Notes under the pieces: generated by a model
What the model was told of the DNA's origin: nothing
Seen by the model: only the letters and a program-made list of their open reading frames with translations
The model's database searches: none
Assembly (NCBI GenBank): GCA_004282745.1
Contig: SHMT01000031.1
Coordinates: 1-57,408, forward strand
Direction: 5' to 3'
Length of the DNA: 57,408 nt
DNA from: Candidatus Scalindua sp. SCAELEC01
Lineage (GTDB): Bacteria; Planctomycetota; Brocadiia; Brocadiales; Scalinduaceae
Shown: positions 1 to 57,408 of the stretch, piece by piece
How positions within the stretch are numbered: position 1 is the first letter of the stretch
Layout of the letters: every line of letters begins with the position of its first letter
Made by a program: the position numbers and the translations under genes

Positions 1-100
1 CCCACCTTCACCCAGAAGAGAGGTGGGTGGCGGAGAAGGGAATAAAAAATACTCCTTAAGCTGAGCTTTACTACAATTAAATCTATGCTTTTCCTTATTT

Positions 101-403
101 TTACCCACACATTCTGTAAAAGAGCCACTTTTCATGTATAGCAAACTGGGTTTCATGATACTGAGCCGAATTAATTAATATTTCCTTAAGTTTATCAGGA
201 TTGTTTTCAATTCGAATAACTCTTTTTTTAATTTCATCTTGTTTTTCACTATTTTCTGTATCCATATAATCTTGCATTAACTGCTTAATCACTTGTTCGT
301 TAATTGGTAATTCCTCTTTTTTCTTAGCGGTGTCGGCAATACTTATATGGGGAAAAACAAAAGAAATTGCAATAATAACGAAGCTATTTATGTTTATTCT
401 CAT
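101..403 (-). CDS. Small hypothetical exported protein
   Basis: A 100-residue product that I do not recognise. Residues 1-23 look like a signal peptide: basic start MRIN, a hydrophobic run (FVIIAISFVF) and a small-residue cleavage area near SIADT. The rest is highly charged and probably helical (KKKEELP, then a Glu/Lys/Asp-rich stretch to about residue 80) with one cysteine near the C-terminus. An exported or periplasmic location is inferred from the signal peptide only. No neighbouring gene gives a functional clue, and the downstream side is the window edge. It could also be a remnant of a longer gene. Confidence 0.5.
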   Translation of the reverse strand: MRININSFVIIAISFVFPHISIADTAKKKEELPINEQVIKQLMQDYMDTENSEKQDEIKKRVIRIENNPDKLKEILINSAQYHETQFAIHEKWLFYRMCG

Positions 404-805
404 TCTAGATCAAATCTGATTCTTTAATGTTTAAAATATAAAATGCGTTTGTATTGAATGGTAATGGGGTCTAATGCAAGAGTGATGCAGGATGCACTAA
501 CTCGAATCTAATGCTTCTTCAAAATGCTTATACCTACATTGTGCAGTTATTATTGAAAAGGTACAAGGAGCTTTTGAAAATAGATGTTCGCTAATTGATA
601 TAGCGAAAGTATTCAATTGGATGTAATAATTGGTTATGTCTTTTACTAGGGATTTTACTGTTTTACTCATGACGCTAAAATCGGCTGTCAGCGAAGATGG
701 TCATCGGTGTCTTTGCTTATTAATTAAAAGTCCGATTAAGTTTTGCCTATTTTGTCCACTAACTAGTGCTTGCGCGGAAACCCCTGGTTGAACCAAAACC
801 ACCAG
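404..805. other. Intergenic, no confident gene
   Basis: No convincing gene. One short plus-strand open stretch at about 501-626 reads without a start codon into a plausible protein tail (CAVIIEKVQGAFENR, then SLIDIAKVFNWM and a stop). It may be a gene remnant, but I cannot assign a family. Confidence 0.4.
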
Positions 806-1057
806 CTAGTGATGGTGATGATGGTGCCCGCTCTCACCCTCCAATGGACCACCAACCTTCTCAAGCGCTTCGGAGAGCGACTTTCCCGCCTCCTCCATAT
901 CACAAATGGCCTTCTCCAGTAGTTTAGCGAGTTCCTGTCCTGACTCTGCTCGAACTTCACCCTCCCACTTTTTGAACTCGGCTATATGGTTGTTATTGTG
1001 TTCAATCCAGTGAGGTAACATCACCTGAAGTTTTTTTGTTACATTTTGTTCTGACAT
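806..1057 (-). CDS. Small helical protein with natural C-terminal hexahistidine tail
   Basis: An 83-residue protein ending in Gly-His6. The start at 1057 is chosen because GGAG lies 5 bases upstream of that ATG; an ATG seven codons earlier (1078) has no ribosome site. The body is two charged helices: an N-terminal segment with HWIEHNNNHIAEFKKW, which already carries four histidines, and a Glu/Ala/Leu-rich segment (AKLLEKAICDMEEAGKSL), then the linker GGPLEGESG and six histidines. Histidine-rich tails of this kind generally bind nickel, cobalt or zinc. The next gene in the same direction upstream (1382-1582) is a CooT-like nickel-binding protein, so a nickel storage or delivery role is a reasonable inference, not proven. 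The hexahistidine is encoded by mixed CAC/CAT codons and resembles a cloning tag, but the rest of the protein and its context look native. Confidence 0.6.
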   Translation of the reverse strand: MSEQNVTKKLQVMLPHWIEHNNNHIAEFKKWEGEVRAESGQELAKLLEKAICDMEEAGKSLSEALEKVGGPLEGESGHHHHHH

Positions 1058-1210
1058 ACCTTCTCCGTTTTCGTTCATCCAACGAGTTTACACTCGAAAA
1101 CTATTTAATACCTAAATTTAGCTATACTTGATCGTGATACATACCGTATCGTTTATAAGTAATGCTTTATGTAAAACAATTGAATCAACCAGTCTCGTAA
1201 ATCATAAATT

Positions 1211-1269
1211 GTAGGGTTCGTTTCCCAAACGAGCCGCATATTAAAGGCTATTTGGGAAACAGCCCCTAC
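1211..1269. repeat. Imperfect inverted repeat (about 24-bp arms)
   Basis: GTAGGGTTCGTTTCCCAAAC at 1211 is matched in reverse by GTTTGGGAAACAGCCCCTAC-type sequence ending at 1269, with a short AT loop. It resembles small dispersed palindromic repeats. A second small hairpin (AGCGTAA / TTACGCT) lies just downstream at about 1287-1303. Located between the CooT-like gene and the His-tailed gene, it could act on their shared transcript. No second copy is seen in the window. Confidence 0.5.
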
Positions 1270-1381
1270 GTTTTTCGATCTTACAGCGTAAGAACTTTAC
1301 GCTAGGGCTTGCGAAAAAGAATTGGCAACCGGTCCTTTTCAATTTATCGACAACGTGTGGTAACTTTGACTCTTTAAGCGC

Positions 1382-1582
1382 CTAGACTTTCTCAGTTGCT
1401 TGAAGTATCAACTTACCAGCAAGAAAATCTATCGTCTTCACCGCAACCCCTGAGACAAGCTTCGGTTCTTCGAAAAACGTACTCACCTTGATTCCATCTT
1501 CAACCACTTCAAGCTGCGTAACGCTCTCCATTACCAACTCCTCCTGCCCCTCCTTATCCACCATTACACTCATCTGACACAT
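1382..1582 (-). CDS. CooT-family nickel-binding protein
   Basis: A 66-residue protein starting MCQMSVMVDKEGQEELVMESV. The Met-Cys start, the short beta-strand repeats and the KEGQEELVMESV segment match the CooT family (small SH3-like homodimers that bind one Ni(II) through Cys2 at the dimer interface). CooT helps nickel insertion into CO dehydrogenase in Rhodospirillum; many homologues are stand-alone. GGAGA lies 6 bases before the ATG. No CO dehydrogenase gene is in this window, so the client is unknown. The downstream His6-tailed protein on the same strand strengthens a nickel-handling reading. Assignment is by motif and length, without a search. Confidence 0.75.
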   Translation of the reverse strand: MCQMSVMVDKEGQEELVMESVTQLEVVEDGIKVSTFFEEPKLVSGVAVKTIDFLAGKLILQATEKV

Positions 1583-1794
1583 AGTATCTCTCCATAATTG
1601 AAAATATTAAATTAACTACTACCTCCATGATAACAAATTTTTCGAAATTCAAGAACTTAAATGTTATCGAGTTACTACTTACTACTCCTCACACAAAGAC
1701 ACAGAGACACAAAGATTGACTTTAGTTGAGTTCTCCATTTATACTCCTTGATATTCCACCCTTTATCAGATGTTATCCCACCATATTCTATCTA

Positions 1795-1939
1795 GTGTCT
1801 GAACGAAAACCCTGTGTTTGAATGAAAAGTGCCCAGGTACAAGGCGCGTAACAATATCGTAACCGGAACGTACAATTGTACGTGAGGATTTCGAAATTGT
1901 TGCAGCAACGTAGTAGATGGGTAGTTTTCGTTCAAACAC
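1795..1939 (+). mobile_element. R1 miniature inverted-repeat element, copy 1
   Basis: A 145-bp element bounded by GTGTCTGAACGAAAAC and GTTTTCGTTCAAACAC, which are near-perfect inverted ends. The host sequence TATCTA is duplicated directly on both sides (1789-1794 and 1940-1945). The interior is an imperfect hairpin centred on the perfect palindrome ACGTACAATTGTACGT. No reading frame is present. It lies 1 bp beyond the stop codon of the rhodanese gene (1947). Confidence 0.9.
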
Positions 1940-1946
1940 TATCTAC

Positions 1947-2843
1947 TTAATTTTCAATAATGATAGGATTTTGATCGTAATAGCTCCACTCAGCCCATGA
2001 ACCATCATAGTTGTGTAACTTGGCAGGGTCCCACCCCATAAGATAGAGGGCAAACATGTTTACCGTAGTCCTCACACCCACTTGGCAGTAAAAGACGTGG
2101 TTCTTCTCTCTGTCGATCCCATTCTCTTCGATCACCTTTTGGATCTCAACGGCACTCTTAAACTCAGTTGGGTTCTCCCCCGCTACCGTTGGTCGCTTAA
2201 ACTCTTTCCAGTTGAGGAATTTAGCCCAAGGAATCCTTCCCTTTCGATGGGCCCCCCACATGAGTTTCTGTCCCGCCCACTCATCCTCTTCGCGGGTATC
2301 CCACAGTTGGTAGGCCTGATCGCTCTTACAGAGCCAGACATCGCTCATACTTGCACTCCAGCCTGATATTGGTGCAGTAGCATTAAAATTCCCGGGTTTT
2401 GGCTTGGAAGGGGCAAGGAAGTTGGTTTTGTAGCCAGCTTGCTTCCAAGCCTGGAATCCCCCGTCCAGAACTCGAACATCCCTCTTCCCATAGAGGTAAA
2501 AGGCCCACCATAACCGTGTGGCATCAAGTTCATGATCATAGATCACAACTATCGAGTCATTATTGACCCCAAGACCCCGAGCAAACTTCTCAAACGAATC
2601 CCTGCTGAGTATCATACCGCCGGAGGGGTAAGATTCGTCAATATTACCAACATAGTCAGGACGCCAGACTCGAACAGAACCTGGAATATGCCCCAACCGG
2701 TAATCAATCATATTGGCAACAGCGATAATCACCAAATCAATGCTCGGTGTGTCTCTATATTTCTTCAGCTCTGTTACCGTGATCAAAGATTCGGCTCGCT
2801 CAAATCCCTTATACTTGCCCTCATTATTGAGAGAATCGTTCAC
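1947..2843 (-). CDS. Two-domain rhodanese-type sulfurtransferase, probably exported
   Basis: Two tandem rhodanese domains, about residues 20-140 and 165-290. The C-terminal domain carries the active-site loop CQVGVRT (YCQVGVRTT) that forms the persulfide; the N-terminal domain has Asp (IYDHELDATR) where a cysteine would be, so it is the usual inactive half. This is the thiosulfate/3-mercaptopyruvate sulfurtransferase (SseA-like) arrangement. The GTG at 2843 used here has a poor ribosome site. The frame stays open upstream to 2996 and encodes a hydrophobic signal-like stretch (YHLLIPAILFLVCVGFVP) preceded by GGAGG seven bases before a CTG at 2961-2963. The true protein is therefore probably about 40 residues longer, exported, and started at CTG. 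The PilZ gene ends about 30 bp upstream of that start, which suggests co-transcription. Confidence 0.88.
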   Translation of the reverse strand: MNDSLNNEGKYKGFERAESLITVTELKKYRDTPSIDLVIIAVANMIDYRLGHIPGSVRVWRPDYVGNIDESYPSGGMILSRDSFEKFARGLGVNNDSIVVIYDHELDATRLWWAFYLYGKRDVRVLDGGFQAWKQAGYKTNFLAPSKPKPGNFNATAPISGWSASMSDVWLCKSDQAYQLWDTREEDEWAGQKLMWGAHRKGRIPWAKFLNWKEFKRPTVAGENPTEFKSAVEIQKVIEENGIDREKNHVFYCQVGVRTTVNMFALYLMGWDPAKLHNYDGSWAEWSYYDQNPIIIEN

Positions 2844-2993
2844 GTCGCTCTTATCAATATCTGAAAAACCTGAATTCTCTCTCTTCTCCCATCCAATACC
2901 ACTAGTTGGTACAAATCCAACACATACCAGAAACAGTATCGCAGGTATCAGTAAATGATACAGAACTCTTCCTCCCCAAAAACACCCCCATTC

Positions 2994-3293
2994 TTATAAT
3001 ACGTGTAAAATCTTTTCGATATCTCTCTGTTCTGTGAATTCAACTCCAACAGAGTTTTTCAAGCCAGACAATTTGACCCATTTTATTTTCGCCTCGATTT
3101 TCGTTCGTTCCGATGCACCGGTGTCTATTTCAAGTAAGACCTCATCATCAATTCTCATATCAGATTGATCTCTTACCCCAATTATCTCCAAACCTGCCCC
3201 ACCGTCCGCCACATTTACGACAACCGTATTTACGAGTGCTTTAAAATTCTTACCCTTAATCTTCACCTCACACGGATAGAGTGATGGCAACAA
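2994..3293 (-). CDS. PilZ-domain protein (probable c-di-GMP receptor)
   Basis: About 100 residues of a single PilZ fold: beta strands CEVKIKGKNFKALVNT, the VNVADGGAGLEI segment in place of the (D/N)xSxxG motif, and the closing VKLSGLKNSVGVEFTE strand. The TTG start at 3293 is the first permitted codon but cuts off the c-di-GMP-binding RxxxR motif: the frame continues upstream as NENRRQTKRHLLPSL, open back to about 3368. A purine-rich AGGAG lies 8 bases before an ATT codon at 3333-3335, so ATT may be the real start. The degenerate second motif (Ala for Ser) leaves nucleotide binding uncertain. It lies just upstream of the rhodanese gene on the same strand. Confidence 0.72.
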   Translation of the reverse strand: MLPSLYPCEVKIKGKNFKALVNTVVVNVADGGAGLEIIGVRDQSDMRIDDEVLLEIDTGASERTKIEAKIKWVKLSGLKNSVGVEFTEQRDIEKILHVL

Positions 3294-3482
3294 ATGTCTC
3301 TTTGTTTGACGTCTATTTTCATTTTTCTTAGAAATCGAACTCTCTCCTAAAGAGTGAAGAAGGTGCTACTCAGGGTACAGGAAAAATAACTTGGTATTTA
3401 TACCTGTACCCTAAATGTACGTGCCGTCCGCAGTGATACTGGTAAGCTGTTCATACGAACAGTAAAGGATCAAAAACCATCA

Positions 3483-3764
3483 TTAACTTCGACTCGTAAT
3501 CTCAATAAGATGATACCCAAACTCTGTTTGAACGGGACCATGTACTTTGTTAATCTCCTCTTGGAACACTACCTGATCAAATTCCGGGACCATTTGACCG
3601 GGAGAGAATTCTCCCAAATCTCCCCCCTGCTTCCCGGAAGGACATTGAGAGTGCTCCTTGGCCAAATCGGCAAACTCTGATCCGCCTTCAATTTGGGTCT
3701 TTATCTCTTCGCACTTCTCCTTTGAGTCAACCAGGATATGACGTGCCGATGCTTTTTTTGTCAT
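3483..3764 (-). CDS. ppiC: Parvulin-type peptidyl-prolyl cis-trans isomerase
   Basis: A 93-residue, single-domain parvulin with no signal peptide, the same length as E. coli PpiC. Diagnostic segments are ASARHILV at the start, GGSEFADLAKEHSQCPSG, GGDLGEFSPGQMVPEFDQVVF and the closing TEFGYHLIEI. The start at 3764 is chosen because GGAG is 6 bases upstream; the open frame extends a further 31 codons upstream (to 3857) but that part is AT-rich and does not resemble the family. It speeds proline isomerisation during folding in the cytoplasm. It is separated from the PilZ gene by about 190 bp, so probably has its own promoter. Confidence 0.9.
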   Translation of the reverse strand: MTKKASARHILVDSKEKCEEIKTQIEGGSEFADLAKEHSQCPSGKQGGDLGEFSPGQMVPEFDQVVFQEEINKVHGPVQTEFGYHLIEITSRS

Positions 3765-4004
3765 CATAATCTCCATTTCTTTTAAATTATTATTTCTATA
3801 AAACGGTTTCTGTAGTATCACAAACTGAGTTGTATTGACTACAATCACCCTCCACAATATTATACAGGGGTTTAAGGTATCATCAATGGTAAATATACCG
3901 TAATTATTCAGCGAATTACAAAAGAGAATTCAGGAATCAGAAGTCGGAATGAAAAACTTTATATACCCTTGTCATGATGCATACCGAATAAGGTTAAAAT
4001 TCTT

Positions 4005-4032
4005 AACTTCAGAGATCCTGATCTCTGAAGTT
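4005..4032. repeat. Perfect 12-bp hairpin in divergent intergenic region
   Basis: AACTTCAGAGAT and ATCTCTGAAGTT are exact inverted arms around a CCTG loop. It lies in the 446-bp gap between the divergent parvulin and P5C dehydrogenase genes. There is no run of T after either arm, so it is not a standard terminator; an operator or a repeat relic are both possible. I see nothing else certain in 3765-4210. Confidence 0.55.
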
Positions 4033-4210
4033 GTGTCGTGGCAAAAAACATTCTGTATTCTGTCTCCCCCGCCTGAATGACGTAGTCGGGCAGGTGACTT
4101 CTGGATGCATAATAGGTACAAAATACCTTAAATTTGCATTATTCATTAGCCTGTGGTATTATGTACTGATCTTCAAAGATTAAAAAAACATCTTTTAAAA
4201 GTGAGTAGAT

Positions 4211-5845
4211 ATGTCAAATGCAAAATTCAACCTCAACTTGCCTATCAATGAGACGATAAAGAGCTACGCTCCAAACTCACCGGAACGGAAGATCATAAAG
4301 GCAAAGTTGAGTGAATTGCGAAGCCAGCAGGGAGAGATCCCCCTTATCATTGGAGGAAAAGAGATAAAAACGGGAAACACCGGAAAATGTATCCTACCTC
4401 ATGATCATGAAACGGTTATCGGCACATACCATAAAGCAGGTAAAAGCGAAATAGTGATGGCTATTGAAGCAGCCCTTAATGCATCTACTAAATGGGCGAG
4501 GATGGAGTGGCAAGATCGTGCTGCAATCTTTCTAAAAGCAGCGGAGATCCTCTCTGGACCCTGGCGCCCACTGTTAAACGCATCAACCATGCTGGGCCAA
4601 AGCAAGAACGTCTTTCAGGCGGAAGTGGATTCCGCATGTGAACTCATCGATTTTCTTCGCTTTAACCCCTTTTATGCTATGCAGATTTATGAAAATCAAC
4701 CTCTCATTTCATCCACCGGAACTTGGAACAGATCAGAATATCGGCCTTTGGAGGGTTTCGTTTTTGCTTCTACCCCTTTCAATTTTACCTCTATAGCCGG
4801 AAACCTTGCATCTGCACCAACCATAATGGGAAATGTTGTCTTGTGGAAACCCGCTTCAAACGCTGTCTATTCATCATATCTTGTCATGAAGCTCTTCGAG
4901 GAAGCTGGCTTACCTGACGGTGTAATAAACTTTATTCCCGGGCCTGGTGAAGAGATTGGGCCTATTATCATAAACTCTCCTGACCTTGCCGGCATCCACT
5001 TTACCGGGAGCACCAGCACCTTCCAGAATATCTGGCAGGCCATAGGGAAAAACATTCGAAACTACAAGAGTTATCCTCGCATTGTAGGCGAAACCGGTGG
5101 CAAGGATTTTGTTTTTGCTCACCATGATACGGAAATAGAGACGTTGGGTACTGCCCTCATACGAGGTGCATTTGAATATCAGGGACAAAAATGCTCAGCA
5201 GCATCCCGTGCCTATATCCCACGTAGTATTTGGCCCGAATTAAACGACTTCATTCTTTCTGAGCTAAAAACCGTCAGGATGGGAGATGTAGAGGATTTCG
5301 GCAACTTTGTCAATGCCGTAATAGATAAATCCGCGTTTGATAAAATAACGCAATACCTTGAATACATGAAAACCAACAGTGAAACAGAGATTCTCTGTGG
5401 AGGAAACTATGATAGCAGCAAGGGATATTTTATTGAACCTACTGTAGCGGTCACAACCAATCCCCATTCCCGTACAATGGAAGAGGAGATATTTGGCCCA
5501 ATACTCACCGTATATGTGTATGAGAACAATGCGTTTGAAGAGACCCTACATTTGTGCGATAAAACATCCCCTTATGGATTAACGGGGTCCATTTTCTCTC
5601 GTAACAGGGAGGCAATAACCACTGCAGAAAAGATCCTCGTGAATGCTGCAGGGAATTTTTACATTAATGACAAACCCTCTGGAGCTGCTGTTGGACAACA
5701 ACCATTTGGAGGAAGTAGGTTAAGCGGGACCGATGATAAAGCAGGCAGTATCCTGAATATGATTCGGTGGGTAAGCCCAAGAACCATTAAAGAGACCTTC
5801 ACACCGCCAGTAGATTACCGATACCCATTCATGGCGCCTGATTAA
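4211..5845 (+). CDS. pruA: L-glutamate gamma-semialdehyde (1-pyrroline-5-carboxylate) dehydrogenase
   Basis: A 544-residue aldehyde dehydrogenase of the P5C dehydrogenase (ALDH4) type, which oxidises glutamate semialdehyde to glutamate with NAD as the last step of proline breakdown. The N-terminal region with YAPNSPERKIIKAKL and the GGKEI segment are typical of ALDH4. The general-base Glu lies in GETGGKDF (about residue 293) and the catalytic Cys in GQKCSAASR (about residue 327). PFNFTSIAGN and the C-terminal GGQ-like QQPFGGSRLSGT loops are also present. Length agrees with stand-alone P5CDH (about 540); there is no PutA proline dehydrogenase domain and no proline dehydrogenase gene nearby. 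It is monocistronic, convergent with shc. Confidence 0.93.
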   Translation: MSNAKFNLNLPINETIKSYAPNSPERKIIKAKLSELRSQQGEIPLIIGGKEIKTGNTGKCILPHDHETVIGTYHKAGKSEIVMAIEAALNASTKWARMEWQDRAAIFLKAAEILSGPWRPLLNASTMLGQSKNVFQAEVDSACELIDFLRFNPFYAMQIYENQPLISSTGTWNRSEYRPLEGFVFASTPFNFTSIAGNLASAPTIMGNVVLWKPASNAVYSSYLVMKLFEEAGLPDGVINFIPGPGEEIGPIIINSPDLAGIHFTGSTSTFQNIWQAIGKNIRNYKSYPRIVGETGGKDFVFAHHDTEIETLGTALIRGAFEYQGQKCSAASRAYIPRSIWPELNDFILSELKTVRMGDVEDFGNFVNAVIDKSAFDKITQYLEYMKTNSETEILCGGNYDSSKGYFIEPTVAVTTNPHSRTMEEEIFGPILTVYVYENNAFEETLHLCDKTSPYGLTGSIFSRNREAITTAEKILVNAAGNFYINDKPSGAAVGQQPFGGSRLSGTDDKAGSILNMIRWVSPRTIKETFTPPVDYRYPFMAPD

Positions 5846-5898
5846 AAGTCCTGCACACATAGAAGGAAAACGGTTACAGAACTAGATATTTGCAGAAA

Positions 5899-7938
5899 TC
5901 ATTTCACCATATTTCTATATTTTCCCAGTGCGAGAAGAGGAAAGTAGCTCCTATACATATGATACCTCAGGTAAAAGACCTGAGGAAATCCGGTTCCCGT
6001 AAACTCTTCTTCATCCCATGTTCCATCTTCCTTCTGGTTGTTTATTAGATATTGGATGCCTTTTTCGACGGACTCAGAATCTCTCTCTTCTGTGCACAGC
6101 AGTCCTAATAAAGCCCACGATGTTTGAGACACCGTACTCTGGCCAATTGCTTTCAGAGAAGTATTCGAGTAAGACTTACAGGTCTCACCCCAACCACCAT
6201 CACTGTTCTGTACATTCTTCAGCCACGATGCAGCATCTTTCACATACTCTTTTGTCATATCTTCTTTAATTGAATAGAGACCGGATAAAACTGACCAGGT
6301 ACCATAAATATAATTTACCCCCCATCGCCCAAACCAAGAGCCGTCTTCCTCCTGTTCTTTCTTGAGAAAATCAACAGCCTTTTTGGCAGGCGGAAAATTG
6401 ACATCGTACCCGAGTCTCCCCATAACATCAAGCGCACGAGCCGTAATATCACTGGTACTTGGGTCAAGCAGTGCATTCCAGTCAGCAAAAGGGATGTGAT
6501 TCAGGATAGCCTTGTTATTATTTTGATCAAAAGAGCCCCACCCGCCATCATTACATTGCATACCCAGAAACCATTTAAATCCTCTCAGAATTGAGTCTCG
6601 TTGTCTTGCCTTGTCAGGCAAATCAATGCGCTGTAACGCCATTAAAACGACAGTTGTATCATCATTGTCCGGATAAAATTCATTTGCATGCTGAAAATAC
6701 CAGCCGCTAGGTTCTTTGACAGGGTTTTTAAGACTCCAGTCTCCAAAACTCCTGACCTCTTTTTCCAAAAGCCACTCCCCCGCACGTATCAATGCCGGAT
6801 GGTCGTGTGGTAACCCTGACTCCGATAGTGACAAGATTGACCATGGTGTATCCCACACCGGAGAGACACACGGTTGCATATGCAGAGAATCATTGTCATG
6901 GACTTCTAGTTTTTCAATTTCAATCAACGCCTTTTTTACCACCGGATGTTCATCTTTATAACCAAGACATTTCATGGCCATTACAGAATTAACCATGGCT
7001 GGCCAGATTGCACCTAACCCCCCCGACTTCTCAAAATGCTGTAACAACCACTTTTCAGCCTTTTCTATGGCAAGTTTCCTTAAAGGAATATAAGGACTCT
7101 TTTCATAGCGTCTAAGAATTGAATCTAACATAATAAAAATATTCTTAAAAGAGAAAATGCCTTTATCCCTTTCTAGTCGATAGCGCACCTTATCCTTTTG
7201 CAATACATATAACTCATCTAACGCAGCTTCGCCACCAATGTTGCGTCTTGGTTTCATTGCCATTACAATCCCCAAAGGAACTACAATGCATCTCGACCAA
7301 TAAGACATCTCATAAATATTAAAATAAAAAGAGTTAGGGAATAAAATTATTTCTATCGGTAACGCAGGTATTCCCTGCCAATCATATTGGCCAAAAATAG
7401 CGAGATAAATTTTTGTAAAAGTATTTGATTTTGTGATACCACCCAAATCAAGGATACACCTTCGAGCTTTTTCCATAAACGAATCTTCTTGAGAATGTCC
7501 AGCTAATTTTAAAGCAAAATAGCATTTTACCGTCACACTTATTTCACCGGGACCTTTGTAATAGATATTCCAACCGCCATCTTCTTGCTGTGTTCTTAAT
7601 AAAAACTGGGCCGCTTTTTCTTGCTTTTTTTTATCAACCCGTTGTATAAAATGCATAAGCATTATGTACTCAGCCGTTAATGCAGCATCTCCTTCCAGCT
7701 CTCCAACCCAAAAACCTTCTCTCTTATCTTGTTCCTTGAGCAAATGGTCTTGAGCCTTTTTAATGGTGGTGTGTAGCTTAGAATTACAAGTAAAACTATT
7801 CGCTGTCTCTTCTAATGGTTTTCCAAGACAAAGTTTTTTTGGATTCACCTTGTGTACCACTCCCCCATTTCTGCCATTCAAAAATTTGTAACTTACCCTG
7901 TCTATTTTCTCGATAAAATCAAATAAGAGATTTGTCAT
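5899..7938 (-). CDS. shc: Squalene-hopene cyclase
   Basis: A 679-residue class II triterpene cyclase. It has repeated QW motifs (QQEDGGWNIYYKG, CNDGGWGSFDQ, QEEDGSWFGRWG, QNSDGGWGETC, QKEDGTW) and the protonating DxDD motif as DNDDT at residues 424-427. It cyclises squalene to hopene/diplopterol at the membrane for hopanoid lipids. Length is within the family range (630-720). The N-terminal 50 residues are divergent. Anammox bacteria are known hopanoid makers. The gene is divergent from the OGG-type glycosylase with about 150 bp between them; no other hopanoid (hpn) gene is adjacent. Confidence 0.95.
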   Translation of the reverse strand: MTNLLFDFIEKIDRVSYKFLNGRNGGVVHKVNPKKLCLGKPLEETANSFTCNSKLHTTIKKAQDHLLKEQDKREGFWVGELEGDAALTAEYIMLMHFIQRVDKKKQEKAAQFLLRTQQEDGGWNIYYKGPGEISVTVKCYFALKLAGHSQEDSFMEKARRCILDLGGITKSNTFTKIYLAIFGQYDWQGIPALPIEIILFPNSFYFNIYEMSYWSRCIVVPLGIVMAMKPRRNIGGEAALDELYVLQKDKVRYRLERDKGIFSFKNIFIMLDSILRRYEKSPYIPLRKLAIEKAEKWLLQHFEKSGGLGAIWPAMVNSVMAMKCLGYKDEHPVVKKALIEIEKLEVHDNDSLHMQPCVSPVWDTPWSILSLSESGLPHDHPALIRAGEWLLEKEVRSFGDWSLKNPVKEPSGWYFQHANEFYPDNDDTTVVLMALQRIDLPDKARQRDSILRGFKWFLGMQCNDGGWGSFDQNNNKAILNHIPFADWNALLDPSTSDITARALDVMGRLGYDVNFPPAKKAVDFLKKEQEEDGSWFGRWGVNYIYGTWSVLSGLYSIKEDMTKEYVKDAASWLKNVQNSDGGWGETCKSYSNTSLKAIGQSTVSQTSWALLGLLCTEERDSESVEKGIQYLINNQKEDGTWDEEEFTGTGFPQVFYLRYHMYRSYFPLLALGKYRNMVK

Positions 7939-8089
7939 ATCCTCTATCTACCTTAATAAACGTATTGCCAGAAATAATGTTATATGGTCTTGTAATTATA
8001 GGATTTATAGTAAATTTAAACGGTTTTTTCAAGGAAAATTTTTAATATCTTGCCTTGACACAAAATATTGTTAAGTTACACTAGCACGC

Positions 8090-8905
8090 ATGGGCATGAT
8101 AAAGGTTGATGATTTCGATTTACAATGTACTCTGGAGAGTGGACAAATATTTAGATTCCGTGAAATCAATGGTTGGTATTATGTTAGCGCACGAGATAAA
8201 TTGTTCAAGATCAGGCAGTTGAAGAATAAGATCGAATTCCATGGAGTAGACCAGAAATTTATCGTCTATTACTTTTCTTTAGACGAAGAACATACGAAAA
8301 TTCTTGAAGAGATTAACAAAGACCCCTTTATTAACAAAGCTATTATGGAACATCGAGGCCTCAGACTAATAAGACAAGACCCTTGGGAGTGCTTAGTCGC
8401 CTTTATCTGTTCTTCGGCGTCAAATATTCCAAGGATCACATCAAAGCTCAATTCCCTGTCCCAGTTCTTTGGAAAGAAGCAACGGTTAGATGATTATACA
8501 AATTTTGCGTTTCCACTACCGGGAAAAATCAATGACTATGAAAAAATCAAGGAGGCAAAAACTGGGTTTCGGGCCAAATACATTTTTGAAACAAACAACA
8601 CCATAGATTATGAGCGTCTTAATTCATTAAAAACACTTCCATATCAATCGGCAAAGGATGAACTAAAAAAGTTTAACGGAGTTGGAGACAAGGTCGCAGA
8701 CTGTACACTACTATTTTCCCTCGGTTTTTACCAAGCCTTTCCGGTAGATACCTGGATCAAAAAAATCATACAACAGCGCTACTTTAACAACAAGACGGTT
8801 CCGAACAAAACGATCAACAATTTCGGAATGGATTATTTCGGCAGGTATGCCGGTTATGCACAACAGTTTCTGTTTGTTTTTTCAAGGATGAACGGTAATA
8901 CTTAG
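8090..8905 (+). CDS. 8-oxoguanine DNA glycosylase, OGG1 type
   Basis: A 271-residue base-excision repair enzyme. The N-terminal domain has the OGG1-like DFDLQCTLESGQIFRF opening; the helix-hairpin-helix GPD core reads LKKFNGVGDKVADCTLLFSLG followed by FPVDTWIKK. Lys in GVGDKVAD and Asp in PVDTW are the expected catalytic pair of bifunctional OGG1 enzymes (glycosylase plus AP lyase). Length is slightly below human OGG1 but typical for bacterial and archaeal homologues. Two possible starts lie six bases apart (8090 and 8096). It acts on oxidised guanine in DNA in the cytoplasm/nucleoid. Confidence 0.9.
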   Translation: MGMIKVDDFDLQCTLESGQIFRFREINGWYYVSARDKLFKIRQLKNKIEFHGVDQKFIVYYFSLDEEHTKILEEINKDPFINKAIMEHRGLRLIRQDPWECLVAFICSSASNIPRITSKLNSLSQFFGKKQRLDDYTNFAFPLPGKINDYEKIKEAKTGFRAKYIFETNNTIDYERLNSLKTLPYQSAKDELKKFNGVGDKVADCTLLFSLGFYQAFPVDTWIKKIIQQRYFNNKTVPNKTINNFGMDYFGRYAGYAQQFLFVFSRMNGNT

Positions 8906-9016
8906 GTGATTTTCAAAAACAGAATCTTTTTATCTATACTGCTTAAACATCAAAATATTCAACGTTTTTGGAAGATCAGACAAGAGAATGTTTTGCTATC
9001 ACGAGCAACAAATAAC

Positions 9017-9508
9017 TCAACCCTTAAATTGGTTCGATTTTACATACTCCATTAACCCTCCGGCTTCAATAATGTCCTTCATTTCATCGGGAAAAGGGGT
9101 AAAAGAGTACTCTTTATCAGTTGTCAAATCAATAATCTTACTTAAATTAAGATCAACGAAAACCTCATCACCCTCACGTATCTCACTAGCAGCCTCTTTG
9201 CTCTCAAAAATTGGTAAACCAATGTTTATGGCATTTCTAAAAAATATCCTCGCAAAGCTCTTTGCTATGATACAAGAGATCCCGAAAAACTTAATAGACA
9301 ATGGTGCATGTTCCCTCGAAGAGCCACACCCAAAGTTTTCACCTACCACCAAAATATCGCCTCTCTTTGCTTTCTTCACAAAATCAGAATCGATATCCTC
9401 CATGCAGTGAGATGACAGCTCTTTTAAATCCGTTGTATTTAAATATCTGGCAGGAATAATCTCATCGGTATTAACATTATCCCCGTATATCCAGGTTTTT
9501 CCCTTCAT
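9017..9508 (-). CDS. leuD: 3-isopropylmalate dehydratase small subunit
   Basis: 163 residues. The signature segments are WIYGDNVNTDEIIPARYL at the N-terminus, the GENFGCGSSREHAP loop of the aconitase swivel domain and the FARIFFRNAINIGLP helix. With LeuC (14006-15268) it isomerises 2- and 3-isopropylmalate in leucine synthesis. The compact size and HACN-type loop match the short 'archaeal-type' LeuD that pairs with a 420-residue LeuC. A large CoA-enzyme activase gene is inserted between leuC and leuD in the same direction. It converges with the OGG-type gene. Confidence 0.94.
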   Translation of the reverse strand: MKGKTWIYGDNVNTDEIIPARYLNTTDLKELSSHCMEDIDSDFVKKAKRGDILVVGENFGCGSSREHAPLSIKFFGISCIIAKSFARIFFRNAINIGLPIFESKEAASEIREGDEVFVDLNLSKIIDLTTDKEYSFTPFPDEMKDIIEAGGLMEYVKSNQFKG

Positions 9509-9663
9509 TTAACGCTTAGCCCCTTTTATCCCAACGTTTCAACACCTGGCTGAGGCAATGAACTTGTTGGACTTCCTTTTTATAACAAGGTTACTAAACT
9601 TCCGTCATCTGTTTGTAACAAGATTTCGGGAAGCAAAAATACGGTAACTGAGAAAGCAATTCG

Positions 9664-12600
9664 CTAATTTACATTTGCATACTTACCACTTGCATTTAAT
9701 CTGCTTTCCATGCTTTGACTTGCTTGATGCATAAATGCCTCGATTCGAGTTTCTGAATTAGACTCTTCTTGCCCATCAAACGTCAACTTTAAGCAGGCAA
9801 TCCCATCGTGGTCTCTCTGGAATTTCTCTAATACAGCACTAACAGCTGTACCAGGCATGCAGTGAAAGGGAGCAACGTGGATAATGCCATCAAAGCCTGC
9901 CTCAACCAATTCTACTGCTCTCCCCATACTTAAGACAGGATCGCCCTTATACGACTCATTGATATATGATCTTCCCTTTGAAATCAACTTTTTTATCGAA
10001 CTGTCCTTAAGCAGCTTAACCGAAGACTTCCTAAATGGACGAGACATCTTAAACGCCTTATACTTCTGGACTACTTCAGTAATCAGCTCTGTCGCAAATG
10101 CGTTATAATTCTTTTCCCTTTTACAATCTTCTCGTCTGACATGAGCAATGTAGTCGATCCATTCGCTAAAAGGCGTATTTACTACCTTGCCTCCAAGTTC
10201 TTCGACCTTTCTTTCGACATAGTTATTTGCAAATTCGTTAATGCGGACATAATTCTCTCCGATAAGGCCAATCAAGGGTTTTTGAACACTTCTATCGACA
10301 GCAATTTTGTCGAGAGCTTCGGCAGCATCCTTAGCAACCTGTAAGAGGTCATACCCATACTCAATTGCGTGTTCTGCCCTTCTGAGAGACTGCTTATAAA
10401 CCGCATCTGACTCACCTTTATGCAACTCATACGGTCTCGTTTCAAGTAACAATTTTTGCAGGAAGTCTACGAGGACAAACCCATCCCACGTAAGTTTACG
10501 AAAGCTTGTTCCCAAGCTGCTCGTGTCTGCCATATAATCGTCTCTCTGATCCATGGTAAAGATTGGCACATGTGGCAAACCGACATCGTCAAGAACCAAA
10601 CGATGCATATGGTTATACTGCCCAAAACGACAAGGTCCGGAAGCAACGGCCATAAAGAAAACACTCTTGTCAGGATTAAAATCGGGACTTTGTGTCTTTT
10701 TTATAATATCTCCCGTCGTGAGAATTGCGGGGTAACACTCCTTTCCTGAAGTATATTTCCTACCGATCTCCAGACTCTGTTTGTCTGGCATTGGTAAAGC
10801 TTCAGCAGAAACTCCATTCGCCCTCATTGCAGCTGCAGCCAATCTTCCGCTATCGTTCATGTAGGGTATAAAAACGGTCCGTTTCTCATTTTGAGAGTAT
10901 TTGAATTTTCTGTCTGCCTCTTTCTTAATCTCCTTTGTCCTTGCATTCTTCAAGCTATCTAAAAATGCCTCACAGCGTGTCAGCACACCAGCATCTGCAC
11001 TATGTTCATCTATATCAATTGTCAAAAACGGTTTCCCTCCAACTTCCTTAGGGAAAAATTTGGATATGAAAGAATCGGGACCACAACCAAAATTTGTGAT
11101 GTAGAGAGCGTACAATCTCTTGTCACGTGCAATTACTCTGGCTGCCGCAAGTATCTTTTGCCCGTATTTCCAATACATGTTCGGATAGTCTTTTGCAATA
11201 TCCTCCAAATCAAGAGTAAGAAAATCCATGGGAATGGATAAAACCCCTAGGTCCCTGAGTTTTTCAGGTAGATCCAGATTAACACCCGAATCACAACCAT
11301 TATAGGGACGGCTTATGATGACCAAGGCAAAATCATCATCACCTAAGTTATCCAACACCTCTTTTCCTCTTTCCTCAAGCCGGCTATAGAATTTATCTTG
11401 AGTCTCCTTCGTCTTTTGTATGGCATTTTCAACGATCGCCCCTTTTCTCCCAATCTCTTTCGCAATTTGACGCAAGGTCTTATCCAGAAATGAATCCCCA
11501 TATTCAAAATGGATTACGGGCTCTAACACCTTAAATTTAGGAGAATCCAAGTTTATTGCTGAACGTACAATATAGGGAAGGCATTGTATGTACGGGCAGG
11601 CATAAGAGTGGGTTATCTTGGGCGATGCATGTGTCATATTTATCACGCTAGGAAGGAACAGATAGTCTATCTCTTTGTTGAGTATATCGATAACATGACC
11701 ATGTGCAACTTTAATAGGGAAGCATGTTTCCGCTGTAACATGTTCCAATCCTTTATTAATAATTTCTCTATTCGTATTTTTCGAAATTACAATTTCGAAT
11801 CCCAATTCGGTAAAAAACGCCTTCCACATCGGAAACAATTCAAAGAAAGTGGATGCCTGAGGTATACCAATCCTCTCTGTTTTTTTCTTTGTTTTTAAAG
11901 TATTTTTGCCATTCCCATATGGCTCATAGAGGATTTTTTTCCTTTCATTAAACAATCGGGGAATATTTTTTCCACTTTTTAATTTCTTTTCATCGTCATA
12001 TTTCCCACAACGACTTCCATAATGAAGAGGTGATTCACCCTTTATGATAACCTTTCTTATCTCGCAGATATTCGAACAATCCTTACAAACAAACGAAGAT
12101 GTTTCATATTCCCTTTTTCGCAAATCAAACCCCTTGAAGCGGGAATTTTCCCACTCCTTTTCCTCCATTGATATTATTGCTGAGCCTATGGCCCCCATAA
12201 TGTCATGATGAGGTGGTACAATGATTTCTCTCCCCGTAATTTTCTCAAACGCCGCCTTAACCCCTCTATTCGCCGCAACTCCACCTTGTAAAAAAATAGT
12301 CTTACCGATTTTCCTCTTTTCAACTACCCGGTTGATATAATTCAGCACAATCGAATAGCTTAAGCCTGCTAATAGATCGTCCTTGGGTACACCCAGCTGT
12401 TGATGATGATTAAGGTCAGATTCCATAAAGACCGTACACCTTTCACCAAGAGATGAGGGGCAACATGAGTCCAAGGCACGCTTTCCAAATTCCTTCTTGA
12501 TACTTACGTCTAGTTTTTCAGACTGCTCTTCCAGAAAAGAACCAGTTCCCGCCGCACAAACCTTGTTCATGGTAAAGTCAACAATGGCACCATTTTCAAG

Positions 12601-13947
12601 ACTAACATATTTAGAATCCTGCCCACCAATTTCAAAAATGGTATCTACGTTTTTATCTACTGCTGCTGCAGCAGTTGCATGAGCCGTTATTTCATTCTTC
12701 ACGATATCAGAACCGATAAACTCACCGGTAAGGTATCTACCGGACCCCGTCACACCGACACCTTTCACCACAACCTTGTCCTGTATCTCTTTTCCGACCT
12801 CAAATAACCCCTGCTTGACCGCTTCCAGAGGTTTTCCAGCCGTCATCAAATAACGCCTGGAAAGCACGTTTCTCTCCTTATCAATAGCAACAACATTTGT
12901 ACTTATCGATCCAACATCGACACCAACATAGACCTCAACCTTGCCATTCGCATCAAGATCGTGTTTTGCCACATTGATTTCATAGTTGTTGCAAGTGAGT
13001 TTTTTTAGATTTGTATCTTTCCCTTTTCTATTCTTTAAGTACGCATCAATCGCCTCAAACCCTTTAAACGGTGAGTCAATGCCTTTCTCCAAGAGTGTCA
13101 ATGCAGACCCTATAGCCCCCATTGTGTTGAAATACTTAGGAATAATAAGCTCCCCTTCGTCTAATTCTAATATGTCCTCAAACGCCTTGATAATACCGTT
13201 ATTTGCGGCCACTCCTCCTTGAAATGCTATCGGTTTTGCAAACTCTTTCCCCTTGCCTATATTGCTTTTAAAATTCCTCGTCAGCGCATAGCAGAGTCCT
13301 GAAACAATATCGTGAATCTCAGTCCCAACCTGTTGAAGGTGTATCATATCTGATTTTGCAAAAACACTGCATCTCCCCGCTATCCTCGGCGGATTCTTGG
13401 ACTTTAACGCTAACTTACCAAACTCCTCTTCTATAGAAACCCCTATTCTTGTCGATTGTTGGTCCAAAAATGATCCGGTACCAGCCGCACACATCGTATT
13501 CATCGCAAAATCAGACACCTTCAACCTAACACCATCGTTACCATCTGACTTCCCAAAGGATTCATCACGCTCAAGCATAATCAATTTTGAATCCTCTCCA
13601 CCGATCTCAATTATTGTCTTAACTTCTGGATGAAGCACTGATGTAGCCTTACTCTGAGCCACAACCTCATTAATAAAGCTAATGCCCATTATCTCTGACA
13701 ACAATTTCCCTCCTGAACCCGTCACGGCTACTCCATCTAAATCATCCACTGCAATCCTATTCAGGATATCTTTCAAGACAATGAGTACCGTCTCTATTGG
13801 TTGACCATGTGACCTTACGTAATGATTTTCGATAACATCCATTTTATCATTAATCACAACTGCTTTGATACTTACAGATCCTATATCTAAACCAAGATAT
13901 TTTTTGTGATCCTTTTGATTATACATCCCTGTACTTGATATCATCAT
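9664..13947 (-). CDS. Giant BcrAD/BadFG-type CoA-enzyme activase with DUF2229 and HgdB-like C-terminal part
   Basis: A 1427-residue protein of the 2-hydroxyacyl-CoA dehydratase activase superfamily. Two ASKHA ATPase domains stand in tandem (about 17-290 and 338-610), each with GLDIGSVSIKAV- or GVDVGSISTNVV-type phosphate loops, IGG(E/Q)DSK and CAAGTGSFL. Cys153/Cys193 and Cys464 with a matching GERCTVF cysteine are the expected [4Fe-4S] ligands, which in HgdC bridge two monomers; here both halves are in one chain. A DUF2229 domain starts near residue 690 (RIGIPQASTFFELFPMWKAF), followed by a region with scattered cysteines resembling the dehydratase component. ATP-driven low-potential electron transfer is inferred. 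The substrate is unknown; no dehydratase subunit pair is nearby. It lies between leuC and leuD with 58 and 155 bp gaps. Confidence 0.88.
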   Translation of the reverse strand: MMISSTGMYNQKDHKKYLGLDIGSVSIKAVVINDKMDVIENHYVRSHGQPIETVLIVLKDILNRIAVDDLDGVAVTGSGGKLLSEIMGISFINEVVAQSKATSVLHPEVKTIIEIGGEDSKLIMLERDESFGKSDGNDGVRLKVSDFAMNTMCAAGTGSFLDQQSTRIGVSIEEEFGKLALKSKNPPRIAGRCSVFAKSDMIHLQQVGTEIHDIVSGLCYALTRNFKSNIGKGKEFAKPIAFQGGVAANNGIIKAFEDILELDEGELIIPKYFNTMGAIGSALTLLEKGIDSPFKGFEAIDAYLKNRKGKDTNLKKLTCNNYEINVAKHDLDANGKVEVYVGVDVGSISTNVVAIDKERNVLSRRYLMTAGKPLEAVKQGLFEVGKEIQDKVVVKGVGVTGSGRYLTGEFIGSDIVKNEITAHATAAAAVDKNVDTIFEIGGQDSKYVSLENGAIVDFTMNKVCAAGTGSFLEEQSEKLDVSIKKEFGKRALDSCCPSSLGERCTVFMESDLNHHQQLGVPKDDLLAGLSYSIVLNYINRVVEKRKIGKTIFLQGGVAANRGVKAAFEKITGREIIVPPHHDIMGAIGSAIISMEEKEWENSRFKGFDLRKREYETSSFVCKDCSNICEIRKVIIKGESPLHYGSRCGKYDDEKKLKSGKNIPRLFNERKKILYEPYGNGKNTLKTKKKTERIGIPQASTFFELFPMWKAFFTELGFEIVISKNTNREIINKGLEHVTAETCFPIKVAHGHVIDILNKEIDYLFLPSVINMTHASPKITHSYACPYIQCLPYIVRSAINLDSPKFKVLEPVIHFEYGDSFLDKTLRQIAKEIGRKGAIVENAIQKTKETQDKFYSRLEERGKEVLDNLGDDDFALVIISRPYNGCDSGVNLDLPEKLRDLGVLSIPMDFLTLDLEDIAKDYPNMYWKYGQKILAAARVIARDKRLYALYITNFGCGPDSFISKFFPKEVGGKPFLTIDIDEHSADAGVLTRCEAFLDSLKNARTKEIKKEADRKFKYSQNEKRTVFIPYMNDSGRLAAAAMRANGVSAEALPMPDKQSLEIGRKYTSGKECYPAILTTGDIIKKTQSPDFNPDKSVFFMAVASGPCRFGQYNHMHRLVLDDVGLPHVPIFTMDQRDDYMADTSSLGTSFRKLTWDGFVLVDFLQKLLLETRPYELHKGESDAVYKQSLRRAEHAIEYGYDLLQVAKDAAEALDKIAVDRSVQKPLIGLIGENYVRINEFANNYVERKVEELGGKVVNTPFSEWIDYIAHVRREDCKREKNYNAFATELITEVVQKYKAFKMSRPFRKSSVKLLKDSSIKKLISKGRSYINESYKGDPVLSMGRAVELVEAGFDGIIHVAPFHCMPGTAVSAVLEKFQRDHDGIACLKLTFDGQEESNSETRIEAFMHQASQSMESRLNASGKYANVN

Positions 13948-14005
13948 TTTTCCTCAAACACACAAAAATGGAAAATATATTATTAAAATTTTGCTATCGA
14001 AAAAT

Positions 14006-15268
14006 CTACGTAATTAATCCAGGATGGGAGATTTTCCCCGTAATGGCAGAAGCCGCTGCTACGGCAGGATTGCAGAGGTAAATTTCTGATTTTGGATGTC
14101 CCATTCTCCCTGCAAAATTTCTGTTGGTTGTTGACAAAGCACGCTCACCTTCTGTCAAAACACCCATATGACCACCTAAACAGGGGCCACAGGTCGGTGT
14201 TGAGACAGCCCCTTCCGCGTTGATAAAGATCTCTATCAACCCTTCTCTTAACGCCTCAAGATAGACCTCCTGTGTACCAGGCAACACTATTAAACGGATA
14301 GATGGGTGGATTTTTTTGCCTTTAAGGATTTGCGCAGCAATTCTTAGATCGGAAATCCGTCCATTTGTACAAGAACCTATAACGACCTGATCGATCCTTA
14401 TATCTGATAAATCTTCTACCGGACGAACATTTTCGGGCAGATTCGGTATCGCCACCTGTGGAGTGAGTGCACTCACATCATATTCATGAGTTTCGAAATA
14501 GTTGCAATCCGCATCACTTGAGTAAAATTTATAACCTCTCTGAGCTTTATCGTTTACATATACTTCAGTACAATGATCCGGTGCAATTATTCCATTTTTA
14601 GCACCTGCCTCAATTGCCATATTACACATGGCAAGGCGATCATCCATTGATAAGGACTCTATCACAGGCCCCCCAAATTCCATAGCCTTGTATCTTGCAC
14701 CGTCTACACCAATTTTACCAATCGTATAGAGAATCAAATCTTTACCGGAGACCCATTCGTTTAATTGGCCGGTATAGGTAAACTTAATCGTTTCCGGAAC
14801 TTTTAACCAAACCTTACCGGTTGCATAGCAAGCCGCAATATCTGTACTCCCAACACCGGTTGAAAAGATGCCAAGGGCACCGTATGTGCAGGTATGAGAA
14901 TCTGCTCCAATTACTAAATCTCCAGGAACAACGATACCCTGTTCTGGTAAGAGAACATGCTCTATCCCAACTCTACCCACTTCAAAATAGTTCTTAATTT
15001 GATGTTTTTGCGCAAAGTCCCTAAGGACTTTCGCATTTCGTGCAGATTTAATATCTTTGTTTGGCGTAAAATGGTCTGGTACCAAGACTATCCTGTCAGG
15101 GTGCAGCACCTGCGCTATCCCCAGCGTTTCAAACTGCTCTATCGCAATCGGCGCCGTTATATCGTTCCCGAGACAAACATCAACATCTGCATACACAAAC
15201 TGTCCGGCACGAACTTCCCCAAGGTCTGTGTGGGCGGCGATTATTTTCTCAGTTATTGTCATTACCAT
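14006..15268 (-). CDS. leuC: 3-isopropylmalate dehydratase large subunit (HACN type)
   Basis: 420 residues, the short LeuC/homoaconitase class. Substrate and cluster residues are visible: [27 protein letters not shown] and [10 protein letters not shown] supply the three [4Fe-4S] cysteines, and GRMG(H) closes the active site. Start is at the first of two close ATGs (15268 or 15262). It works with LeuD (9017-9508) in leucine synthesis; a paralogous role in homoaconitate or methylmalate conversion cannot be excluded for this class, but leuB elsewhere in the window (31561) supports leucine. Confidence 0.93.
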
Positions 15269-15317
15269 GTAGGCTCAACCATATGCTATTATTGGTCTAA
15301 AATAGAATTCCACTAAA

Positions 15318-15632
15318 TTAATTTTCAGAGAATCGACTTCTCCTAATCGATTTTATTGAAAGAGGATCTTGCAAATATTTACTGTGGCATTTACAACACA
15401 AATCAAACCTAAAAGTCTTATAATCGACATCCTCTTGTTCGTCAGATTCAAAATTGCTAAATTCATCCTCTTCCTCTTCTTCATCAAAATCTTCTATTAA
15501 TTCTTCATCAAAATCTTCATCATCACCATCTGCTGGTTCACAAGCCGCATAAGCCTCGATTTTGATTACATATCTAACATCTTCTTCAGGAATAATCGAT
15601 CTCCCGCACATGTCACAACTATATCTAATCAT
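15318..15632 (-). CDS. Acidic protein with split zinc-ribbon motif, planctomycete type
   Basis: A 104-residue protein. Cys pairs at YSCDMCGRSI (start) and DLCCKCHSKY (end) would together bind one zinc; between them lies a strongly acidic linker (DDEDFDEELIEDFDEEEEED). Short proteins with this opening and a following VIKIEAY strand are, as I recall, common in planctomycetes, but the function is unknown. It is upstream of leuC in the same direction with a 49-bp gap, so may be co-transcribed. A regulatory or protein-binding role is a guess. Confidence 0.7.
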   Translation of the reverse strand: MIRYSCDMCGRSIIPEEDVRYVIKIEAYAACEPADGDDEDFDEELIEDFDEEEEEDEFSNFESDEQEDVDYKTFRFDLCCKCHSKYLQDPLSIKSIRRSRFSEN

Positions 15633-15824
15633 TAAAGAATTCCTCCCTTTACACTATTCAATGTAAGATATCATCAAATTTACGCAAAAATATCCTCTGA
15701 TTATATACGTGCAAACTATATTTTGTCAAGAATATTAGAATCTGAAACTTCGTTGTCTCCAAAGAGTAAAACATCTCATTTTACGAAAAATTGGTGCGAT
15801 TTAAAATGGAAAAAGTGATGGATT

Positions 15825-16973
15825 TTACAATAGAACCATGTTGTCACGGTGAATTACTTCGTCATAAGGTTTTGCCCCTAAGGTCTTTTTTATCAAAGAA
15901 GTGCTCATTCCCTTAATTTTAAGGACCTCGTCTTTCGAATAATTAATAAGGCCTCTAGCTACCTCTTTATCTCCATCAGTATCCATAATCGATACAATAT
16001 CCCCCTTGACAAAGTTTCCTACAACATTGACAAGGCCAGAAGGTAATAAACTTTTCCCCCTCCTATGTAAAGCATCACATGCCCCTTCGTCGATAAAAAT
16101 TTTCCCATTTGGCCTTACAGAAAAACCAATCCACCGTTTGCGGCTTGCAATCTTTTTCTTGCTCGGAAGAAACAGTGTTCCGACATTATCAAAATTCACT
16201 ATCTTTTGCAAAATATCGGGATGCTTTCCATTTGCAATAATTGCCGCTTCGCCTGCATTAGTAACATCTCCGGCTGCCTTCAGTTTACTTTCCATCCCCC
16301 CCGTACCTTGACGTGTTTTCATTTTAAATGCAAGTTTTTTTATATCATCAGAAACCTCATCCACAATTGGCACTACGATATTCCTCTGTCCCGTTTTTGG
16401 AGGTTTCGTATATAATCCGTCTATAGAAGACAAAAGAATCAACAGATCCGCATGGAGGAGATTTGTAACCATTGCCGACAAAACATCATTATCGCCGAAT
16501 GCTATTTCGTCTATTGCAATCGTATCGTTTTCATTAACAATGGGAATTGTCTTAAAACGTAACAAGGTATGTAATGTGTTAGATGTGTTCAAATATCTTT
16601 GCCGATCTTCAAAGTCCTGTCTTGTTAATAGTAATTGCGCGGCATGGTAACCGTGGCTCTTAAAGCATTCATTGTAAACTTCCATAAGTTTACCTTGTCC
16701 AATTGCCGCAGCTGCCTGAAGCTCGGGAAGAATAGTTGGCCTTTTAGTGCGACCCATTGCACTGATTCCAGCTCCAATTGCACCAGATGTAACAACAACA
16801 ACTTTGTATCCCTTTGTGCAAAGCAGTATAATTTGCCTCGACAAGTCCATAATTTGATTATTATCTAAAATTCCATCTGCATTCGTAAGTACATGTGTCC
16901 CTATTTTTACAACAATTTTATTTACTTTAGATAATGTTTCTTTTCGGATATTCATAGTTTTTTTATCTGCCAC
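15825..16973 (-). CDS. proB: Glutamate 5-kinase with PUA domain
   Basis: 382 residues. The amino-acid kinase domain starts VNKIVVKIGTHVL, has VVTSGAIGAG, the PIVNENDTI segment with FGDNDVLSAMV, and KMKTRQGTGGMESKL. A PUA domain follows from about residue 285 (RKRWIGFSVRPNGKIFIDEGA to the end). It phosphorylates glutamate as the first step of proline synthesis and is normally feedback-inhibited by proline. No proA is adjacent. With pruA in the same window, both directions between glutamate and proline are partly represented. Confidence 0.95.
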   Translation of the reverse strand: MADKKTMNIRKETLSKVNKIVVKIGTHVLTNADGILDNNQIMDLSRQIILLCTKGYKVVVVTSGAIGAGISAMGRTKRPTILPELQAAAAIGQGKLMEVYNECFKSHGYHAAQLLLTRQDFEDRQRYLNTSNTLHTLLRFKTIPIVNENDTIAIDEIAFGDNDVLSAMVTNLLHADLLILLSSIDGLYTKPPKTGQRNIVVPIVDEVSDDIKKLAFKMKTRQGTGGMESKLKAAGDVTNAGEAAIIANGKHPDILQKIVNFDNVGTLFLPSKKKIASRKRWIGFSVRPNGKIFIDEGACDALHRRGKSLLPSGLVNVVGNFVKGDIVSIMDTDGDKEVARGLINYSKDEVLKIKGMSTSLIKKTLGAKPYDEVIHRDNMVLL

Positions 16974-16999
16974 AACCTAAAAATTACAACAAAAAGCAC

Positions 17000-17027
17000 T
17001 TGACATCTAGTGCCTTTTTGATAACAT
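17000..17027 (+). promoter_or_regulatory. Putative sigma-70-like promoter of the histone-fold gene
   Basis: TTGACA at 17000-17005 and TAACAT at 17022-17027, 16 bases apart, about 43 bases before the GTG start at 17070. The -35 is a consensus match; the spacing is one base short of optimal. Confidence 0.55.
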
Positions 17028-17069
17028 CCCGATCTTTCGATCTTATATGAAGAAACAAAGGAGGGACGT

Positions 17070-17270
17070 GTGGCAAAAAAATCAAAGAAAAAGGAGAGAG
17101 AAATACTTGTAGTTGCTAGTAAAATCAGGGATTATATTAAGGAAAAAGATTGCAACACCTCTGGAGAATTTATCAGTGAACTGAGCGATACAGTTTATTG
17201 TTTAATAGACAAAGCCATAAACAGAGCACAGGAAAACGGACGAAAGACGATTCAAGCAAAGGACGTCTAA
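17070..17270 (+). CDS. Bacterial single histone-fold protein
   Basis: A 66-residue basic protein with a GTG start behind a strong AAAGGAGG ribosome site. After a lysine-rich tail (AKKSKKKER), helix 1 (VVASKIRDYIKEK, about 12-26) is followed by the long helix 2 (GEFISELSDTVYCLIDKAI, about 31-56) and the NGRKTIQAKD loop, which is nearly identical to loop 2 of archaeal histones. It ends there, so helix 3 is very short, as in the Bdellovibrio histone Bd0055 type. DNA binding and dimerisation are inferred from the family. It is monocistronic, divergent from proB and convergent with gatB. Confidence 0.82.
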   Translation: MAKKSKKKEREILVVASKIRDYIKEKDCNTSGEFISELSDTVYCLIDKAINRAQENGRKTIQAKDV

Positions 17271-17283
17271 TGTGTGCAATCCG

Positions 17284-18723
17284 TTACGGGCTGTTTGCCA
17301 ACTTTTCTTTGAAAATCTCTAAGAGAGTTTTTGGGTTTGCTTTCCCTTTTGTAACCTTCATTGACTGACCTACCAAAAAGGACAAAGCGCTCTCTTTACC
17401 ATTGCCATAATCTTCTACGGCCTTTGGGTTTGCTCCAATAATCTCTGATACTAACGAACTTAATTCCGCAGTATTACTTAACGGTTTTAAGTTCTTTTCC
17501 CGCACGACAGTTGGTGCGTCTTTACCGGTATTAGACATCTCAGAAAAAACTTCCTTAGCGATGGCCCCTCCAATTTCTGATTTCATTTCGATTAATTCTA
17601 CGAGCATCTTTGGTGAAATATTAAAGTCCTGGATCTCTTTTTTTTTCTCGTTTAACACCCGAAGTACATCGTTGATTATCCAATTCGTTAACTCCTTTGG
17701 AGAATTGCTCGTTAATTTTACACACTCTTCAAAGTAATCTGAAAGGGATTTACTCTCAGTGAGGATTCCCGCATCATATTCTGAAATAAGATATTCACTG
17801 ACAAATCTTTGATGTCTTTTAGTTGGAAGCTCAGGAATAGTCATCCTGATACTCTCAATGTTTTTCTTGTCTACCAAAATTGGAACAAGATCTGGTTCAG
17901 GGAAATACCGGTAATCATGAGACTCTTCTTTCAAACGCATTCTCCTACTAACGGCACTTATCTCATCCCACAACCTCGTTTCCATAACGATTTGTTCTCC
18001 TCTTTCAAGCAACTCCCTCTGTCTCGATATTTCGTACGCTAATACTTTCAACACCGCTTTCATAGAATTAAGATTTTTAATCTCAACTCTGTTACCAAAA
18101 ACCTGAGCACCTTTTCGACATAATGAGATACTGGCCTCAAAACGTAAAGAACCTTCCTGCATCTTACAATCGGATACACCGATATATAGTAGTATATTTC
18201 TCAACGTATGCATAAAAACTTCAACCTCATCAATACATCTCATATCTGGTTTTGTCACTATCTCAACCAGAGGAACACCCGCTCGGTTGAAATCAATGAG
18301 ACTATAACTGGCATCTGACGCTTCAGGATGGACTAGTTTACCGGCATCTTCTTCAAGATGAACGTTATGTATACCAATCCTATTTTTTTTTCCCTTAACG
18401 TTTAGTTCTATAAAACCATCATTACCAAGGTTAAAATAGTTTTGGGAGATTTGATAATTCTTTGGCAAATCAGGGTAATAATAGTTTTTCCTATCAAAAT
18501 TAACAAAATTATTTATTTCACAATTCAGTGCAAGAGCGGTTTTGACCGTATGTTCAAACGCCTTCCTATTGATAACGGGTAAAACTCCTGGGAGTGCTAA
18601 GCATACAGGGCATGTTTGTGTGTTAGGTTCTGAACCAAATGCCGTACTGCATCCACAAAAAAGTTTTGTATCAGTATCCAGTTCTGCATGAGTTTCCAGT
18701 CCAATTACAACGTCATATTCCAT
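17284..18723 (-). CDS. gatB: Asp-tRNA(Asn)/Glu-tRNA(Gln) amidotransferase subunit B
   Basis: 479 residues with the GatB signature segments: YDVVIGLETHAELDTDTKLFC, QTCPVCLALPG, YYYPDLPKNYQISQ, the EDAGK loop, DFNRAGVPLVEIVTKP and SHDYRYFPEPDL, then the C-terminal YqeY-like tail (ANPKTLLEIFKEKL). It binds mischarged tRNA and activates the glutamate or aspartate with ATP for amidation. It lies 13 bp after gatA, in an operon-like order gatC-gatA-gatB. Confidence 0.97.
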   Translation of the reverse strand: MEYDVVIGLETHAELDTDTKLFCGCSTAFGSEPNTQTCPVCLALPGVLPVINRKAFEHTVKTALALNCEINNFVNFDRKNYYYPDLPKNYQISQNYFNLGNDGFIELNVKGKKNRIGIHNVHLEEDAGKLVHPEASDASYSLIDFNRAGVPLVEIVTKPDMRCIDEVEVFMHTLRNILLYIGVSDCKMQEGSLRFEASISLCRKGAQVFGNRVEIKNLNSMKAVLKVLAYEISRQRELLERGEQIVMETRLWDEISAVSRRMRLKEESHDYRYFPEPDLVPILVDKKNIESIRMTIPELPTKRHQRFVSEYLISEYDAGILTESKSLSDYFEECVKLTSNSPKELTNWIINDVLRVLNEKKKEIQDFNISPKMLVELIEMKSEIGGAIAKEVFSEMSNTGKDAPTVVREKNLKPLSNTAELSSLVSEIIGANPKAVEDYGNGKESALSFLVGQSMKVTKGKANPKTLLEIFKEKLANSP

Positions 18724-18736
18724 TAATAAAGTCCCT

Positions 18737-20203
18737 TTAATCCAATTCTGGCTTCTTCAAATGAAACCCTGTCTCCATCTCAAATAATTTTGCCACCTTC
18801 AAGATCTGTGTCTCTTCAAAGTGTCTTCCTAAAATCTGCATACCGATTGGCAACCCTGAATTTGTAAAACCACAAGGAAGTGAAATCCCCGGTATCCCCA
18901 CAAGGTTTGCTATATTCGTATAAACATCAGACAGATACATTTCAAGAGGATCGGTCATCTTTTCTCCGATTTTGCTGGCTACAGTAGGAGAAGTGGGAGA
19001 AATAATACAATCCACTTTTTTAAATGCCTCGTCAAAATCACTTTTTAGCAAATTTCTCACTTTTGATGCCTTCAGATAATACGCCTCATAATATCCTGCA
19101 CTTAATACATAATTACCGAGTAAAATCCTTCTTTTTACCTCATCTCCGAAACCTTCTGCTCGCGTCCGACAGTACATTTCCATTATGCTGTCGTCACTTA
19201 ATTGATTTCTCATACCATACCGAACGCCATCATATCTTGCAAGATTGGAACTTGCCTCTGCAGTTGCAATAATACAGTAAGTTGCTATTGCATACTCACA
19301 ATGGGGTAAAGACAAATCTATCAGCTTTGCACCATTTTTTTTATAAATTTCCAATGCATTCATTAATGCATTACGAACTTCCCGGTCAATACCTTCACCA
19401 AAAAACTCTTTTGGAACACCGATTCTCAATCCATCAAATTTTCCATTAATATGAGACACATAGTCCTCAACTTCTAATGTCGAACATGTTGAATCCAAAC
19501 AATCATAGCCAGAAATCACTCGCAAGAGTAGTGCTGCATCACAAACATCCTTGGTAAAAGACCCAATCTGATCCATCGAAGAGGCGAATGCAATGAGACC
19601 ATATCGAGAAACTCTACCGTAGGTGGGTTTCAACCCAACATTTCCACAGAGAGACGCTGGTTGACGAACTGAGCCCCCAGTGTCTGACCCTAATGCCATA
19701 AATGCTATATCTGTTGACACTGCTGCGGCTGATCCGCCGCTAGATCCTCCAGGAATATACTCTGTGTTCCAAGGATTACGAGTTATTTGAAATGCGGAGT
19801 TTTCTGTAGTCGATCCCATAGCAAATTCATCTAAATTAGTCTTGCCAATAATTATGGCATCCTCTTTTCGTAAATTATTAACCACAAACGCATCGTAAGG
19901 CGGTATAAAGTTTTCTAAAATCTTTGATGCACACGTTGTTTTCATATTTTTAGTACAAATATTGTCTTTAATTGCTATTGGAATGCCTGCTAATACTCCG
20001 AGATCTTCTCCATTGCTCAGTTTACCATCAATCTCTCTTGCCCTTTCCAGAGCACTCTCTTCGTCTAAACTAATGTATGCCTTAATCAAAGAATCTTTCT
20101 CATTAATTCGATTAAAAAGATCCTCTATCACCTCTTTACAAGAGATTTTGCGCTTTACAATGTTATCTTGAATTTGCTTGGCCGTTAATTGATGTAATAA
20201 CAA
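18737..20203 (-). CDS. gatA: Asp-tRNA(Asn)/Glu-tRNA(Gln) amidotransferase subunit A
   Basis: 488 residues, amidase-signature enzyme. The catalytic Ser-cis-Ser-Lys triad is visible as Lys in AIKDNICT, and GGSSGGSAAAVS with ALGSDTGGSVRQPA. It releases ammonia from glutamine and channels it to GatB. The start at 20203 gives the normal length. A 321-bp gap with an inverted-repeat element separates it from gatC, whereas gatB follows after only 13 bp. Confidence 0.97.
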   Translation of the reverse strand: MLLHQLTAKQIQDNIVKRKISCKEVIEDLFNRINEKDSLIKAYISLDEESALERAREIDGKLSNGEDLGVLAGIPIAIKDNICTKNMKTTCASKILENFIPPYDAFVVNNLRKEDAIIIGKTNLDEFAMGSTTENSAFQITRNPWNTEYIPGGSSGGSAAAVSTDIAFMALGSDTGGSVRQPASLCGNVGLKPTYGRVSRYGLIAFASSMDQIGSFTKDVCDAALLLRVISGYDCLDSTCSTLEVEDYVSHINGKFDGLRIGVPKEFFGEGIDREVRNALMNALEIYKKNGAKLIDLSLPHCEYAIATYCIIATAEASSNLARYDGVRYGMRNQLSDDSIMEMYCRTRAEGFGDEVKRRILLGNYVLSAGYYEAYYLKASKVRNLLKSDFDEAFKKVDCIISPTSPTVASKIGEKMTDPLEMYLSDVYTNIANLVGIPGISLPCGFTNSGLPIGMQILGRHFEETQILKVAKLFEMETGFHLKKPELD

Positions 20204-20343
20204 AAGATGTTCTCCAATATTTTATACAATGCACAAAAATACATAGATAACCCAAGTTAAAAGTATACGGTATGCTTAAAAAAACGGTTGATTAAAGACA
20301 ATAAATATGATGTAACAGAATTTACTGTTTTAATCAGTGTCAT

Positions 20344-20492
20344 CCGGTTAGGTTATTGCGCAGACAGCTTTCGTCATACCCGAACGCCTTTATCGGGTAT
20401 CCAGAGACTCGTTTCAACATAGATTCCCGCTAAAAACATGCGGGAATGACAAGTTTTGGGGCGATAAATTAATTACGCAAAAACCTAACCGG
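20344..20492. repeat. Inverted-repeat element between gatC and gatA
   Basis: About 149 bp bounded by CCGGTTAGGTTATTGCGCA (20344) and its near-perfect inverse TACGCAAAAACCTAACCGG (ending 20492). Inside are further inverted pieces, ATACCCGA/TCGGGTAT and TTCCCGC/GCGGGAA. It has no reading frame. It looks like a small palindromic or MITE-like insertion that pushed gatC and gatA apart. The remainder of the gap 20204-20524 is AT-rich and shows nothing else. Confidence 0.7.
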
Positions 20493-20524
20493 ACGCTATT
20501 GAGTTTTAATAAGAGAAGAAATTT

Positions 20525-20812
20525 TTATTCGATAATTTTGGACACTTTAAAGAATCCATTAACGTTTGAAGGAGAAAGATCAAGAACGGTTTTCTGTGGG
20601 TACGATGATTTCAAAATATCTTCTCTGAAAACATTTTTCAATTGTGTGTTATAGAAGGCAGGTTTTACATTATCTAAATCTAATTCATCTAACTTTGCTA
20701 CGTAATCCAATATTTTAACTAATTGGGTTTTAAATGTATCAGTTTCACGAGAATCAAGTTTCAATCTAGACAGATTGGCAAGTTTGATAATCTCTTTTGA
20801 ATCAATATCCAC
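20525..20812 (-). CDS. gatC: Asp-tRNA(Asn)/Glu-tRNA(Gln) amidotransferase subunit C
   Basis: 95 residues from a GTG at 20812. This start is chosen because GAGGAG lies 5 bases upstream and because the product then begins at the usual IKLANLSRLKL region; an in-frame ATG ten codons earlier (20842) lacks a ribosome site. Typical GatC segments are KEIIKLANLSRLKL, KILDYVAKLDELDLDNVKP and LRED-like FREDILKSSYPQ. GatC wraps around GatA and stabilises the GatAB complex. It follows rpmB by 37 bp. Confidence 0.92.
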   Translation of the reverse strand: MDIDSKEIIKLANLSRLKLDSRETDTFKTQLVKILDYVAKLDELDLDNVKPAFYNTQLKNVFREDILKSSYPQKTVLDLSPSNVNGFFKVSKIIE

Positions 20813-20849
20813 TATCACTCCTCTAACCAATTTAAATCGCACTCATCCG

Positions 20850-21080
20850 CTAAGCTACCTTAACGATCTTGCCGGAATTTAAACATCGAGTACATATTTT
20901 AATGCGCTTTATACTTCCTTTGATTTTAGCTTTTAACGTCTGTATATTGGCCTTAAATTTCCTTTTTGTACGTCCAGTAATTTTTTTACCAACACCACCT
21001 TTTCTTTTTGCTAAACCTCTTCGCTCAATTTGAAACCCAACGGATGTTCCTTTACCACAAATTTCACATACGCGTGCCAT
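20850..21080 (-). CDS. rpmB: Large-subunit ribosomal protein bL28
   Basis: 76 residues, basic. It has CEICGKGTSVGFQI at the start and ICTRCLNSGKIVKVA at the end; the two CxxC pairs mark the zinc-binding form of L28. The middle (RTKRKFKANIQTLKAKIKG) matches the family's rRNA-binding region. It lies between fur and gatC, all minus strand. Confidence 0.95.
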   Translation of the reverse strand: MARVCEICGKGTSVGFQIERRGLAKRKGGVGKKITGRTKRKFKANIQTLKAKIKGSIKRIKICTRCLNSGKIVKVA

Positions 21081-21148
21081 ATTCTTACACCTTCAAAAAA
21101 ATATAAAAAATTAATAATAAAAATTTAAAATAATTTTTATTTGTTGAT

Positions 21149-21589
21149 TCACTTACTCTTCCCTCCTACACACTCTTCACAATAACCCGTTATCTGGAAT
21201 CGATGTGATTCAGGTTTAAACATATTTTTAACACAAATTTCATCTTGAAACTTTTCAATTCTTTCGTCACTGAATTCAATTATTTTTCCACACCCGCTAC
21301 AAACAAGATGTTCATGATGTTCATGACCATAAACATGTTCATAGTGAGTATGTTTTTCTCCAAAAATAACCTCACGCAATAATCCGCATTTCACCAATAA
21401 TGCCACAGTTCTGTATATGGTTGCCTTTGAAACACGAACCTTATTTTTGCGCATTTCAAACAACAACTCTTCTACTTCAAAATGGCCATGATTCTCAAAC
21501 ACATAATTTAATATCGCTTTTCTTTCGGGTGTAAATTTCAACCCTTTCGATTGTATATACTCTCTGAAAACGTCTTCAGCCTCATCCAT
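21149..21589 (-). CDS. fur: Fur-family metal-responsive transcriptional regulator
   Basis: 146 residues. The N-terminal winged helix has LKFTPERKAILNYVF and SKATIYRTVALLVKCGLL (recognition helix). The dimerisation and metal region has HYEHVYGHEHHEHLVCSGCGKIIEF, where CxxC plus a later CEEC pair bind structural zinc and the histidines form the sensing site. This fits the Fur/PerR group; iron is the most likely co-repressor, but zinc or peroxide sensing cannot be excluded. It reads toward rpmB (68 bp), and may be co-transcribed with it. Confidence 0.92.
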   Translation of the reverse strand: MDEAEDVFREYIQSKGLKFTPERKAILNYVFENHGHFEVEELLFEMRKNKVRVSKATIYRTVALLVKCGLLREVIFGEKHTHYEHVYGHEHHEHLVCSGCGKIIEFSDERIEKFQDEICVKNMFKPESHRFQITGYCEECVGGKSK

Positions 21590-21649
21590 TTTGATAATCT
21601 ACCAAGCAGTGACTAACTTTTTAATAATTAATTAACTAATTTTTAAATA

Positions 21650-21690
21650 CAAAAAAAAAACCCATCCAAAATAATATCAGGATGGGTTTT
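21650..21690 (-). terminator. Intrinsic terminator of the rRNA operon
   Basis: On the minus strand AAACCCATCC, an AT loop and GGATGGGTTT form a 10-bp stem followed directly by a run of ten or more T. It sits just after the 5S gene. Confidence 0.9.
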
Positions 21691-21695
21691 ATTTA

Positions 21696-21807
21696 AATCC
21701 GGCAATACCTACTCTCCCGTCTATTCAACAGTACCATCGGCGCAAGAACCTTAACTGCCGTGTTCGGAATGGGAACGGGTTTTATGAACTTACTATAGTC
21801 ACCGGAA
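21696..21807 (-). rRNA. rrf: 5S ribosomal RNA
   Basis: About 112 nt. Minus-strand sequence starts TCCGGTGACTATAG and ends GTATTGCCGGATT, so the ends pair. The conserved core CCCGTTCCCATTCCGAACAC and GACGGGAGAGTAGGT are present. Ends are accurate to a few bases. Confidence 0.93.
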
Positions 21808-21887
21808 AAGATTTTGAAATTACATTTTAGATAGGTAAATAATAATCTTTGTAATTAAATAATATAAAACTAACAAAAAGAAATAAG

Positions 21888-24928
<3,041 letters not shown>

Positions 24929-25012
24929 AATTTCGTTTTGTAGTTTTTATATTATCTAATTTTCAAAGAACATCACATCACTAAACAAATCTTTACAGCT
25001 TTTACTTCCATA

Positions 25013-25085
25013 TGGAGATGAGCGGGATCGAACCGCTAACCTCGGCCTTGCAAGGGCCGCGCTCTCCCAGTTGAGCTACATCCCC
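25013..25085 (-). tRNA. tRNA-Ala (anticodon TGC)
   Basis: A 73-nt cloverleaf in the 16S-23S spacer: acceptor GGGGATG/CATCTCC, D-arm TAGCTCAACTGGGAGAGC, anticodon loop CTTGCAAG with TGC, T-arm GCGGTTCGATCCCGC. CCA is not encoded. Confidence 0.96.
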
Positions 25086-25122
25086 AGATAAACCATAAAT
25101 CTTTTACACATTCTGAGGATGG

Positions 25123-25197
25123 TGGGCCTAAGTGGATTCGAACCACTGACCTCTCCCTTATCAGGGGAACGCTCTAAACCGGCTGAGCTATAGGCCC
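25123..25197 (-). tRNA. tRNA-Ile (anticodon GAT)
   Basis: A 75-nt cloverleaf in the 16S-23S spacer: acceptor GGGCCTA/TAGGCCC, anticodon stem-loop CCCTGATAAGG with GAT, T-arm AGTGGTTCGAATCCACT. CCA is not encoded. Confidence 0.96.
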
Positions 25198-25304
25198 CTC
25201 TTGTTTCTCGAAAAATCCGAGACGGTTTAGCACCCCCAAACAAAAACTTTATTTCAAAATAACAGCATAAAAAGCGTCGGATGCACCAATTTACTTTTCT
25301 AATT

Positions 25305-26878
<1,574 letters not shown>

Positions 26879-27009
26879 GTATCTAAAACTCTCAAATATT
26901 CAATCCAATTTTACAAAGTATTTTGATAAAAACCAAAAGCCTGTAGTAAAATGAAGGATCGCACATCCTTCGCTCTCATGCTGTTAAATTTTCAATGAAC
27001 AATTACCAC

Positions 27010-27037
27010 AGTTTAATAAAAAAAGGAGATTTGTCAA
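27010..27037 (-). promoter_or_regulatory. Putative rRNA operon promoter
   Basis: On the minus strand TTGACA (27032-27037) is followed after 16 bases by TAAACT (27010-27015), about 130 bases upstream of the 16S 5' end. The leader between them has a perfect 7-bp hairpin GAAGGAT/ATCCTTC near 26952-26970, possibly part of rRNA processing. Confidence 0.6.
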
Positions 27038-27148
27038 TAAAAAATAAAATTTTGTTTCCAAAAACTTTAAATTTGATAAATCATTCCAAGTTTGATATCC
27101 TAAAAACATAACTAAATCGAAGAAATGATCAGATAGCCAAGAAAATAT

Positions 27149-27221
27149 GCCCCCATCGTCTAGAGGCCTAGGATACATGGTTCTCAGCCATGAGACAGGG
27201 GTTCAAATCCCCTTGGGGGTA
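27149..27221 (+). tRNA. tRNA-Glu (anticodon CTC)
   Basis: A 73-nt cloverleaf: acceptor GCCCCCA/TGGGGGT (one G-T pair), D-arm TCGTCTAGAGGCCTAGGA typical of tRNA-Glu, anticodon loop TTCTCAG with CTC, T-arm AGGGGTTCAAATCCCC. It is divergent from the rRNA operon. CCA is not encoded. The following 250 bp to tatA is AT-rich with a weak TTGCTGG/CCTAGCAA hairpin near 27302-27328 and no gene. Confidence 0.93.
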
Positions 27222-27473
27222 TAACTCACACTAGAATATCTTCGATCATACATATAATTCTCCCTAATAAGCTTATATATACTATATAGAAATAACTTAT
27301 CTTGCTGGTTCTATAAAAAACCTAGCAAAGTGCTAAACATCCACCTGTAGGATAATGAATGGGCAAAAGAAAAAGGTAGTTGTTGTACCAAGCTGTGCTT
27401 TAGTTGTCACTTCAATAACTGTAATTTTATATAAGGGTACTATTTTATCGTTTCAGACACATGTAACAATCAA

Positions 27474-27680
27474 TTATTTTATATTTACATCACTATCGTT
27501 AACTTTTTTAATCACTTCCTCTGGCTCCTCATTTTGCTCTTTCTCTCCTTTCAAACCTTTTTTAAATTCCACAAAACTCCTGCCAATCGATCTCATTGTA
27601 TTTGGAAGTTTTTTACCAAAAATCAACAAAGTAATAACCAATACAATTATCCACTCCCAGCCACCTGGTATTCCAAACAT
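27474..27680 (-). CDS. tatA: Sec-independent protein translocase subunit TatA
   Basis: 68 residues from the ATG at 27680, chosen because GGAGG stands 8 bases upstream; the GTG three codons earlier overlaps that ribosome site. A short N-terminus (MFGIPGGWEWI) leads into one transmembrane helix (IVLVITLLIFG), then the KKLPNTMRSIGRSFVEFKKG amphipathic helix and a charged tail, the standard TatA/E layout. It forms the pore for folded proteins crossing the membrane with TatC, which is not in this window. Confidence 0.95.
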   Translation of the reverse strand: MFGIPGGWEWIIVLVITLLIFGKKLPNTMRSIGRSFVEFKKGLKGEKEQNEEPEEVIKKVNDSDVNIK

Positions 27681-27980
27681 TTTGCTCACCTCCCTTTAAA
27701 TCTAACTCTTTATAAATATCCATACCGAAAGTAAACCTTTTCCCACAACATGTCAATTAATTTCCTACCAATCATTTACCGTAAGTATCTATAAAATGCG
27801 AAGGTATTGTCGTTTAAAAGTAAAGCTGCCATCTCAATCCTAACAAAATTGATCAACAGGCCGAAAATGAGCCAGTATAAATCTCATTTTTTTGGGGTTG
27901 ATGTGGAATTTAATATCATTTATACTTGATATACCTATTACGGAGTGGTTTTAGGAGTTTCAGGACAAGAGTTTGTCTGA

Positions 27981-28450
27981 AATTTTGATTTTTCTATTGA
28001 ACAACACCGGAGGCTTAGTAATGCTAAGTCGAGTATTTTTTGATTGAGAAAGATCTAAAGTTCTGGTGAAATCTGGTTCTGAAAACCAATTCGTGATGGG
28101 TATACATCCAAATTGGATAGAATATGCAATTGATAGCGCAAAACTCGTAAAAAATAATAGTCTCTATACGGTTTTTGTAACAAATGGGTATGTAGCGCTT
28201 GAGGCTCTGGATGCAATAGGGTAGTTTTTAGATGCCTACCGAGTAGATAGTGTCTGAACGAAAACCCTGTGTTTGAGTGAAAAGTGCCCAGGTACAAGGC
28301 GCGTAACAATTTCGTAACCGGAACGTACAATTGCACTTGAGGATTTCGCAATTGTTGCAGTAACGTAGTAGATGGGTAGTTTTCGTTCAAACACTAGATA
28401 TAAAGGAATTCGATGACTACAAAGCAAAGCAAACCATACTAGAGAAACCG
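27981..28450 (+). pseudogene. Decayed AmrS-like radical-SAM gene split by R1 copy 2
   Basis: Fragments of an AmmeMemoRadiSam-type radical-SAM enzyme are still readable. NFDFSIEQHRR (27981) recalls the CxNWDIS region after the cluster cysteines, which are themselves broken by a stop. From about 28050 the frame reads GIHPNWIEYAIDSAKLVKNN then LYTVFVTNGYVALEALDAIG, a TAG stop, and FLDAYRVD. The reading frame then resumes exactly after the R1 element as IKEFDDYKAKQTILEK; removing the element and one 6-bp duplicate restores FLDAYRVDIKEFDDYK. The catalytic N-terminus and the C-terminal half are missing. The gap 27681-27980 shows no clear coding. Confidence 0.75.
28250..28394 (+). mobile_element. 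R1 miniature inverted-repeat element, copy 2
   Basis: 145 bp with the same inverted ends as copy 1 (GTGTCTGAACGAAAAC ... GTTTTCGTTCAAACAC). Target duplication TAGATA at 28244-28249 and 28395-28400. It is inserted inside an AmrS-like gene remnant, within the codons for VD-IK. Confidence 0.93.
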
Positions 28451-28581
28451 AAAAACAAATCAACTCAAGACCCCAAAATTAAAAAAGGGTACGTGCCCAC
28501 AATGTGGTTTCAAAATACCAATTGTTGGAAATTTTAACTAGTCTTTTCAATATAGGTACGGATAAATCGAGATCTCTATGT

Positions 28582-29382
28582 ATGTCTAAGTCACAACCCA
28601 CAATAACGCTTATTACGGATTTTGGTTTGCAAGATGGATATGCTGGGATCATGAAAGGGGTTATTGCTGGTATCAATCCATCAGCAAATATAATTGATAT
28701 AAGCAACATGGTAGAAGCTCAAAACATCTTTCAAGCCGCTTATATCCTCAACAGCTCTTATAAATACTTCCCAAAGGGTACAATTCACATTGTTGTCGTT
28801 GATCCTGGAGTTGGGAGTGAGAGAAAGATCGTCTGCTTAAAGACAGACGACTATCTGTTTCTCGCCCCTGATAATGGCGTATTATCCTTTATAACTACAA
28901 ATACCTCTTCCTCTTTTACGAGAGTGACGAATAATGAGTTCTTTTTGCCTGAGCTTAGCAACACCTTTCATGGTCGTGACATCTTTGCACCCGTTGCTGC
29001 ACATCTTTCAAGAGGGATGAACCATCAAAAACTAGGTGAGGAAATTGATAAGATAAGAAAAATTGATCTACCAAAACCGATCCTCTCACCTGGTGGTGAT
29101 TTGACCGGGGAAGTCATATATATTGATCACTTTGGAAATCTTATTACAAATATTACAAGCAAAATCCTTAACCGTTTGGAAGTAAAGCTTCAGAAACTCT
29201 CAATTATCGCTGGAGGAAAAAGAATAAACACAATTGGCACTTCGTATACTGACGTAAAAGAGAAAGACCTATTAGCCATTATTGGAAGTACCGGATTTCT
29301 TGAGATATCGGTAAACCAGGGAAGTGCAAAAAATCTTTTACAACTAAATAAGGGAGACAAGCTGATAATAGGAAGTGAATGA
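28582..29382 (+). CDS. SAM hydroxide adenosyltransferase (DUF62 family)
   Basis: 267 residues from the ATG at 28582, where the family-specific ITLITDFGLQDGYAGIMKGV begins; the longer frame upstream runs into the AmrS remnant. Further motifs are INPSANIIDISN, VVDPGVGSERK, LFLAPDNGVLSF, FHGRDIFAPVAAHL and the second domain's IDHFGNLITNI. The family splits S-adenosylmethionine with hydroxide into adenosine and methionine, and is related to fluorinase/chlorinase; the halogenase-specific insertion is not evident. Its biological role is unsettled. An R2 repeat fragment begins directly after the stop codon, then bioD. Confidence 0.9.
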   Translation: MSKSQPTITLITDFGLQDGYAGIMKGVIAGINPSANIIDISNMVEAQNIFQAAYILNSSYKYFPKGTIHIVVVDPGVGSERKIVCLKTDDYLFLAPDNGVLSFITTNTSSSFTRVTNNEFFLPELSNTFHGRDIFAPVAAHLSRGMNHQKLGEEIDKIRKIDLPKPILSPGGDLTGEVIYIDHFGNLITNITSKILNRLEVKLQKLSIIAGGKRINTIGTSYTDVKEKDLLAIIGSTGFLEISVNQGSAKNLLQLNKGDKLIIGSE

Positions 29383-29412
29383 TATACTAAAACCGATTTG
29401 GTTTTCGGTTTA
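29383..29412 (+). repeat. R2 repeat fragment
   Basis: TATACTAAAACCGATTTGG and the following TTTTCGGTTT match one end of the R2 element (31406-31545 and 56694-56833). Only this end is present. It starts at the base after the TGA of the SAM hydroxide adenosyltransferase gene. Confidence 0.7.
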
Positions 29413-29439
29413 ATTTGTAGCATACCCGAGATATAACTT

Positions 29440-30144
29440 ATGGAAAAAGGAATATTTGTAACCGGAAGTGACACAGGTGTCGGAAAGACCGTCATTGCAG
29501 GCGCTTTAGCTGCTACGATGAAGGCACAAGGTCTCAATGTGGGTGTCATGAAACCGGTTTCTACAGGAGCCAGAAAGATTGGTGAAAAATTTGTTTCGGA
29601 GGATGCCAGATACCTAAAAGAGATAGCCGGCAGCGTTGATGAATTAGACCTTATCAATCCAATCCGCCTTGAACCACCATTAGCGCCCACGCTAGCAGCA
29701 CGGAAAACCGGTATTACAATTAAACTTGAAAAAGTCTGGAGTGCTTTCAAGGAGCTTCAAAGCAGACACGATTTTTTAGTTGTTGAAGGCATTGGAGGTC
29801 TTATGGTCCCAATTGATGAAGACCATTTTGTTGCTGATATGGCCTCGAAAATGGATCTCCCCATAGTAATAGTGTGCAAATATTACCTTGGGGCCATCAA
29901 TCACACTCTTTTGACAGTAGAGTGTGCTAAAAGTAGGAATCTCCGAATTAAAGGATTAATTATCAACATGTTGGATAAAGAGAATGAGGTTGTCACCGAA
30001 ATAGAAAAATTTTCACACTTTCCAGTCCTTGGTACTATCCCCCCCAACAAAAATATAAGTGTTGCCAATTGCACTTTCGGGAATATCGTTGAATATTTTA
30101 AACAAGAAATCAATATCCTCAGGATAATAAAAAAGGGAATATAG
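29440..30144 (+). CDS. bioD: Dethiobiotin synthetase
   Basis: 234 residues. It has a Walker A-like P-loop GSDTGVGKTVIAGALAA, the KPVSTGAR substrate segment, EPPLAPTLAARK, and VEGIGGLMVPID. It carboxylates 7,8-diaminopelargonate with ATP in the penultimate step of biotin synthesis. No other bio gene is in the window. It lies 57 bp after the SAM hydroxide adenosyltransferase with an R2 fragment between. Confidence 0.95.
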   Translation: MEKGIFVTGSDTGVGKTVIAGALAATMKAQGLNVGVMKPVSTGARKIGEKFVSEDARYLKEIAGSVDELDLINPIRLEPPLAPTLAARKTGITIKLEKVWSAFKELQSRHDFLVVEGIGGLMVPIDEDHFVADMASKMDLPIVIVCKYYLGAINHTLLTVECAKSRNLRIKGLIINMLDKENEVVTEIEKFSHFPVLGTIPPNKNISVANCTFGNIVEYFKQEINILRIIKKGI

Positions 30145-30266
30145 GTAAATTTAAAATCGATCCTCAATAGACAAAACGTAATTGACATTTTTTGAGGTTC
30201 TTGTTACTATGTTGCGCGTATGATGCATTTCAAAAGATTTATCATCTTCTAAGGAGTTGTTGTTTT

Positions 30267-31238
30267 ATGGGACTTGATGCAATTTTAGCACCTATACAGG
30301 AAGAGATGCGTGAGACGGAGGAACGTCTTTATAAGGACATCTCTTCTCAGGATAAACATCTTGCGGACCTGGTTCTTCATATTAGCAAGATTAAGGGAAA
30401 GAGGTTTCGTCCTGCACTATTATTGCTTGCCGGTAAGTGTTCAGGTACGTTCGTACGACAACACATTGACTTGGGAATAGTTGTGGAACTCATCCATACT
30501 GCAACGTTGGTCCATGATGACATCATTGATGAAGCTGTCGTGAGAAGGCATGTAGAAACCATTAACGCAAAATGGGGCAGAGAGATTTCTATCCTCTTTG
30601 GGGACTATCTTTTTTCAAGAGCTTATACGATCCTCTCATCCTTGGATTCACAAATCGCAACTTTAATCGTATCCCAAACCATAAACATCTTATGCGAAGG
30701 GGAAATTGTTCAGCTTTTAAAACGTCATAACCTCGATGTATCAGAATCGGAATATCTAAGCATCATAGAACGAAAGACCGCGGCCTTATGCGCTGCAAGT
30801 TGTAAATTAGGTGCAATTTTCTCAGGTGCAAATAAAAAACTGTCAGAAGCGCTCGGAAACTACGGGCTAAAACTAGGAGTAGCATTTCAGATAATAGACG
30901 ACTGTTTAGACGTCACCGGAAAGGAAGAGGAGGTGGGGAAAACATTAAACACTGACCTCCAAACGGGAAAACTAACACTTCCCTTGATCAGGTTGGTAAA
31001 CGTATTACCTGCAAACCGTAAAGAGAGTGTTTGTGAACTGATCTTCCAAAACAATGGTAACAATACAAAGGCTGCCATTGTTGACTTATTAGAAGAACAC
31101 GATGCTATGGAATACGCATACGAAAGCGCTAAACAACTGGTCAAAAAAGCCCAAGACGACATATCCTTCATACCAGATTCGCCCTCCAAAACTGCTCTTC
31201 TCGAATTAGGCGACTACGTAATAGAACGAAATAGATAG
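30267..31238 (+). CDS. Polyprenyl diphosphate synthase (trans, long-chain)
   Basis: 323 residues from the ATG at 30267, chosen for AAGGAG upstream; the open frame extends 25 codons further but reads as non-coding. The two aspartate-rich motifs are HDDIIDEA (first) and IIDDCLDVTG (second), with GKRFRPALLLLAG and GDYLFSRAY between and before. It condenses isopentenyl diphosphate onto allylic diphosphates; the octaprenyl/heptaprenyl (IspB/HepT) group is the best fit, for quinone or carrier-lipid tails. Exact chain length cannot be read with confidence. Confidence 0.92.
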   Translation: MGLDAILAPIQEEMRETEERLYKDISSQDKHLADLVLHISKIKGKRFRPALLLLAGKCSGTFVRQHIDLGIVVELIHTATLVHDDIIDEAVVRRHVETINAKWGREISILFGDYLFSRAYTILSSLDSQIATLIVSQTINILCEGEIVQLLKRHNLDVSESEYLSIIERKTAALCAASCKLGAIFSGANKKLSEALGNYGLKLGVAFQIIDDCLDVTGKEEEVGKTLNTDLQTGKLTLPLIRLVNVLPANRKESVCELIFQNNGNNTKAAIVDLLEEHDAMEYAYESAKQLVKKAQDDISFIPDSPSKTALLELGDYVIERNR

Positions 31239-31405
31239 AACCCTATCTTTTTATCCATTCCAATTTCAAGCAACACTGAATAGAAAAAGTTCATTATCGT
31301 TTGACCTAATAAATCGAAACGTTTGTTTTAAGGAATAAACTATGCCAATAAGAAGAGCCATCTGTTGTTGTAGTTATCTTTTCCGATAAGGCATAACGAT
31401 TTATT

Positions 31406-31545
31406 TATACTCATCTCATAATGATTTTCGGATAAAATCCGAGATACAATTGAGCGAGTAAAATCCTCGACGTCTTGTGTGCGGGGATAACAGCAACCAA
31501 GTTTTAGTTTTTTAAAAAGCCTAAAACCAAATCGGTTTTAGTATA
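31406..31545 (+). mobile_element. R2 miniature element, full copy
   Basis: About 140 bp, matching 56694-56833 in reverse orientation along its whole length: TATACTCAT start, TTTTCGGATAAAATCCGAG block, GAGCGAGTAA, CCTCG-CGTCT, GGGGATA, then AACCAAATCGGTTTTAGTAT at the end. Ends TACT...AGTA are inverted and flanked by TA, as in TA-targeting MITEs. It sits about 15 bp before leuB, just upstream of its GGAGA ribosome site. The rest of 31239-31405 has no gene. Confidence 0.75.
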
Positions 31546-31560
31546 TACGGAGACCATAAT

Positions 31561-32676
31561 ATGAAGAAGTGCATTGCGGTGCTTGCCGGTGATGGAATCG
31601 GGCCGGAAATAATGAGAGAGGGCAGGAAAATACTGGATGCGATTGCAAAATCGTTTGATCATGTTTTTGAATATAGAGAGGCCCTGGTTGGCGGGAGCGC
31701 TTATGATCAACACGGGCACCCCTTACCAGATGAGACAAAGGAGATCTGTAATAGTGCAGACGCTATCTATTTTGGTGCGGTAGGCGGTCCCAAGTGGGAG
31801 GGTCTGCCAGCGGATCTCACACCCGAGCGAGGGGCACTGTTGCCATTACGATCAATATATGGTCTCTTTGCAAACCTGCGTCCCGCCGTTATATTCAGTC
31901 CTCTAGCCAATGCTGCGTCTCTTAAGGCAGACCGGTTAGAGGGGGGTCTGGATATCATGATTGTACGGGAATTAACCGGGGGCATCTATTTTGGCAAGAG
32001 CAGGGTGCAATCGCTCACCCTTAAAGAGGGGGCGCTTCAAGGAGCGTACGCTGCTGATTACATGATCTATTCGGTACCCGAAATAGAGAGGATAACCAAG
32101 GTTGCCTGTGAAGCGGCAATGAAGCGTAAGAAAAATCTCACTTCTGTCGACAAGGCAAACGTTCTGGAGAGTTCGAAGCTTTGGAGAGAGACCGTTATTG
32201 GATACGTCAACAAAAATTACCCTGAAATAACGCTTACGCACATGTACGTGGACAATGCCGCAATGCAGGTGGCAACAAATCCAAAACAGTTTGATGTGAT
32301 TGTGACCGGAAACATGTTCGGCGACATCTTATCGGACCTCGCCTCAGCCATTACGGGCTCCATTGGCATGCTGCCGAGTGCAAGCCTTTCAGAGACCGGC
32401 TTTGGACTCTACGAACCCATACACGGCTCTGCTCCCGATATTGCAGGAGAAGGTAAGGCGAACCCGCTCGCCCAGATCCTCTCAGGGGCCATGATGCTGA
32501 AGTACTCATTTGGTCTCAATAAGGAATCTGATATCATAGAACAGGCCATTATGAAAGTGCTTGAAGGTGGCTATCGAACCGTCGACTTGGCCTGCGATGA
32601 GACACCCGGAGATAGAGTCCTTTCAACATCAGAGATGGGGGACAAAGTGTTGGAGTGTGTTCAGAAACTCGTATAG
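31561..32676 (+). CDS. leuB: 3-isopropylmalate dehydrogenase
   Basis: 371 residues. It opens IAVLAGDGIGPEIMREGRKI, has the LRSIYGLFANLRPA loop, the RELTGGIYFGK tyrosine-bearing segment, NVLESSKLWRE, YVDNAAMQVATNPKQFDVI and the NAD-binding EPIHGSAPDIAGEGKANPLA. It oxidatively decarboxylates 3-isopropylmalate, the step after LeuCD (9-15 kb). It is monocistronic, with an R2 element directly upstream in the leader. GC content is visibly higher than in neighbours. Confidence 0.96.
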   Translation: MKKCIAVLAGDGIGPEIMREGRKILDAIAKSFDHVFEYREALVGGSAYDQHGHPLPDETKEICNSADAIYFGAVGGPKWEGLPADLTPERGALLPLRSIYGLFANLRPAVIFSPLANAASLKADRLEGGLDIMIVRELTGGIYFGKSRVQSLTLKEGALQGAYAADYMIYSVPEIERITKVACEAAMKRKKNLTSVDKANVLESSKLWRETVIGYVNKNYPEITLTHMYVDNAAMQVATNPKQFDVIVTGNMFGDILSDLASAITGSIGMLPSASLSETGFGLYEPIHGSAPDIAGEGKANPLAQILSGAMMLKYSFGLNKESDIIEQAIMKVLEGGYRTVDLACDETPGDRVLSTSEMGDKVLECVQKLV

Positions 32677-32737
32677 ACATCGCAAAATTAGCAATGAACT
32701 TTTAGCTGTTATTTGCAAAAAAATCAGCTAAAGATAA

Positions 32738-32766
32738 TTCACCGCAAAGGCGCAAAGAACGCAAAG
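32738..32766 (+). repeat. Flanking repeat of the GxxExxY unit (left)
   Basis: TTCACCGCAAAGGCGCAAAG followed by AACGCAAAG. It is inverted relative to 33162-33190, so the GxxExxY gene is bracketed by the pair. A third copy lies at 51931-51959 beside a decayed GxxExxY fragment. Confidence 0.8.
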
Positions 32767-32768
32767 TT

Positions 32769-33152
32769 TCAAAGATTATTGACTATTCTCTTAATACCTT
32801 CTTTTAAAATTGGAACATTGAAATTAAGCAAAACTCCTAATTTCAGATGTGCTAGCTTTAAGTATGTCAAAAGTTGAGCTTCATGAATTGGCTCAATAGT
32901 GTTAACAGACTTTAATTCCAAAATTACTTTGCCTTCAACTACTATATCCAGTTTATATCCACAGTCTAATGTAATACCTTTATAAACCAAAGCAAGAGAT
33001 TTTTGCCTCTCAAACACAATTTTTCGAATTTCCAATTCCTTGCAAAGGCACTCTTCGTAAGCCGATTCTAAAAGCCCTGGCCCAAGGTGACGATGCACTT
33101 CAATTGCAGCACCTATGATTTCTTTTGACAACCAGTCTTCTTTTTTCATCAC
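32769..33152 (-). CDS. GxxExxY family protein
   Basis: 127 residues. The naming motif is GLLESAYEECL (G-x-x-E-x-x-Y), after IIGAAIEVHRHLGPG; the C-terminal half has GYKLDIVVEGKVILELKSV, a D/E-K core like that of PD-(D/E)xK nucleases, and LTYLKLAHLKLGVLLNFN. The biochemical role is unknown. The gene is bracketed by inverted copies of a CACCGCAAAGGCGC-type repeat, and a degraded second copy is at 51773-51919, so it behaves like a small mobile cassette. Confidence 0.9.
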   Translation of the reverse strand: MMKKEDWLSKEIIGAAIEVHRHLGPGLLESAYEECLCKELEIRKIVFERQKSLALVYKGITLDCGYKLDIVVEGKVILELKSVNTIEPIHEAQLLTYLKLAHLKLGVLLNFNVPILKEGIKRIVNNL

Positions 33153-33161
33153 TATTGATTC

Positions 33162-33190
33162 CTTTGCGCTCTTTGCGCCTTTGCGGTGAA
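33162..33190 (-). repeat. Flanking repeat of the GxxExxY unit (right)
   Basis: CTTTGCGCTCTTTGCGCCTT then TGCGGTGAA, the inverse of 32738-32766 with one or two differences. It lies just upstream of the GxxExxY start codon and could supply its leader. Confidence 0.8.
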
Positions 33191-33276
33191 TTTTCAGCGA
33201 TATGGATGATTAACAAAACCCGAATTCTGCAATACGAAATCTAAAATATACCAGTTCCATATCATGAGTATTCTTC

Positions 33277-34887
33277 CTAAGATGGGCACAAGTCAGCAGC
33301 TACCTGGAAAGCCATGTACGCTTTTTCGTTTTCTCCAAGTTCTTGATATACCCTCCCTAGGCCCAGAGCGGCATTGCTATAGAACGGATTCGCCTCAAGT
33401 GCATTGTTGTAAAACCTCGCTGCATTTGAATAGTCTTGAGATTTTTCAAAGAGGTGAGCAATCGCATCTATACTGGGGGCATAGGATGAGGAAACAGACA
33501 GTGCAGATTCATACCAGGTCAAGGCTTTCTCCTTTTCGCGTGATTCGAGTATCTTTCCCAGATAGAGCAGCGACCTGACAGAACGGGGATTCTTCCCTAG
33601 GGTACGTTTGAAGAATTTTATGGCCTTCCCGTCCTCATGATGCCGCATATAGCTATAGCCAAGCCAAAAAAGCGGTAGATAATAATCTGGCAGAACCTCA
33701 TGGGCACTCTGGTAGAGCGATCGAGCACGATCAACATTGCCATTTGCCTCTTCGACTACACCGTCAGAGAGGAGCAACTCTGCCCTTGTTTTTTTGATAT
33801 CATACGCTTCACTTCCTTCGCTCAGTCTGGCAAGGGTGAATACCTTAATATCCTTAACGGCCTTCTTCTTGCATATGCCTTTATAAAAGTTAACCCTGTT
33901 ACCAGCATTCAACTCTTCCATACGTTGCTCTTCGACATATTCAAATGCATTTAAGGCAACTTTCCTTCTCAACAGAGGGTCCAGAATAAGGTCCTCAAGG
34001 ATCTCAGCAAGTTTTTTATTCTCTTCAAAGAGAAAGGCATTGGTCCCATGTACTGCATGTTTTTTGTAAGGGGTGATTGCGGAAAGAACGGGTACTACCC
34101 CCCTGGAGGCGTACTCAACAAACTTGATGTCTGAACGACATTGGTTGTATGGTGTGTCGAGCATTGTCGCAATGCCAATGTCCAGTGTCTCCAAAAAACG
34201 ATAGTAGTCGTTGAGTGTCCCTGGTGTTGTATAGCTCTTTTGATGCTCTCTGATGGATGAGAAGATTTCGTCATACTGCTCTCTATCTCCCATAAAAGAG
34301 AAGATCACATGAGGATGTCTGTTACAAATATCGACAATCGTTTGCGCTATCTGCCTCAGGTCTTCGGTATGTCCTGAAGAGCCCCCCCATCCAATCACAA
34401 TGGGGCAAGACTCTTCTGTTCTCATTACACCGATTTCACAGATCTGATTTTCAAAGACAACTACGTTGTCATTCAGAAACCGATATTTTCCGAGGAGCCC
34501 CACTCCTGTCACCTGGACGGCATCTGCCATGGTAATCAGTTGAAAGGCCTGAGCCCTATTAAGGGGATCCCTAAACCACCCTCTAATTCCAACGCCGGGC
34601 TGGTCTGCTACAAAATTATCGGATATCTCATAAACCGTTGCGAGCCCCCTCCGTTTTCGTTCTTCTACAATTGGCAGTAAATCGTGTTCGGTTAAGAGAT
34701 GGAGGATGAGGACATCTGCCCGCAGACAGAGTGCCTCGAAATGGGGAGAAATCGTACTGACCGTAATAACGGTCACTCCGGGAATTTTACCCATTGCGAT
34801 TGAAGGCTGTTCTACGCGGTAGAGATAGTCTCCTATTGCTGGGGTCTGCATAGCGACTGCATTTACGATCAGTATATCATCTTCCAT
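33277..34887 (-). CDS. Glycosyltransferase (GT4-like) with C-terminal TPR repeats
   Basis: 536 residues from the ATG at 34887, which overlaps the end of the methyltransferase gene by 11 bases; the frame 21 codons further upstream lies inside that gene and is ignored. Residues 1-330 resemble a GT-B glycosyltransferase: IVIGWGGSSGHTEDL as the donor-domain opening, DIGIATMLDTPYNQCRSDIKFVEYASRGVVPV as the sugar-nucleotide-binding E-x7-E-like region. From about 390 to the end there are at least four TPR units (ALYQSAHEVLPDYYLPLFWLG, AIKFFKRTLGKNPRSV, AARFYNNALEANPFYSNAALG). It probably adds a sugar to a surface glycan, with the TPRs for partner binding. It is the distal gene of the GT2-methyltransferase group. 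Confidence 0.85.
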   Translation of the reverse strand: MEDDILIVNAVAMQTPAIGDYLYRVEQPSIAMGKIPGVTVITVSTISPHFEALCLRADVLILHLLTEHDLLPIVEERKRRGLATVYEISDNFVADQPGVGIRGWFRDPLNRAQAFQLITMADAVQVTGVGLLGKYRFLNDNVVVFENQICEIGVMRTEESCPIVIGWGGSSGHTEDLRQIAQTIVDICNRHPHVIFSFMGDREQYDEIFSSIREHQKSYTTPGTLNDYYRFLETLDIGIATMLDTPYNQCRSDIKFVEYASRGVVPVLSAITPYKKHAVHGTNAFLFEENKKLAEILEDLILDPLLRRKVALNAFEYVEEQRMEELNAGNRVNFYKGICKKKAVKDIKVFTLARLSEGSEAYDIKKTRAELLLSDGVVEEANGNVDRARSLYQSAHEVLPDYYLPLFWLGYSYMRHHEDGKAIKFFKRTLGKNPRSVRSLLYLGKILESREKEKALTWYESALSVSSSYAPSIDAIAHLFEKSQDYSNAARFYNNALEANPFYSNAALGLGRVYQELGENEKAYMAFQVAADLCPS

Positions 34888-35494
34888 TTTTCTTAAACAG
34901 CAACAACCGAAAGACGTTAAAAAATATTGGATAATTGTCAACAACCTCAAAACCGTTACGGTTAAACACCTCTATAAAATCCTTTATACGATAGTTATAT
35001 TCAAATACATTTTCATCGCCACGGATCAGTTCTGCCAGGTAAACAAGGGTCTTCCCCAAGAATGAACCGTGGTTTGGTTGGATTAAGAGTACGTAGTTAC
35101 TGCTCACACGCATAAGCATTCGGGCATACGGTTCGAAATGCAAAAAGTGTTCAAGCATGCCATCACTTGATACCAGATCATAAGTTTCCGTTATCTCTTC
35201 AAGTTTTCTGCGTGTTACGTTCAGCCCTTTATTCCTGCACACTGAAACTGCGTGAGCAGATACATCAATCCCCACACAGTTAAAGCCGTTTTTTTTATAG
35301 ACTTCCATAGTATGCCCCAGGCCACATCCAACCTCTATAACCCTATCTATTGAAAGACCCTTGACTGCTTTTGTCAGTAACCGCTCCTTGGCCTTGAACA
35401 TCATCCTTCCGATGAAGGTTAAACGCTCCTCTTCTTCTGACCCCTCCCAACGTCTGTCCCACGTCTCATATAGTGATTCGCTATCTGCTTTCAT
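34877..35494 (-). CDS. Class I SAM-dependent methyltransferase
   Basis: 205 residues. Motif I is VIEVGCGLGHTMEVY (about 49-63), followed by CVGIDVS (motif II acidic residue) and YDLVSSDGMLEHF. This is the methyltransferase type 11/12 fold often found in glycan clusters, acting on a sugar or lipid. It is preceded by R1 copy 3; without that element its ATG would lie three bases after the stop of the GT2 gene, so the two were originally tightly coupled. It overlaps the TPR-glycosyltransferase by 11 bases. Confidence 0.88.
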   Translation of the reverse strand: MKADSESLYETWDRRWEGSEEEERLTFIGRMMFKAKERLLTKAVKGLSIDRVIEVGCGLGHTMEVYKKNGFNCVGIDVSAHAVSVCRNKGLNVTRRKLEEITETYDLVSSDGMLEHFLHFEPYARMLMRVSSNYVLLIQPNHGSFLGKTLVYLAELIRGDENVFEYNYRIKDFIEVFNRNGFEVVDNYPIFFNVFRLLLFKKNGR

Positions 35495-35504
35495 AATTTA
35501 TTTT

Positions 35505-35630
35505 GTGCTTGAATAAAAACTGCCCAGGTACAAGGCATGTAATAATTGCGTAACCGGAACGTACTCAAGTACTTGAGGATTGCGGAATTATTACAGTAAC
35601 GCAGTAGATGGGTAGTTTTTGTTCAAACAC
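35505..35630 (+). mobile_element. R1 miniature element, copy 3 (short form)
   Basis: 126 bp: GTGCTTGAATAAAAAC at the left, GTTTTTGTTCAAACAC at the right, target duplication TATTTT (35499-35504 and 35631-35636). It lacks the 19-bp second terminal unit present at the left end of the other copies. Its last base supplies the G of the TAG stop of the GT2 gene; the uninterrupted site would have been TAA. Confidence 0.92.
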
Positions 35631-36619
35631 TATTTTACCTTTGTGTGTAGGAGTCCATATGCCTCACCAGCGGCATATCCGAAATGCTGAATAAGATAGA
35701 CCAACATGACATGCAACACCAAGGTTGGGTCTCTTTTTTTCAGGCACAGATACAGAGAAAAACAGAAGAGTGCTGGAAAATAGAGTGCTGGTACTGAGAA
35801 GAAAAGAGAAAATGGAATTAGGAAGAGAGAAAAGATTGAGGCTGCAAAAAGGAGTGGCAACATAAAAGATACCGTCCACATCTGTGGATATCTCTTTAAG
35901 AGCCTCGCCCTCCCCTTTCCATACCGAAACATGTTTCGTAACCATGTCACCGGTGTTGGCCGCATCTTATGCCATACGAACGAATAGGGTACAAACAGGA
36001 ACTTGTTACCGGCAGAGAAGAGTCTGAAATTTATGTCAGCATCCTCAGCCTCACTGACGAGTGACTCATCATACCATCCAATATCCTTGATCTTCTGTTT
36101 GTTGTATAAAACATTTAGATTGGAGAGGCTTGCAACAAACCTTGGTTTCTTGAACTGCCTTCCCTGGACGCTACCAAAGCTTCCTATGTACGAATCCAGC
36201 GCAACCCCTATGGCCCTGAGAAAAGTGCTCGAATTTTCCGGAGGAATGTTAATACCCCCCACGGCAACCACACCTCTACTCTTTCCTTTAATGTCCACAT
36301 AACCTCTCACCAACGTTGCTAACCAGTCCGGTGGTGCTTCACAATCTGCGTCAATAAAGGCTATATGATCATACCGCGCCGTATGGACCCCTCTGTTTCT
36401 CCCTGCAGCAGTCCCCTTTTTAGGTTCAATAGCGAGAAAAACGTTAGAGTGTGCTCCTGCAAACTCTTTTACGATTGATTGTGTACCATCTATTGAGCAA
36501 CCGTCAACTACGAGAATTTCATATTTATCGCTATCATACGTCTGGTTGATCAGGGTGTTCAAGCACTCCCGAATATTCCTCTCTTCGTTATAGCAGGTTA
36601 TTATTACTGAAACATACAC
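35630..36619 (-). CDS. Family 2 glycosyltransferase with C-terminal membrane segments
   Basis: 329 residues. The GT-A domain has SVIITCYNEERNIRECL, YEILVVDGCSIDGTQSI, RNRGVHTARYDHIAFIDADC (the DxD metal motif) and a later SEAEDADINFRL. Two to three hydrophobic segments follow (about 250-325: FMLPLLFAASIFSLFLIPFS, LYFPALFCFSLYLCL), so it is membrane-anchored like polyprenol-linked or processive GT2 enzymes. The stop codon TAG spans the junction with R1 copy 3. It heads a group with the downstream methyltransferase and TPR-glycosyltransferase. Confidence 0.9.
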   Translation of the reverse strand: MYVSVIITCYNEERNIRECLNTLINQTYDSDKYEILVVDGCSIDGTQSIVKEFAGAHSNVFLAIEPKKGTAAGRNRGVHTARYDHIAFIDADCEAPPDWLATLVRGYVDIKGKSRGVVAVGGINIPPENSSTFLRAIGVALDSYIGSFGSVQGRQFKKPRFVASLSNLNVLYNKQKIKDIGWYDESLVSEAEDADINFRLFSAGNKFLFVPYSFVWHKMRPTPVTWLRNMFRYGKGRARLLKRYPQMWTVSFMLPLLFAASIFSLFLIPFSLFFSVPALYFPALFCFSLYLCLKKRDPTLVLHVMLVYLIQHFGYAAGEAYGLLHTKVK

Positions 36620-36638
36620 AAATTAACTCCTCACGAAT

Positions 36639-37061
36639 CTAAGTCCCCCTTTGAAGGGGGACGGTTTTGTCTCCAGGCAAAACCCGGGGGATGTTCTTTT
36701 CAATATCTTTAATTTGTTTCTTCAACGCAGGTAACACATCAGCCATCTTTTTCTTCACATCAAGATCATGAAATCGAACAAACGAAACTCCTAAATCCTG
36801 AAGCTTCGTTTGTCTAGTCATATCATAATCATATCTCTCATCATGGCTGCAACCATCAATTTCAATAGCCAGCATCAATTCGTGACAATAAAAATCCACT
36901 ATAAACTCATCAAGGGGTACTTGCCTGTGAAATTCATACCCAAGTACTTTGCCCTTTAATTGTTTCCAGAGCAAAACTTCTGACAACGTGCTGTTCTTCC
37001 TTAACTCTCGTGCAAATATTTTTAACTTTGGGTTGTATGGTATTAAGGTGTTTCTTGGCAT
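36639..37061 (-). CDS. DUF559 domain protein (Vsr/very-short-patch-repair endonuclease-like fold)
   Basis: 140 residues from the ATG at 37061; the frame continues upstream to 37217, but that part is a translated repeat (SPPFKRG, SPPLKGDKGG) and is left out. Core: KIFARELRKNSTLSEVLLWK, LGYEFHRQVPLDEFIVDFYC, ELMLAIEIDGCSHD and GVSFVRFHDLDV, a PD-(D/E)xK-like nuclease layout (Asp in VDFY, Glu in IEIDG). Function is unproven. Both sides carry CCCCCTTTGAAGGGGG-type hairpins (36641-36662, 37110-37127), a known habit of DUF559 genes; the last 15 residues (VLPGDKTVPLQRGT) are themselves repeat-encoded. Confidence 0.88.
   Translation of the reverse strand: MPRNTLIPYNPKLKIFARELRKNSTLSEVLLWKQLKGKVLGYEFHRQVPLDEFIVDFYCHELMLAIEIDGCSHDERYDYDMTRQTKLQDLGVSFVRFHDLDVKKKMADVLPALKKQIKDIEKNIPRVLPGDKTVPLQRGT
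36641..36662. repeat. C5/G5 hairpin at DUF559 gene end
   Basis: AAGTCCCCCTTTGAAGGGGG, a short palindrome overlapping the 3' end of the DUF559 gene. A sister copy is at 37110-37127 upstream of the gene. Confidence 0.75.
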
Positions 37062-37109
37062 AATGTACGGTTCATTTGAATTTATTTTGTTAGTTATACA
37101 TCCCCCTTT

Positions 37110-37127
37110 ATCCCCCTTCAAAGGGGG
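37110..37127. repeat. C5/G5 hairpin upstream of DUF559 gene
   Basis: CCCCCTTCAAAGGGGGAC palindrome, preceded by CCCCCTTTAT. It brackets the DUF559 gene together with 36641-36662. Confidence 0.75.
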
Positions 37128-37247
37128 ACTTTCATTCGTATCTAAACCTCTCTTAAACGGGGGGCTCTTCCGACCACTCCCTTTTAGAATAAACGTCTCT
37201 TTTATAGGAGTAGACAATTATCTGCCTTATCCTCTCTCAGAACGTTA

Positions 37248-38708
37248 TCAATTAGCCCCGGCAATTTGACCATTGAGTATCTTGGAGAAAAAGACTTTTG
37301 CTGACTTGTAAGTCCTATAGCCTTCTGATGGATGGATAATTGCCTGCCGAAGCTTGGAGAGAAGATAGCCGGGACGCAGGTGATATTTTTTCAGATAATA
37401 ATCACAGAGGGTGACCATCTCTTCAGAAGATAATTGGGAAGTATTCAAGACACAATTGTGCAGACCCTCATTTGTCAACCAATGGGAAAAGTCCATAGTC
37501 CGGAGATAGCCATTGTCACTTGCCCAGTTAAAGGCCTCAGTTCCCGGATAGACGTAAAGGGGGTAGAACTGCATACTATCACAATTGATCTTCTTCGAAA
37601 ACTCGTAACTCTCCGCCACGGTCTCTCTTGTGTCACCGGGATTACCAACCATAATGCAACCGTGAACGAGGAGACCCACCCTCTTCGTCTCTTTTGCAAA
37701 CTGGTAGTACCGTTCAACCTTCTCGCCTTTATGTATGTTATCGAGAATATGCTGGCTCCCGCTCTCAAAACCCACGGTTACCAGACGACAGCCTGCCTCC
37801 TTCATGAGCTTCAAGAGATCGTAGTCTACGTCTCCGCGGACATTGCAGTACCACTTTATCTTTATTCCGCGTTTGATGAGCAGTTCACAAATTTCTCTTG
37901 CATGACCCCGGTTTGCAGTGAAGCAATCATCCTCGATACCTATCTCTTCAATACCCGGAAAATTGCCTACAATATACTCAAACTCATCAACCACATTTTC
38001 TGCAGAACGGGTGCGGTACCTTCTCCCATGAAATACCTGGGGGTATACACAGAAAAAACATTTGAATGGACAGCCTCTACCGGTAATGATCATCATCATA
38101 GGGTAATTTGCGGCCGCAAAGAAATAGTTTCGGTGATTCAAATGTCTCTTATATACAGAGGATACAAAAGGGATATCGTCCAGGTCTATAATCTTGTCCC
38201 GGTTTTTGTTTTTTATAAATGTGTCACCCTTTTTAAAGACAATTCCATCGACATTCTCTAAAGGGAGATTATTTCCAAGTGCACTCGCAAGATCACGAAT
38301 CGTATAGTCATACTCACCGACAGCGATTGCATCGATACTCTCACTTAGATCCAGTGTCTCTTCAGGTAAAGAGGATGGATGTGTGCCGACAATGACGATA
38401 AAAGCCGAAGGGAATTTCTCTTTGATCTCTTCGGCCACCTGAATGTCATTATAGATACTCGGTGTACTGGTATCCACAACGACCATCTCAGGTAGAAAGC
38501 CGTCCAAACGGACAAAGAGATCATCGAGGCAGAGGTCATCGGCTGGTGCATCAAAGAATCGCACCTCATGACCCGCTTGCTCTAGGACTCCTACCGCATA
38601 TGCCAACCAGATAGGGTAATACAACGTTCCCCCCTTGGTCACTGCAGGGCTTCTCGATGTTCGTGAAAAACGACCCATAAATGGAGGATTGACACATAAA
38701 ATGTTCAT
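37248..38708 (-). CDS. B12-binding radical-SAM protein (A)
   Basis: 486 residues. The N-terminal cobalamin-binding Rossmann domain (about 1-150) starts MNILCVNPPFMGRFSRTSRS and has VVVDTSTPSIYND and GEYDYTIRDLA. The radical-SAM core follows with the cluster cysteines C213, C217 and C220 in GRGCPFKCFFC, then GIEDDCFTANRGHA. It belongs to the large class that includes methyltransferases acting on unactivated carbons, but the DxHxxG cobalamin lower-ligand motif is not clear, so base-off binding is possible. It is the downstream member of the block 37.2-42 kb, 15 bp after the next radical-SAM gene. The substrate is unknown. Confidence 0.88.
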   Translation of the reverse strand: MNILCVNPPFMGRFSRTSRSPAVTKGGTLYYPIWLAYAVGVLEQAGHEVRFFDAPADDLCLDDLFVRLDGFLPEMVVVDTSTPSIYNDIQVAEEIKEKFPSAFIVIVGTHPSSLPEETLDLSESIDAIAVGEYDYTIRDLASALGNNLPLENVDGIVFKKGDTFIKNKNRDKIIDLDDIPFVSSVYKRHLNHRNYFFAAANYPMMMIITGRGCPFKCFFCVYPQVFHGRRYRTRSAENVVDEFEYIVGNFPGIEEIGIEDDCFTANRGHAREICELLIKRGIKIKWYCNVRGDVDYDLLKLMKEAGCRLVTVGFESGSQHILDNIHKGEKVERYYQFAKETKRVGLLVHGCIMVGNPGDTRETVAESYEFSKKINCDSMQFYPLYVYPGTEAFNWASDNGYLRTMDFSHWLTNEGLHNCVLNTSQLSSEEMVTLCDYYLKKYHLRPGYLLSKLRQAIIHPSEGYRTYKSAKVFFSKILNGQIAGAN

Positions 38709-38723
38709 AGGAATGTAATCGAA

Positions 38724-39812
38724 TTAATTTTTAAGTTCCTCATGTAAAGCGTTATTCCAAATTTTGTAATTTTTCTTTCTTGTTAATATTGTCCCAAGAA
38801 CGTTTACCCACTTCTCCCTATGAGTTGATCCTCCTCTGCATATTTGACATGTTTCAGACGGCATTCTGTTATTTCTCAAATTGTTCACAAAGTTAAGGGT
38901 TTTCTCATTGGACAGGATAGAAAGGATATCATTTTCTTCAAAGACGTTACCCAAAACGTTCTTCACATCAAAATCGGCACAGCAGGTAGAGACATCACCA
39001 TTCCAGTAAATCGAAAAATGTGTATCCATTCCCAGGCAATTTCCATAGGAGGCATAGTTACAACTCTTTGAGTCTCTATATTTTTGTACCGCTGTTGTCC
39101 ATGCTCCTAAACCATCAAATCTGATTTTTAATCCTTTGACAGGGTGGAGTACATGTATCCTGCTAAAATTTGATGAGAAACTCTTCGTTAACTGTTTGAA
39201 CGTTGGAATCTTGTATTTGATGAGACCTGATATCCTCTTTAAAATCCGGTCTATATAGTGGTCATCCAGGTACTCTTCCTTTTTTATTCCCAAAATATGT
39301 TTAGAGTAAAAAGTCTCCTTTAAGAAGGCGAGATCAATCTCAACGGGACTTCCGAGTTCATAATTTAATTCGATGAGGTTCAGGATCCCATCAATAAAAT
39401 CCTCATCCTTCAGTGTTGAAGGCATGCTGCAAGCTATTTTCTCAGGGACTGAATGCCTGATGCTTATGATAATTTTGTCGATTTTAGACCCTATTATATC
39501 CTTTATGGAATGATCTTGTGTAAATTGTGACGCGTTTGTTGTCACACTCACCAGGAAATCGGTATAGTCTTTGACATATCGTACCATTTCCAGAAATGAT
39601 GGGTGTAACGTTGGTTCTCCAAAACCTCCCAAGTGTAAATGATTCAGGAGATTAGTTGAATGGAGATCTAAAGTTAGTTTTTTAAATTTTTCCAGATCCA
39701 TGAAACCGATGTTTCTCGTCATAATCTCTCTGGGACACATCCAGCAATCGAAATTACAAGCATTGGTTGGCTCTATATGAACATCGGAAAATCTTTTATT
39801 ATTATAATACAT
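38724..39812 (-). CDS. Radical-SAM/SPASM protein (B)
   Basis: 362 residues. Cluster motif CNFDCWMC (C19, C23, C26) comes very early, followed by HLGGFGEPTLHP and VSVTTNAS of the TIM barrel. The C-terminal SPASM region has CNYASYGNCLGM, GDVSTCCADF and CQICRGG, able to hold one or two extra Fe-S clusters. SPASM enzymes modify peptides, proteins, sugars or nucleotides; the glycan context and lack of a small precursor peptide point to a carbohydrate substrate here, which is inference. It lies 15 bp upstream of gene A and 19 bp after the SDR gene. Confidence 0.88.
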   Translation of the reverse strand: MYYNNKRFSDVHIEPTNACNFDCWMCPREIMTRNIGFMDLEKFKKLTLDLHSTNLLNHLHLGGFGEPTLHPSFLEMVRYVKDYTDFLVSVTTNASQFTQDHSIKDIIGSKIDKIIISIRHSVPEKIACSMPSTLKDEDFIDGILNLIELNYELGSPVEIDLAFLKETFYSKHILGIKKEEYLDDHYIDRILKRISGLIKYKIPTFKQLTKSFSSNFSRIHVLHPVKGLKIRFDGLGAWTTAVQKYRDSKSCNYASYGNCLGMDTHFSIYWNGDVSTCCADFDVKNVLGNVFEENDILSILSNEKTLNFVNNLRNNRMPSETCQICRGGSTHREKWVNVLGTILTRKKNYKIWNNALHEELKN

Positions 39813-39831
39813 GGAAATACGTTATCGTGGT

Positions 39832-40662
39832 TTATGCATTAGGTCTATTTGCCAGGAGCTCTTTACTCCCGTTTACAATCAATCTATCGACAATCTTTGA
39901 AGCCCAATAATTCAGGTGATATCCAACCCTATCTTTAAATCCACCTAGATTAATATCTTCACGGCCATGTTCAATAGCATTACATATTTTGACCGCTATC
40001 TCTGTAGGATCACGGCCTGTTTTATGCTCAGGATACTTAAAATTCTTTAGCCTGTTACCTTTTTCCATGTTTTTCCAGTAATTTGAAAGAAACCCTCCTG
40101 GGTCTACATAAACTGTCTTGATCGGATAGCCTGATACCTCTGCTTTAAGACTCTCATGAATTGCCCGTAAGGCAAACTTGGATGAATAATATGACGACAT
40201 ACCGGGAAAAGAGTGATACATGGCGGCACTCATAATGTTGACTATCGCACCTTTTTTTTCACGAATCATATCAGGTAAAACAGACTGGGTAAATGCGATT
40301 GCCGCTAGTGTATTTACCTTATAATTGTCTTCATACACCTTGATCGGTGTATTTTGGATAAAGCCGGCCGCATTGTACCCGGCGTTATTTATTAAAATAG
40401 TTGGCGGATTAGGGATCTTTTCAATTACTTTCTTGTACAAGTCAGCTATTTTCTCAGCCTTGGTAAGGTCAAATTGGAATATATAAGGTGTACCTCCATT
40501 TGTTCGAATTTCCTCTGCAACCTTGTTCAGTCTCTCTTGGTTTCTTGCTATAAGGAGGACTGTTGAATGCAGCTCTGCCGCTCTTAAGGCCAGGGCCTTC
40601 CCAAGACCTGATGTAGCTCCAGTAATTAAGGCTACTTCATTTTGCCAATCATATTTCACCAT
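39832..40662 (-). CDS. Short-chain dehydrogenase/reductase
   Basis: 276 residues. NAD(P)-binding TGATSGLGKAL, NNAG in ILINNAGYNAAG, Ser in IMSAAMYHS and the YxxxK pair YYSSKFALRAIHESL mark a classical SDR. GGAG stands 6 bases before the ATG. The R (LIARNQERL) after the second strand suggests NADP preference. It probably reduces or oxidises a sugar or lipid intermediate for the neighbouring genes. Confidence 0.9.
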   Translation of the reverse strand: MVKYDWQNEVALITGATSGLGKALALRAAELHSTVLLIARNQERLNKVAEEIRTNGGTPYIFQFDLTKAEKIADLYKKVIEKIPNPPTILINNAGYNAAGFIQNTPIKVYEDNYKVNTLAAIAFTQSVLPDMIREKKGAIVNIMSAAMYHSFPGMSSYYSSKFALRAIHESLKAEVSGYPIKTVYVDPGGFLSNYWKNMEKGNRLKNFKYPEHKTGRDPTEIAVKICNAIEHGREDINLGGFKDRVGYHLNYWASKIVDRLIVNGSKELLANRPNA

Positions 40663-40720
40663 TCAATTCTCCTTTTTGTACTGTTTCACCCTGTTATTGT
40701 TTACCGGTTTAATGCATTTC

Positions 40721-41788
40721 CTAACTACAAGAATTTAAGTTCTCTTCTAACACAGAAACATTCTTGGCCAAAGGCGCGGATGAGAATAGATAATAAATGT
40801 ATCCGAATAAACCGATAATGAGCATTGAAAATACACTGAATATTCTCTGTGAAATAACGAAGAGAGATGCCTCTTCCTTGCTTACTCCAATATACAGAAG
40901 GACTCCAAACCATCCAAATTCAGCGATACCAATTGCACCAGGAGTTATACCAATAATGCTGATTATATATACAATTGGAAAAGTTAGTATAAATTGTAAT
41001 AATGGAATTTCAATGTTCAAAGCACCTGCGTAGATATAGTATCTGATGAGTAGAGCGTAATAAATGATGACAGAGAAAAAAAGTAGTTTTAATGCATTTA
41101 TCTTTTTAATTTCTGATGCCGGGGCGTTAAATGTCAGTTCAAAATGAGCTATTTTCCTTAACAACGGTATCTTTCCAACAATTGTATATACAACTGCAAT
41201 AGTTGCATATGCATACTTCAACATGAGATGGTAATAATTATTTGTTACAATAAATATGGCGATAATTAAAGTGAATGATACAGAAATTGCGAGTACTCCT
41301 GGAAGAAGTTTCGATACAAACAGAAATGAGGGTAGAGCAGATGCAAGCATTATTAGAAAATTAAGTATATGCTCTATTACAACGGTGCTTGATCCTTCAA
41401 TCACCCTAATATCCTGTTTATACTTTAAGGATAATGTTTTAACCCCTAAATGAGAAAATGTCTGAGACACAAAAAATGCTATGAGTGTGCTTAAGCAAGT
41501 ATAATGGAAGAAAAACCCATTAGGAAACTTCTCCTTATTGGTTAGTAATCGAACGATTAATGACCAACGTGATGATTTCAACAATATGGTTAAAAATGTT
41601 AGCCCCAGCATCAAAAGTATGTAATTTAACTCTATGCTAAGACACTTTTCAAATAGGTCTTTAAATGAAAATCCCGTCACTCCAATCAAGAAATATACTA
41701 GTGAGATCCCCAAAAGCGCAAATATGGTTTGCTTTACGATAATCCCCTTATAACGCTTCATAGGGAATCCCGTTATTCCTTCTTTCAT
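40721..41788 (-). CDS. Multi-pass membrane protein, lysylphosphatidylglycerol synthase TM-region (UPF0104) type
   Basis: 355 residues, about eight transmembrane helices (e.g. FALLGISLVYFLIGV, YILLMLGLTFLTILL, LIMLASALPSFLFVS, FTLIIAIFIVT, FSVIIYYALLI, LTFPIVYIISIIGIT). Family hallmarks are SSRWSLIVRLL and ITPGAIGIAEFGWFG in the later loop. Relatives include AglD and flippase-like proteins of glycan and lipid pathways; transport or flipping of a lipid-linked sugar is inferred. It lies in the membrane, 58 bp before the SDR. Confidence 0.82.
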   Translation of the reverse strand: MKEGITGFPMKRYKGIIVKQTIFALLGISLVYFLIGVTGFSFKDLFEKCLSIELNYILLMLGLTFLTILLKSSRWSLIVRLLTNKEKFPNGFFFHYTCLSTLIAFFVSQTFSHLGVKTLSLKYKQDIRVIEGSSTVVIEHILNFLIMLASALPSFLFVSKLLPGVLAISVSFTLIIAIFIVTNNYYHLMLKYAYATIAVVYTIVGKIPLLRKIAHFELTFNAPASEIKKINALKLLFFSVIIYYALLIRYYIYAGALNIEIPLLQFILTFPIVYIISIIGITPGAIGIAEFGWFGVLLYIGVSKEEASLFVISQRIFSVFSMLIIGLFGYIYYLFSSAPLAKNVSVLEENLNSCS

Positions 41789-41839
41789 AACCTCTTATCC
41801 ACTTTTCTATTTATCATTGCCCCTGTTTTAAGGAAATTA

Positions 41840-42475
41840 TTAGAATCTAATTGATCTATCTCCTATAACTTTTGCCGGGTTTCCGGCTACAATGGAGAAT
41901 GGATCAACCTGTTTCGTAACAATTGAACCAGCTCCAACTATCGCTCCCCTTCCGATCGTTTTCACAGATGGCAGAACGATAGTTCTTGCCCCAATCCATA
42001 CATCATCTTCGATTACCACTTGTGAACATTCAACAATATTGTCCGACATTTTAAACTCTTTAATATTGTGTGTATGTGTATAGATCATACATTCTCGTGA
42101 AATGGTAACGTTGTTTCCAATAATGAGCTCACCCTCTGCATCCAATAAAACACGTACACCAAGTACAACATTTTTACCTACTTTTATCTTACCTCTGTTT
42201 TGTAATGTTCTCGATTTTATCAATACATGATCTTCTATAGAGGTCATAACTTTAATACCAAAAACAATTCGATACACGATGTTCCGCAAAAACCTTAATA
42301 TCTTAATAGTATTAAATAATTTATTTCCAAATATAAACACACTTAATGTTTCACGGAGAACCCCAAAGGTCCTCTTATTTAATTCGACTATCTGGTTAAT
42401 ACTCTTCATACGTTTAAATAACCACAAAAACCTGCAAAGATAATAGACTAAGATATTAAATCCGACCAAGTGCAT
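41840..42475 (-). CDS. Hexapeptide-repeat (left-handed beta-helix) acyltransferase
   Basis: About 212 residues from an ATG at 42475, which overlaps the end of the DUF218 gene by 20 bases; a later ATG at 42409 is an alternative and the longer frame lies inside that gene. The C-terminal part is a run of hexapeptides (IGNNVTISRECMIYTHTH, VIEDDVWIGARTIVLPSV, IGRGAIVGAGSIVTKQV, GNPAKVIGDR), as in CatB/LacA-type O-acetyltransferases. The catalytic His is in YTHTHN. It probably acetylates a sugar. The ~70-residue N-terminal extension is hydrophobic/basic and unusual. Confidence 0.85.
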   Translation of the reverse strand: MHLVGFNILVYYLCRFLWLFKRMKSINQIVELNKRTFGVLRETLSVFIFGNKLFNTIKILRFLRNIVYRIVFGIKVMTSIEDHVLIKSRTLQNRGKIKVGKNVVLGVRVLLDAEGELIIGNNVTISRECMIYTHTHNIKEFKMSDNIVECSQVVIEDDVWIGARTIVLPSVKTIGRGAIVGAGSIVTKQVDPFSIVAGNPAKVIGDRSIRF

Positions 42476-43109
42476 AGAACAGAGAGACTGCCCAGTATTC
42501 ATTTGCAACATCCCGGAACAATCCAAACCTATCGTGCCAGTTACTGGGCTGTAATGCATATTTTTCTGCTGAAACGACCGTTGCATTTATATTCTGCTTG
42601 AGAAATAATTTTTTGATCCTGTAGGTATTCTGGGATGAAGTTACAATTATTGAGTTGTCAAAATCATACCTGTTCCTAAATTTATCCACCATTTCCAGTA
42701 AGTTTTTATAATAGTTCCAATCACCCTCTATATCATCCTGGATTTGAATATCGTGTTCAGGAATCCCATATAACAATAGTGTATCTTTCATGATTTGCGC
42801 GTATGACTTTTGCGTTGACCTGAGTTTAGATCCTCCTGCACAAATTATCTTGTCTGCATAACCGTCATGATATAGCTGTAGCCCTTTCTGTAACCGTGCG
42901 AGAGTACTAAAATCCGGAAAACCGTTTACCGTATCAAATGCATCAATTGATGAAAGTATGACGATCACTTCACTTTTCTGAGGCTCTTCGTCTACGATAA
43001 GAGGCTTATATAAAAGTTCTGTTACCGGAGTGAAGAGTATTATAAACAAGCCGGTATTTAGCAACACACTCAGTATAAAGATTATAGATAGAAATTTTTT
43101 TTTGATCAT
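42456..43109 (-). CDS. DUF218/YdcF-like membrane-anchored protein (1)
   Basis: 217 residues with one N-terminal membrane helix (FLSIIFILSVLLNTGLFIIL), then an outside domain: EVIVILSSIDAF, ADKIICAGGSK, LYGIPEHDIQ, YDFDNSIIVTSSQNTYRIKK. This is the SanA/ElyC/YdcF fold, linked to cell-envelope glycan or carrier-lipid metabolism in E. coli. It is a close paralogue of 50112-50747: FTPVTELLYKPLIVDEEPQK here, FTPLTEQLYKPLIVNEEPGK there. It lies between the SGNH gene and the acyltransferase. Confidence 0.85.
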   Translation of the reverse strand: MIKKKFLSIIFILSVLLNTGLFIILFTPVTELLYKPLIVDEEPQKSEVIVILSSIDAFDTVNGFPDFSTLARLQKGLQLYHDGYADKIICAGGSKLRSTQKSYAQIMKDTLLLYGIPEHDIQIQDDIEGDWNYYKNLLEMVDKFRNRYDFDNSIIVTSSQNTYRIKKLFLKQNINATVVSAEKYALQPSNWHDRFGLFRDVANEYWAVSLFYALGRI

Positions 43110-43223
43110 AGCAATACATCCCGAACGAGAACTTATCCACTGCAGTTACTGACAGAGTGCCCATCGTTATATTTTATAATTTCGAATTGAAATCTCTTCT
43201 CATTATTTGCCTTCCCAAAAAGT

Positions 43224-44636
43224 CTATTTCAGAAACCAATTAACCTCTCTCTTCGTTTGCAAATATTTACTATTCTTTAGATTGATAAGGTGGTTACTGT
43301 TTATATTAGTACTAAGCAATTCTTCTTCCCTGGTGTCCGTCATCAACACTTTTTTATTTATCAAATCTTTAATAATATTACGCGCTATCACCCTGCTCCC
43401 AGCTCTTTTGTAATGAATGGCATCGTTATTAAATACCTCTTCCTGACAATTATCCTTTTTAAAGATGTCAATTATGCTTTCAAAATGGCCGGTATGTTTA
43501 TCATTCAGTTTGCCATACATCTGTTCTGCCTTTTTATAAAGACCGTCAGTTTCAACAATGTTGTTACAGGCGAGGCGTGAAAAGTGTCTGTTTGTTCTAT
43601 ATAAGCTTATGCCCATATAATTTATGTCAGGATAGTGAAATGAAGGAGGTATCTCATATGGGTAATACTGCTTCAAAAGGATAGGCTGCAAATAAGCCAC
43701 AAATTGTATATCTCTGGCTTCGGATGCTGCATAAAAATCTAGTATGGAGTTATGGTATCCGTCAATTATTTTATCTTCTACAGCACTATCCAGCTTAATA
43801 GAGCTCCTCTCTTTCTCGTTTTGGTTATTCACGACTAGGTTATCAGCGCTCTCTATTCTCTTTTTGATTAAGGTTTGCACCACTTTCATCGTATAGGGCA
43901 TTACCCTAATACTCTTCTGAAAAACTTCTTTCGATAGATTGGCAAATAACTGTTTTGCTGAGCCGGATAGTGTGCGTATTGTCCGCATATCGCTGTCATG
44001 ATGTTGATGGTAACCATGATACTGGTTGAACCACTTTGGGGCGTTCATATTCTTGTACTCCAGGTAGCCTAAGATTCGATACCATATGTCATTCACTCCG
44101 TCCATTGTTAATACAAGGTCCGGTTTTGCACCTAAGCTTGTAAGCAGGGGCATTATCCAGCTTGAGAAATATATCTTCTCATTAAATGTCATATATCCCC
44201 ATAAACCGGCATTTAAGACCACTATATCCTCTGTTACCCCTGACTGTTTCGCGTATTCAATTAAATACTTTGGCCAATTGTCCTTCACGGTTGTAGAACC
44301 ACCGAATGTTACAATGATAAATTTTTTATCCAAATCACCCTCTCTGTCTCCATACCACTCTAAGGCATCAATTCCACTGAAACCCATTGCCGGATCAAAT
44401 TCAAAACCAAGAAATTGTCCTGCACGTTGACGTGGAGTCAGTGTCGGGAATTCCTTCCTGATCTCATCATCTCTCATCTTCCATTGAGCAGGAAAATTTT
44501 CCATCAAGGTATCATCTTCTATTTTCAAAAACGTGGATAATGAAAAAAAAGAGAGGAGTTCAACTGCCACTAAGGGAAATATGATGACTATTCCCCAGAA
44601 GAAGAGGTATTTCCCCTTTAGATATTTTGAGATCAC
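43224..44636 (-). CDS. Membrane-anchored SGNH/GDSL-type hydrolase-like protein
   Basis: 470 residues. An N-terminal membrane helix (about 10-35) is followed by SGNH blocks: GGSTT (112-116; nucleophile Ser), LNAGLWGY (141-148), DGVND (179-183; Asn), and a late DAIHYKRAG with the Asp-His pair. Such proteins act as esterases or O-acyltransferases on surface sugars. A deacetylase or acetyltransferase role on the glycan fits the acyltransferase nearby. R1 copy 4 lies 54 bp upstream of its start. Confidence 0.82.
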   Translation of the reverse strand: MISKYLKGKYLFFWGIVIIFPLVAVELLSFFSLSTFLKIEDDTLMENFPAQWKMRDDEIRKEFPTLTPRQRAGQFLGFEFDPAMGFSGIDALEWYGDREGDLDKKFIIVTFGGSTTVKDNWPKYLIEYAKQSGVTEDIVVLNAGLWGYMTFNEKIYFSSWIMPLLTSLGAKPDLVLTMDGVNDIWYRILGYLEYKNMNAPKWFNQYHGYHQHHDSDMRTIRTLSGSAKQLFANLSKEVFQKSIRVMPYTMKVVQTLIKKRIESADNLVVNNQNEKERSSIKLDSAVEDKIIDGYHNSILDFYAASEARDIQFVAYLQPILLKQYYPYEIPPSFHYPDINYMGISLYRTNRHFSRLACNNIVETDGLYKKAEQMYGKLNDKHTGHFESIIDIFKKDNCQEEVFNNDAIHYKRAGSRVIARNIIKDLINKKVLMTDTREEELLSTNINSNHLINLKNSKYLQTKREVNWFLK

Positions 44637-44689
44637 AGCATTACCTTCCTATAGTATTTTAACCATCCAAGATAGAGACATCCTAATTA

Positions 44690-44834
44690 GTGCTTAAACG
44701 AAAACCCTGTGCTTGAACCAAAACTGCCCAGGTACAATGCGCGTAACAATTCCGTAACCGGAACGTACTAATGTACGTGAGGATTACGGAATTATTACAG
44801 CAACGCAGTAGATGGGTAGTTTTCGTTCAAACAC
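44690..44834 (+). mobile_element. R1 miniature inverted-repeat element, copy 4
   Basis: 145 bp, ends GTGCTTAAACGAAAAC and GTTTTCGTTCAAACAC, target duplication TAATTA (44684-44689 and 44835-44840). Its last base is the G of the TAG stop of the upstream radical-SAM gene; the empty site would also read TAG. Confidence 0.93.
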
Positions 44835-46183
44835 TAATTACAGGTCGATGAACAGCTACTACATAACTCCTGGTATACCTCTTTATCATTAGTTTTCTCG
44901 TACTGGCTCAGTGCATTTCGGAATTCATCCAAGGTCATGTTGCCACGTTCTTTCAGTAGCGGGTAGTAAATGTTCATAAAATCCTCATCTTTTGTCAAGA
45001 AACAGGGGCGATATTTACCGAAAGGTGACTCTGTCAGCGCCCTTTTTCGTATACTTGACAACGATTCATCACGTACATTTCCAAGATACACGTGATTATT
45101 TGCACAGTTGATAACGTCGCCATAGGGTGTCATGTTTACCATCTCCTTTACTCCGGGACATCCGGTCCCTCCATTATTGGATTTTAATTTCCCCTCATGG
45201 TGAATATGCCAGTAATTATACGGTTCTGCTAATCTATTAAATGCCTCGAAATCTTCTTTTGTCAACGTACCATCCTTACCTTTAAACTCACCAACATCTT
45301 TGGCAAAAAGGACATTAACAAAAAGCTTCCTCTTCTCTGCAAATTCAAACAACCTGATTAAGCCGTCTGTATAGAGATTGGCCTTGCTGACAACGGTGTT
45401 GAGGATTACCTTAATCTTATATTTATCGCACAGTTCGATAGCACGCATCACCCTCTCATAACTACCCCTCTTTTGTCTGAAGATATCGTGTAGTTCAGGT
45501 ATGCCACTGTCCAGGCTAAAGTTGATGGTGTCGACTCCCAGTTCAGAACATTTTTCCGCAACCTTCTCATCAAACAGATACCCATTTGATGATGCCTGTA
45601 TATGATTGTAATGAGGTTGCCATGACTCAACTATTTCAACCCAGTTCTTTTTCATGAACGGTTCTCCACCTTCCATTCCGAAAGTCGTGGCTCCAAGCCT
45701 CATTGCCTCTTTCACAATTTTACGGTATTCAGCAGGTACTAGTTCCTTCTTAGTATTTGATTCGTCAATATTCGCGCAGAGGCAGTGATGACAGGTGAAG
45801 TTACATCTAAATGTCAGAGCAAACTCGATTCCCCTGAAAACATGTTTTTCTTTACCGAGAAGATGGTAAATAAAAGACAGCGAGTAGTTCCGGATTAATC
45901 TGAGTGGATAGAGTGGCTTGGACCAGTGTATGCCATATTTAAACCTTATTTTCCACCTCACTAAAAAGTTTTTAATACGATTTGGTTTTCTGATGATCTT
46001 TATCTCTCTTTTACGGGTCTGTTCATATGCATCATCAAATATTGCGGTAACTCTCTCTATCTCTTTGGGAGTTTTGTACATTCGTTTTATGTCACCTCTA
46101 GCCATTTCAAAATATTTTATTCTCTCTTTTTTTCTTCCTTTCTTACGTGCTTTTGACTCTACACTTACTCTTTCTGCAATCAT
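44834..46183 (-). CDS. Radical-SAM/SPASM protein (C)
   Basis: 449 residues. AAAGGAG lies 5 bases before the ATG. A basic N-terminal region of about 115 residues precedes the core; the cluster cysteines are C127, C131 and C134 in FRCNFTCHHC. MEGGEPFMKKNW and TINFSLDSG follow. The C-terminal half has GDVINCANNHVYLGNVRDES and ends CSSCSSTCN, so further Fe-S ligands reach the very last residues. It resembles gene E (47452-48528) in layout. The stop codon TAG spans the R1 copy 4 junction. Confidence 0.87.
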   Translation of the reverse strand: MIAERVSVESKARKKGRKKERIKYFEMARGDIKRMYKTPKEIERVTAIFDDAYEQTRKREIKIIRKPNRIKNFLVRWKIRFKYGIHWSKPLYPLRLIRNYSLSFIYHLLGKEKHVFRGIEFALTFRCNFTCHHCLCANIDESNTKKELVPAEYRKIVKEAMRLGATTFGMEGGEPFMKKNWVEIVESWQPHYNHIQASSNGYLFDEKVAEKCSELGVDTINFSLDSGIPELHDIFRQKRGSYERVMRAIELCDKYKIKVILNTVVSKANLYTDGLIRLFEFAEKRKLFVNVLFAKDVGEFKGKDGTLTKEDFEAFNRLAEPYNYWHIHHEGKLKSNNGGTGCPGVKEMVNMTPYGDVINCANNHVYLGNVRDESLSSIRKRALTESPFGKYRPCFLTKDEDFMNIYYPLLKERGNMTLDEFRNALSQYEKTNDKEVYQELCSSCSSTCN

Positions 46184-46226
46184 CTCTTCTCCTTTACTAG
46201 GTAATTACTGTTTATAAATATATTTA

Positions 46227-46371
46227 GTGTTTGAACGAAAACTACCCATCTACTGCGTTGCTGCAATAATTTCGCAATCCTCAAGTACAATTGTACGTTC
46301 CGGTTACGAAATTATTACGCGCCTTGTACCTAGGCACTTTTCATTCAAACACAGGGTTTTCGTTCAGACAC
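46227..46371 (-). mobile_element. R1 miniature inverted-repeat element, copy 5
   Basis: 145 bp in reverse orientation relative to copies 1-4, with target duplication TATTTA (46221-46226 and 46372-46377). It abuts the TAA stop (46375-46377) of the radical-SAM gene to its right; that stop lies in the duplicated 6 bp. Confidence 0.93.
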
Positions 46372-46374
46372 TAT

Positions 46375-47421
46375 TTAAAATTTCTCCCTGAAGAGAATTT
46401 CAGGAATGGTCTCCGGCACACACGCCTTACAGGGCTTGTGGGGTCGTTTCATATTGGACAATGCCTTACGAAACGCTCTAAATTTTTTGGTGTTATACGC
46501 TTTGTTAAGAGCGCCTCCGTTACGAACAGTCCCAAAATCCACGTCATCTGTTACAAAATTGCAACATGGTCTGGTTGTACCATCTACCGTAACATACATT
46601 GAGTGCCACGGCTTCCAGCATCGCCTGCTAGTATTGTTGTTTCTGAGTATATGATGGTTCCAGAGCATTTCACTGTTTTGTCTCATCCATGTAATATTTG
46701 ATCTTAACTGTATCCGTTCCAAAGTATTTGCCGTTTTATCCAGTGACCTTTTAAGCTTCTCTAGAGTCATGGAACCGACAGCATCATGTGATCGATAATC
46801 AATGAAACCGGTTTCTACTAGTTGAAAAATAACTGAGTCTGCGCCTAATTCCTTAGAGAGTTCAGAAAACTCTGCCAACTCATTCAGGTTAGATTGCTGG
46901 ACAACGATTGAGAGACGAAGCAAAGTACTTGCCTTACCTTCCATACGTAGTCGGTTAAAATATTTGATGTTTTCTACTATTTTATAAAATAATTTAAGAC
47001 CTCGAATTCTAGAGTATGTCTCTTCCCTTGCCGCATCCAGTGACACATTAAGCAGATTTAATTCTGAGTCTAGTAGCTGCTGAGCGTACTTTTTTAAAAG
47101 GATACCGTTCGTTGTCGTATTCACCTGTGTACCTTTGTCTCTCGCATAGCCGATTATTCTTGGCAGATCTCTGCACATGAGAGGTTCACCGTACCCATTT
47201 AACGTGATATATAACGGTTTCAGTAAATCATAAAATCTCTTAAATTCATCAAATGTTGCATCTCTTGGGTACTTTCTATTTTTATTATGTTCACAATGTA
47301 GGCAATTTTGATTACATCGGCTGCTCGGTTCATACTGCATATGTATGGGGCTGAGGAATAATCTATCAGGCCTTAAGAGTGTCTGAACTAAGGAACCTAT
47401 TTTTTGAGTAGAATTAACCAT
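46375..47421 (-). CDS. Radical-SAM/SPASM protein (D)
   Basis: 348 residues. The cluster motif is CNQNCLHC (C36, C40, C43), followed by NGYGEPLMC and NVSLDAAREETY. The C-terminal SPASM-like region has CWKPWHSMYVTVDG, RPCCNFVTDDVDFG and CKACVPE. It lies about 30 bp after gene E and is followed at its stop codon by R1 copy 5. A role in glycan or peptide modification cannot be told apart from sequence alone. Confidence 0.87.
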   Translation of the reverse strand: MVNSTQKIGSLVQTLLRPDRLFLSPIHMQYEPSSRCNQNCLHCEHNKNRKYPRDATFDEFKRFYDLLKPLYITLNGYGEPLMCRDLPRIIGYARDKGTQVNTTTNGILLKKYAQQLLDSELNLLNVSLDAAREETYSRIRGLKLFYKIVENIKYFNRLRMEGKASTLLRLSIVVQQSNLNELAEFSELSKELGADSVIFQLVETGFIDYRSHDAVGSMTLEKLKRSLDKTANTLERIQLRSNITWMRQNSEMLWNHHILRNNNTSRRCWKPWHSMYVTVDGTTRPCCNFVTDDVDFGTVRNGGALNKAYNTKKFRAFRKALSNMKRPHKPCKACVPETIPEILFREKF

Positions 47422-47451
47422 TACTATTTTCTCCGCAACAATGCTTATTCA

Positions 47452-48528
47452 TTATTTACTGGTCATTAGTTCATCAAAAACATTCTCAGCCTTGACAGGA
47501 TACGATCCTGAAACAAATGATTTTGATAAATAATTGTTAATGAACTCTCTATCTTCCGCAGGATGGCAACCGGTAATATTCTCTGAAAACAGTTTTACTT
47601 TTTTTGACTTATTGAGTATCGATAGTAAAGACTCTTCCCTGAGGTTTCCAAAGGAGACATGAATCGAGTTACAGGGCAGGACATCGCCATAAGCCGTTAT
47701 GGTAAAAAAGTCCTTAAATGCCGGACATCCATTATGTGAGTTACCATATATATCACGGGTCAGAAAGGGATATCTCTGATGCAATTTGTATAGTATCTTT
47801 TTATCACTATCTGTCGCGAGATTATCTATCTCTCCCTCCCATTGACCCACCGGAACAGAGAGTTTAAAGGCAAGCCTTAGCTTATTCTCAATAGCAAAAT
47901 TAACCAGCTTTTTGAAACCGGGCTGTTTTGTATAATCTTTAAAAACTACAACACTTATCGTAACGTCCATATCCTGTCTTTTACAGAGGCTGAGAGTCTT
48001 CAATGCATGTTCGTGTGCCCCTCTCTTTCTTCTGAAAGAGTCATGATCGGCAGGATACCAGCTATCAATAGATATATTTAATTTATCGATACCCAACGAT
48101 AAATAACGCCTTATCTTCTCTTCTGTGAAATTATAACCATTGGTTGCAAGTGTGATATAGGTCCTCTCCGGTTTGCATAATGTAACGAGTTCCTCAAACC
48201 TGGGATCAAGGTGAGATTCGCCACCGATAAAATCAAATGCAATAATGCCAAGGTCTAAACATTGTTTGATAATGTCTCTTTTTTCTTCAAAGGAGAGAGG
48301 ACGCCCTTCCGTTTTAGTCAACCTTTTTTCATAACAGTGGGTACAGCTGAAATTACATTCGTAATGGGTCGCAAACATTACGCCACGGTAACCACTACGA
48401 TTAAATACTTTCTGACGCAAACAGTGATATGCGGCTCTCATTACAAAGAGTGGTTTTTTCCTTACTACCCGTTTGTTTAGTAATGTAACCCTTTTATCAA
48501 TCTTTTGTAATGCAGATAAAATATTCAT
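47452..48528 (-). CDS. Radical-SAM/SPASM protein (E)
   Basis: 358 residues. The cluster motif is CNFSCTHC (C58, C62, C65), with FDFIGGESHLDPRFEEL, KLNISIDSWYPADH and a C-terminal GCPAFKDFFTITAYGDVLPC and NSIHVSFGNLREESLLSIL region like that in gene C. The two may be paralogues acting in sequence. Short N-terminal extension. It follows gene F by about 33 bp, all minus strand. Confidence 0.87.
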   Translation of the reverse strand: MNILSALQKIDKRVTLLNKRVVRKKPLFVMRAAYHCLRQKVFNRSGYRGVMFATHYECNFSCTHCYEKRLTKTEGRPLSFEEKRDIIKQCLDLGIIAFDFIGGESHLDPRFEELVTLCKPERTYITLATNGYNFTEEKIRRYLSLGIDKLNISIDSWYPADHDSFRRKRGAHEHALKTLSLCKRQDMDVTISVVVFKDYTKQPGFKKLVNFAIENKLRLAFKLSVPVGQWEGEIDNLATDSDKKILYKLHQRYPFLTRDIYGNSHNGCPAFKDFFTITAYGDVLPCNSIHVSFGNLREESLLSILNKSKKVKLFSENITGCHPAEDREFINNYLSKSFVSGSYPVKAENVFDELMTSK

Positions 48529-48561
48529 ACGCTTAAATATCTGTTTCTATTGAATCCCCTG

Positions 48562-50025
48562 CTAGGCAGGTGCTTTTTTGGTCAAAGGTTTTACCACTAT
48601 CATATTGAGAAATTCAAATAGTTGTTTAAATAATGAGAAGCGCAGACCGTATTTACGCATAAAAACCAGGTATGCTAGGGCGGCCATTCTTAATAGCTGT
48701 TTCGGTAGTGGTATTGTTATATTTATAGCGTTAATCACTGAGTCGGCAATTAACTGGTCACGAAGAAGATAGAGCCGGTCAGAAGGAATATCCGTCATGT
48801 TCACCAGATAATCCTTGCTTAAATCGACTTTAAACAACCTTTTGAGATACTCTTCTTCATCCGGTATTTTTTCACGGATCAGATCATAAAGTCTGGTCTT
48901 AGGGAAAGCGTTGGCAAAAAAGGCAGAATAAATTATTTTGTTTTTGAGAACAAACTCGCGTGTCTCTTTAATCGATTCTTCCGTTTCACCCAGGTATCCG
49001 AAAATAAACCCAAAATTGACAACAATGTTACTACTCTTTAATGCGTCAATATTTTTCTGATACTTTTTGAGATCTAATTCCTTATCAATAACTTTTGCAA
49101 CAATTGGAGATGGTGATTCAATTCCAATACAGAGATAGCTGCATCCCGACTCATCCAGGTTTTTTATCGATTCCTCATCAAGAAAATCTAAACGAGTTGA
49201 AATAGAAAATGAGAGATTCCTCTCTTTTAAGCATTCACAGATCTCTTTCATATGTCTTTTATTTACGGTGAATATATCATCGTTAAAGGTAACATGCTTA
49301 AGTTGAAAATTGGTGATAAGGTAATCCAATGAATCTTTGAGACCGCTTATATCATAAAATCTGACCGGAGACTTTGTTCCGGAATTGTTACAAAAAGTGC
49401 AGGTGAACGGGCAGCCACGTGAAGAGAGAATATTAATAGATCGAACATCAGGGGATTGTATATTACACCGTTCAATATATTTCCCCATATCAAATCTTTC
49501 ATATGGGATTGAGTACTCAGATAAGGTTCTTACCGGTTTTGCTTCACCATGAGAGATTACATTCCCATATTCATCTCTGTAGGAAAGACCTTGAACCGTA
49601 TCATAGGTGTGGTTATTTTCAATTTCATTGACCAATTCTACCAATGCAATTTCACCTTCTCCCTGTATGATAAAATCGGTTCCGGTATGGGCAAATAGGA
49701 ATTCTGGTCCCATAACGGTAATTTTACCTCCAAGGACAACCTGCGAAACGGGGAAATTTTCTTTAATGGTTTCAATAAGATCACGAACATTTTGAAATGA
49801 AGTCAGGAGCCCAGTAATTGCAAAGAGGTCAGGTACACCGTCCCTTTTTACCTGTTTTATGAACTCAGTATTCTTACCCCAATCAATATGTAAATCATAA
49901 AATGAATAGGGGATTTTTTCGTTTTCAAGCGCTGCTGCCAGATAGCCGAGAGCTAATGGGAAGAAACTGTAGGCCTTTATAAACATTCTGGGATTTACAA
50001 GTGCTACTTTTATTTTATTTTCCAT
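48562..50025 (-). CDS. B12-binding radical-SAM protein (F)
   Basis: 487 residues. The cobalamin-binding domain (about 5-150) has VALVNPRMFIKAYSFFPLAL, DLFAITGLLTSFQNV and VLGGKITVMGPEFLFAH; the radical-SAM motif is GCPFTCTFC (C205, C209, C212), with FNDDIFTVNKRHMKEIC and SRLDFLDEESI. A C-terminal extension of about 100 residues has a hydrophobic helix. It resembles gene A in order of domains but is not closely similar. It heads the C-F run of radical-SAM genes. Confidence 0.88.
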   Translation of the reverse strand: MENKIKVALVNPRMFIKAYSFFPLALGYLAAALENEKIPYSFYDLHIDWGKNTEFIKQVKRDGVPDLFAITGLLTSFQNVRDLIETIKENFPVSQVVLGGKITVMGPEFLFAHTGTDFIIQGEGEIALVELVNEIENNHTYDTVQGLSYRDEYGNVISHGEAKPVRTLSEYSIPYERFDMGKYIERCNIQSPDVRSINILSSRGCPFTCTFCNNSGTKSPVRFYDISGLKDSLDYLITNFQLKHVTFNDDIFTVNKRHMKEICECLKERNLSFSISTRLDFLDEESIKNLDESGCSYLCIGIESPSPIVAKVIDKELDLKKYQKNIDALKSSNIVVNFGFIFGYLGETEESIKETREFVLKNKIIYSAFFANAFPKTRLYDLIREKIPDEEEYLKRLFKVDLSKDYLVNMTDIPSDRLYLLRDQLIADSVINAINITIPLPKQLLRMAALAYLVFMRKYGLRFSLFKQLFEFLNMIVVKPLTKKAPA

Positions 50026-50111
50026 TGTTATCTATACTGGTTTAAGAAATTACTTCTATTAGATGATAGATTATATCTACTCAATATATATGAGCACTAA
50101 TATATACCCTG

Positions 50112-50747
50112 TTAAACCCACCCCTGTATCTTGAAATAGCAGAGTGCCATATATTCACGCATTATCAACTTAAACAAACTCAGTCTTTCTAGCCTTGAAA
50201 GCGGTTCTAGCTCATATGGATTTGCAGAGACAACACAGGCATTAATTCCCTTCTTCTTCAGGATTTTCCTGGTCCTGTACGTATGATATGAAGAGGTAAC
50301 AAAAATAGATTTATCGAAGTTAAATTTTGACTCAAACTTCCCCAGCAAATAGGTTATATCATTGTATGTATTCACCGTTTCATCCTGTGTCAGGATATCT
50401 CCATCAGGAATTCCATATAAGATTAATGTTCTCTTCATCACATCAGCAATCGAGATATCTTTGCTATCAGGCTTGATCCCACCCGCACAGATAATTGTGC
50501 CTGCATGCTTATTACGATAAAGCTCCAAACCCTTTCTGAGCCTGACAAGTGTGCTAAAGTCAGGTAGGCCATCATCATAAATACCTGCAGACAATATTAC
50601 GATAACCTCACTTTTTCCAGGCTCTTCATTTACAATAAGAGGTTTGTACAGCTGTTCCGTTAAAGGAGTAAAAAGGATAACAATCAGGAATAAATTAATA
50701 CTTAAACTTATACCTATAACAAATTTTTCTACTTTTTTGCTTTTCAC
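50112..50747 (-). CDS. DUF218/YdcF-like membrane-anchored protein (2)
   Basis: 211 residues, paralogue of 42456-43109: same N-terminal membrane helix (VIGISLSINLFLIVILF), same PLIVNEEPGKSEVIVILSA opening of the outer domain, then HAGTIICAGGIK, LYGIPDGDIL and FNFDKSIFVTSSYHTYRTRK. It probably acts in the envelope on lipid-linked or cell-wall sugars, by analogy with SanA/ElyC. It sits 16 bp after the GHMP kinase gene and 87 bp before radical-SAM gene F. Confidence 0.85.
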   Translation of the reverse strand: MKSKKVEKFVIGISLSINLFLIVILFTPLTEQLYKPLIVNEEPGKSEVIVILSAGIYDDGLPDFSTLVRLRKGLELYRNKHAGTIICAGGIKPDSKDISIADVMKRTLILYGIPDGDILTQDETVNTYNDITYLLGKFESKFNFDKSIFVTSSYHTYRTRKILKKKGINACVVSANPYELEPLSRLERLSLFKLIMREYMALCYFKIQGWV

Positions 50748-50762
50748 GGGTAAATTGTTGTA

Positions 50763-51776
50763 TCACAGAGAATTTCCATTATTGAGAATAGTCACTCCTT
50801 TTTCTGAAAAATTAAAATCAAGAAATCCCAGTTTTTCTGCTTCCATAGCGTTTCTGAGATTCTCCTGCTTCTCCTCTTCGCAATAGAACATAAAATAACC
50901 TCCTCCTCCAGCACCGGCAATCTTGCCTCCCAGGGAACCGTTTTGCATGGCAATTTCATAAATACGGTCTAAATATTCATTGGTAATGTCAGGGCTCATC
51001 CTTTTCTTGAAAGTCCAGGCTTCATCCAGCAGGCTACCAAAACGTTTAATATCACCACCTTCTAGTGATTCTTTCATACGATAAGCGTTTTTCTTGACCT
51101 CAATCATGGCTGCAATAACGGAAGTATCATTCTCTTTTATCGACGCTTCCTGACGCTTCAGAATTTTTGATGCCTGTCTGGTCTTTTGTGTAAAAAAAAG
51201 TAACAGATTCTTCTCCAGGCGTTTATATACATTCGGATCTATCGGTATTGGCTCAACAAAAACATCTTTTTCTGAAAATTCAATAAAGTTCAGACCACCA
51301 AATGCGGCAGCATATTCATCCTGTTTTCCAATCGGGAGGTTCAGTATTTCTCTTTGGATAAAATATGCGTCTTCTGCAATCTGGCGTTGAGTCAGGGTTT
51401 CATTCTTTAGTTTGGAACAGAGGCGAACCATATTCACTGTTACTGCACCGGAAGAACCAAGCCCGCTTCCGGGAGGAATTTCAGATGCCGTAAAAAGATC
51501 AAATCCGTGATAGAGACGAAAATGCTTAATTACCGCGCTTGGTATATCAAATCCTTCACCAAACTTCAGGCTGTAAAAATCATCAACTGAAAGGAGAGAC
51601 TGAAAGTCAGATGATATCATCTGAATCTTTCCATCTTCACGAGGATTATAGAAGCTGTAAAAATATTTGTTAATCGTAATGTTTACGACAGCACCGCCAT
51701 GCTTCTCATAAAAACTCGGCATGTCAGTTCCGCCACCTCCAAAGCTTATGCGGACTGGAGATCGAGTAATGATCAT
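50763..51776 (-). CDS. hddA: GHMP-family sugar kinase, heptose-7-phosphate kinase (HddA) type
   Basis: 337 residues from the ATG at 51776 (GGAG ten bases upstream). It opens IITRSPVRISFGGGGTDMPS, has HGGAVVNITINKYFYSFY, the ATP-binding PGSGLGSSGAVTVNMVRL and the C-terminal KIAGAGGGGYFMFY. This is the HddA/GmhB-pathway subgroup that phosphorylates D-glycero-D-manno-heptose 7-phosphate at C1. The adjacent nucleotidyltransferase would then make the NDP-heptose. GmhA and GmhB are not seen in the window, so other sugars (e.g. fucose-like) remain possible. Confidence 0.82.
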   Translation of the reverse strand: MIITRSPVRISFGGGGTDMPSFYEKHGGAVVNITINKYFYSFYNPREDGKIQMISSDFQSLLSVDDFYSLKFGEGFDIPSAVIKHFRLYHGFDLFTASEIPPGSGLGSSGAVTVNMVRLCSKLKNETLTQRQIAEDAYFIQREILNLPIGKQDEYAAAFGGLNFIEFSEKDVFVEPIPIDPNVYKRLEKNLLLFFTQKTRQASKILKRQEASIKENDTSVIAAMIEVKKNAYRMKESLEGGDIKRFGSLLDEAWTFKKRMSPDITNEYLDRIYEIAMQNGSLGGKIAGAGGGGYFMFYCEEEKQENLRNAMEAEKLGFLDFNFSEKGVTILNNGNSL

Positions 51777-51919
51777 AAGCCACAATCTCCATAATAAACT
51801 ATCTCACCGCACAGGCACTCATCATAATCTGTTTCTATCAATCCTGGGCCAAGATAATGGTGTCCCTGAATTGCTCCATTATTGATTTCTTTTAATAATT
51901 TATCCTCTTTTTTTAACAC
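51773..51919 (-). pseudogene. Truncated, degraded GxxExxY gene
   Basis: A GTG-started 48-codon frame reads LLKEINNGAIQGHHYLGPGL then IETDYDECLCGEI, clearly the N-terminal third of the intact protein at 32769-33152 (LSKEIIGAAIEVHRHLGPGL, LESAYEECLCKEL). The G-x-x-E-x-x-Y motif is still visible as GLIETDY. The rest is gone, ending in a TGA that overlaps the kinase start. The same CACCGCAAAG-type repeat (51931-51959) lies upstream, as for the intact gene. Confidence 0.82.
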
Positions 51920-51930
51920 TCTTGTTTTAC

Positions 51931-51959
51931 CTTTGCGTTCTTCGCGTCTTTGCGGTGAA
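51931..51959 (-). repeat. Third copy of the GxxExxY flanking repeat
   Basis: CTTTGCGTTCTTCGCGTCTT then TGCGGTGAA, matching 33162-33190 with a few changes and in the same position relative to the GxxExxY start codon. Confidence 0.78.
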
Positions 51960-51967
51960 CTCTTTCA

Positions 51968-52675
51968 TTACAACACTGATTGTACGTAACGCTTAAATAT
52001 CCTTAACCGATCTGGAGTCCCTATATCATAGAAGCGTTGTGCTGTCTCAAAACCTGCACACTCCCCCCTGGCTATGTAATATGGAAAAACCTCCTGTTCG
52101 AGTGAAAACACTTTCTCAGGAGGAGCACTATCTAAAATATCTTTTTTCAAGGCCAGAACACCGGCATCCACGTATTGGTGAATTGTGTTCCCTCTATCCT
52201 TTTCATATTGTGTTACTATACCCCTGTTATCAAGTGACACATTATTCGGCACAGAAGTGTCTTCCCTGTTGTCATACACTACCATTAAGATTGCTTTATC
52301 TGCGTCATGGAAATGCCTCTCTAGAGATGAATAGTTTATTGGTAAAAAAGAGTCTCCGTATAGGAGATAGAAACAGTCATCTAAAAGGTTTTCTCCATTT
52401 TTTAACGCACCACCTGTACCGAGTGGTTGCTCCTCAAATGAGTAGGTAATCCTCATATCTCTGGACCGTCCATCACCAAAGTAGCGTCGAACATTTCCAC
52501 CCAGATAACCAACGCAGATTACAATATCAGTTATGTTATTATCCTTCAGATACTGAAGCTGATATTCCAGGTATGGTTTTCCCATAACCGGTATCATAGG
52601 CTTGGGAGTCTTCAGGGTTAATGGTCTGAATCTTGTTCCCAACCCACCAGCCAAAATTACCGCTTGCATTGGCAT
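51968..52675 (-). CDS. Sugar-1-phosphate nucleotidyltransferase (HddC-like)
   Basis: 235 residues. The NTP-transferase signature GLGTRFRPLTLKTPKPMIPV (with AVILAG just before) is followed by GYLGGNVRRYFGDG, the EEQPLGTGGAL loop, YGDSFLP and RFYDIGTPDRLRIFK. It makes NDP-sugar from sugar-1-phosphate. Next to an HddA-type kinase, the best guess is heptose 1-phosphate nucleotidylyltransferase (HddC); the base used (GTP, CTP or TTP) is not certain from motif alone. Only a decayed GxxExxY piece separates it from the kinase. Confidence 0.86.
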   Translation of the reverse strand: MPMQAVILAGGLGTRFRPLTLKTPKPMIPVMGKPYLEYQLQYLKDNNITDIVICVGYLGGNVRRYFGDGRSRDMRITYSFEEQPLGTGGALKNGENLLDDCFYLLYGDSFLPINYSSLERHFHDADKAILMVVYDNREDTSVPNNVSLDNRGIVTQYEKDRGNTIHQYVDAGVLALKKDILDSAPPEKVFSLEQEVFPYYIARGECAGFETAQRFYDIGTPDRLRIFKRYVQSVL

Positions 52676-52975
52676 AGGATAAACACCATTTATAAATTAG
52701 AAATTCATAATGGATACAACAAAAATTTAATTGACATATAATGTCATGGGTTAAGGAGAGCTAAAACCATGCCGATATGCAATATCGTAAGGGTCTTAAA
52801 ATATCTGTCTCAAGCAGTTGAGTTATTAAGGTTTACATAGAGTGTTTCTCAAGTGGGGATTATGGGATGGTAGATTTCGAATTTTGATTTGTGTTGTACC
52901 GTATAATTTTTCATCACACTGTTGAAAAATGTATTCTCATAAAGTTTCTGAGGTCAATAACTATGAATGTCGTTT
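52676..52975. other. Intergenic, no gene seen
   Basis: About 300 bp of AT-rich sequence upstream of the nucleotidyltransferase. No reading frame or RNA gene is recognised; the likely promoter for the 32-52 kb minus-strand run starts here. Confidence 0.5.
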
Positions 52976-53007
52976 TACTAAAACCGACTTGGTTTCCGGT
53001 TTTAGTA
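52976..53007 (-). repeat. R2-derived hairpin at the 3' end of the membrane glycosyltransferase gene
   Basis: TACTAAAACCG and CGGTTTTAGTA are perfect 11-bp arms around a 10-base loop (ACTTGGTTTC). It shares the end sequence of R2 and starts 8 bases after the stop codon of the 53015-55102 gene, so it may act as a terminator-like or 3'-stabilising structure. Confidence 0.72.
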
Positions 53008-53014
53008 TAGCATT

Positions 53015-55102
53015 TTAACACATCGCTTTTATCTGTTCGAGGTTCGCAGTTGCATCTTCATTATACGGGTCTAACTCAAGCGCTTTCCGAAAACAGATTG
53101 ATGCTTTCCCATTATTGCCCTGTCTTGAGTATACGAACCCCAGATTATTCAACACCGTCGGGTTATCGGGTTTAAGCTTGAGAATGTCCTTGAAAGTCTC
53201 TTCTGCCTCTTTGAATTTATCCTGGTAACAATAAGCCTCACCTAGTTTACCCAGTAACTCCAATCTGGTACCTATTGAAACAAGTTTTTTGTCAATTAAT
53301 CTGTTGTAAAATCGGAAGAGAAGCTTGTAATTACCTGAACCGATTAAACACTCACCCAGTGTTAATAGATGTTCTATTTTATAGGGGTCTGTTACCAATA
53401 ACTGTTTTGAAATCTCTAAAGCCGTGTCCCAATCCTGTGGATCGGCACTATCTAAAAATTTGTCTTTAGTTGGATCTCTTCCCTCTCTCTTCTGAATCGA
53501 TCTGTTTTTAGGCTTCTCAAAACATGCCATCAACTCCGTTAGCTCCAGATCTGCACGAAAGATGGGCATTAACCCACAAATGCTTATTTCAAAAGAGTAC
53601 TTTATTCCCGTAAGTTTTTCAAAACCATCAATGTCTGCTTTCCCCTCCGCGAATACGATAATCTCCGGATATCCATTGTGGAAAACATTCTCTCGCTGTT
53701 TAATAATCTTGAAACTCTTAAATTTATATATACGATTCAAAAATTCCAAATATGTTGGATTTTCTTGATTATAAATATCAAGATAATCCTCGGTGTAGAG
53801 GTTATTCTCTATCGTAAAATGGGTTCTGTCAGAGTAAAGGAGAATATGGGGAGCCCAACCACAAATAAGGATTTTATCATCCTCTTTTGTTGTACGTTTA
53901 ATGTACCGACCTATTTCGCTCCACAACTTGTAACCGTTCACCAAACCCTGTCCATAAACTTTCCTCAGGAATTGATATGGGTCTTTAGACAAAGTATAGT
54001 ATTTTTTATCAACGCGAACAGCATCAATAAAAAGGAGTATAACTACCGGTATGCCAATAAGGGTAAATAGGGTAGGGTGTCCAACTCGGAATGAGCTTTG
54101 TATAATCTCACTCAGTCCAATACCGGCAAATATTGCCAACCATGGAACCATATTGAGCCAATAGTGGGGGAAAAGTGTCCCGCGCATGAACATGTTAAAA
54201 ACTGATAATCCAAGACACAGAAATAATCCAAAGTGTAAGAGGGTGAAATGGCTCCTAAAAATTACCATCAAACCAATAACAGATAAAAAGAGCAAAGGAA
54301 AGAGTGAACGGGAATTATTAAAGAGTATCTGTTTCCGGTCCTTCTTCTCCTTTTGGTTCCGCACAACTACTTTTGGGTAAAACTTGCTATATTTCCCGGA
54401 ATTAATAGCAGACGGGAGTTGAAACAGCCAGGTGGAAATCAAATACCCCCAGAATGCATTGTGTCTCATTCCGTAATAGAGAAGGGGGATCAAATTTGCC
54501 AGTATGATTCCCGAAAAGAAAGCCAGATGATAAGAGAGCGAATGCCCTGTGCCTGCCACCATAAGAAAGAAACCTGGCACGTATAGGGCAGCAACTTGTT
54601 TAATTAAAATTGCATATCCCAGAAGCATTCCACTTAATAGTATAAGCATATATGAATTATTGTCAGACGAAATGAGAAGGCACAAAATACTTCCAAAGAG
54701 AGGCAGCGGGATCAATTGCTCAAACGGCCCCCAATTTCCTTCCAGTCTGGGGCTCACAATATAAAGAGAAAAAAGCATGCACCCTATCACGGCCGGTATC
54801 AGACCAAATATATACAATAATATCCAGAATAGCAGAAGTGAAGTGAGTGAAGAGTAAATACACATAATCCAGTAAAAGGCTTTTGTGTTATATTTACTCC
54901 AAATGCTCTGCATAAACATTATATGAAGAAAATGACCAATGGCAAGATTACAGGTGTCTTTGTACAAGACATGATCTCCTCTCCTGCTTCGGTCTACCCA
55001 GTACATTATTGAGGCCAGGTCGTGACCGTAGACACCATTTAAAAAAGGTATCCACGTGATAATCCCAAAAGCAAACAGAAACAAACCGAAATAATATTCC
55101 AT
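53015..55102 (-). CDS. Multi-pass GT39/ArnT-like glycosyltransferase with C-terminal TPRs
   Basis: 695 residues. About ten transmembrane helices occupy residues 1-350 (e.g. FGLFLFAFGIITWIPFL, SLLLFWILLYIFGLIPAVI, MLILLSGMLLGYAILI, LSYHLAFFSGIILANLI). An early loop Asp (YGHDLASIMYWVDR) is in the position of the catalytic Asp of GT-C enzymes. After an extracytoplasmic domain, residues 565-690 form TPR repeats (LNNLGFVYSRQGNNGKASIC, FRKALELDPYNEDATANLEQ). It probably transfers a sugar from a polyprenyl-phosphate donor at the outer face. It is the second TPR-tailed glycosyltransferase in the cluster. Confidence 0.82.
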   Translation of the reverse strand: MEYYFGLFLFAFGIITWIPFLNGVYGHDLASIMYWVDRSRRGDHVLYKDTCNLAIGHFLHIMFMQSIWSKYNTKAFYWIMCIYSSLTSLLLFWILLYIFGLIPAVIGCMLFSLYIVSPRLEGNWGPFEQLIPLPLFGSILCLLISSDNNSYMLILLSGMLLGYAILIKQVAALYVPGFFLMVAGTGHSLSYHLAFFSGIILANLIPLLYYGMRHNAFWGYLISTWLFQLPSAINSGKYSKFYPKVVVRNQKEKKDRKQILFNNSRSLFPLLFLSVIGLMVIFRSHFTLLHFGLFLCLGLSVFNMFMRGTLFPHYWLNMVPWLAIFAGIGLSEIIQSSFRVGHPTLFTLIGIPVVILLFIDAVRVDKKYYTLSKDPYQFLRKVYGQGLVNGYKLWSEIGRYIKRTTKEDDKILICGWAPHILLYSDRTHFTIENNLYTEDYLDIYNQENPTYLEFLNRIYKFKSFKIIKQRENVFHNGYPEIIVFAEGKADIDGFEKLTGIKYSFEISICGLMPIFRADLELTELMACFEKPKNRSIQKREGRDPTKDKFLDSADPQDWDTALEISKQLLVTDPYKIEHLLTLGECLIGSGNYKLLFRFYNRLIDKKLVSIGTRLELLGKLGEAYCYQDKFKEAEETFKDILKLKPDNPTVLNNLGFVYSRQGNNGKASICFRKALELDPYNEDATANLEQIKAMC

Positions 55103-55250
55103 AGCTCTAGTTTTGATAATTCAAATAAAAAACTGTACTACAGTATCCCAACAGTCTATTACCGCATATTTATAACCTAACGGTGTATTTACCGTAACCT
55201 CTATAAAAAAGGTATGCCTTCACTTTTTGATTCTGGTATTTACTGTTTTC

Positions 55251-55320
55251 CCTAAGTTCTGTTTTGAGAACCATCATCTACGACCAATACGTCAATTTCA
55301 TGTACCTCTTTCCTTCATCA
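55251..55320 (-). pseudogene. Fragment of a family 2 glycosyltransferase gene
   Basis: One minus-strand frame reads RKEVHEIDVLVVDDGSQNRT before a stop. This is the conserved UDP-sugar-binding strand of GT2 enzymes (ILVVDDGSxDxT). No start codon or downstream continuation remains; the gap 55103-55396 holds nothing else I recognise. Short, so a chance match is possible. Confidence 0.5.
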
Positions 55321-55396
55321 GCAAATAACACGAAAGATCTTTTCTTCATGAAATCAAGGTACTAATATATCTAACCGCATACGGTTCCATCACTCA

Positions 55397-56554
55397 CTAA
55401 CCTGAGATATGCTCGTTGCTTGATAGTACAGAACATTCCCTCTGATCAAACTCGCCCTTTTGAGACCGTGTCAGCTCTTTCTTGGCATAATCAAAGGCAT
55501 CAGAAAATACCTCTTCTTTAAAATAGGATCCTATGTGGTTCGGATCTTTTACGGACGGATCGGTACAATTTATACAACATTGAGGTGGGTTCCCTGTCAA
55601 CAGTTTATATCGCATGCCGGCATACCAGCCATTATTCCAGATATCCATAAATTTATTTCTGATAACGTTTCCATCACAATCTAATTTTAGATCACCACTC
55701 CCAGAACAGGGAATGAGTCCTTCCACCCCCAGAATCGCATAGTTCCATAAAAACCTGCACGTTTTCCATGCTTCAATTGTCTCTCTCTTTCCGTCATCAT
55801 CAGATTCTTGAGAGAAGTATGCAGGTCTAACAAATGAAATCTGGTCCCTTTTAGCAACTTCTTCCGCTTTTTGAAGATAATGATTCGCTTCTTGCTTATG
55901 AAAAAAGAGGCTTTCTCTAATTAATTCGGGACTATCTACAATAAGGTGCGAACATGCGACTCCATGGCAGTCAAGTTCTTTTGCTAACGCAATAACCTCA
56001 GGAAGTTCTTGAATATTCCTTTTCATGAGAATTGGGTTTATCCAGATTTGAGGATAACGTTGATTGTTTTCCTTTTTAAGCTTGCTTAGAGTCTTTATGT
56101 TTTTACATATGAGTTCAAAGTCTGCACCTTGGCGAATAGCTTCAAATGTTTCCCTTCTCGAACCACCAAAACTTACATGAATCTCACTTGAATACCCTAT
56201 TAACTGTTTTGAAATCTGTGGAGTAAGCAACATTCCGTTCGTTATAAGCTCAACGATAATTTTGTTTTCTCTACAGAGAGCTAATATGGGCAATATATCA
56301 GGATTTAACAAAGACTCCGCACTACCAGCCAGATTTAATACTTTCAATCTGTTTAAATCAATGCCATTCAGAATACGAGCAAAGTCCTCCACGGTTAAAT
56401 GTCTCCCTGCTTTGTTCCCTTCCACATAATTTTGACTTCCCCTACACATAACACATTTCAGATTACAATTTGTGGTGAGTTCAACGTTTAACCTTATGGG
56501 ACACGGAACATTTCTGGTCAAAATATCTATGTGATAGTTGTTTAGATAAAACAT
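55397..56554 (-). CDS. Radical-SAM/SPASM protein (G)
   Basis: 385 residues. The cluster motif is CNLKCVMC (C30, C34, C37), with LNLAGSAESLLNPDILPIL and LITNGMLL following. The C-terminal SPASM region has CRFLWNYAILGVEGLIPCSG and CCINCTDPS. It is upstream of the membrane glycosyltransferase in the same direction with a 295-bp gap containing a dead glycosyltransferase fragment. It is the seventh intact radical-SAM protein of the cluster; the substrate is unknown. Confidence 0.87.
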   Translation of the reverse strand: MFYLNNYHIDILTRNVPCPIRLNVELTTNCNLKCVMCRGSQNYVEGNKAGRHLTVEDFARILNGIDLNRLKVLNLAGSAESLLNPDILPILALCRENKIIVELITNGMLLTPQISKQLIGYSSEIHVSFGGSRRETFEAIRQGADFELICKNIKTLSKLKKENNQRYPQIWINPILMKRNIQELPEVIALAKELDCHGVACSHLIVDSPELIRESLFFHKQEANHYLQKAEEVAKRDQISFVRPAYFSQESDDDGKRETIEAWKTCRFLWNYAILGVEGLIPCSGSGDLKLDCDGNVIRNKFMDIWNNGWYAGMRYKLLTGNPPQCCINCTDPSVKDPNHIGSYFKEEVFSDAFDYAKKELTRSQKGEFDQRECSVLSSNEHISG

Positions 56555-56693
56555 GCCGGCTCCAAATTATTTTCCTTCCCATAACTCAGTACCTTTTGCA
56601 ATCAGGCGTATACACTAAGGGCCCAAGAAAGAGTTTCTAACCCAGATACATAAAATATGTTCATAAGTTCAAAAATTGTCTTTGCAAAGTAGA

Positions 56694-56833
56694 TATACTA
56701 AAACCGATTTGGTTTTCGGTTTTCTGAAAACCAAATCTTGGTGAAGGTATCCCCGGACAAACCAGACGCCGAGGACGTTACTCGCTCAGCTTTTACTCGG
56801 ATTTTATCCGAAAACCATTATGACATGAGTATA
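56694..56833 (-). mobile_element. R2 miniature element, second full copy
   Basis: About 140 bp, reverse complement of 31406-31545 with scattered differences. Ends TACTAAAACC and CATGAGTA with flanking TA. It carries the same hairpin blocks (CTCGGATTTTATCCGAAAA; GGTTTTCGGTTTTCTGAAAACC). It lies upstream of gene G. Confidence 0.75.
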
Positions 56834-57023
56834 GTAATTTCCGGTTTCAGACATCCGAGTTAGAATGCGCTAAAAACGTGCCGAAAATTATTACTTTCTT
56901 TCATTCTTGCATACGGCAATAACATCTTCCAAGTTAGTGTCTCCTGCCTAGTGATCAGGAGTCGTACAATAGGTTGTTCTCCCTGATCCTCCGTTACTAA
57001 CATGAATATTGCTATACTATTTA

Positions 57024-57168
57024 GTGTTTGAACGAAAACTGCCCACCTACTACGTTGCTGCAACAATTTCGAAATCCTCAAGTACAATTGTACGTTCCGG
57101 TTACGAAATTGTTACGCGCCTTGTACCTGGGCACTTTTCATTCAAACACAGGGTTTTCGTTCAGACAC
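57024..57168 (-). mobile_element. R1 miniature inverted-repeat element, copy 6
   Basis: 145 bp, same orientation as copy 5, target duplication TATTTA (57018-57023 and 57169-57174). No gene is seen directly at its edges; 56834-57023 and 57175-57408 are AT-rich without recognised coding. Confidence 0.92.
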
Positions 57169-57408
57169 TATTTAGATAAAACCTAACCAATATTAGTTTT
57201 TCAAATTATTTCCTGGAAAAAAGCATCTAGTTTTCATCATTAAAATTGTTTATTTTTTCAACAACTTATACATTATTTTGTAACGGAAGTTCACCCCTAT
57301 AAAACGCATTAACACTCTTATAGTATTGTAGTTAGGCAAAATTTTTCCCCATTATGTAGTCACTAATATATTTTTATAGATTGCATTATTTGCTTGCAAT
57401 TACGGGAG

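Follow-up and report, generated by a model that had tools for sequence, protein, structure and literature searches.

A conserved histone gene of an anammox Scalindua looks like a member of the FtF tetramer class

A 66-codon gene of Candidatus Scalindua sp. SCAELEC01 encodes a genuine histone-fold protein, and its sequence makes it likely that this histone belongs to the face-to-face (FtF, tetramer) class and not to the dimer class of Bdellovibrio Bd0055/HBb. The gene occupies positions 17070–17270 (+) of the window, by which we mean the whole stretch of 57,408 nucleotides analysed here, one of the contigs of a 4.59 Mb genome. We take the host to be an anammox bacterium because it encodes hydrazine synthase alpha (PF18582), which occurs in 39 of the 59 genomes of our order sample (the host genome and its relatives). 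Experimental work on bacterial histones covers very few organisms, and our comparisons would now place an anammox histone in a class of DNA-wrapping tetramers. To the published picture they add a correction of class, a conserved proB–histone–gatB locus and a conserved promoter.

Fold and class of the Scalindua histone

The open reading frame runs from a GTG start to a TAA stop and its 66-aa product is MAKKSKKKEREILVVASKIRDYIKEKDCNTSGEFISELSDTVYCLIDKAINRAQENGRKTIQAKDV, with a computed pI of 9.2 and a net charge of +3.5 at pH 7. A lysine-rich N-terminal tail, MAKKSKKKERE (17070–17102, +), contains AKKSKKK, and the C terminus reads NGRKTIQAKDV. We modelled a single chain with AlphaFold2 from a 44-sequence alignment, whose rows were hand-picked as FtF-type. 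The model has a mean pLDDT of 83, with residues 11–66 well predicted and residues 1–6 below 50, and supersedes an earlier 13-sequence prediction (pLDDT 66). Its helices span residues 16–25 and 32–55, followed by a one-turn helix 3 at 63–65. The top Foldseek match in the PDB is HLp of Leptospira perolatii (E 1.2e-4; TM 0.82 for the query and 0.96 for the target; rmsd 0.7 Å). HBb/Bd0055 of Bdellovibrio bacteriovorus, whose chains are matches 3–6, and HTkC of Thermococcus kodakarensis come next, followed by lower-scoring archaeal and eukaryotic histones. A phmmer search of the PDB also finds HLp (E 4.8e-11) and HBb (E 3.3e-8).

The first-pass annotation had proposed a true histone fold with a minimal third helix, and the model bears out both points: it has the helix 3 of 3–4 residues and the shorter helix 2 that mark the alpha3-truncated histone fold, which, as modelled, is the fold of this protein. 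That annotation also likened the protein to Bd0055. HLp, HBb and HTkC all superpose on the model at rmsd 0.6–1.5 Å, with VIA-align Z values of 8.7 and 8.5 for HLp, 8.1–8.2 for HBb and 7.7 for HTkC. The fold by itself cannot pick between the tetramer and dimer classes, because HLp and HBb tie within 1 Z.

Is the Scalindua histone, then, a dimer of the Bd0055/HBb type, bending or coating DNA as separate dimers? HBb (PDB 8CMP, 8FVX, 9EZZ) likewise has a short helix 2 and a helix 3 of a single turn, shares the RKT loop, the RD clamp and ~45% identity, and ranks high by fold and second by sequence. However, the residues of the dimer–dimer contact argue against this reading. Schwab et al. (2024, PMC11390915) distinguish FtF histones (tetramers), bacterial dimers and smaller classes among the alpha3 histones, and describe a conserved R48 and N52 in the dimer–dimer contact of FtF histones, both missing from bacterial dimers as that paper presents them. 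HBb, described as a dimer only in PMC11317129 and PMC10627809, is without this Arg and Asn. The Scalindua histone has both, as R52 and N56 (HMM positions 48 and 52). They form part of a C-terminal signature, R52...N56.R58.T60....D65-V66 (17223–17267, +), in which the tetramer residues, the RD clamp and the end of the chain come together (residue roles as given in PMC11390915 and PMC12701072); the RxTxxxxD motif of the loop-2 clamp is present as R58, T60 and D65.

These features hold across an alignment of 81 different histones (59 FtF-type, our own included, and 22 dimer-type; loci L039 and L057 left out), which were labelled by whichever of two profiles scored higher and for the most part are the top-scoring matches rather than a random sample of the 164 matching genomes among 392 sampled from the phylum. 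R52, N56, R58, D65 and K18 are each invariant in the FtF-type set (59/59), and T60 is kept in 58/59. Among the dimer-type sequences the N56 position is Asp in 22/22, residue 66 is F in 22/22, and Arg stands at the R52 position in only 3/22. The chain ends one residue past D65 in 58/59 FtF-type sequences, as it does here, whereas the 22 dimer-type sequences run on for 2 to 17 further residues. The N56 rule is not absolute, because HTkC (PDB 9F2C), which is of the FtF tetramer class and has a truncated helix 3 and R at the R52 position, carries E at the N56 position; it is also archaeal and lacks the tail, unlike the Scalindua histone.

Profiles and phylogeny likewise speak against the dimer reading. 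With a profile built from 13 order-level FtF sequences, HLp reaches 75.1 bits, more than HBb (58.5) or HTkC (48.8), whereas a profile of eight sequences of the order's second, HBb-type paralogue gives HBb 69.9 and HLp 35.5 bits. In a tree of 83 rows, from which the archaeal doublet L039, the broken L057 and L058 were omitted, one supported branch (97/92) separates 59 FtF rows from 21 dimer rows. It parts the Scalindua histone from HBb and the HBb-type paralogues, with HLp among the FtF rows and HBb among the dimer rows. Deep placements in this tree are unreliable, because it has only 66 columns and the very long branch (2.29) of the archaeal FtF histone HTkC joins next to the dimer group. In both profiles and tree the Scalindua histone groups with bacterial FtF members. 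Hence the resemblance to Bd0055 stands as regards the alpha3-truncated fold, but not as regards FtF residues, profile scores or mechanism class. We regard a Bd0055/HBb-type dimer as unlikely and, on these sequence comparisons, membership of the FtF tetramer class as likely.

HLp (PDB 9QT0, 9QT1, 9QT2) suggests how an FtF-type Scalindua histone could work. According to Hu et al. (2025, PMC12701072), R49, S52 and N53 of one HLp chain contact F63, T61 and R55 opposite, and the tetramer wraps ~60 bp. Nuclease-protected fragments of 35–72 bp are reported for HLp. The two proteins share an N-terminal tail and ~40% identity. HLp R49, N53, R55 and D62 correspond to R52, N56, R58 and D65 of the Scalindua histone, and the HLp DNA contacts A13, S14, K15, K17, K21, T27, G29 and T57 to A16, S17, K18, R20, K24, T30, G32 and T60. 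In both, the one-turn helix 3 ends just after the clamp Asp. F63, the last residue of HLp, joins the dimer–dimer contact (PMC12701072), and the terminal carboxylate belongs to the interface in archaeal D4GZE0 (PMC11390915). A helix 3 kept short because the chain end sits in the FtF interface fits this published role. The short helix is thus probably a conserved chain end that takes part in the tetramer contact as in HLp, not a product of decay.

We think it quite probable that the Scalindua histone is a homotetramer that wraps ~60 bp of DNA in a cell that also has two HU genes. The long central helices would pair two chains into a histone dimer, and two such dimers would meet face to face at either end, with R52 and N56 of one dimer against R58 and the C terminus of the chain in the opposing one. 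Given that the key residues are identical with those of HLp, the product would be a closed, ring-like tetramer. Basic residues of helix 1 (K18, R20, K24) and polar loop residues (T30, G32, T60) would line the ring and, by analogy with HLp, grip the DNA backbone without sequence preference, while the lysine-rich tail may add further non-specific contact. Against the tetramer, E55, K59 and K64 replace HLp S52, T56 and T61, and the model is of a monomer.

Genomic distribution and locus

Histone matches of either type (E ≤ 0.01) occur in 35 of the 59 genomes of the order sample. A full FtF-type gene is present in 26, the host counted: 15 of 17 in the host's own family (f1) and 11 in three others (8/9 in f2, 1/1 in f3, 2/2 in f4). 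In the fifth family (f5) the count is 0/30, and such absences are provisional because several of the order's genomes are incomplete. A 27th genome (G015) has a truncated FtF copy (L027), which is apparently decaying. The HBb-type paralogue is found in 20/59 genomes: 8/30 in f5, 1/2 in f4 and 11/17 in f1, where the count includes a partial copy (G013) and a copy interrupted by an internal stop (G007). A contig-edge fragment of the same type in G008 lies outside the 20. Both types occur together in ten genomes of f1 and in one of f4, and the FtF type alone was seen in the host genome and a congener (G001). At E values up to 10, the 44-row profile picked up no further histone copy in the host genome. 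Two HU-family genes are present there (L041, G000:C55:65615-65881; L042, G000:C61:17083-17349), so the histone is not necessarily the principal chromatin protein. PMC12701072 reports no HU in L. interrogans or L. perolatii, in contrast to the two genes here.

The histone gene lies between proB (glutamate 5-kinase; 15825–16973, −), its divergent neighbour, and gatB (Asp/Glu-tRNA amidotransferase subunit B; 17284–18723, −), its convergent neighbour. This arrangement is conserved across the FtF loci: gatB adjoins the histone gene in 26/26 and proB in 25/26, no proB match being found in the flank of the remaining locus (L021). Neither gene was found in the flanks of 19 second-type loci from the order (L028–L030, L043–L058). 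The neighbours of HLp are different.

So stable a site could point to a histone fold put to non-chromatin use, for example as a local regulator of proB or gatB, by analogy with TAF-type proteins. Two HU genes could cover general packaging, and a whole family (f5) was sampled without the FtF gene. However, the neighbours are housekeeping genes on the opposite strand, the DNA-contact residues are retained, the gene has its own promoter and ribosome site, and the closest studied relative is described as a general DNA-wrapping protein (PMC12701072). We therefore consider a non-chromatin role very unlikely, and continue to favour a DNA-wrapping tetramer.

Upstream signals and reality of the gene

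A sigma-70-like promoter lies at 17000–17027 (+), with a −35 hexamer TTGACA (17000–17005), a 16 bp spacer and a −10 hexamer TAACAT (17022–17027), which is mostly TATTAT in relatives. The call rests on conservation in relatives, because two occurrences of the pattern, where 1.1 are expected, do not clearly exceed chance. All 11 aligned same-family upstream regions, drawn from the own family's 15 full FtF loci, keep TTGAC(A/T)–16 bp–TANNNT, and mean column identity is 0.91 across 16998–17031 versus 0.68 across 16960–16985. A Shine-Dalgarno sequence, AGGAGG (17059–17064, +), stands 5 nt before the GTG, and its GGAG core is invariant in the 11 regions. The annotation's claims of an own promoter and a strong ribosome site are thus borne out. 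This promoter would drive the histone as a nucleoid protein alongside HU.

A small dyad, CAAAAAG...CTTTTTG (16990–17020), surrounds the −35 element and is largely kept in relatives, where it reads AAAAG...CTTTTTTG; a strict pattern matches 9/11 upstream regions. It is possibly an operator or a structural element. A terminator-like repeat (16991–17018) overlaps the histone promoter, and we considered it as a possible end of gatB transcription.

Among named contigs, the closest that carries the gene belongs to a Candidatus Scalindua MAG (88% identity over the match). Third codon positions hold most of the substitutions that separate this gene from six relatives; against one of them (L002), positions 1, 2 and 3 show 6, 2 and 29 differences. 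A mere 66 codons, a GTG start and the absence of a Pfam match above cut-off might suggest a chance open reading frame between proB and gatB, but orthologues in 26 genomes, the third-position bias and matches to solved histones speak against this, and the conservation of the gene and of its promoter and Shine-Dalgarno signals already refutes it.

Routine annotation could overlook the gene, since Pfam and NCBIfam scans of the protein gave weak matches, all under family cut-offs. Indeed, PF00808 matched at best 6 of the 44 FtF members scanned against Pfam, and across the host genome it gave a weak hit at the histone gene and none elsewhere. A PHROGs search returned weak, uninformative matches and nothing else, and the model had no match at E ≤ 0.001 in a viral structure library. 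A phage or mobile origin finds no support in the Pfam, NCBIfam, PHROGs and viral structure searches.

Discussion

Planctomycetota are described as containing both FtF and dimer histones (PMC11390915), and histone genes as persisting in the phylum (PMC10627809). Consistent with these accounts, our FtF-order profile matches 164 of 392 sampled Planctomycetota genomes, with both histone types among the matches. Since FtF histones of Planctomycetota are already published, the Scalindua histone adds a member to a known class. We found no report on this protein in the literature searched on anammox histone proteomics or Scalindua histone-fold proteins, although one may exist elsewhere.

What is the significance of one order holding two histone classes with different distributions? 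It offers a comparison set: members of the Scalindua family with both types, this genus with FtF only, and f5, whose genomes have the HBb type or no histone. The histone may be abundant, divide the work with HU and take part in nucleoid condensation. The first-pass annotation invoked the condensed nucleoids of planctomycetes; the account of condensed nucleoids in PMC3440768 concerns Gemmata, not anammox bacteria.

HLp stands next to L083 (1001–1237) within the planctomycete FtF histones (99/91, in a short alignment), a position that suggests gene transfer. A wider scenario, which we offer tentatively and find doubtful, is that Scalindua-type anammox bacteria have a nucleosome-like tetrameric histone together with HU, from a locus fixed before the order diversified, and that many add a dimer-type histone. 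Their chromosome would then be packaged by wrapping, bending and HU, and the essential histone of Leptospira would have come from the planctomycete FtF radiation.

Several histones met in the searches have unusual architectures. Four planctomycete FtF histones (L087 887–1186, L094 887–1186, L077 1435–1686 and L090 929–1186) have long lysine/alanine-rich N-terminal tails with KKTAKKTAKK repeats. Tails of this type recall those of linker histones. On an archaeal MAG contig, one open frame (L039, 3010–3363) encodes two histone folds, a fused FtF doublet in which both folds carry the Arg/Asn FtF residues. Finally, an HBb-type histone of Myxococcota (L038, 2677–3213) has a cysteine-rich N-terminal region and is possibly a ZZ-type histone.

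Follow-up and report, generated by a model that had tools for sequence, protein, structure and literature searches.

Positions 51773-51959 of the window (the whole stretch of DNA analysed here, 57 408 nt) are a decayed, truncated copy of a cassette that is intact at 32733-33195, where a GxxExxY gene lies between inverted arms built of short iterons. The cassette was found in many bacterial phyla, and the pattern extends far beyond the window. We consider it probable (roughly 0.68) that the copy descends from a minimal mobile cassette of iteron arms and a GxxExxY gene, which would insert into operons, with the nuclease as its likeliest mobiliser and with deletants mobilised in trans. The relevant features of the window are as follows.

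32733..33195, minus strand: intact GxxExxY cassette from arm to arm, with 34-nt inverted arms of 94% complementarity
33162..33195, minus strand: 5΄ arm of the intact cassette, GAAAATTCACCGCAAAGGCGCAAAGAGCGCAAAG, with three CGCAAAG iterons
32769..33152, minus strand: GxxExxY gene with a GTG start, PD-(D/E)XK nuclease family, residues E29, D69 and E79-x-K81
32733..32766, minus strand: 3΄ arm of the intact cassette, an inverted copy of the 5΄ arm
51931..51959, minus strand: TTCACCGCAAAGACGCGAAGAACGCAAAG, the 5΄ arm belonging to the decayed cassette, which fits the strict arm pattern and shares 90% identity with the intact arm
51776..51919, minus strand: remnant GxxExxY ORF, with family homology over about 51800-51898, then continuing as far as the next gene's start codon
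51804..51808, minus strand: GGTGA joined to the gene codon TGC, a probable vestige of the 3΄ arm end, judged by comparing the junction of TGCCTGTGC and GGTGAGATAG with the gene and the 3΄ arm

By profile search, the intact ORF (32769-33152) belongs to the GxxExxY family, with 154.6 bits for TIGR04256 (above the curated cut-off of 35) and 147.2 bits for PF13366 (PDDEXK_3). The remnant ORF (51776-51919) matched positions 2-34 of TIGR04256 (20.3 bits, E = 5.5e-4), a score under the cut-off because the ORF is truncated, and also matched PF13366. The stretch 51773-51959 accordingly comprises the 5΄ arm and the first ~34 codons of a TIGR04256 gene, and the repeat at 51930-51959 agrees with that at 33161-33190 at 90% of positions. 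An earlier note on this DNA had claimed that fragment and repeat mirror the layout of the intact gene and that the latter has inverted repeats on both sides; the profile match and the identity of the repeats bear out the former claim, and the 34-nt pair at 32733-32766 and 33162-33195 (94%) bears out the latter.

The remnant is flanked, in the same direction, by a nucleotidyltransferase-type gene (51968-52675) and a kinase-type gene, both named from their translations, and abuts the start of the kinase-type gene. It corresponds to the 5΄ third of a cassette and terminates in GGTGA, apparently a leftover of the 3΄ arm: the junction reads ...GAGTGCCTGTGC followed by GGTGAGATAG, at a point where the intact gene reads GAGTGCCTTTGCAAGG and the intact 3΄ arm reads CGCCTTTGCGGTGAA. 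Since the intact gene and the 3΄ arm have matching bases, a microhomology deletion that spared the last bases of the 3΄ arm would be a simple account, and the GCCTTTGC microhomology common to gene and arm would explain what the remnant has lost.

The 19-nt core of the repeat (with up to two mismatches) occurs only six times in the 4.59-Mb host genome, compared with no occurrence of a reversed control. Two copies lie at the intact gene, one lies at the remnant, two lie on contig C88 as an inverted pair without a gene, and one is degenerate; this placement is far beyond chance. The DNA inside the C88 pair aligns to the 3΄ end of the gene (inner alignment score 42, compared with a shuffle maximum of 25), and judged by this alignment, the pair is a shrunken cassette. 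All six near-full-length GxxExxY genes of the host genome have inverted flanking repeats, of six different sequences. Among the genomes of the host's order, copies per genome reach 22 for GxxExxY and 29 for the four-helix-bundle (23S IVP) genes considered below.

The flank comparison was then extended to 151 full-length GxxExxY loci, drawn partly from the host's order and partly from 80 named contigs. The named loci were collected with a narrower query, because a twelve-sequence alignment was too diverse for a genome scan, and one protein clade is therefore over-represented among them. At each locus the two 250-bp flanks were searched for their best inverted match, whose score had a median of 38, compared with 17 for flanks 750-1000 bp off. 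Strongly matching inverted arms (a score of at least 28), equivalent to the terminal inverted repeats of an insertion sequence or MITE, were found at 114 of the 151 loci, compared with 0 of 130 distant flanks and 1 of 162 neighbouring ORFs, and 65 of the 80 named loci scored above all 100 dinucleotide shuffles. The other 37 loci were without strong arms within 250 bp, the range to which the search was confined, so that arms further out or of unusual design escape the count. The earlier note had asked whether GxxExxY genes collected across genomes are bracketed by repeats and had suggested that the family travels as a small cassette; both the counts and the three sites described below that are filled or empty depending on the species speak in favor of this. 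Its proposal that CACCGCAAAGGCGC-type repeats form the boundaries holds for the presence of bounding repeats, but CACCGCAAAGGCGC is one of many arm classes, with an iteron sequence for each gene lineage.

An intact cassette measures ~0.45 kb, and an arm consists of about three iterons (CRCRRAG, period 8-9) in the form (TTC)ACC-R-CRRAG-N-CRCRRAG-NN-CRCRRAG, or of the relatives CACAGAT, CACGAAT, CACGGAA and ACAGGATAA. When the arms of an element were compared with each other, 5.4% of positions were mismatched in the iteron cores and 45.7% in the spacers, a contrast that is somewhat inflated because the core pattern was demanded in one arm, the other being free. That the cores are kept and the spacers drift suggests recognition sites for a protein, not a stem maintained for base pairing. 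The mismatches comprised 104 wobble-compatible and 124 incompatible cases, without an excess of G-U wobble. Two other accounts of the arms were rejected: RNA pairing as the cause of arm matching, given the noncomplementary spacers and the lack of a wobble bias, and one universal repeat, given that arms differ from copy to copy.

In the named set, GxxExxY genes occurred in 17 phyla, 16 bacterial and one archaeal; the flanks of the archaeal locus (a Methanothrix contig) contained no arm match. Arm similarity tracked protein identity across unrelated sites (Mantel rho = 0.32 across many phyla and 0.47 within one order, with 0 of 500 permutations reaching the observed value in each set). On the protein tree, copies from the host are scattered, some being nearest to copies from other phyla, and the phylum label changes 42 times, compared with a shuffle minimum of 55; the history of the family thus combines some vertical signal with much transfer. 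A search for phage spread gave no match in 50 697 phage records and only two among 2.9 million viral contigs, and a plasmid search for GxxExxY gave eight weak matches.

Empty sites were sought by running joined-flank queries against 59 relatives. At the junction of locus L194, within an operon of apparent restriction-modification type, the cassette is present in genomes G053, G051 and G034, the site is empty in G049 and G027 with few bases between stop and start, and an unrelated small element (GTGTCATTAAGTTAA...TTAACTTAATGACAT) occupies it in G046, G056 and G037 (L221, L222 and L223). At that of L032, within an apparent efflux operon, one cassette class was found in G037, G048 and G030, and another iteron class as remnants in G032 and G024, the G032 remnant having GxxExxY-like coding sequence; G028 has a shrunken copy, and the genes abut directly in G045. 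The L018 junction is filled in G048 and G051 and empty in G054, G056, G024 and G050, and the junction of the window's own remnant contains remnants with other iterons in G010 and G012. The direction, insertion as opposed to loss, is inferred from the scatter of the filled species and from the different cassettes in one gap. Comparison of the flanks gave matches only at orthologous loci and a few common junctions; most insertion sites are unrelated, and there is no single conserved insertion site per lineage of the kind expected for a homing endonuclease. Candidate 5-bp duplications (TATGA and AAATA) were seen at two filled sites with empty relatives, and 5-mer matches around cassette ends numbered 29, compared with 12.5 expected (2 of 400 shuffles). 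The target duplications that the earlier note recommended looking for are thus suggested, at about 5 bp, rather than established.

Where both neighbours are co-directional, the gene lies in sense at 95 loci and in antisense at 5 (40:5 in the named set and 55:0 in the order); because ORF calling relied on a plain length criterion and part of the order's loci are orthologous, the p-value is overstated, but the direction of the bias is unmistakable. It would be explained by a promoterless gene that relies on the host transcript. The complete E..D..(E/D)xK motif was retained in 148 of the 151 full-length loci, and dN/dS, where usable (14 ortholog pairs), ranged from 0.05 to 0.22, which indicates that the protein is under purifying selection. 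An AlphaFold2 model (pLDDT 96.2) had the Cas4 protein SSO0001 as its closest solved structure (Z = 9.7 over 99 residues), followed by matches with Z = 7.5 and lower; matches other than Cas4-type nucleases, all with Z < 8, were left uninterpreted. The E..D..(E/Q/D)xK motif and the restriction-endonuclease-like fold of the model agree with membership in the PD-(D/E)XK superfamily. A search against known defence systems gave only weak matches, to Cas4 and PDC-M36A, and a sequence search of the PDB with GxxExxY gave nothing significant.

Arms are also found on their own. Genome-wide counts were made on one genome per species with the strict arm pattern, which had no matches in reverse. Strict arms were present in 44 of the 50 genomes of the order that have the gene, compared with none of the 9 that do not (all nine from one family), and in 36 of 96 compared with 6 of 103 genomes across the phylum (P = 2e-8). 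Arms outnumber genes in, for example, G102 (242 arms, 2 genes) and G230 (92 arms, 4 genes). Most of the arms sampled outside known gene loci had no adjoining gene, and such gene-less arms were either inverted pairs, with an outer length of 67-261 bp, or orphans; in G230, 20 of the 28 sampled arms were paired. The gene cassette and the gene-less pairs of G102 have the same termini (GGATGTC/ACC...GGT/GACATCC), with no similarity between their flanks past 40 bp, and in G230 the terminus AAGATT(C/T)/ACC is common to both, as the ends are in insertion sequences and their MITEs. No such match was found in G059, where six gene-less inverted pairs of 101-102 bp with varying inner sequence (L329-L334) have an iteron class unlike that of the only GxxExxY gene found there. 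Many strict arms without a GxxExxY match were found in G097, G108, G129 and G146; in these genomes the gene may have been lost or missed, or another enzyme or family may serve. The earlier note would have given up the cassette idea if the repeat proved just as common without the gene and genes lacking the repeat were the rule. This came half true, in that arms outnumber genes in several genomes, but the pairs of G102 and G230, bearing the cassette's own termini, fit non-autonomous derivatives and leave the idea standing; by their sequences, gene-bearing and gene-less copies relate to each other as autonomous and non-autonomous elements would.

The layout is not confined to GxxExxY. The TIGR02436 family, a four-helix-bundle ORF known from 23S rRNA intervening sequences (IVSs; elements of ~0.4 kb that end in inverted repeats of ~28 bp, PMC4990558), has the same layout with other iterons, inverted arms being found at 33 of 46 loci compared with 0 of 44, and its orientation is sense throughout (27:0). 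A gap that reads, from translations, as cas4/cas1 in anammox-like genomes (L038, L184, L215 and L216) harbours elements of both kinds, that of GxxExxY in G032 and G030 and that of TIGR02436 in G034 and G040; the same exchange was seen at one other site. The 23S_rRNA_IVP genes reported as CRISPR-associated, owing to their position in cas loci (PMC3936711), may owe that position to such insertions, and the label serves as a warning that inference of function from neighbourhood can mislead.

The architecture, the co-inheritance of arm and gene, the insertion polymorphism, the sense bias, the termini common to both kinds of copy in two genomes, the purifying selection and the conserved catalytic residues can be combined as follows. 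In the cassette, about three direct iterons make up the 5΄ arm, which is followed by a short PD-(D/E)XK nuclease-like gene and by a 3΄ arm that is an inverted copy of the first. It would enter short gaps between genes of transcribed operons, mostly in sense, and with the gene start a few tens of bases from the arm, the gene could be read from the host transcript. A protein, most likely the GxxExxY nuclease, would bind the iterons at both ends and mobilise the element, the nuclease cutting at or near the ends or the target; we infer its part as mobilising enzyme, the iteron binding and the reaction from sequence and model. Internally deleted copies that kept their ends would be mobilised in trans and pile up as inverted pairs.

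Several observations stand against this explanation: the many arms without a detected gene in G097, G108 and G146; the arm class of the sole gene found in G059, which is not that of the abundant 102-bp pairs; the 37 loci without strong arms within 250 bp; the target duplication, which is no more than suggestive; and TIGR02436, a non-nuclease whose identical architecture implies that such elements need no nuclease in the cassette. In a rival account, GxxExxY and the four-helix-bundle genes are passengers of inverted-arm elements moved by another trans-acting enzyme, or, as with RAYT, the iteron pair is the mobile unit and GxxExxY a helper retained by the host. Two unrelated gene families with one architecture, even at the same sites, the vast excess of arms over genes in some genomes and the arms without a gene in others would be expected in either case; however, arm sequence tracks the GxxExxY clade, the protein retains its catalytic residues under purifying selection, and GxxExxY is multicopy with an arm class per copy, unlike the single-copy RAYT. 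We therefore regard these possibilities as unlikely, albeit worth keeping in mind.

An RNA-level element akin to the 23S rRNA IVS, in which pairing of the arms within the transcript gives a hairpin that undergoes processing, with spread via RNA, would account for the strong sense bias and recalls the encoding of TIGR02436 in IVSs of similar size with terminal inverted repeats (PMC4990558). A promoterless gene also explains the bias, however, and the spacers are not complementary (45.7% mismatch) and lack a G-U wobble excess (104 versus 124), leaving this account little credence. Equally slight is the probability of an immobile locus, in which the arms would act as autoregulatory operators flanking a gene of use to the host, one passed on chiefly by descent or by ordinary gene transfer. 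Iterated sites of a protein-binding type and purifying selection agree with such an arrangement, but it is disfavoured by empty sites that differ by a cassette at the arm boundaries, by different cassettes in one junction, and by inverted arms that lie on both sides of the gene and recur in dispersed gene-less pairs with the same termini.

For the mobile cassette, the nearest known arrangements are insertion sequences with their MITEs and RAYT/REPIN. It resembles the former in having one gene within terminal inverted repeats, presence/absence polymorphism and end-sharing internal deletants; it differs in that its sole ORF is a ~125-aa nuclease of Cas4-like fold and no known transposase, in its iteron-type ends, in its strong sense bias in operons and in a target duplication that is only a candidate. 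RAYT/REPIN systems have a small nuclease-type gene with short flanking repeats, dispersed intergenic inverted pairs and orphans, and a repeat type for each gene lineage (PMC3116915). All of these have counterparts here, namely a GxxExxY gene between short repeats, dispersed gene-less inverted pairs (20 of the 28 sampled arms in G230 and the 102-bp pairs in G059) with orphans, and the match of repeat to lineage. However, RAYTs are Y1 tyrosine transposases that occur as distinct single copies and are apparently not self-mobile, whereas the cassette gene is of the PD-(D/E)XK type and multicopy, and REP units are palindromes, whereas the arm is a direct iteron array and itself no palindrome. The 23S rRNA IVS is similar in size (~0.4 kb), terminal inverted repeats and single small ORF, a layout also seen in the TIGR02436 copies (PMC4990558), but the arms here are iterated arrays resembling protein sites rather than a conserved stem, and the window cassettes and polymorphic sites, read at base level, lie between protein genes rather than in 23S genes. 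PD-(D/E)XK homing endonucleases, free-standing or intron-borne, are likewise small selfish nuclease genes of the same superfamily, but the cassette has mutually unrelated insertion sites and carries its own matching ends. In the open-access literature searched, we found no description of such cassettes; mobility is not the topic where the name GxxExxY occurs, and the iteron and family strings had no occurrence.

Few small genes that lack an explanation are as common in environmental genomes as those for GxxExxY and the four-helix-bundle (23S IVP) proteins. If both are seen as passengers or drivers of a single type of miniature element, they would gain a testable role, and families of short tandem-like intergenic repeats would be explained. 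Were GxxExxY to mobilise the element, it would rank as a DNA-mobility enzyme of very small size; PD-(D/E)XK proteins are not known to transpose by themselves. It is a tentative and rather doubtful extension that GxxExxY might mobilise, alone and without help from other enzymes, a new class of miniature transposable elements, with a ~125-aa nuclease of Cas4-like fold, iteron-type inverted ends and MITE families of its own, and that the freestanding 23S-IVS four-helix-bundle genes might represent a parallel class.

The window also contains two other repeat families. A repeat of 150-160 nt is present in six copies that are 77-96% alike (1793-1941, 28248-28396, 35484-35632 and 44688-44836 on the plus strand; 46221-46377 and 57018-57174 on the minus strand), and with its palindromic centre GTACAATTGTAC it resembles another MITE-like family. 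A repeat around ACTAAAACCGATTTGGTTTTCGGTTT occurs at 29375-29412, 31504-31546, 52966-53003 and 56686-56735, and at locus L009 after position 1590; a further copy of this type splits a GxxExxY remnant on contig C18.
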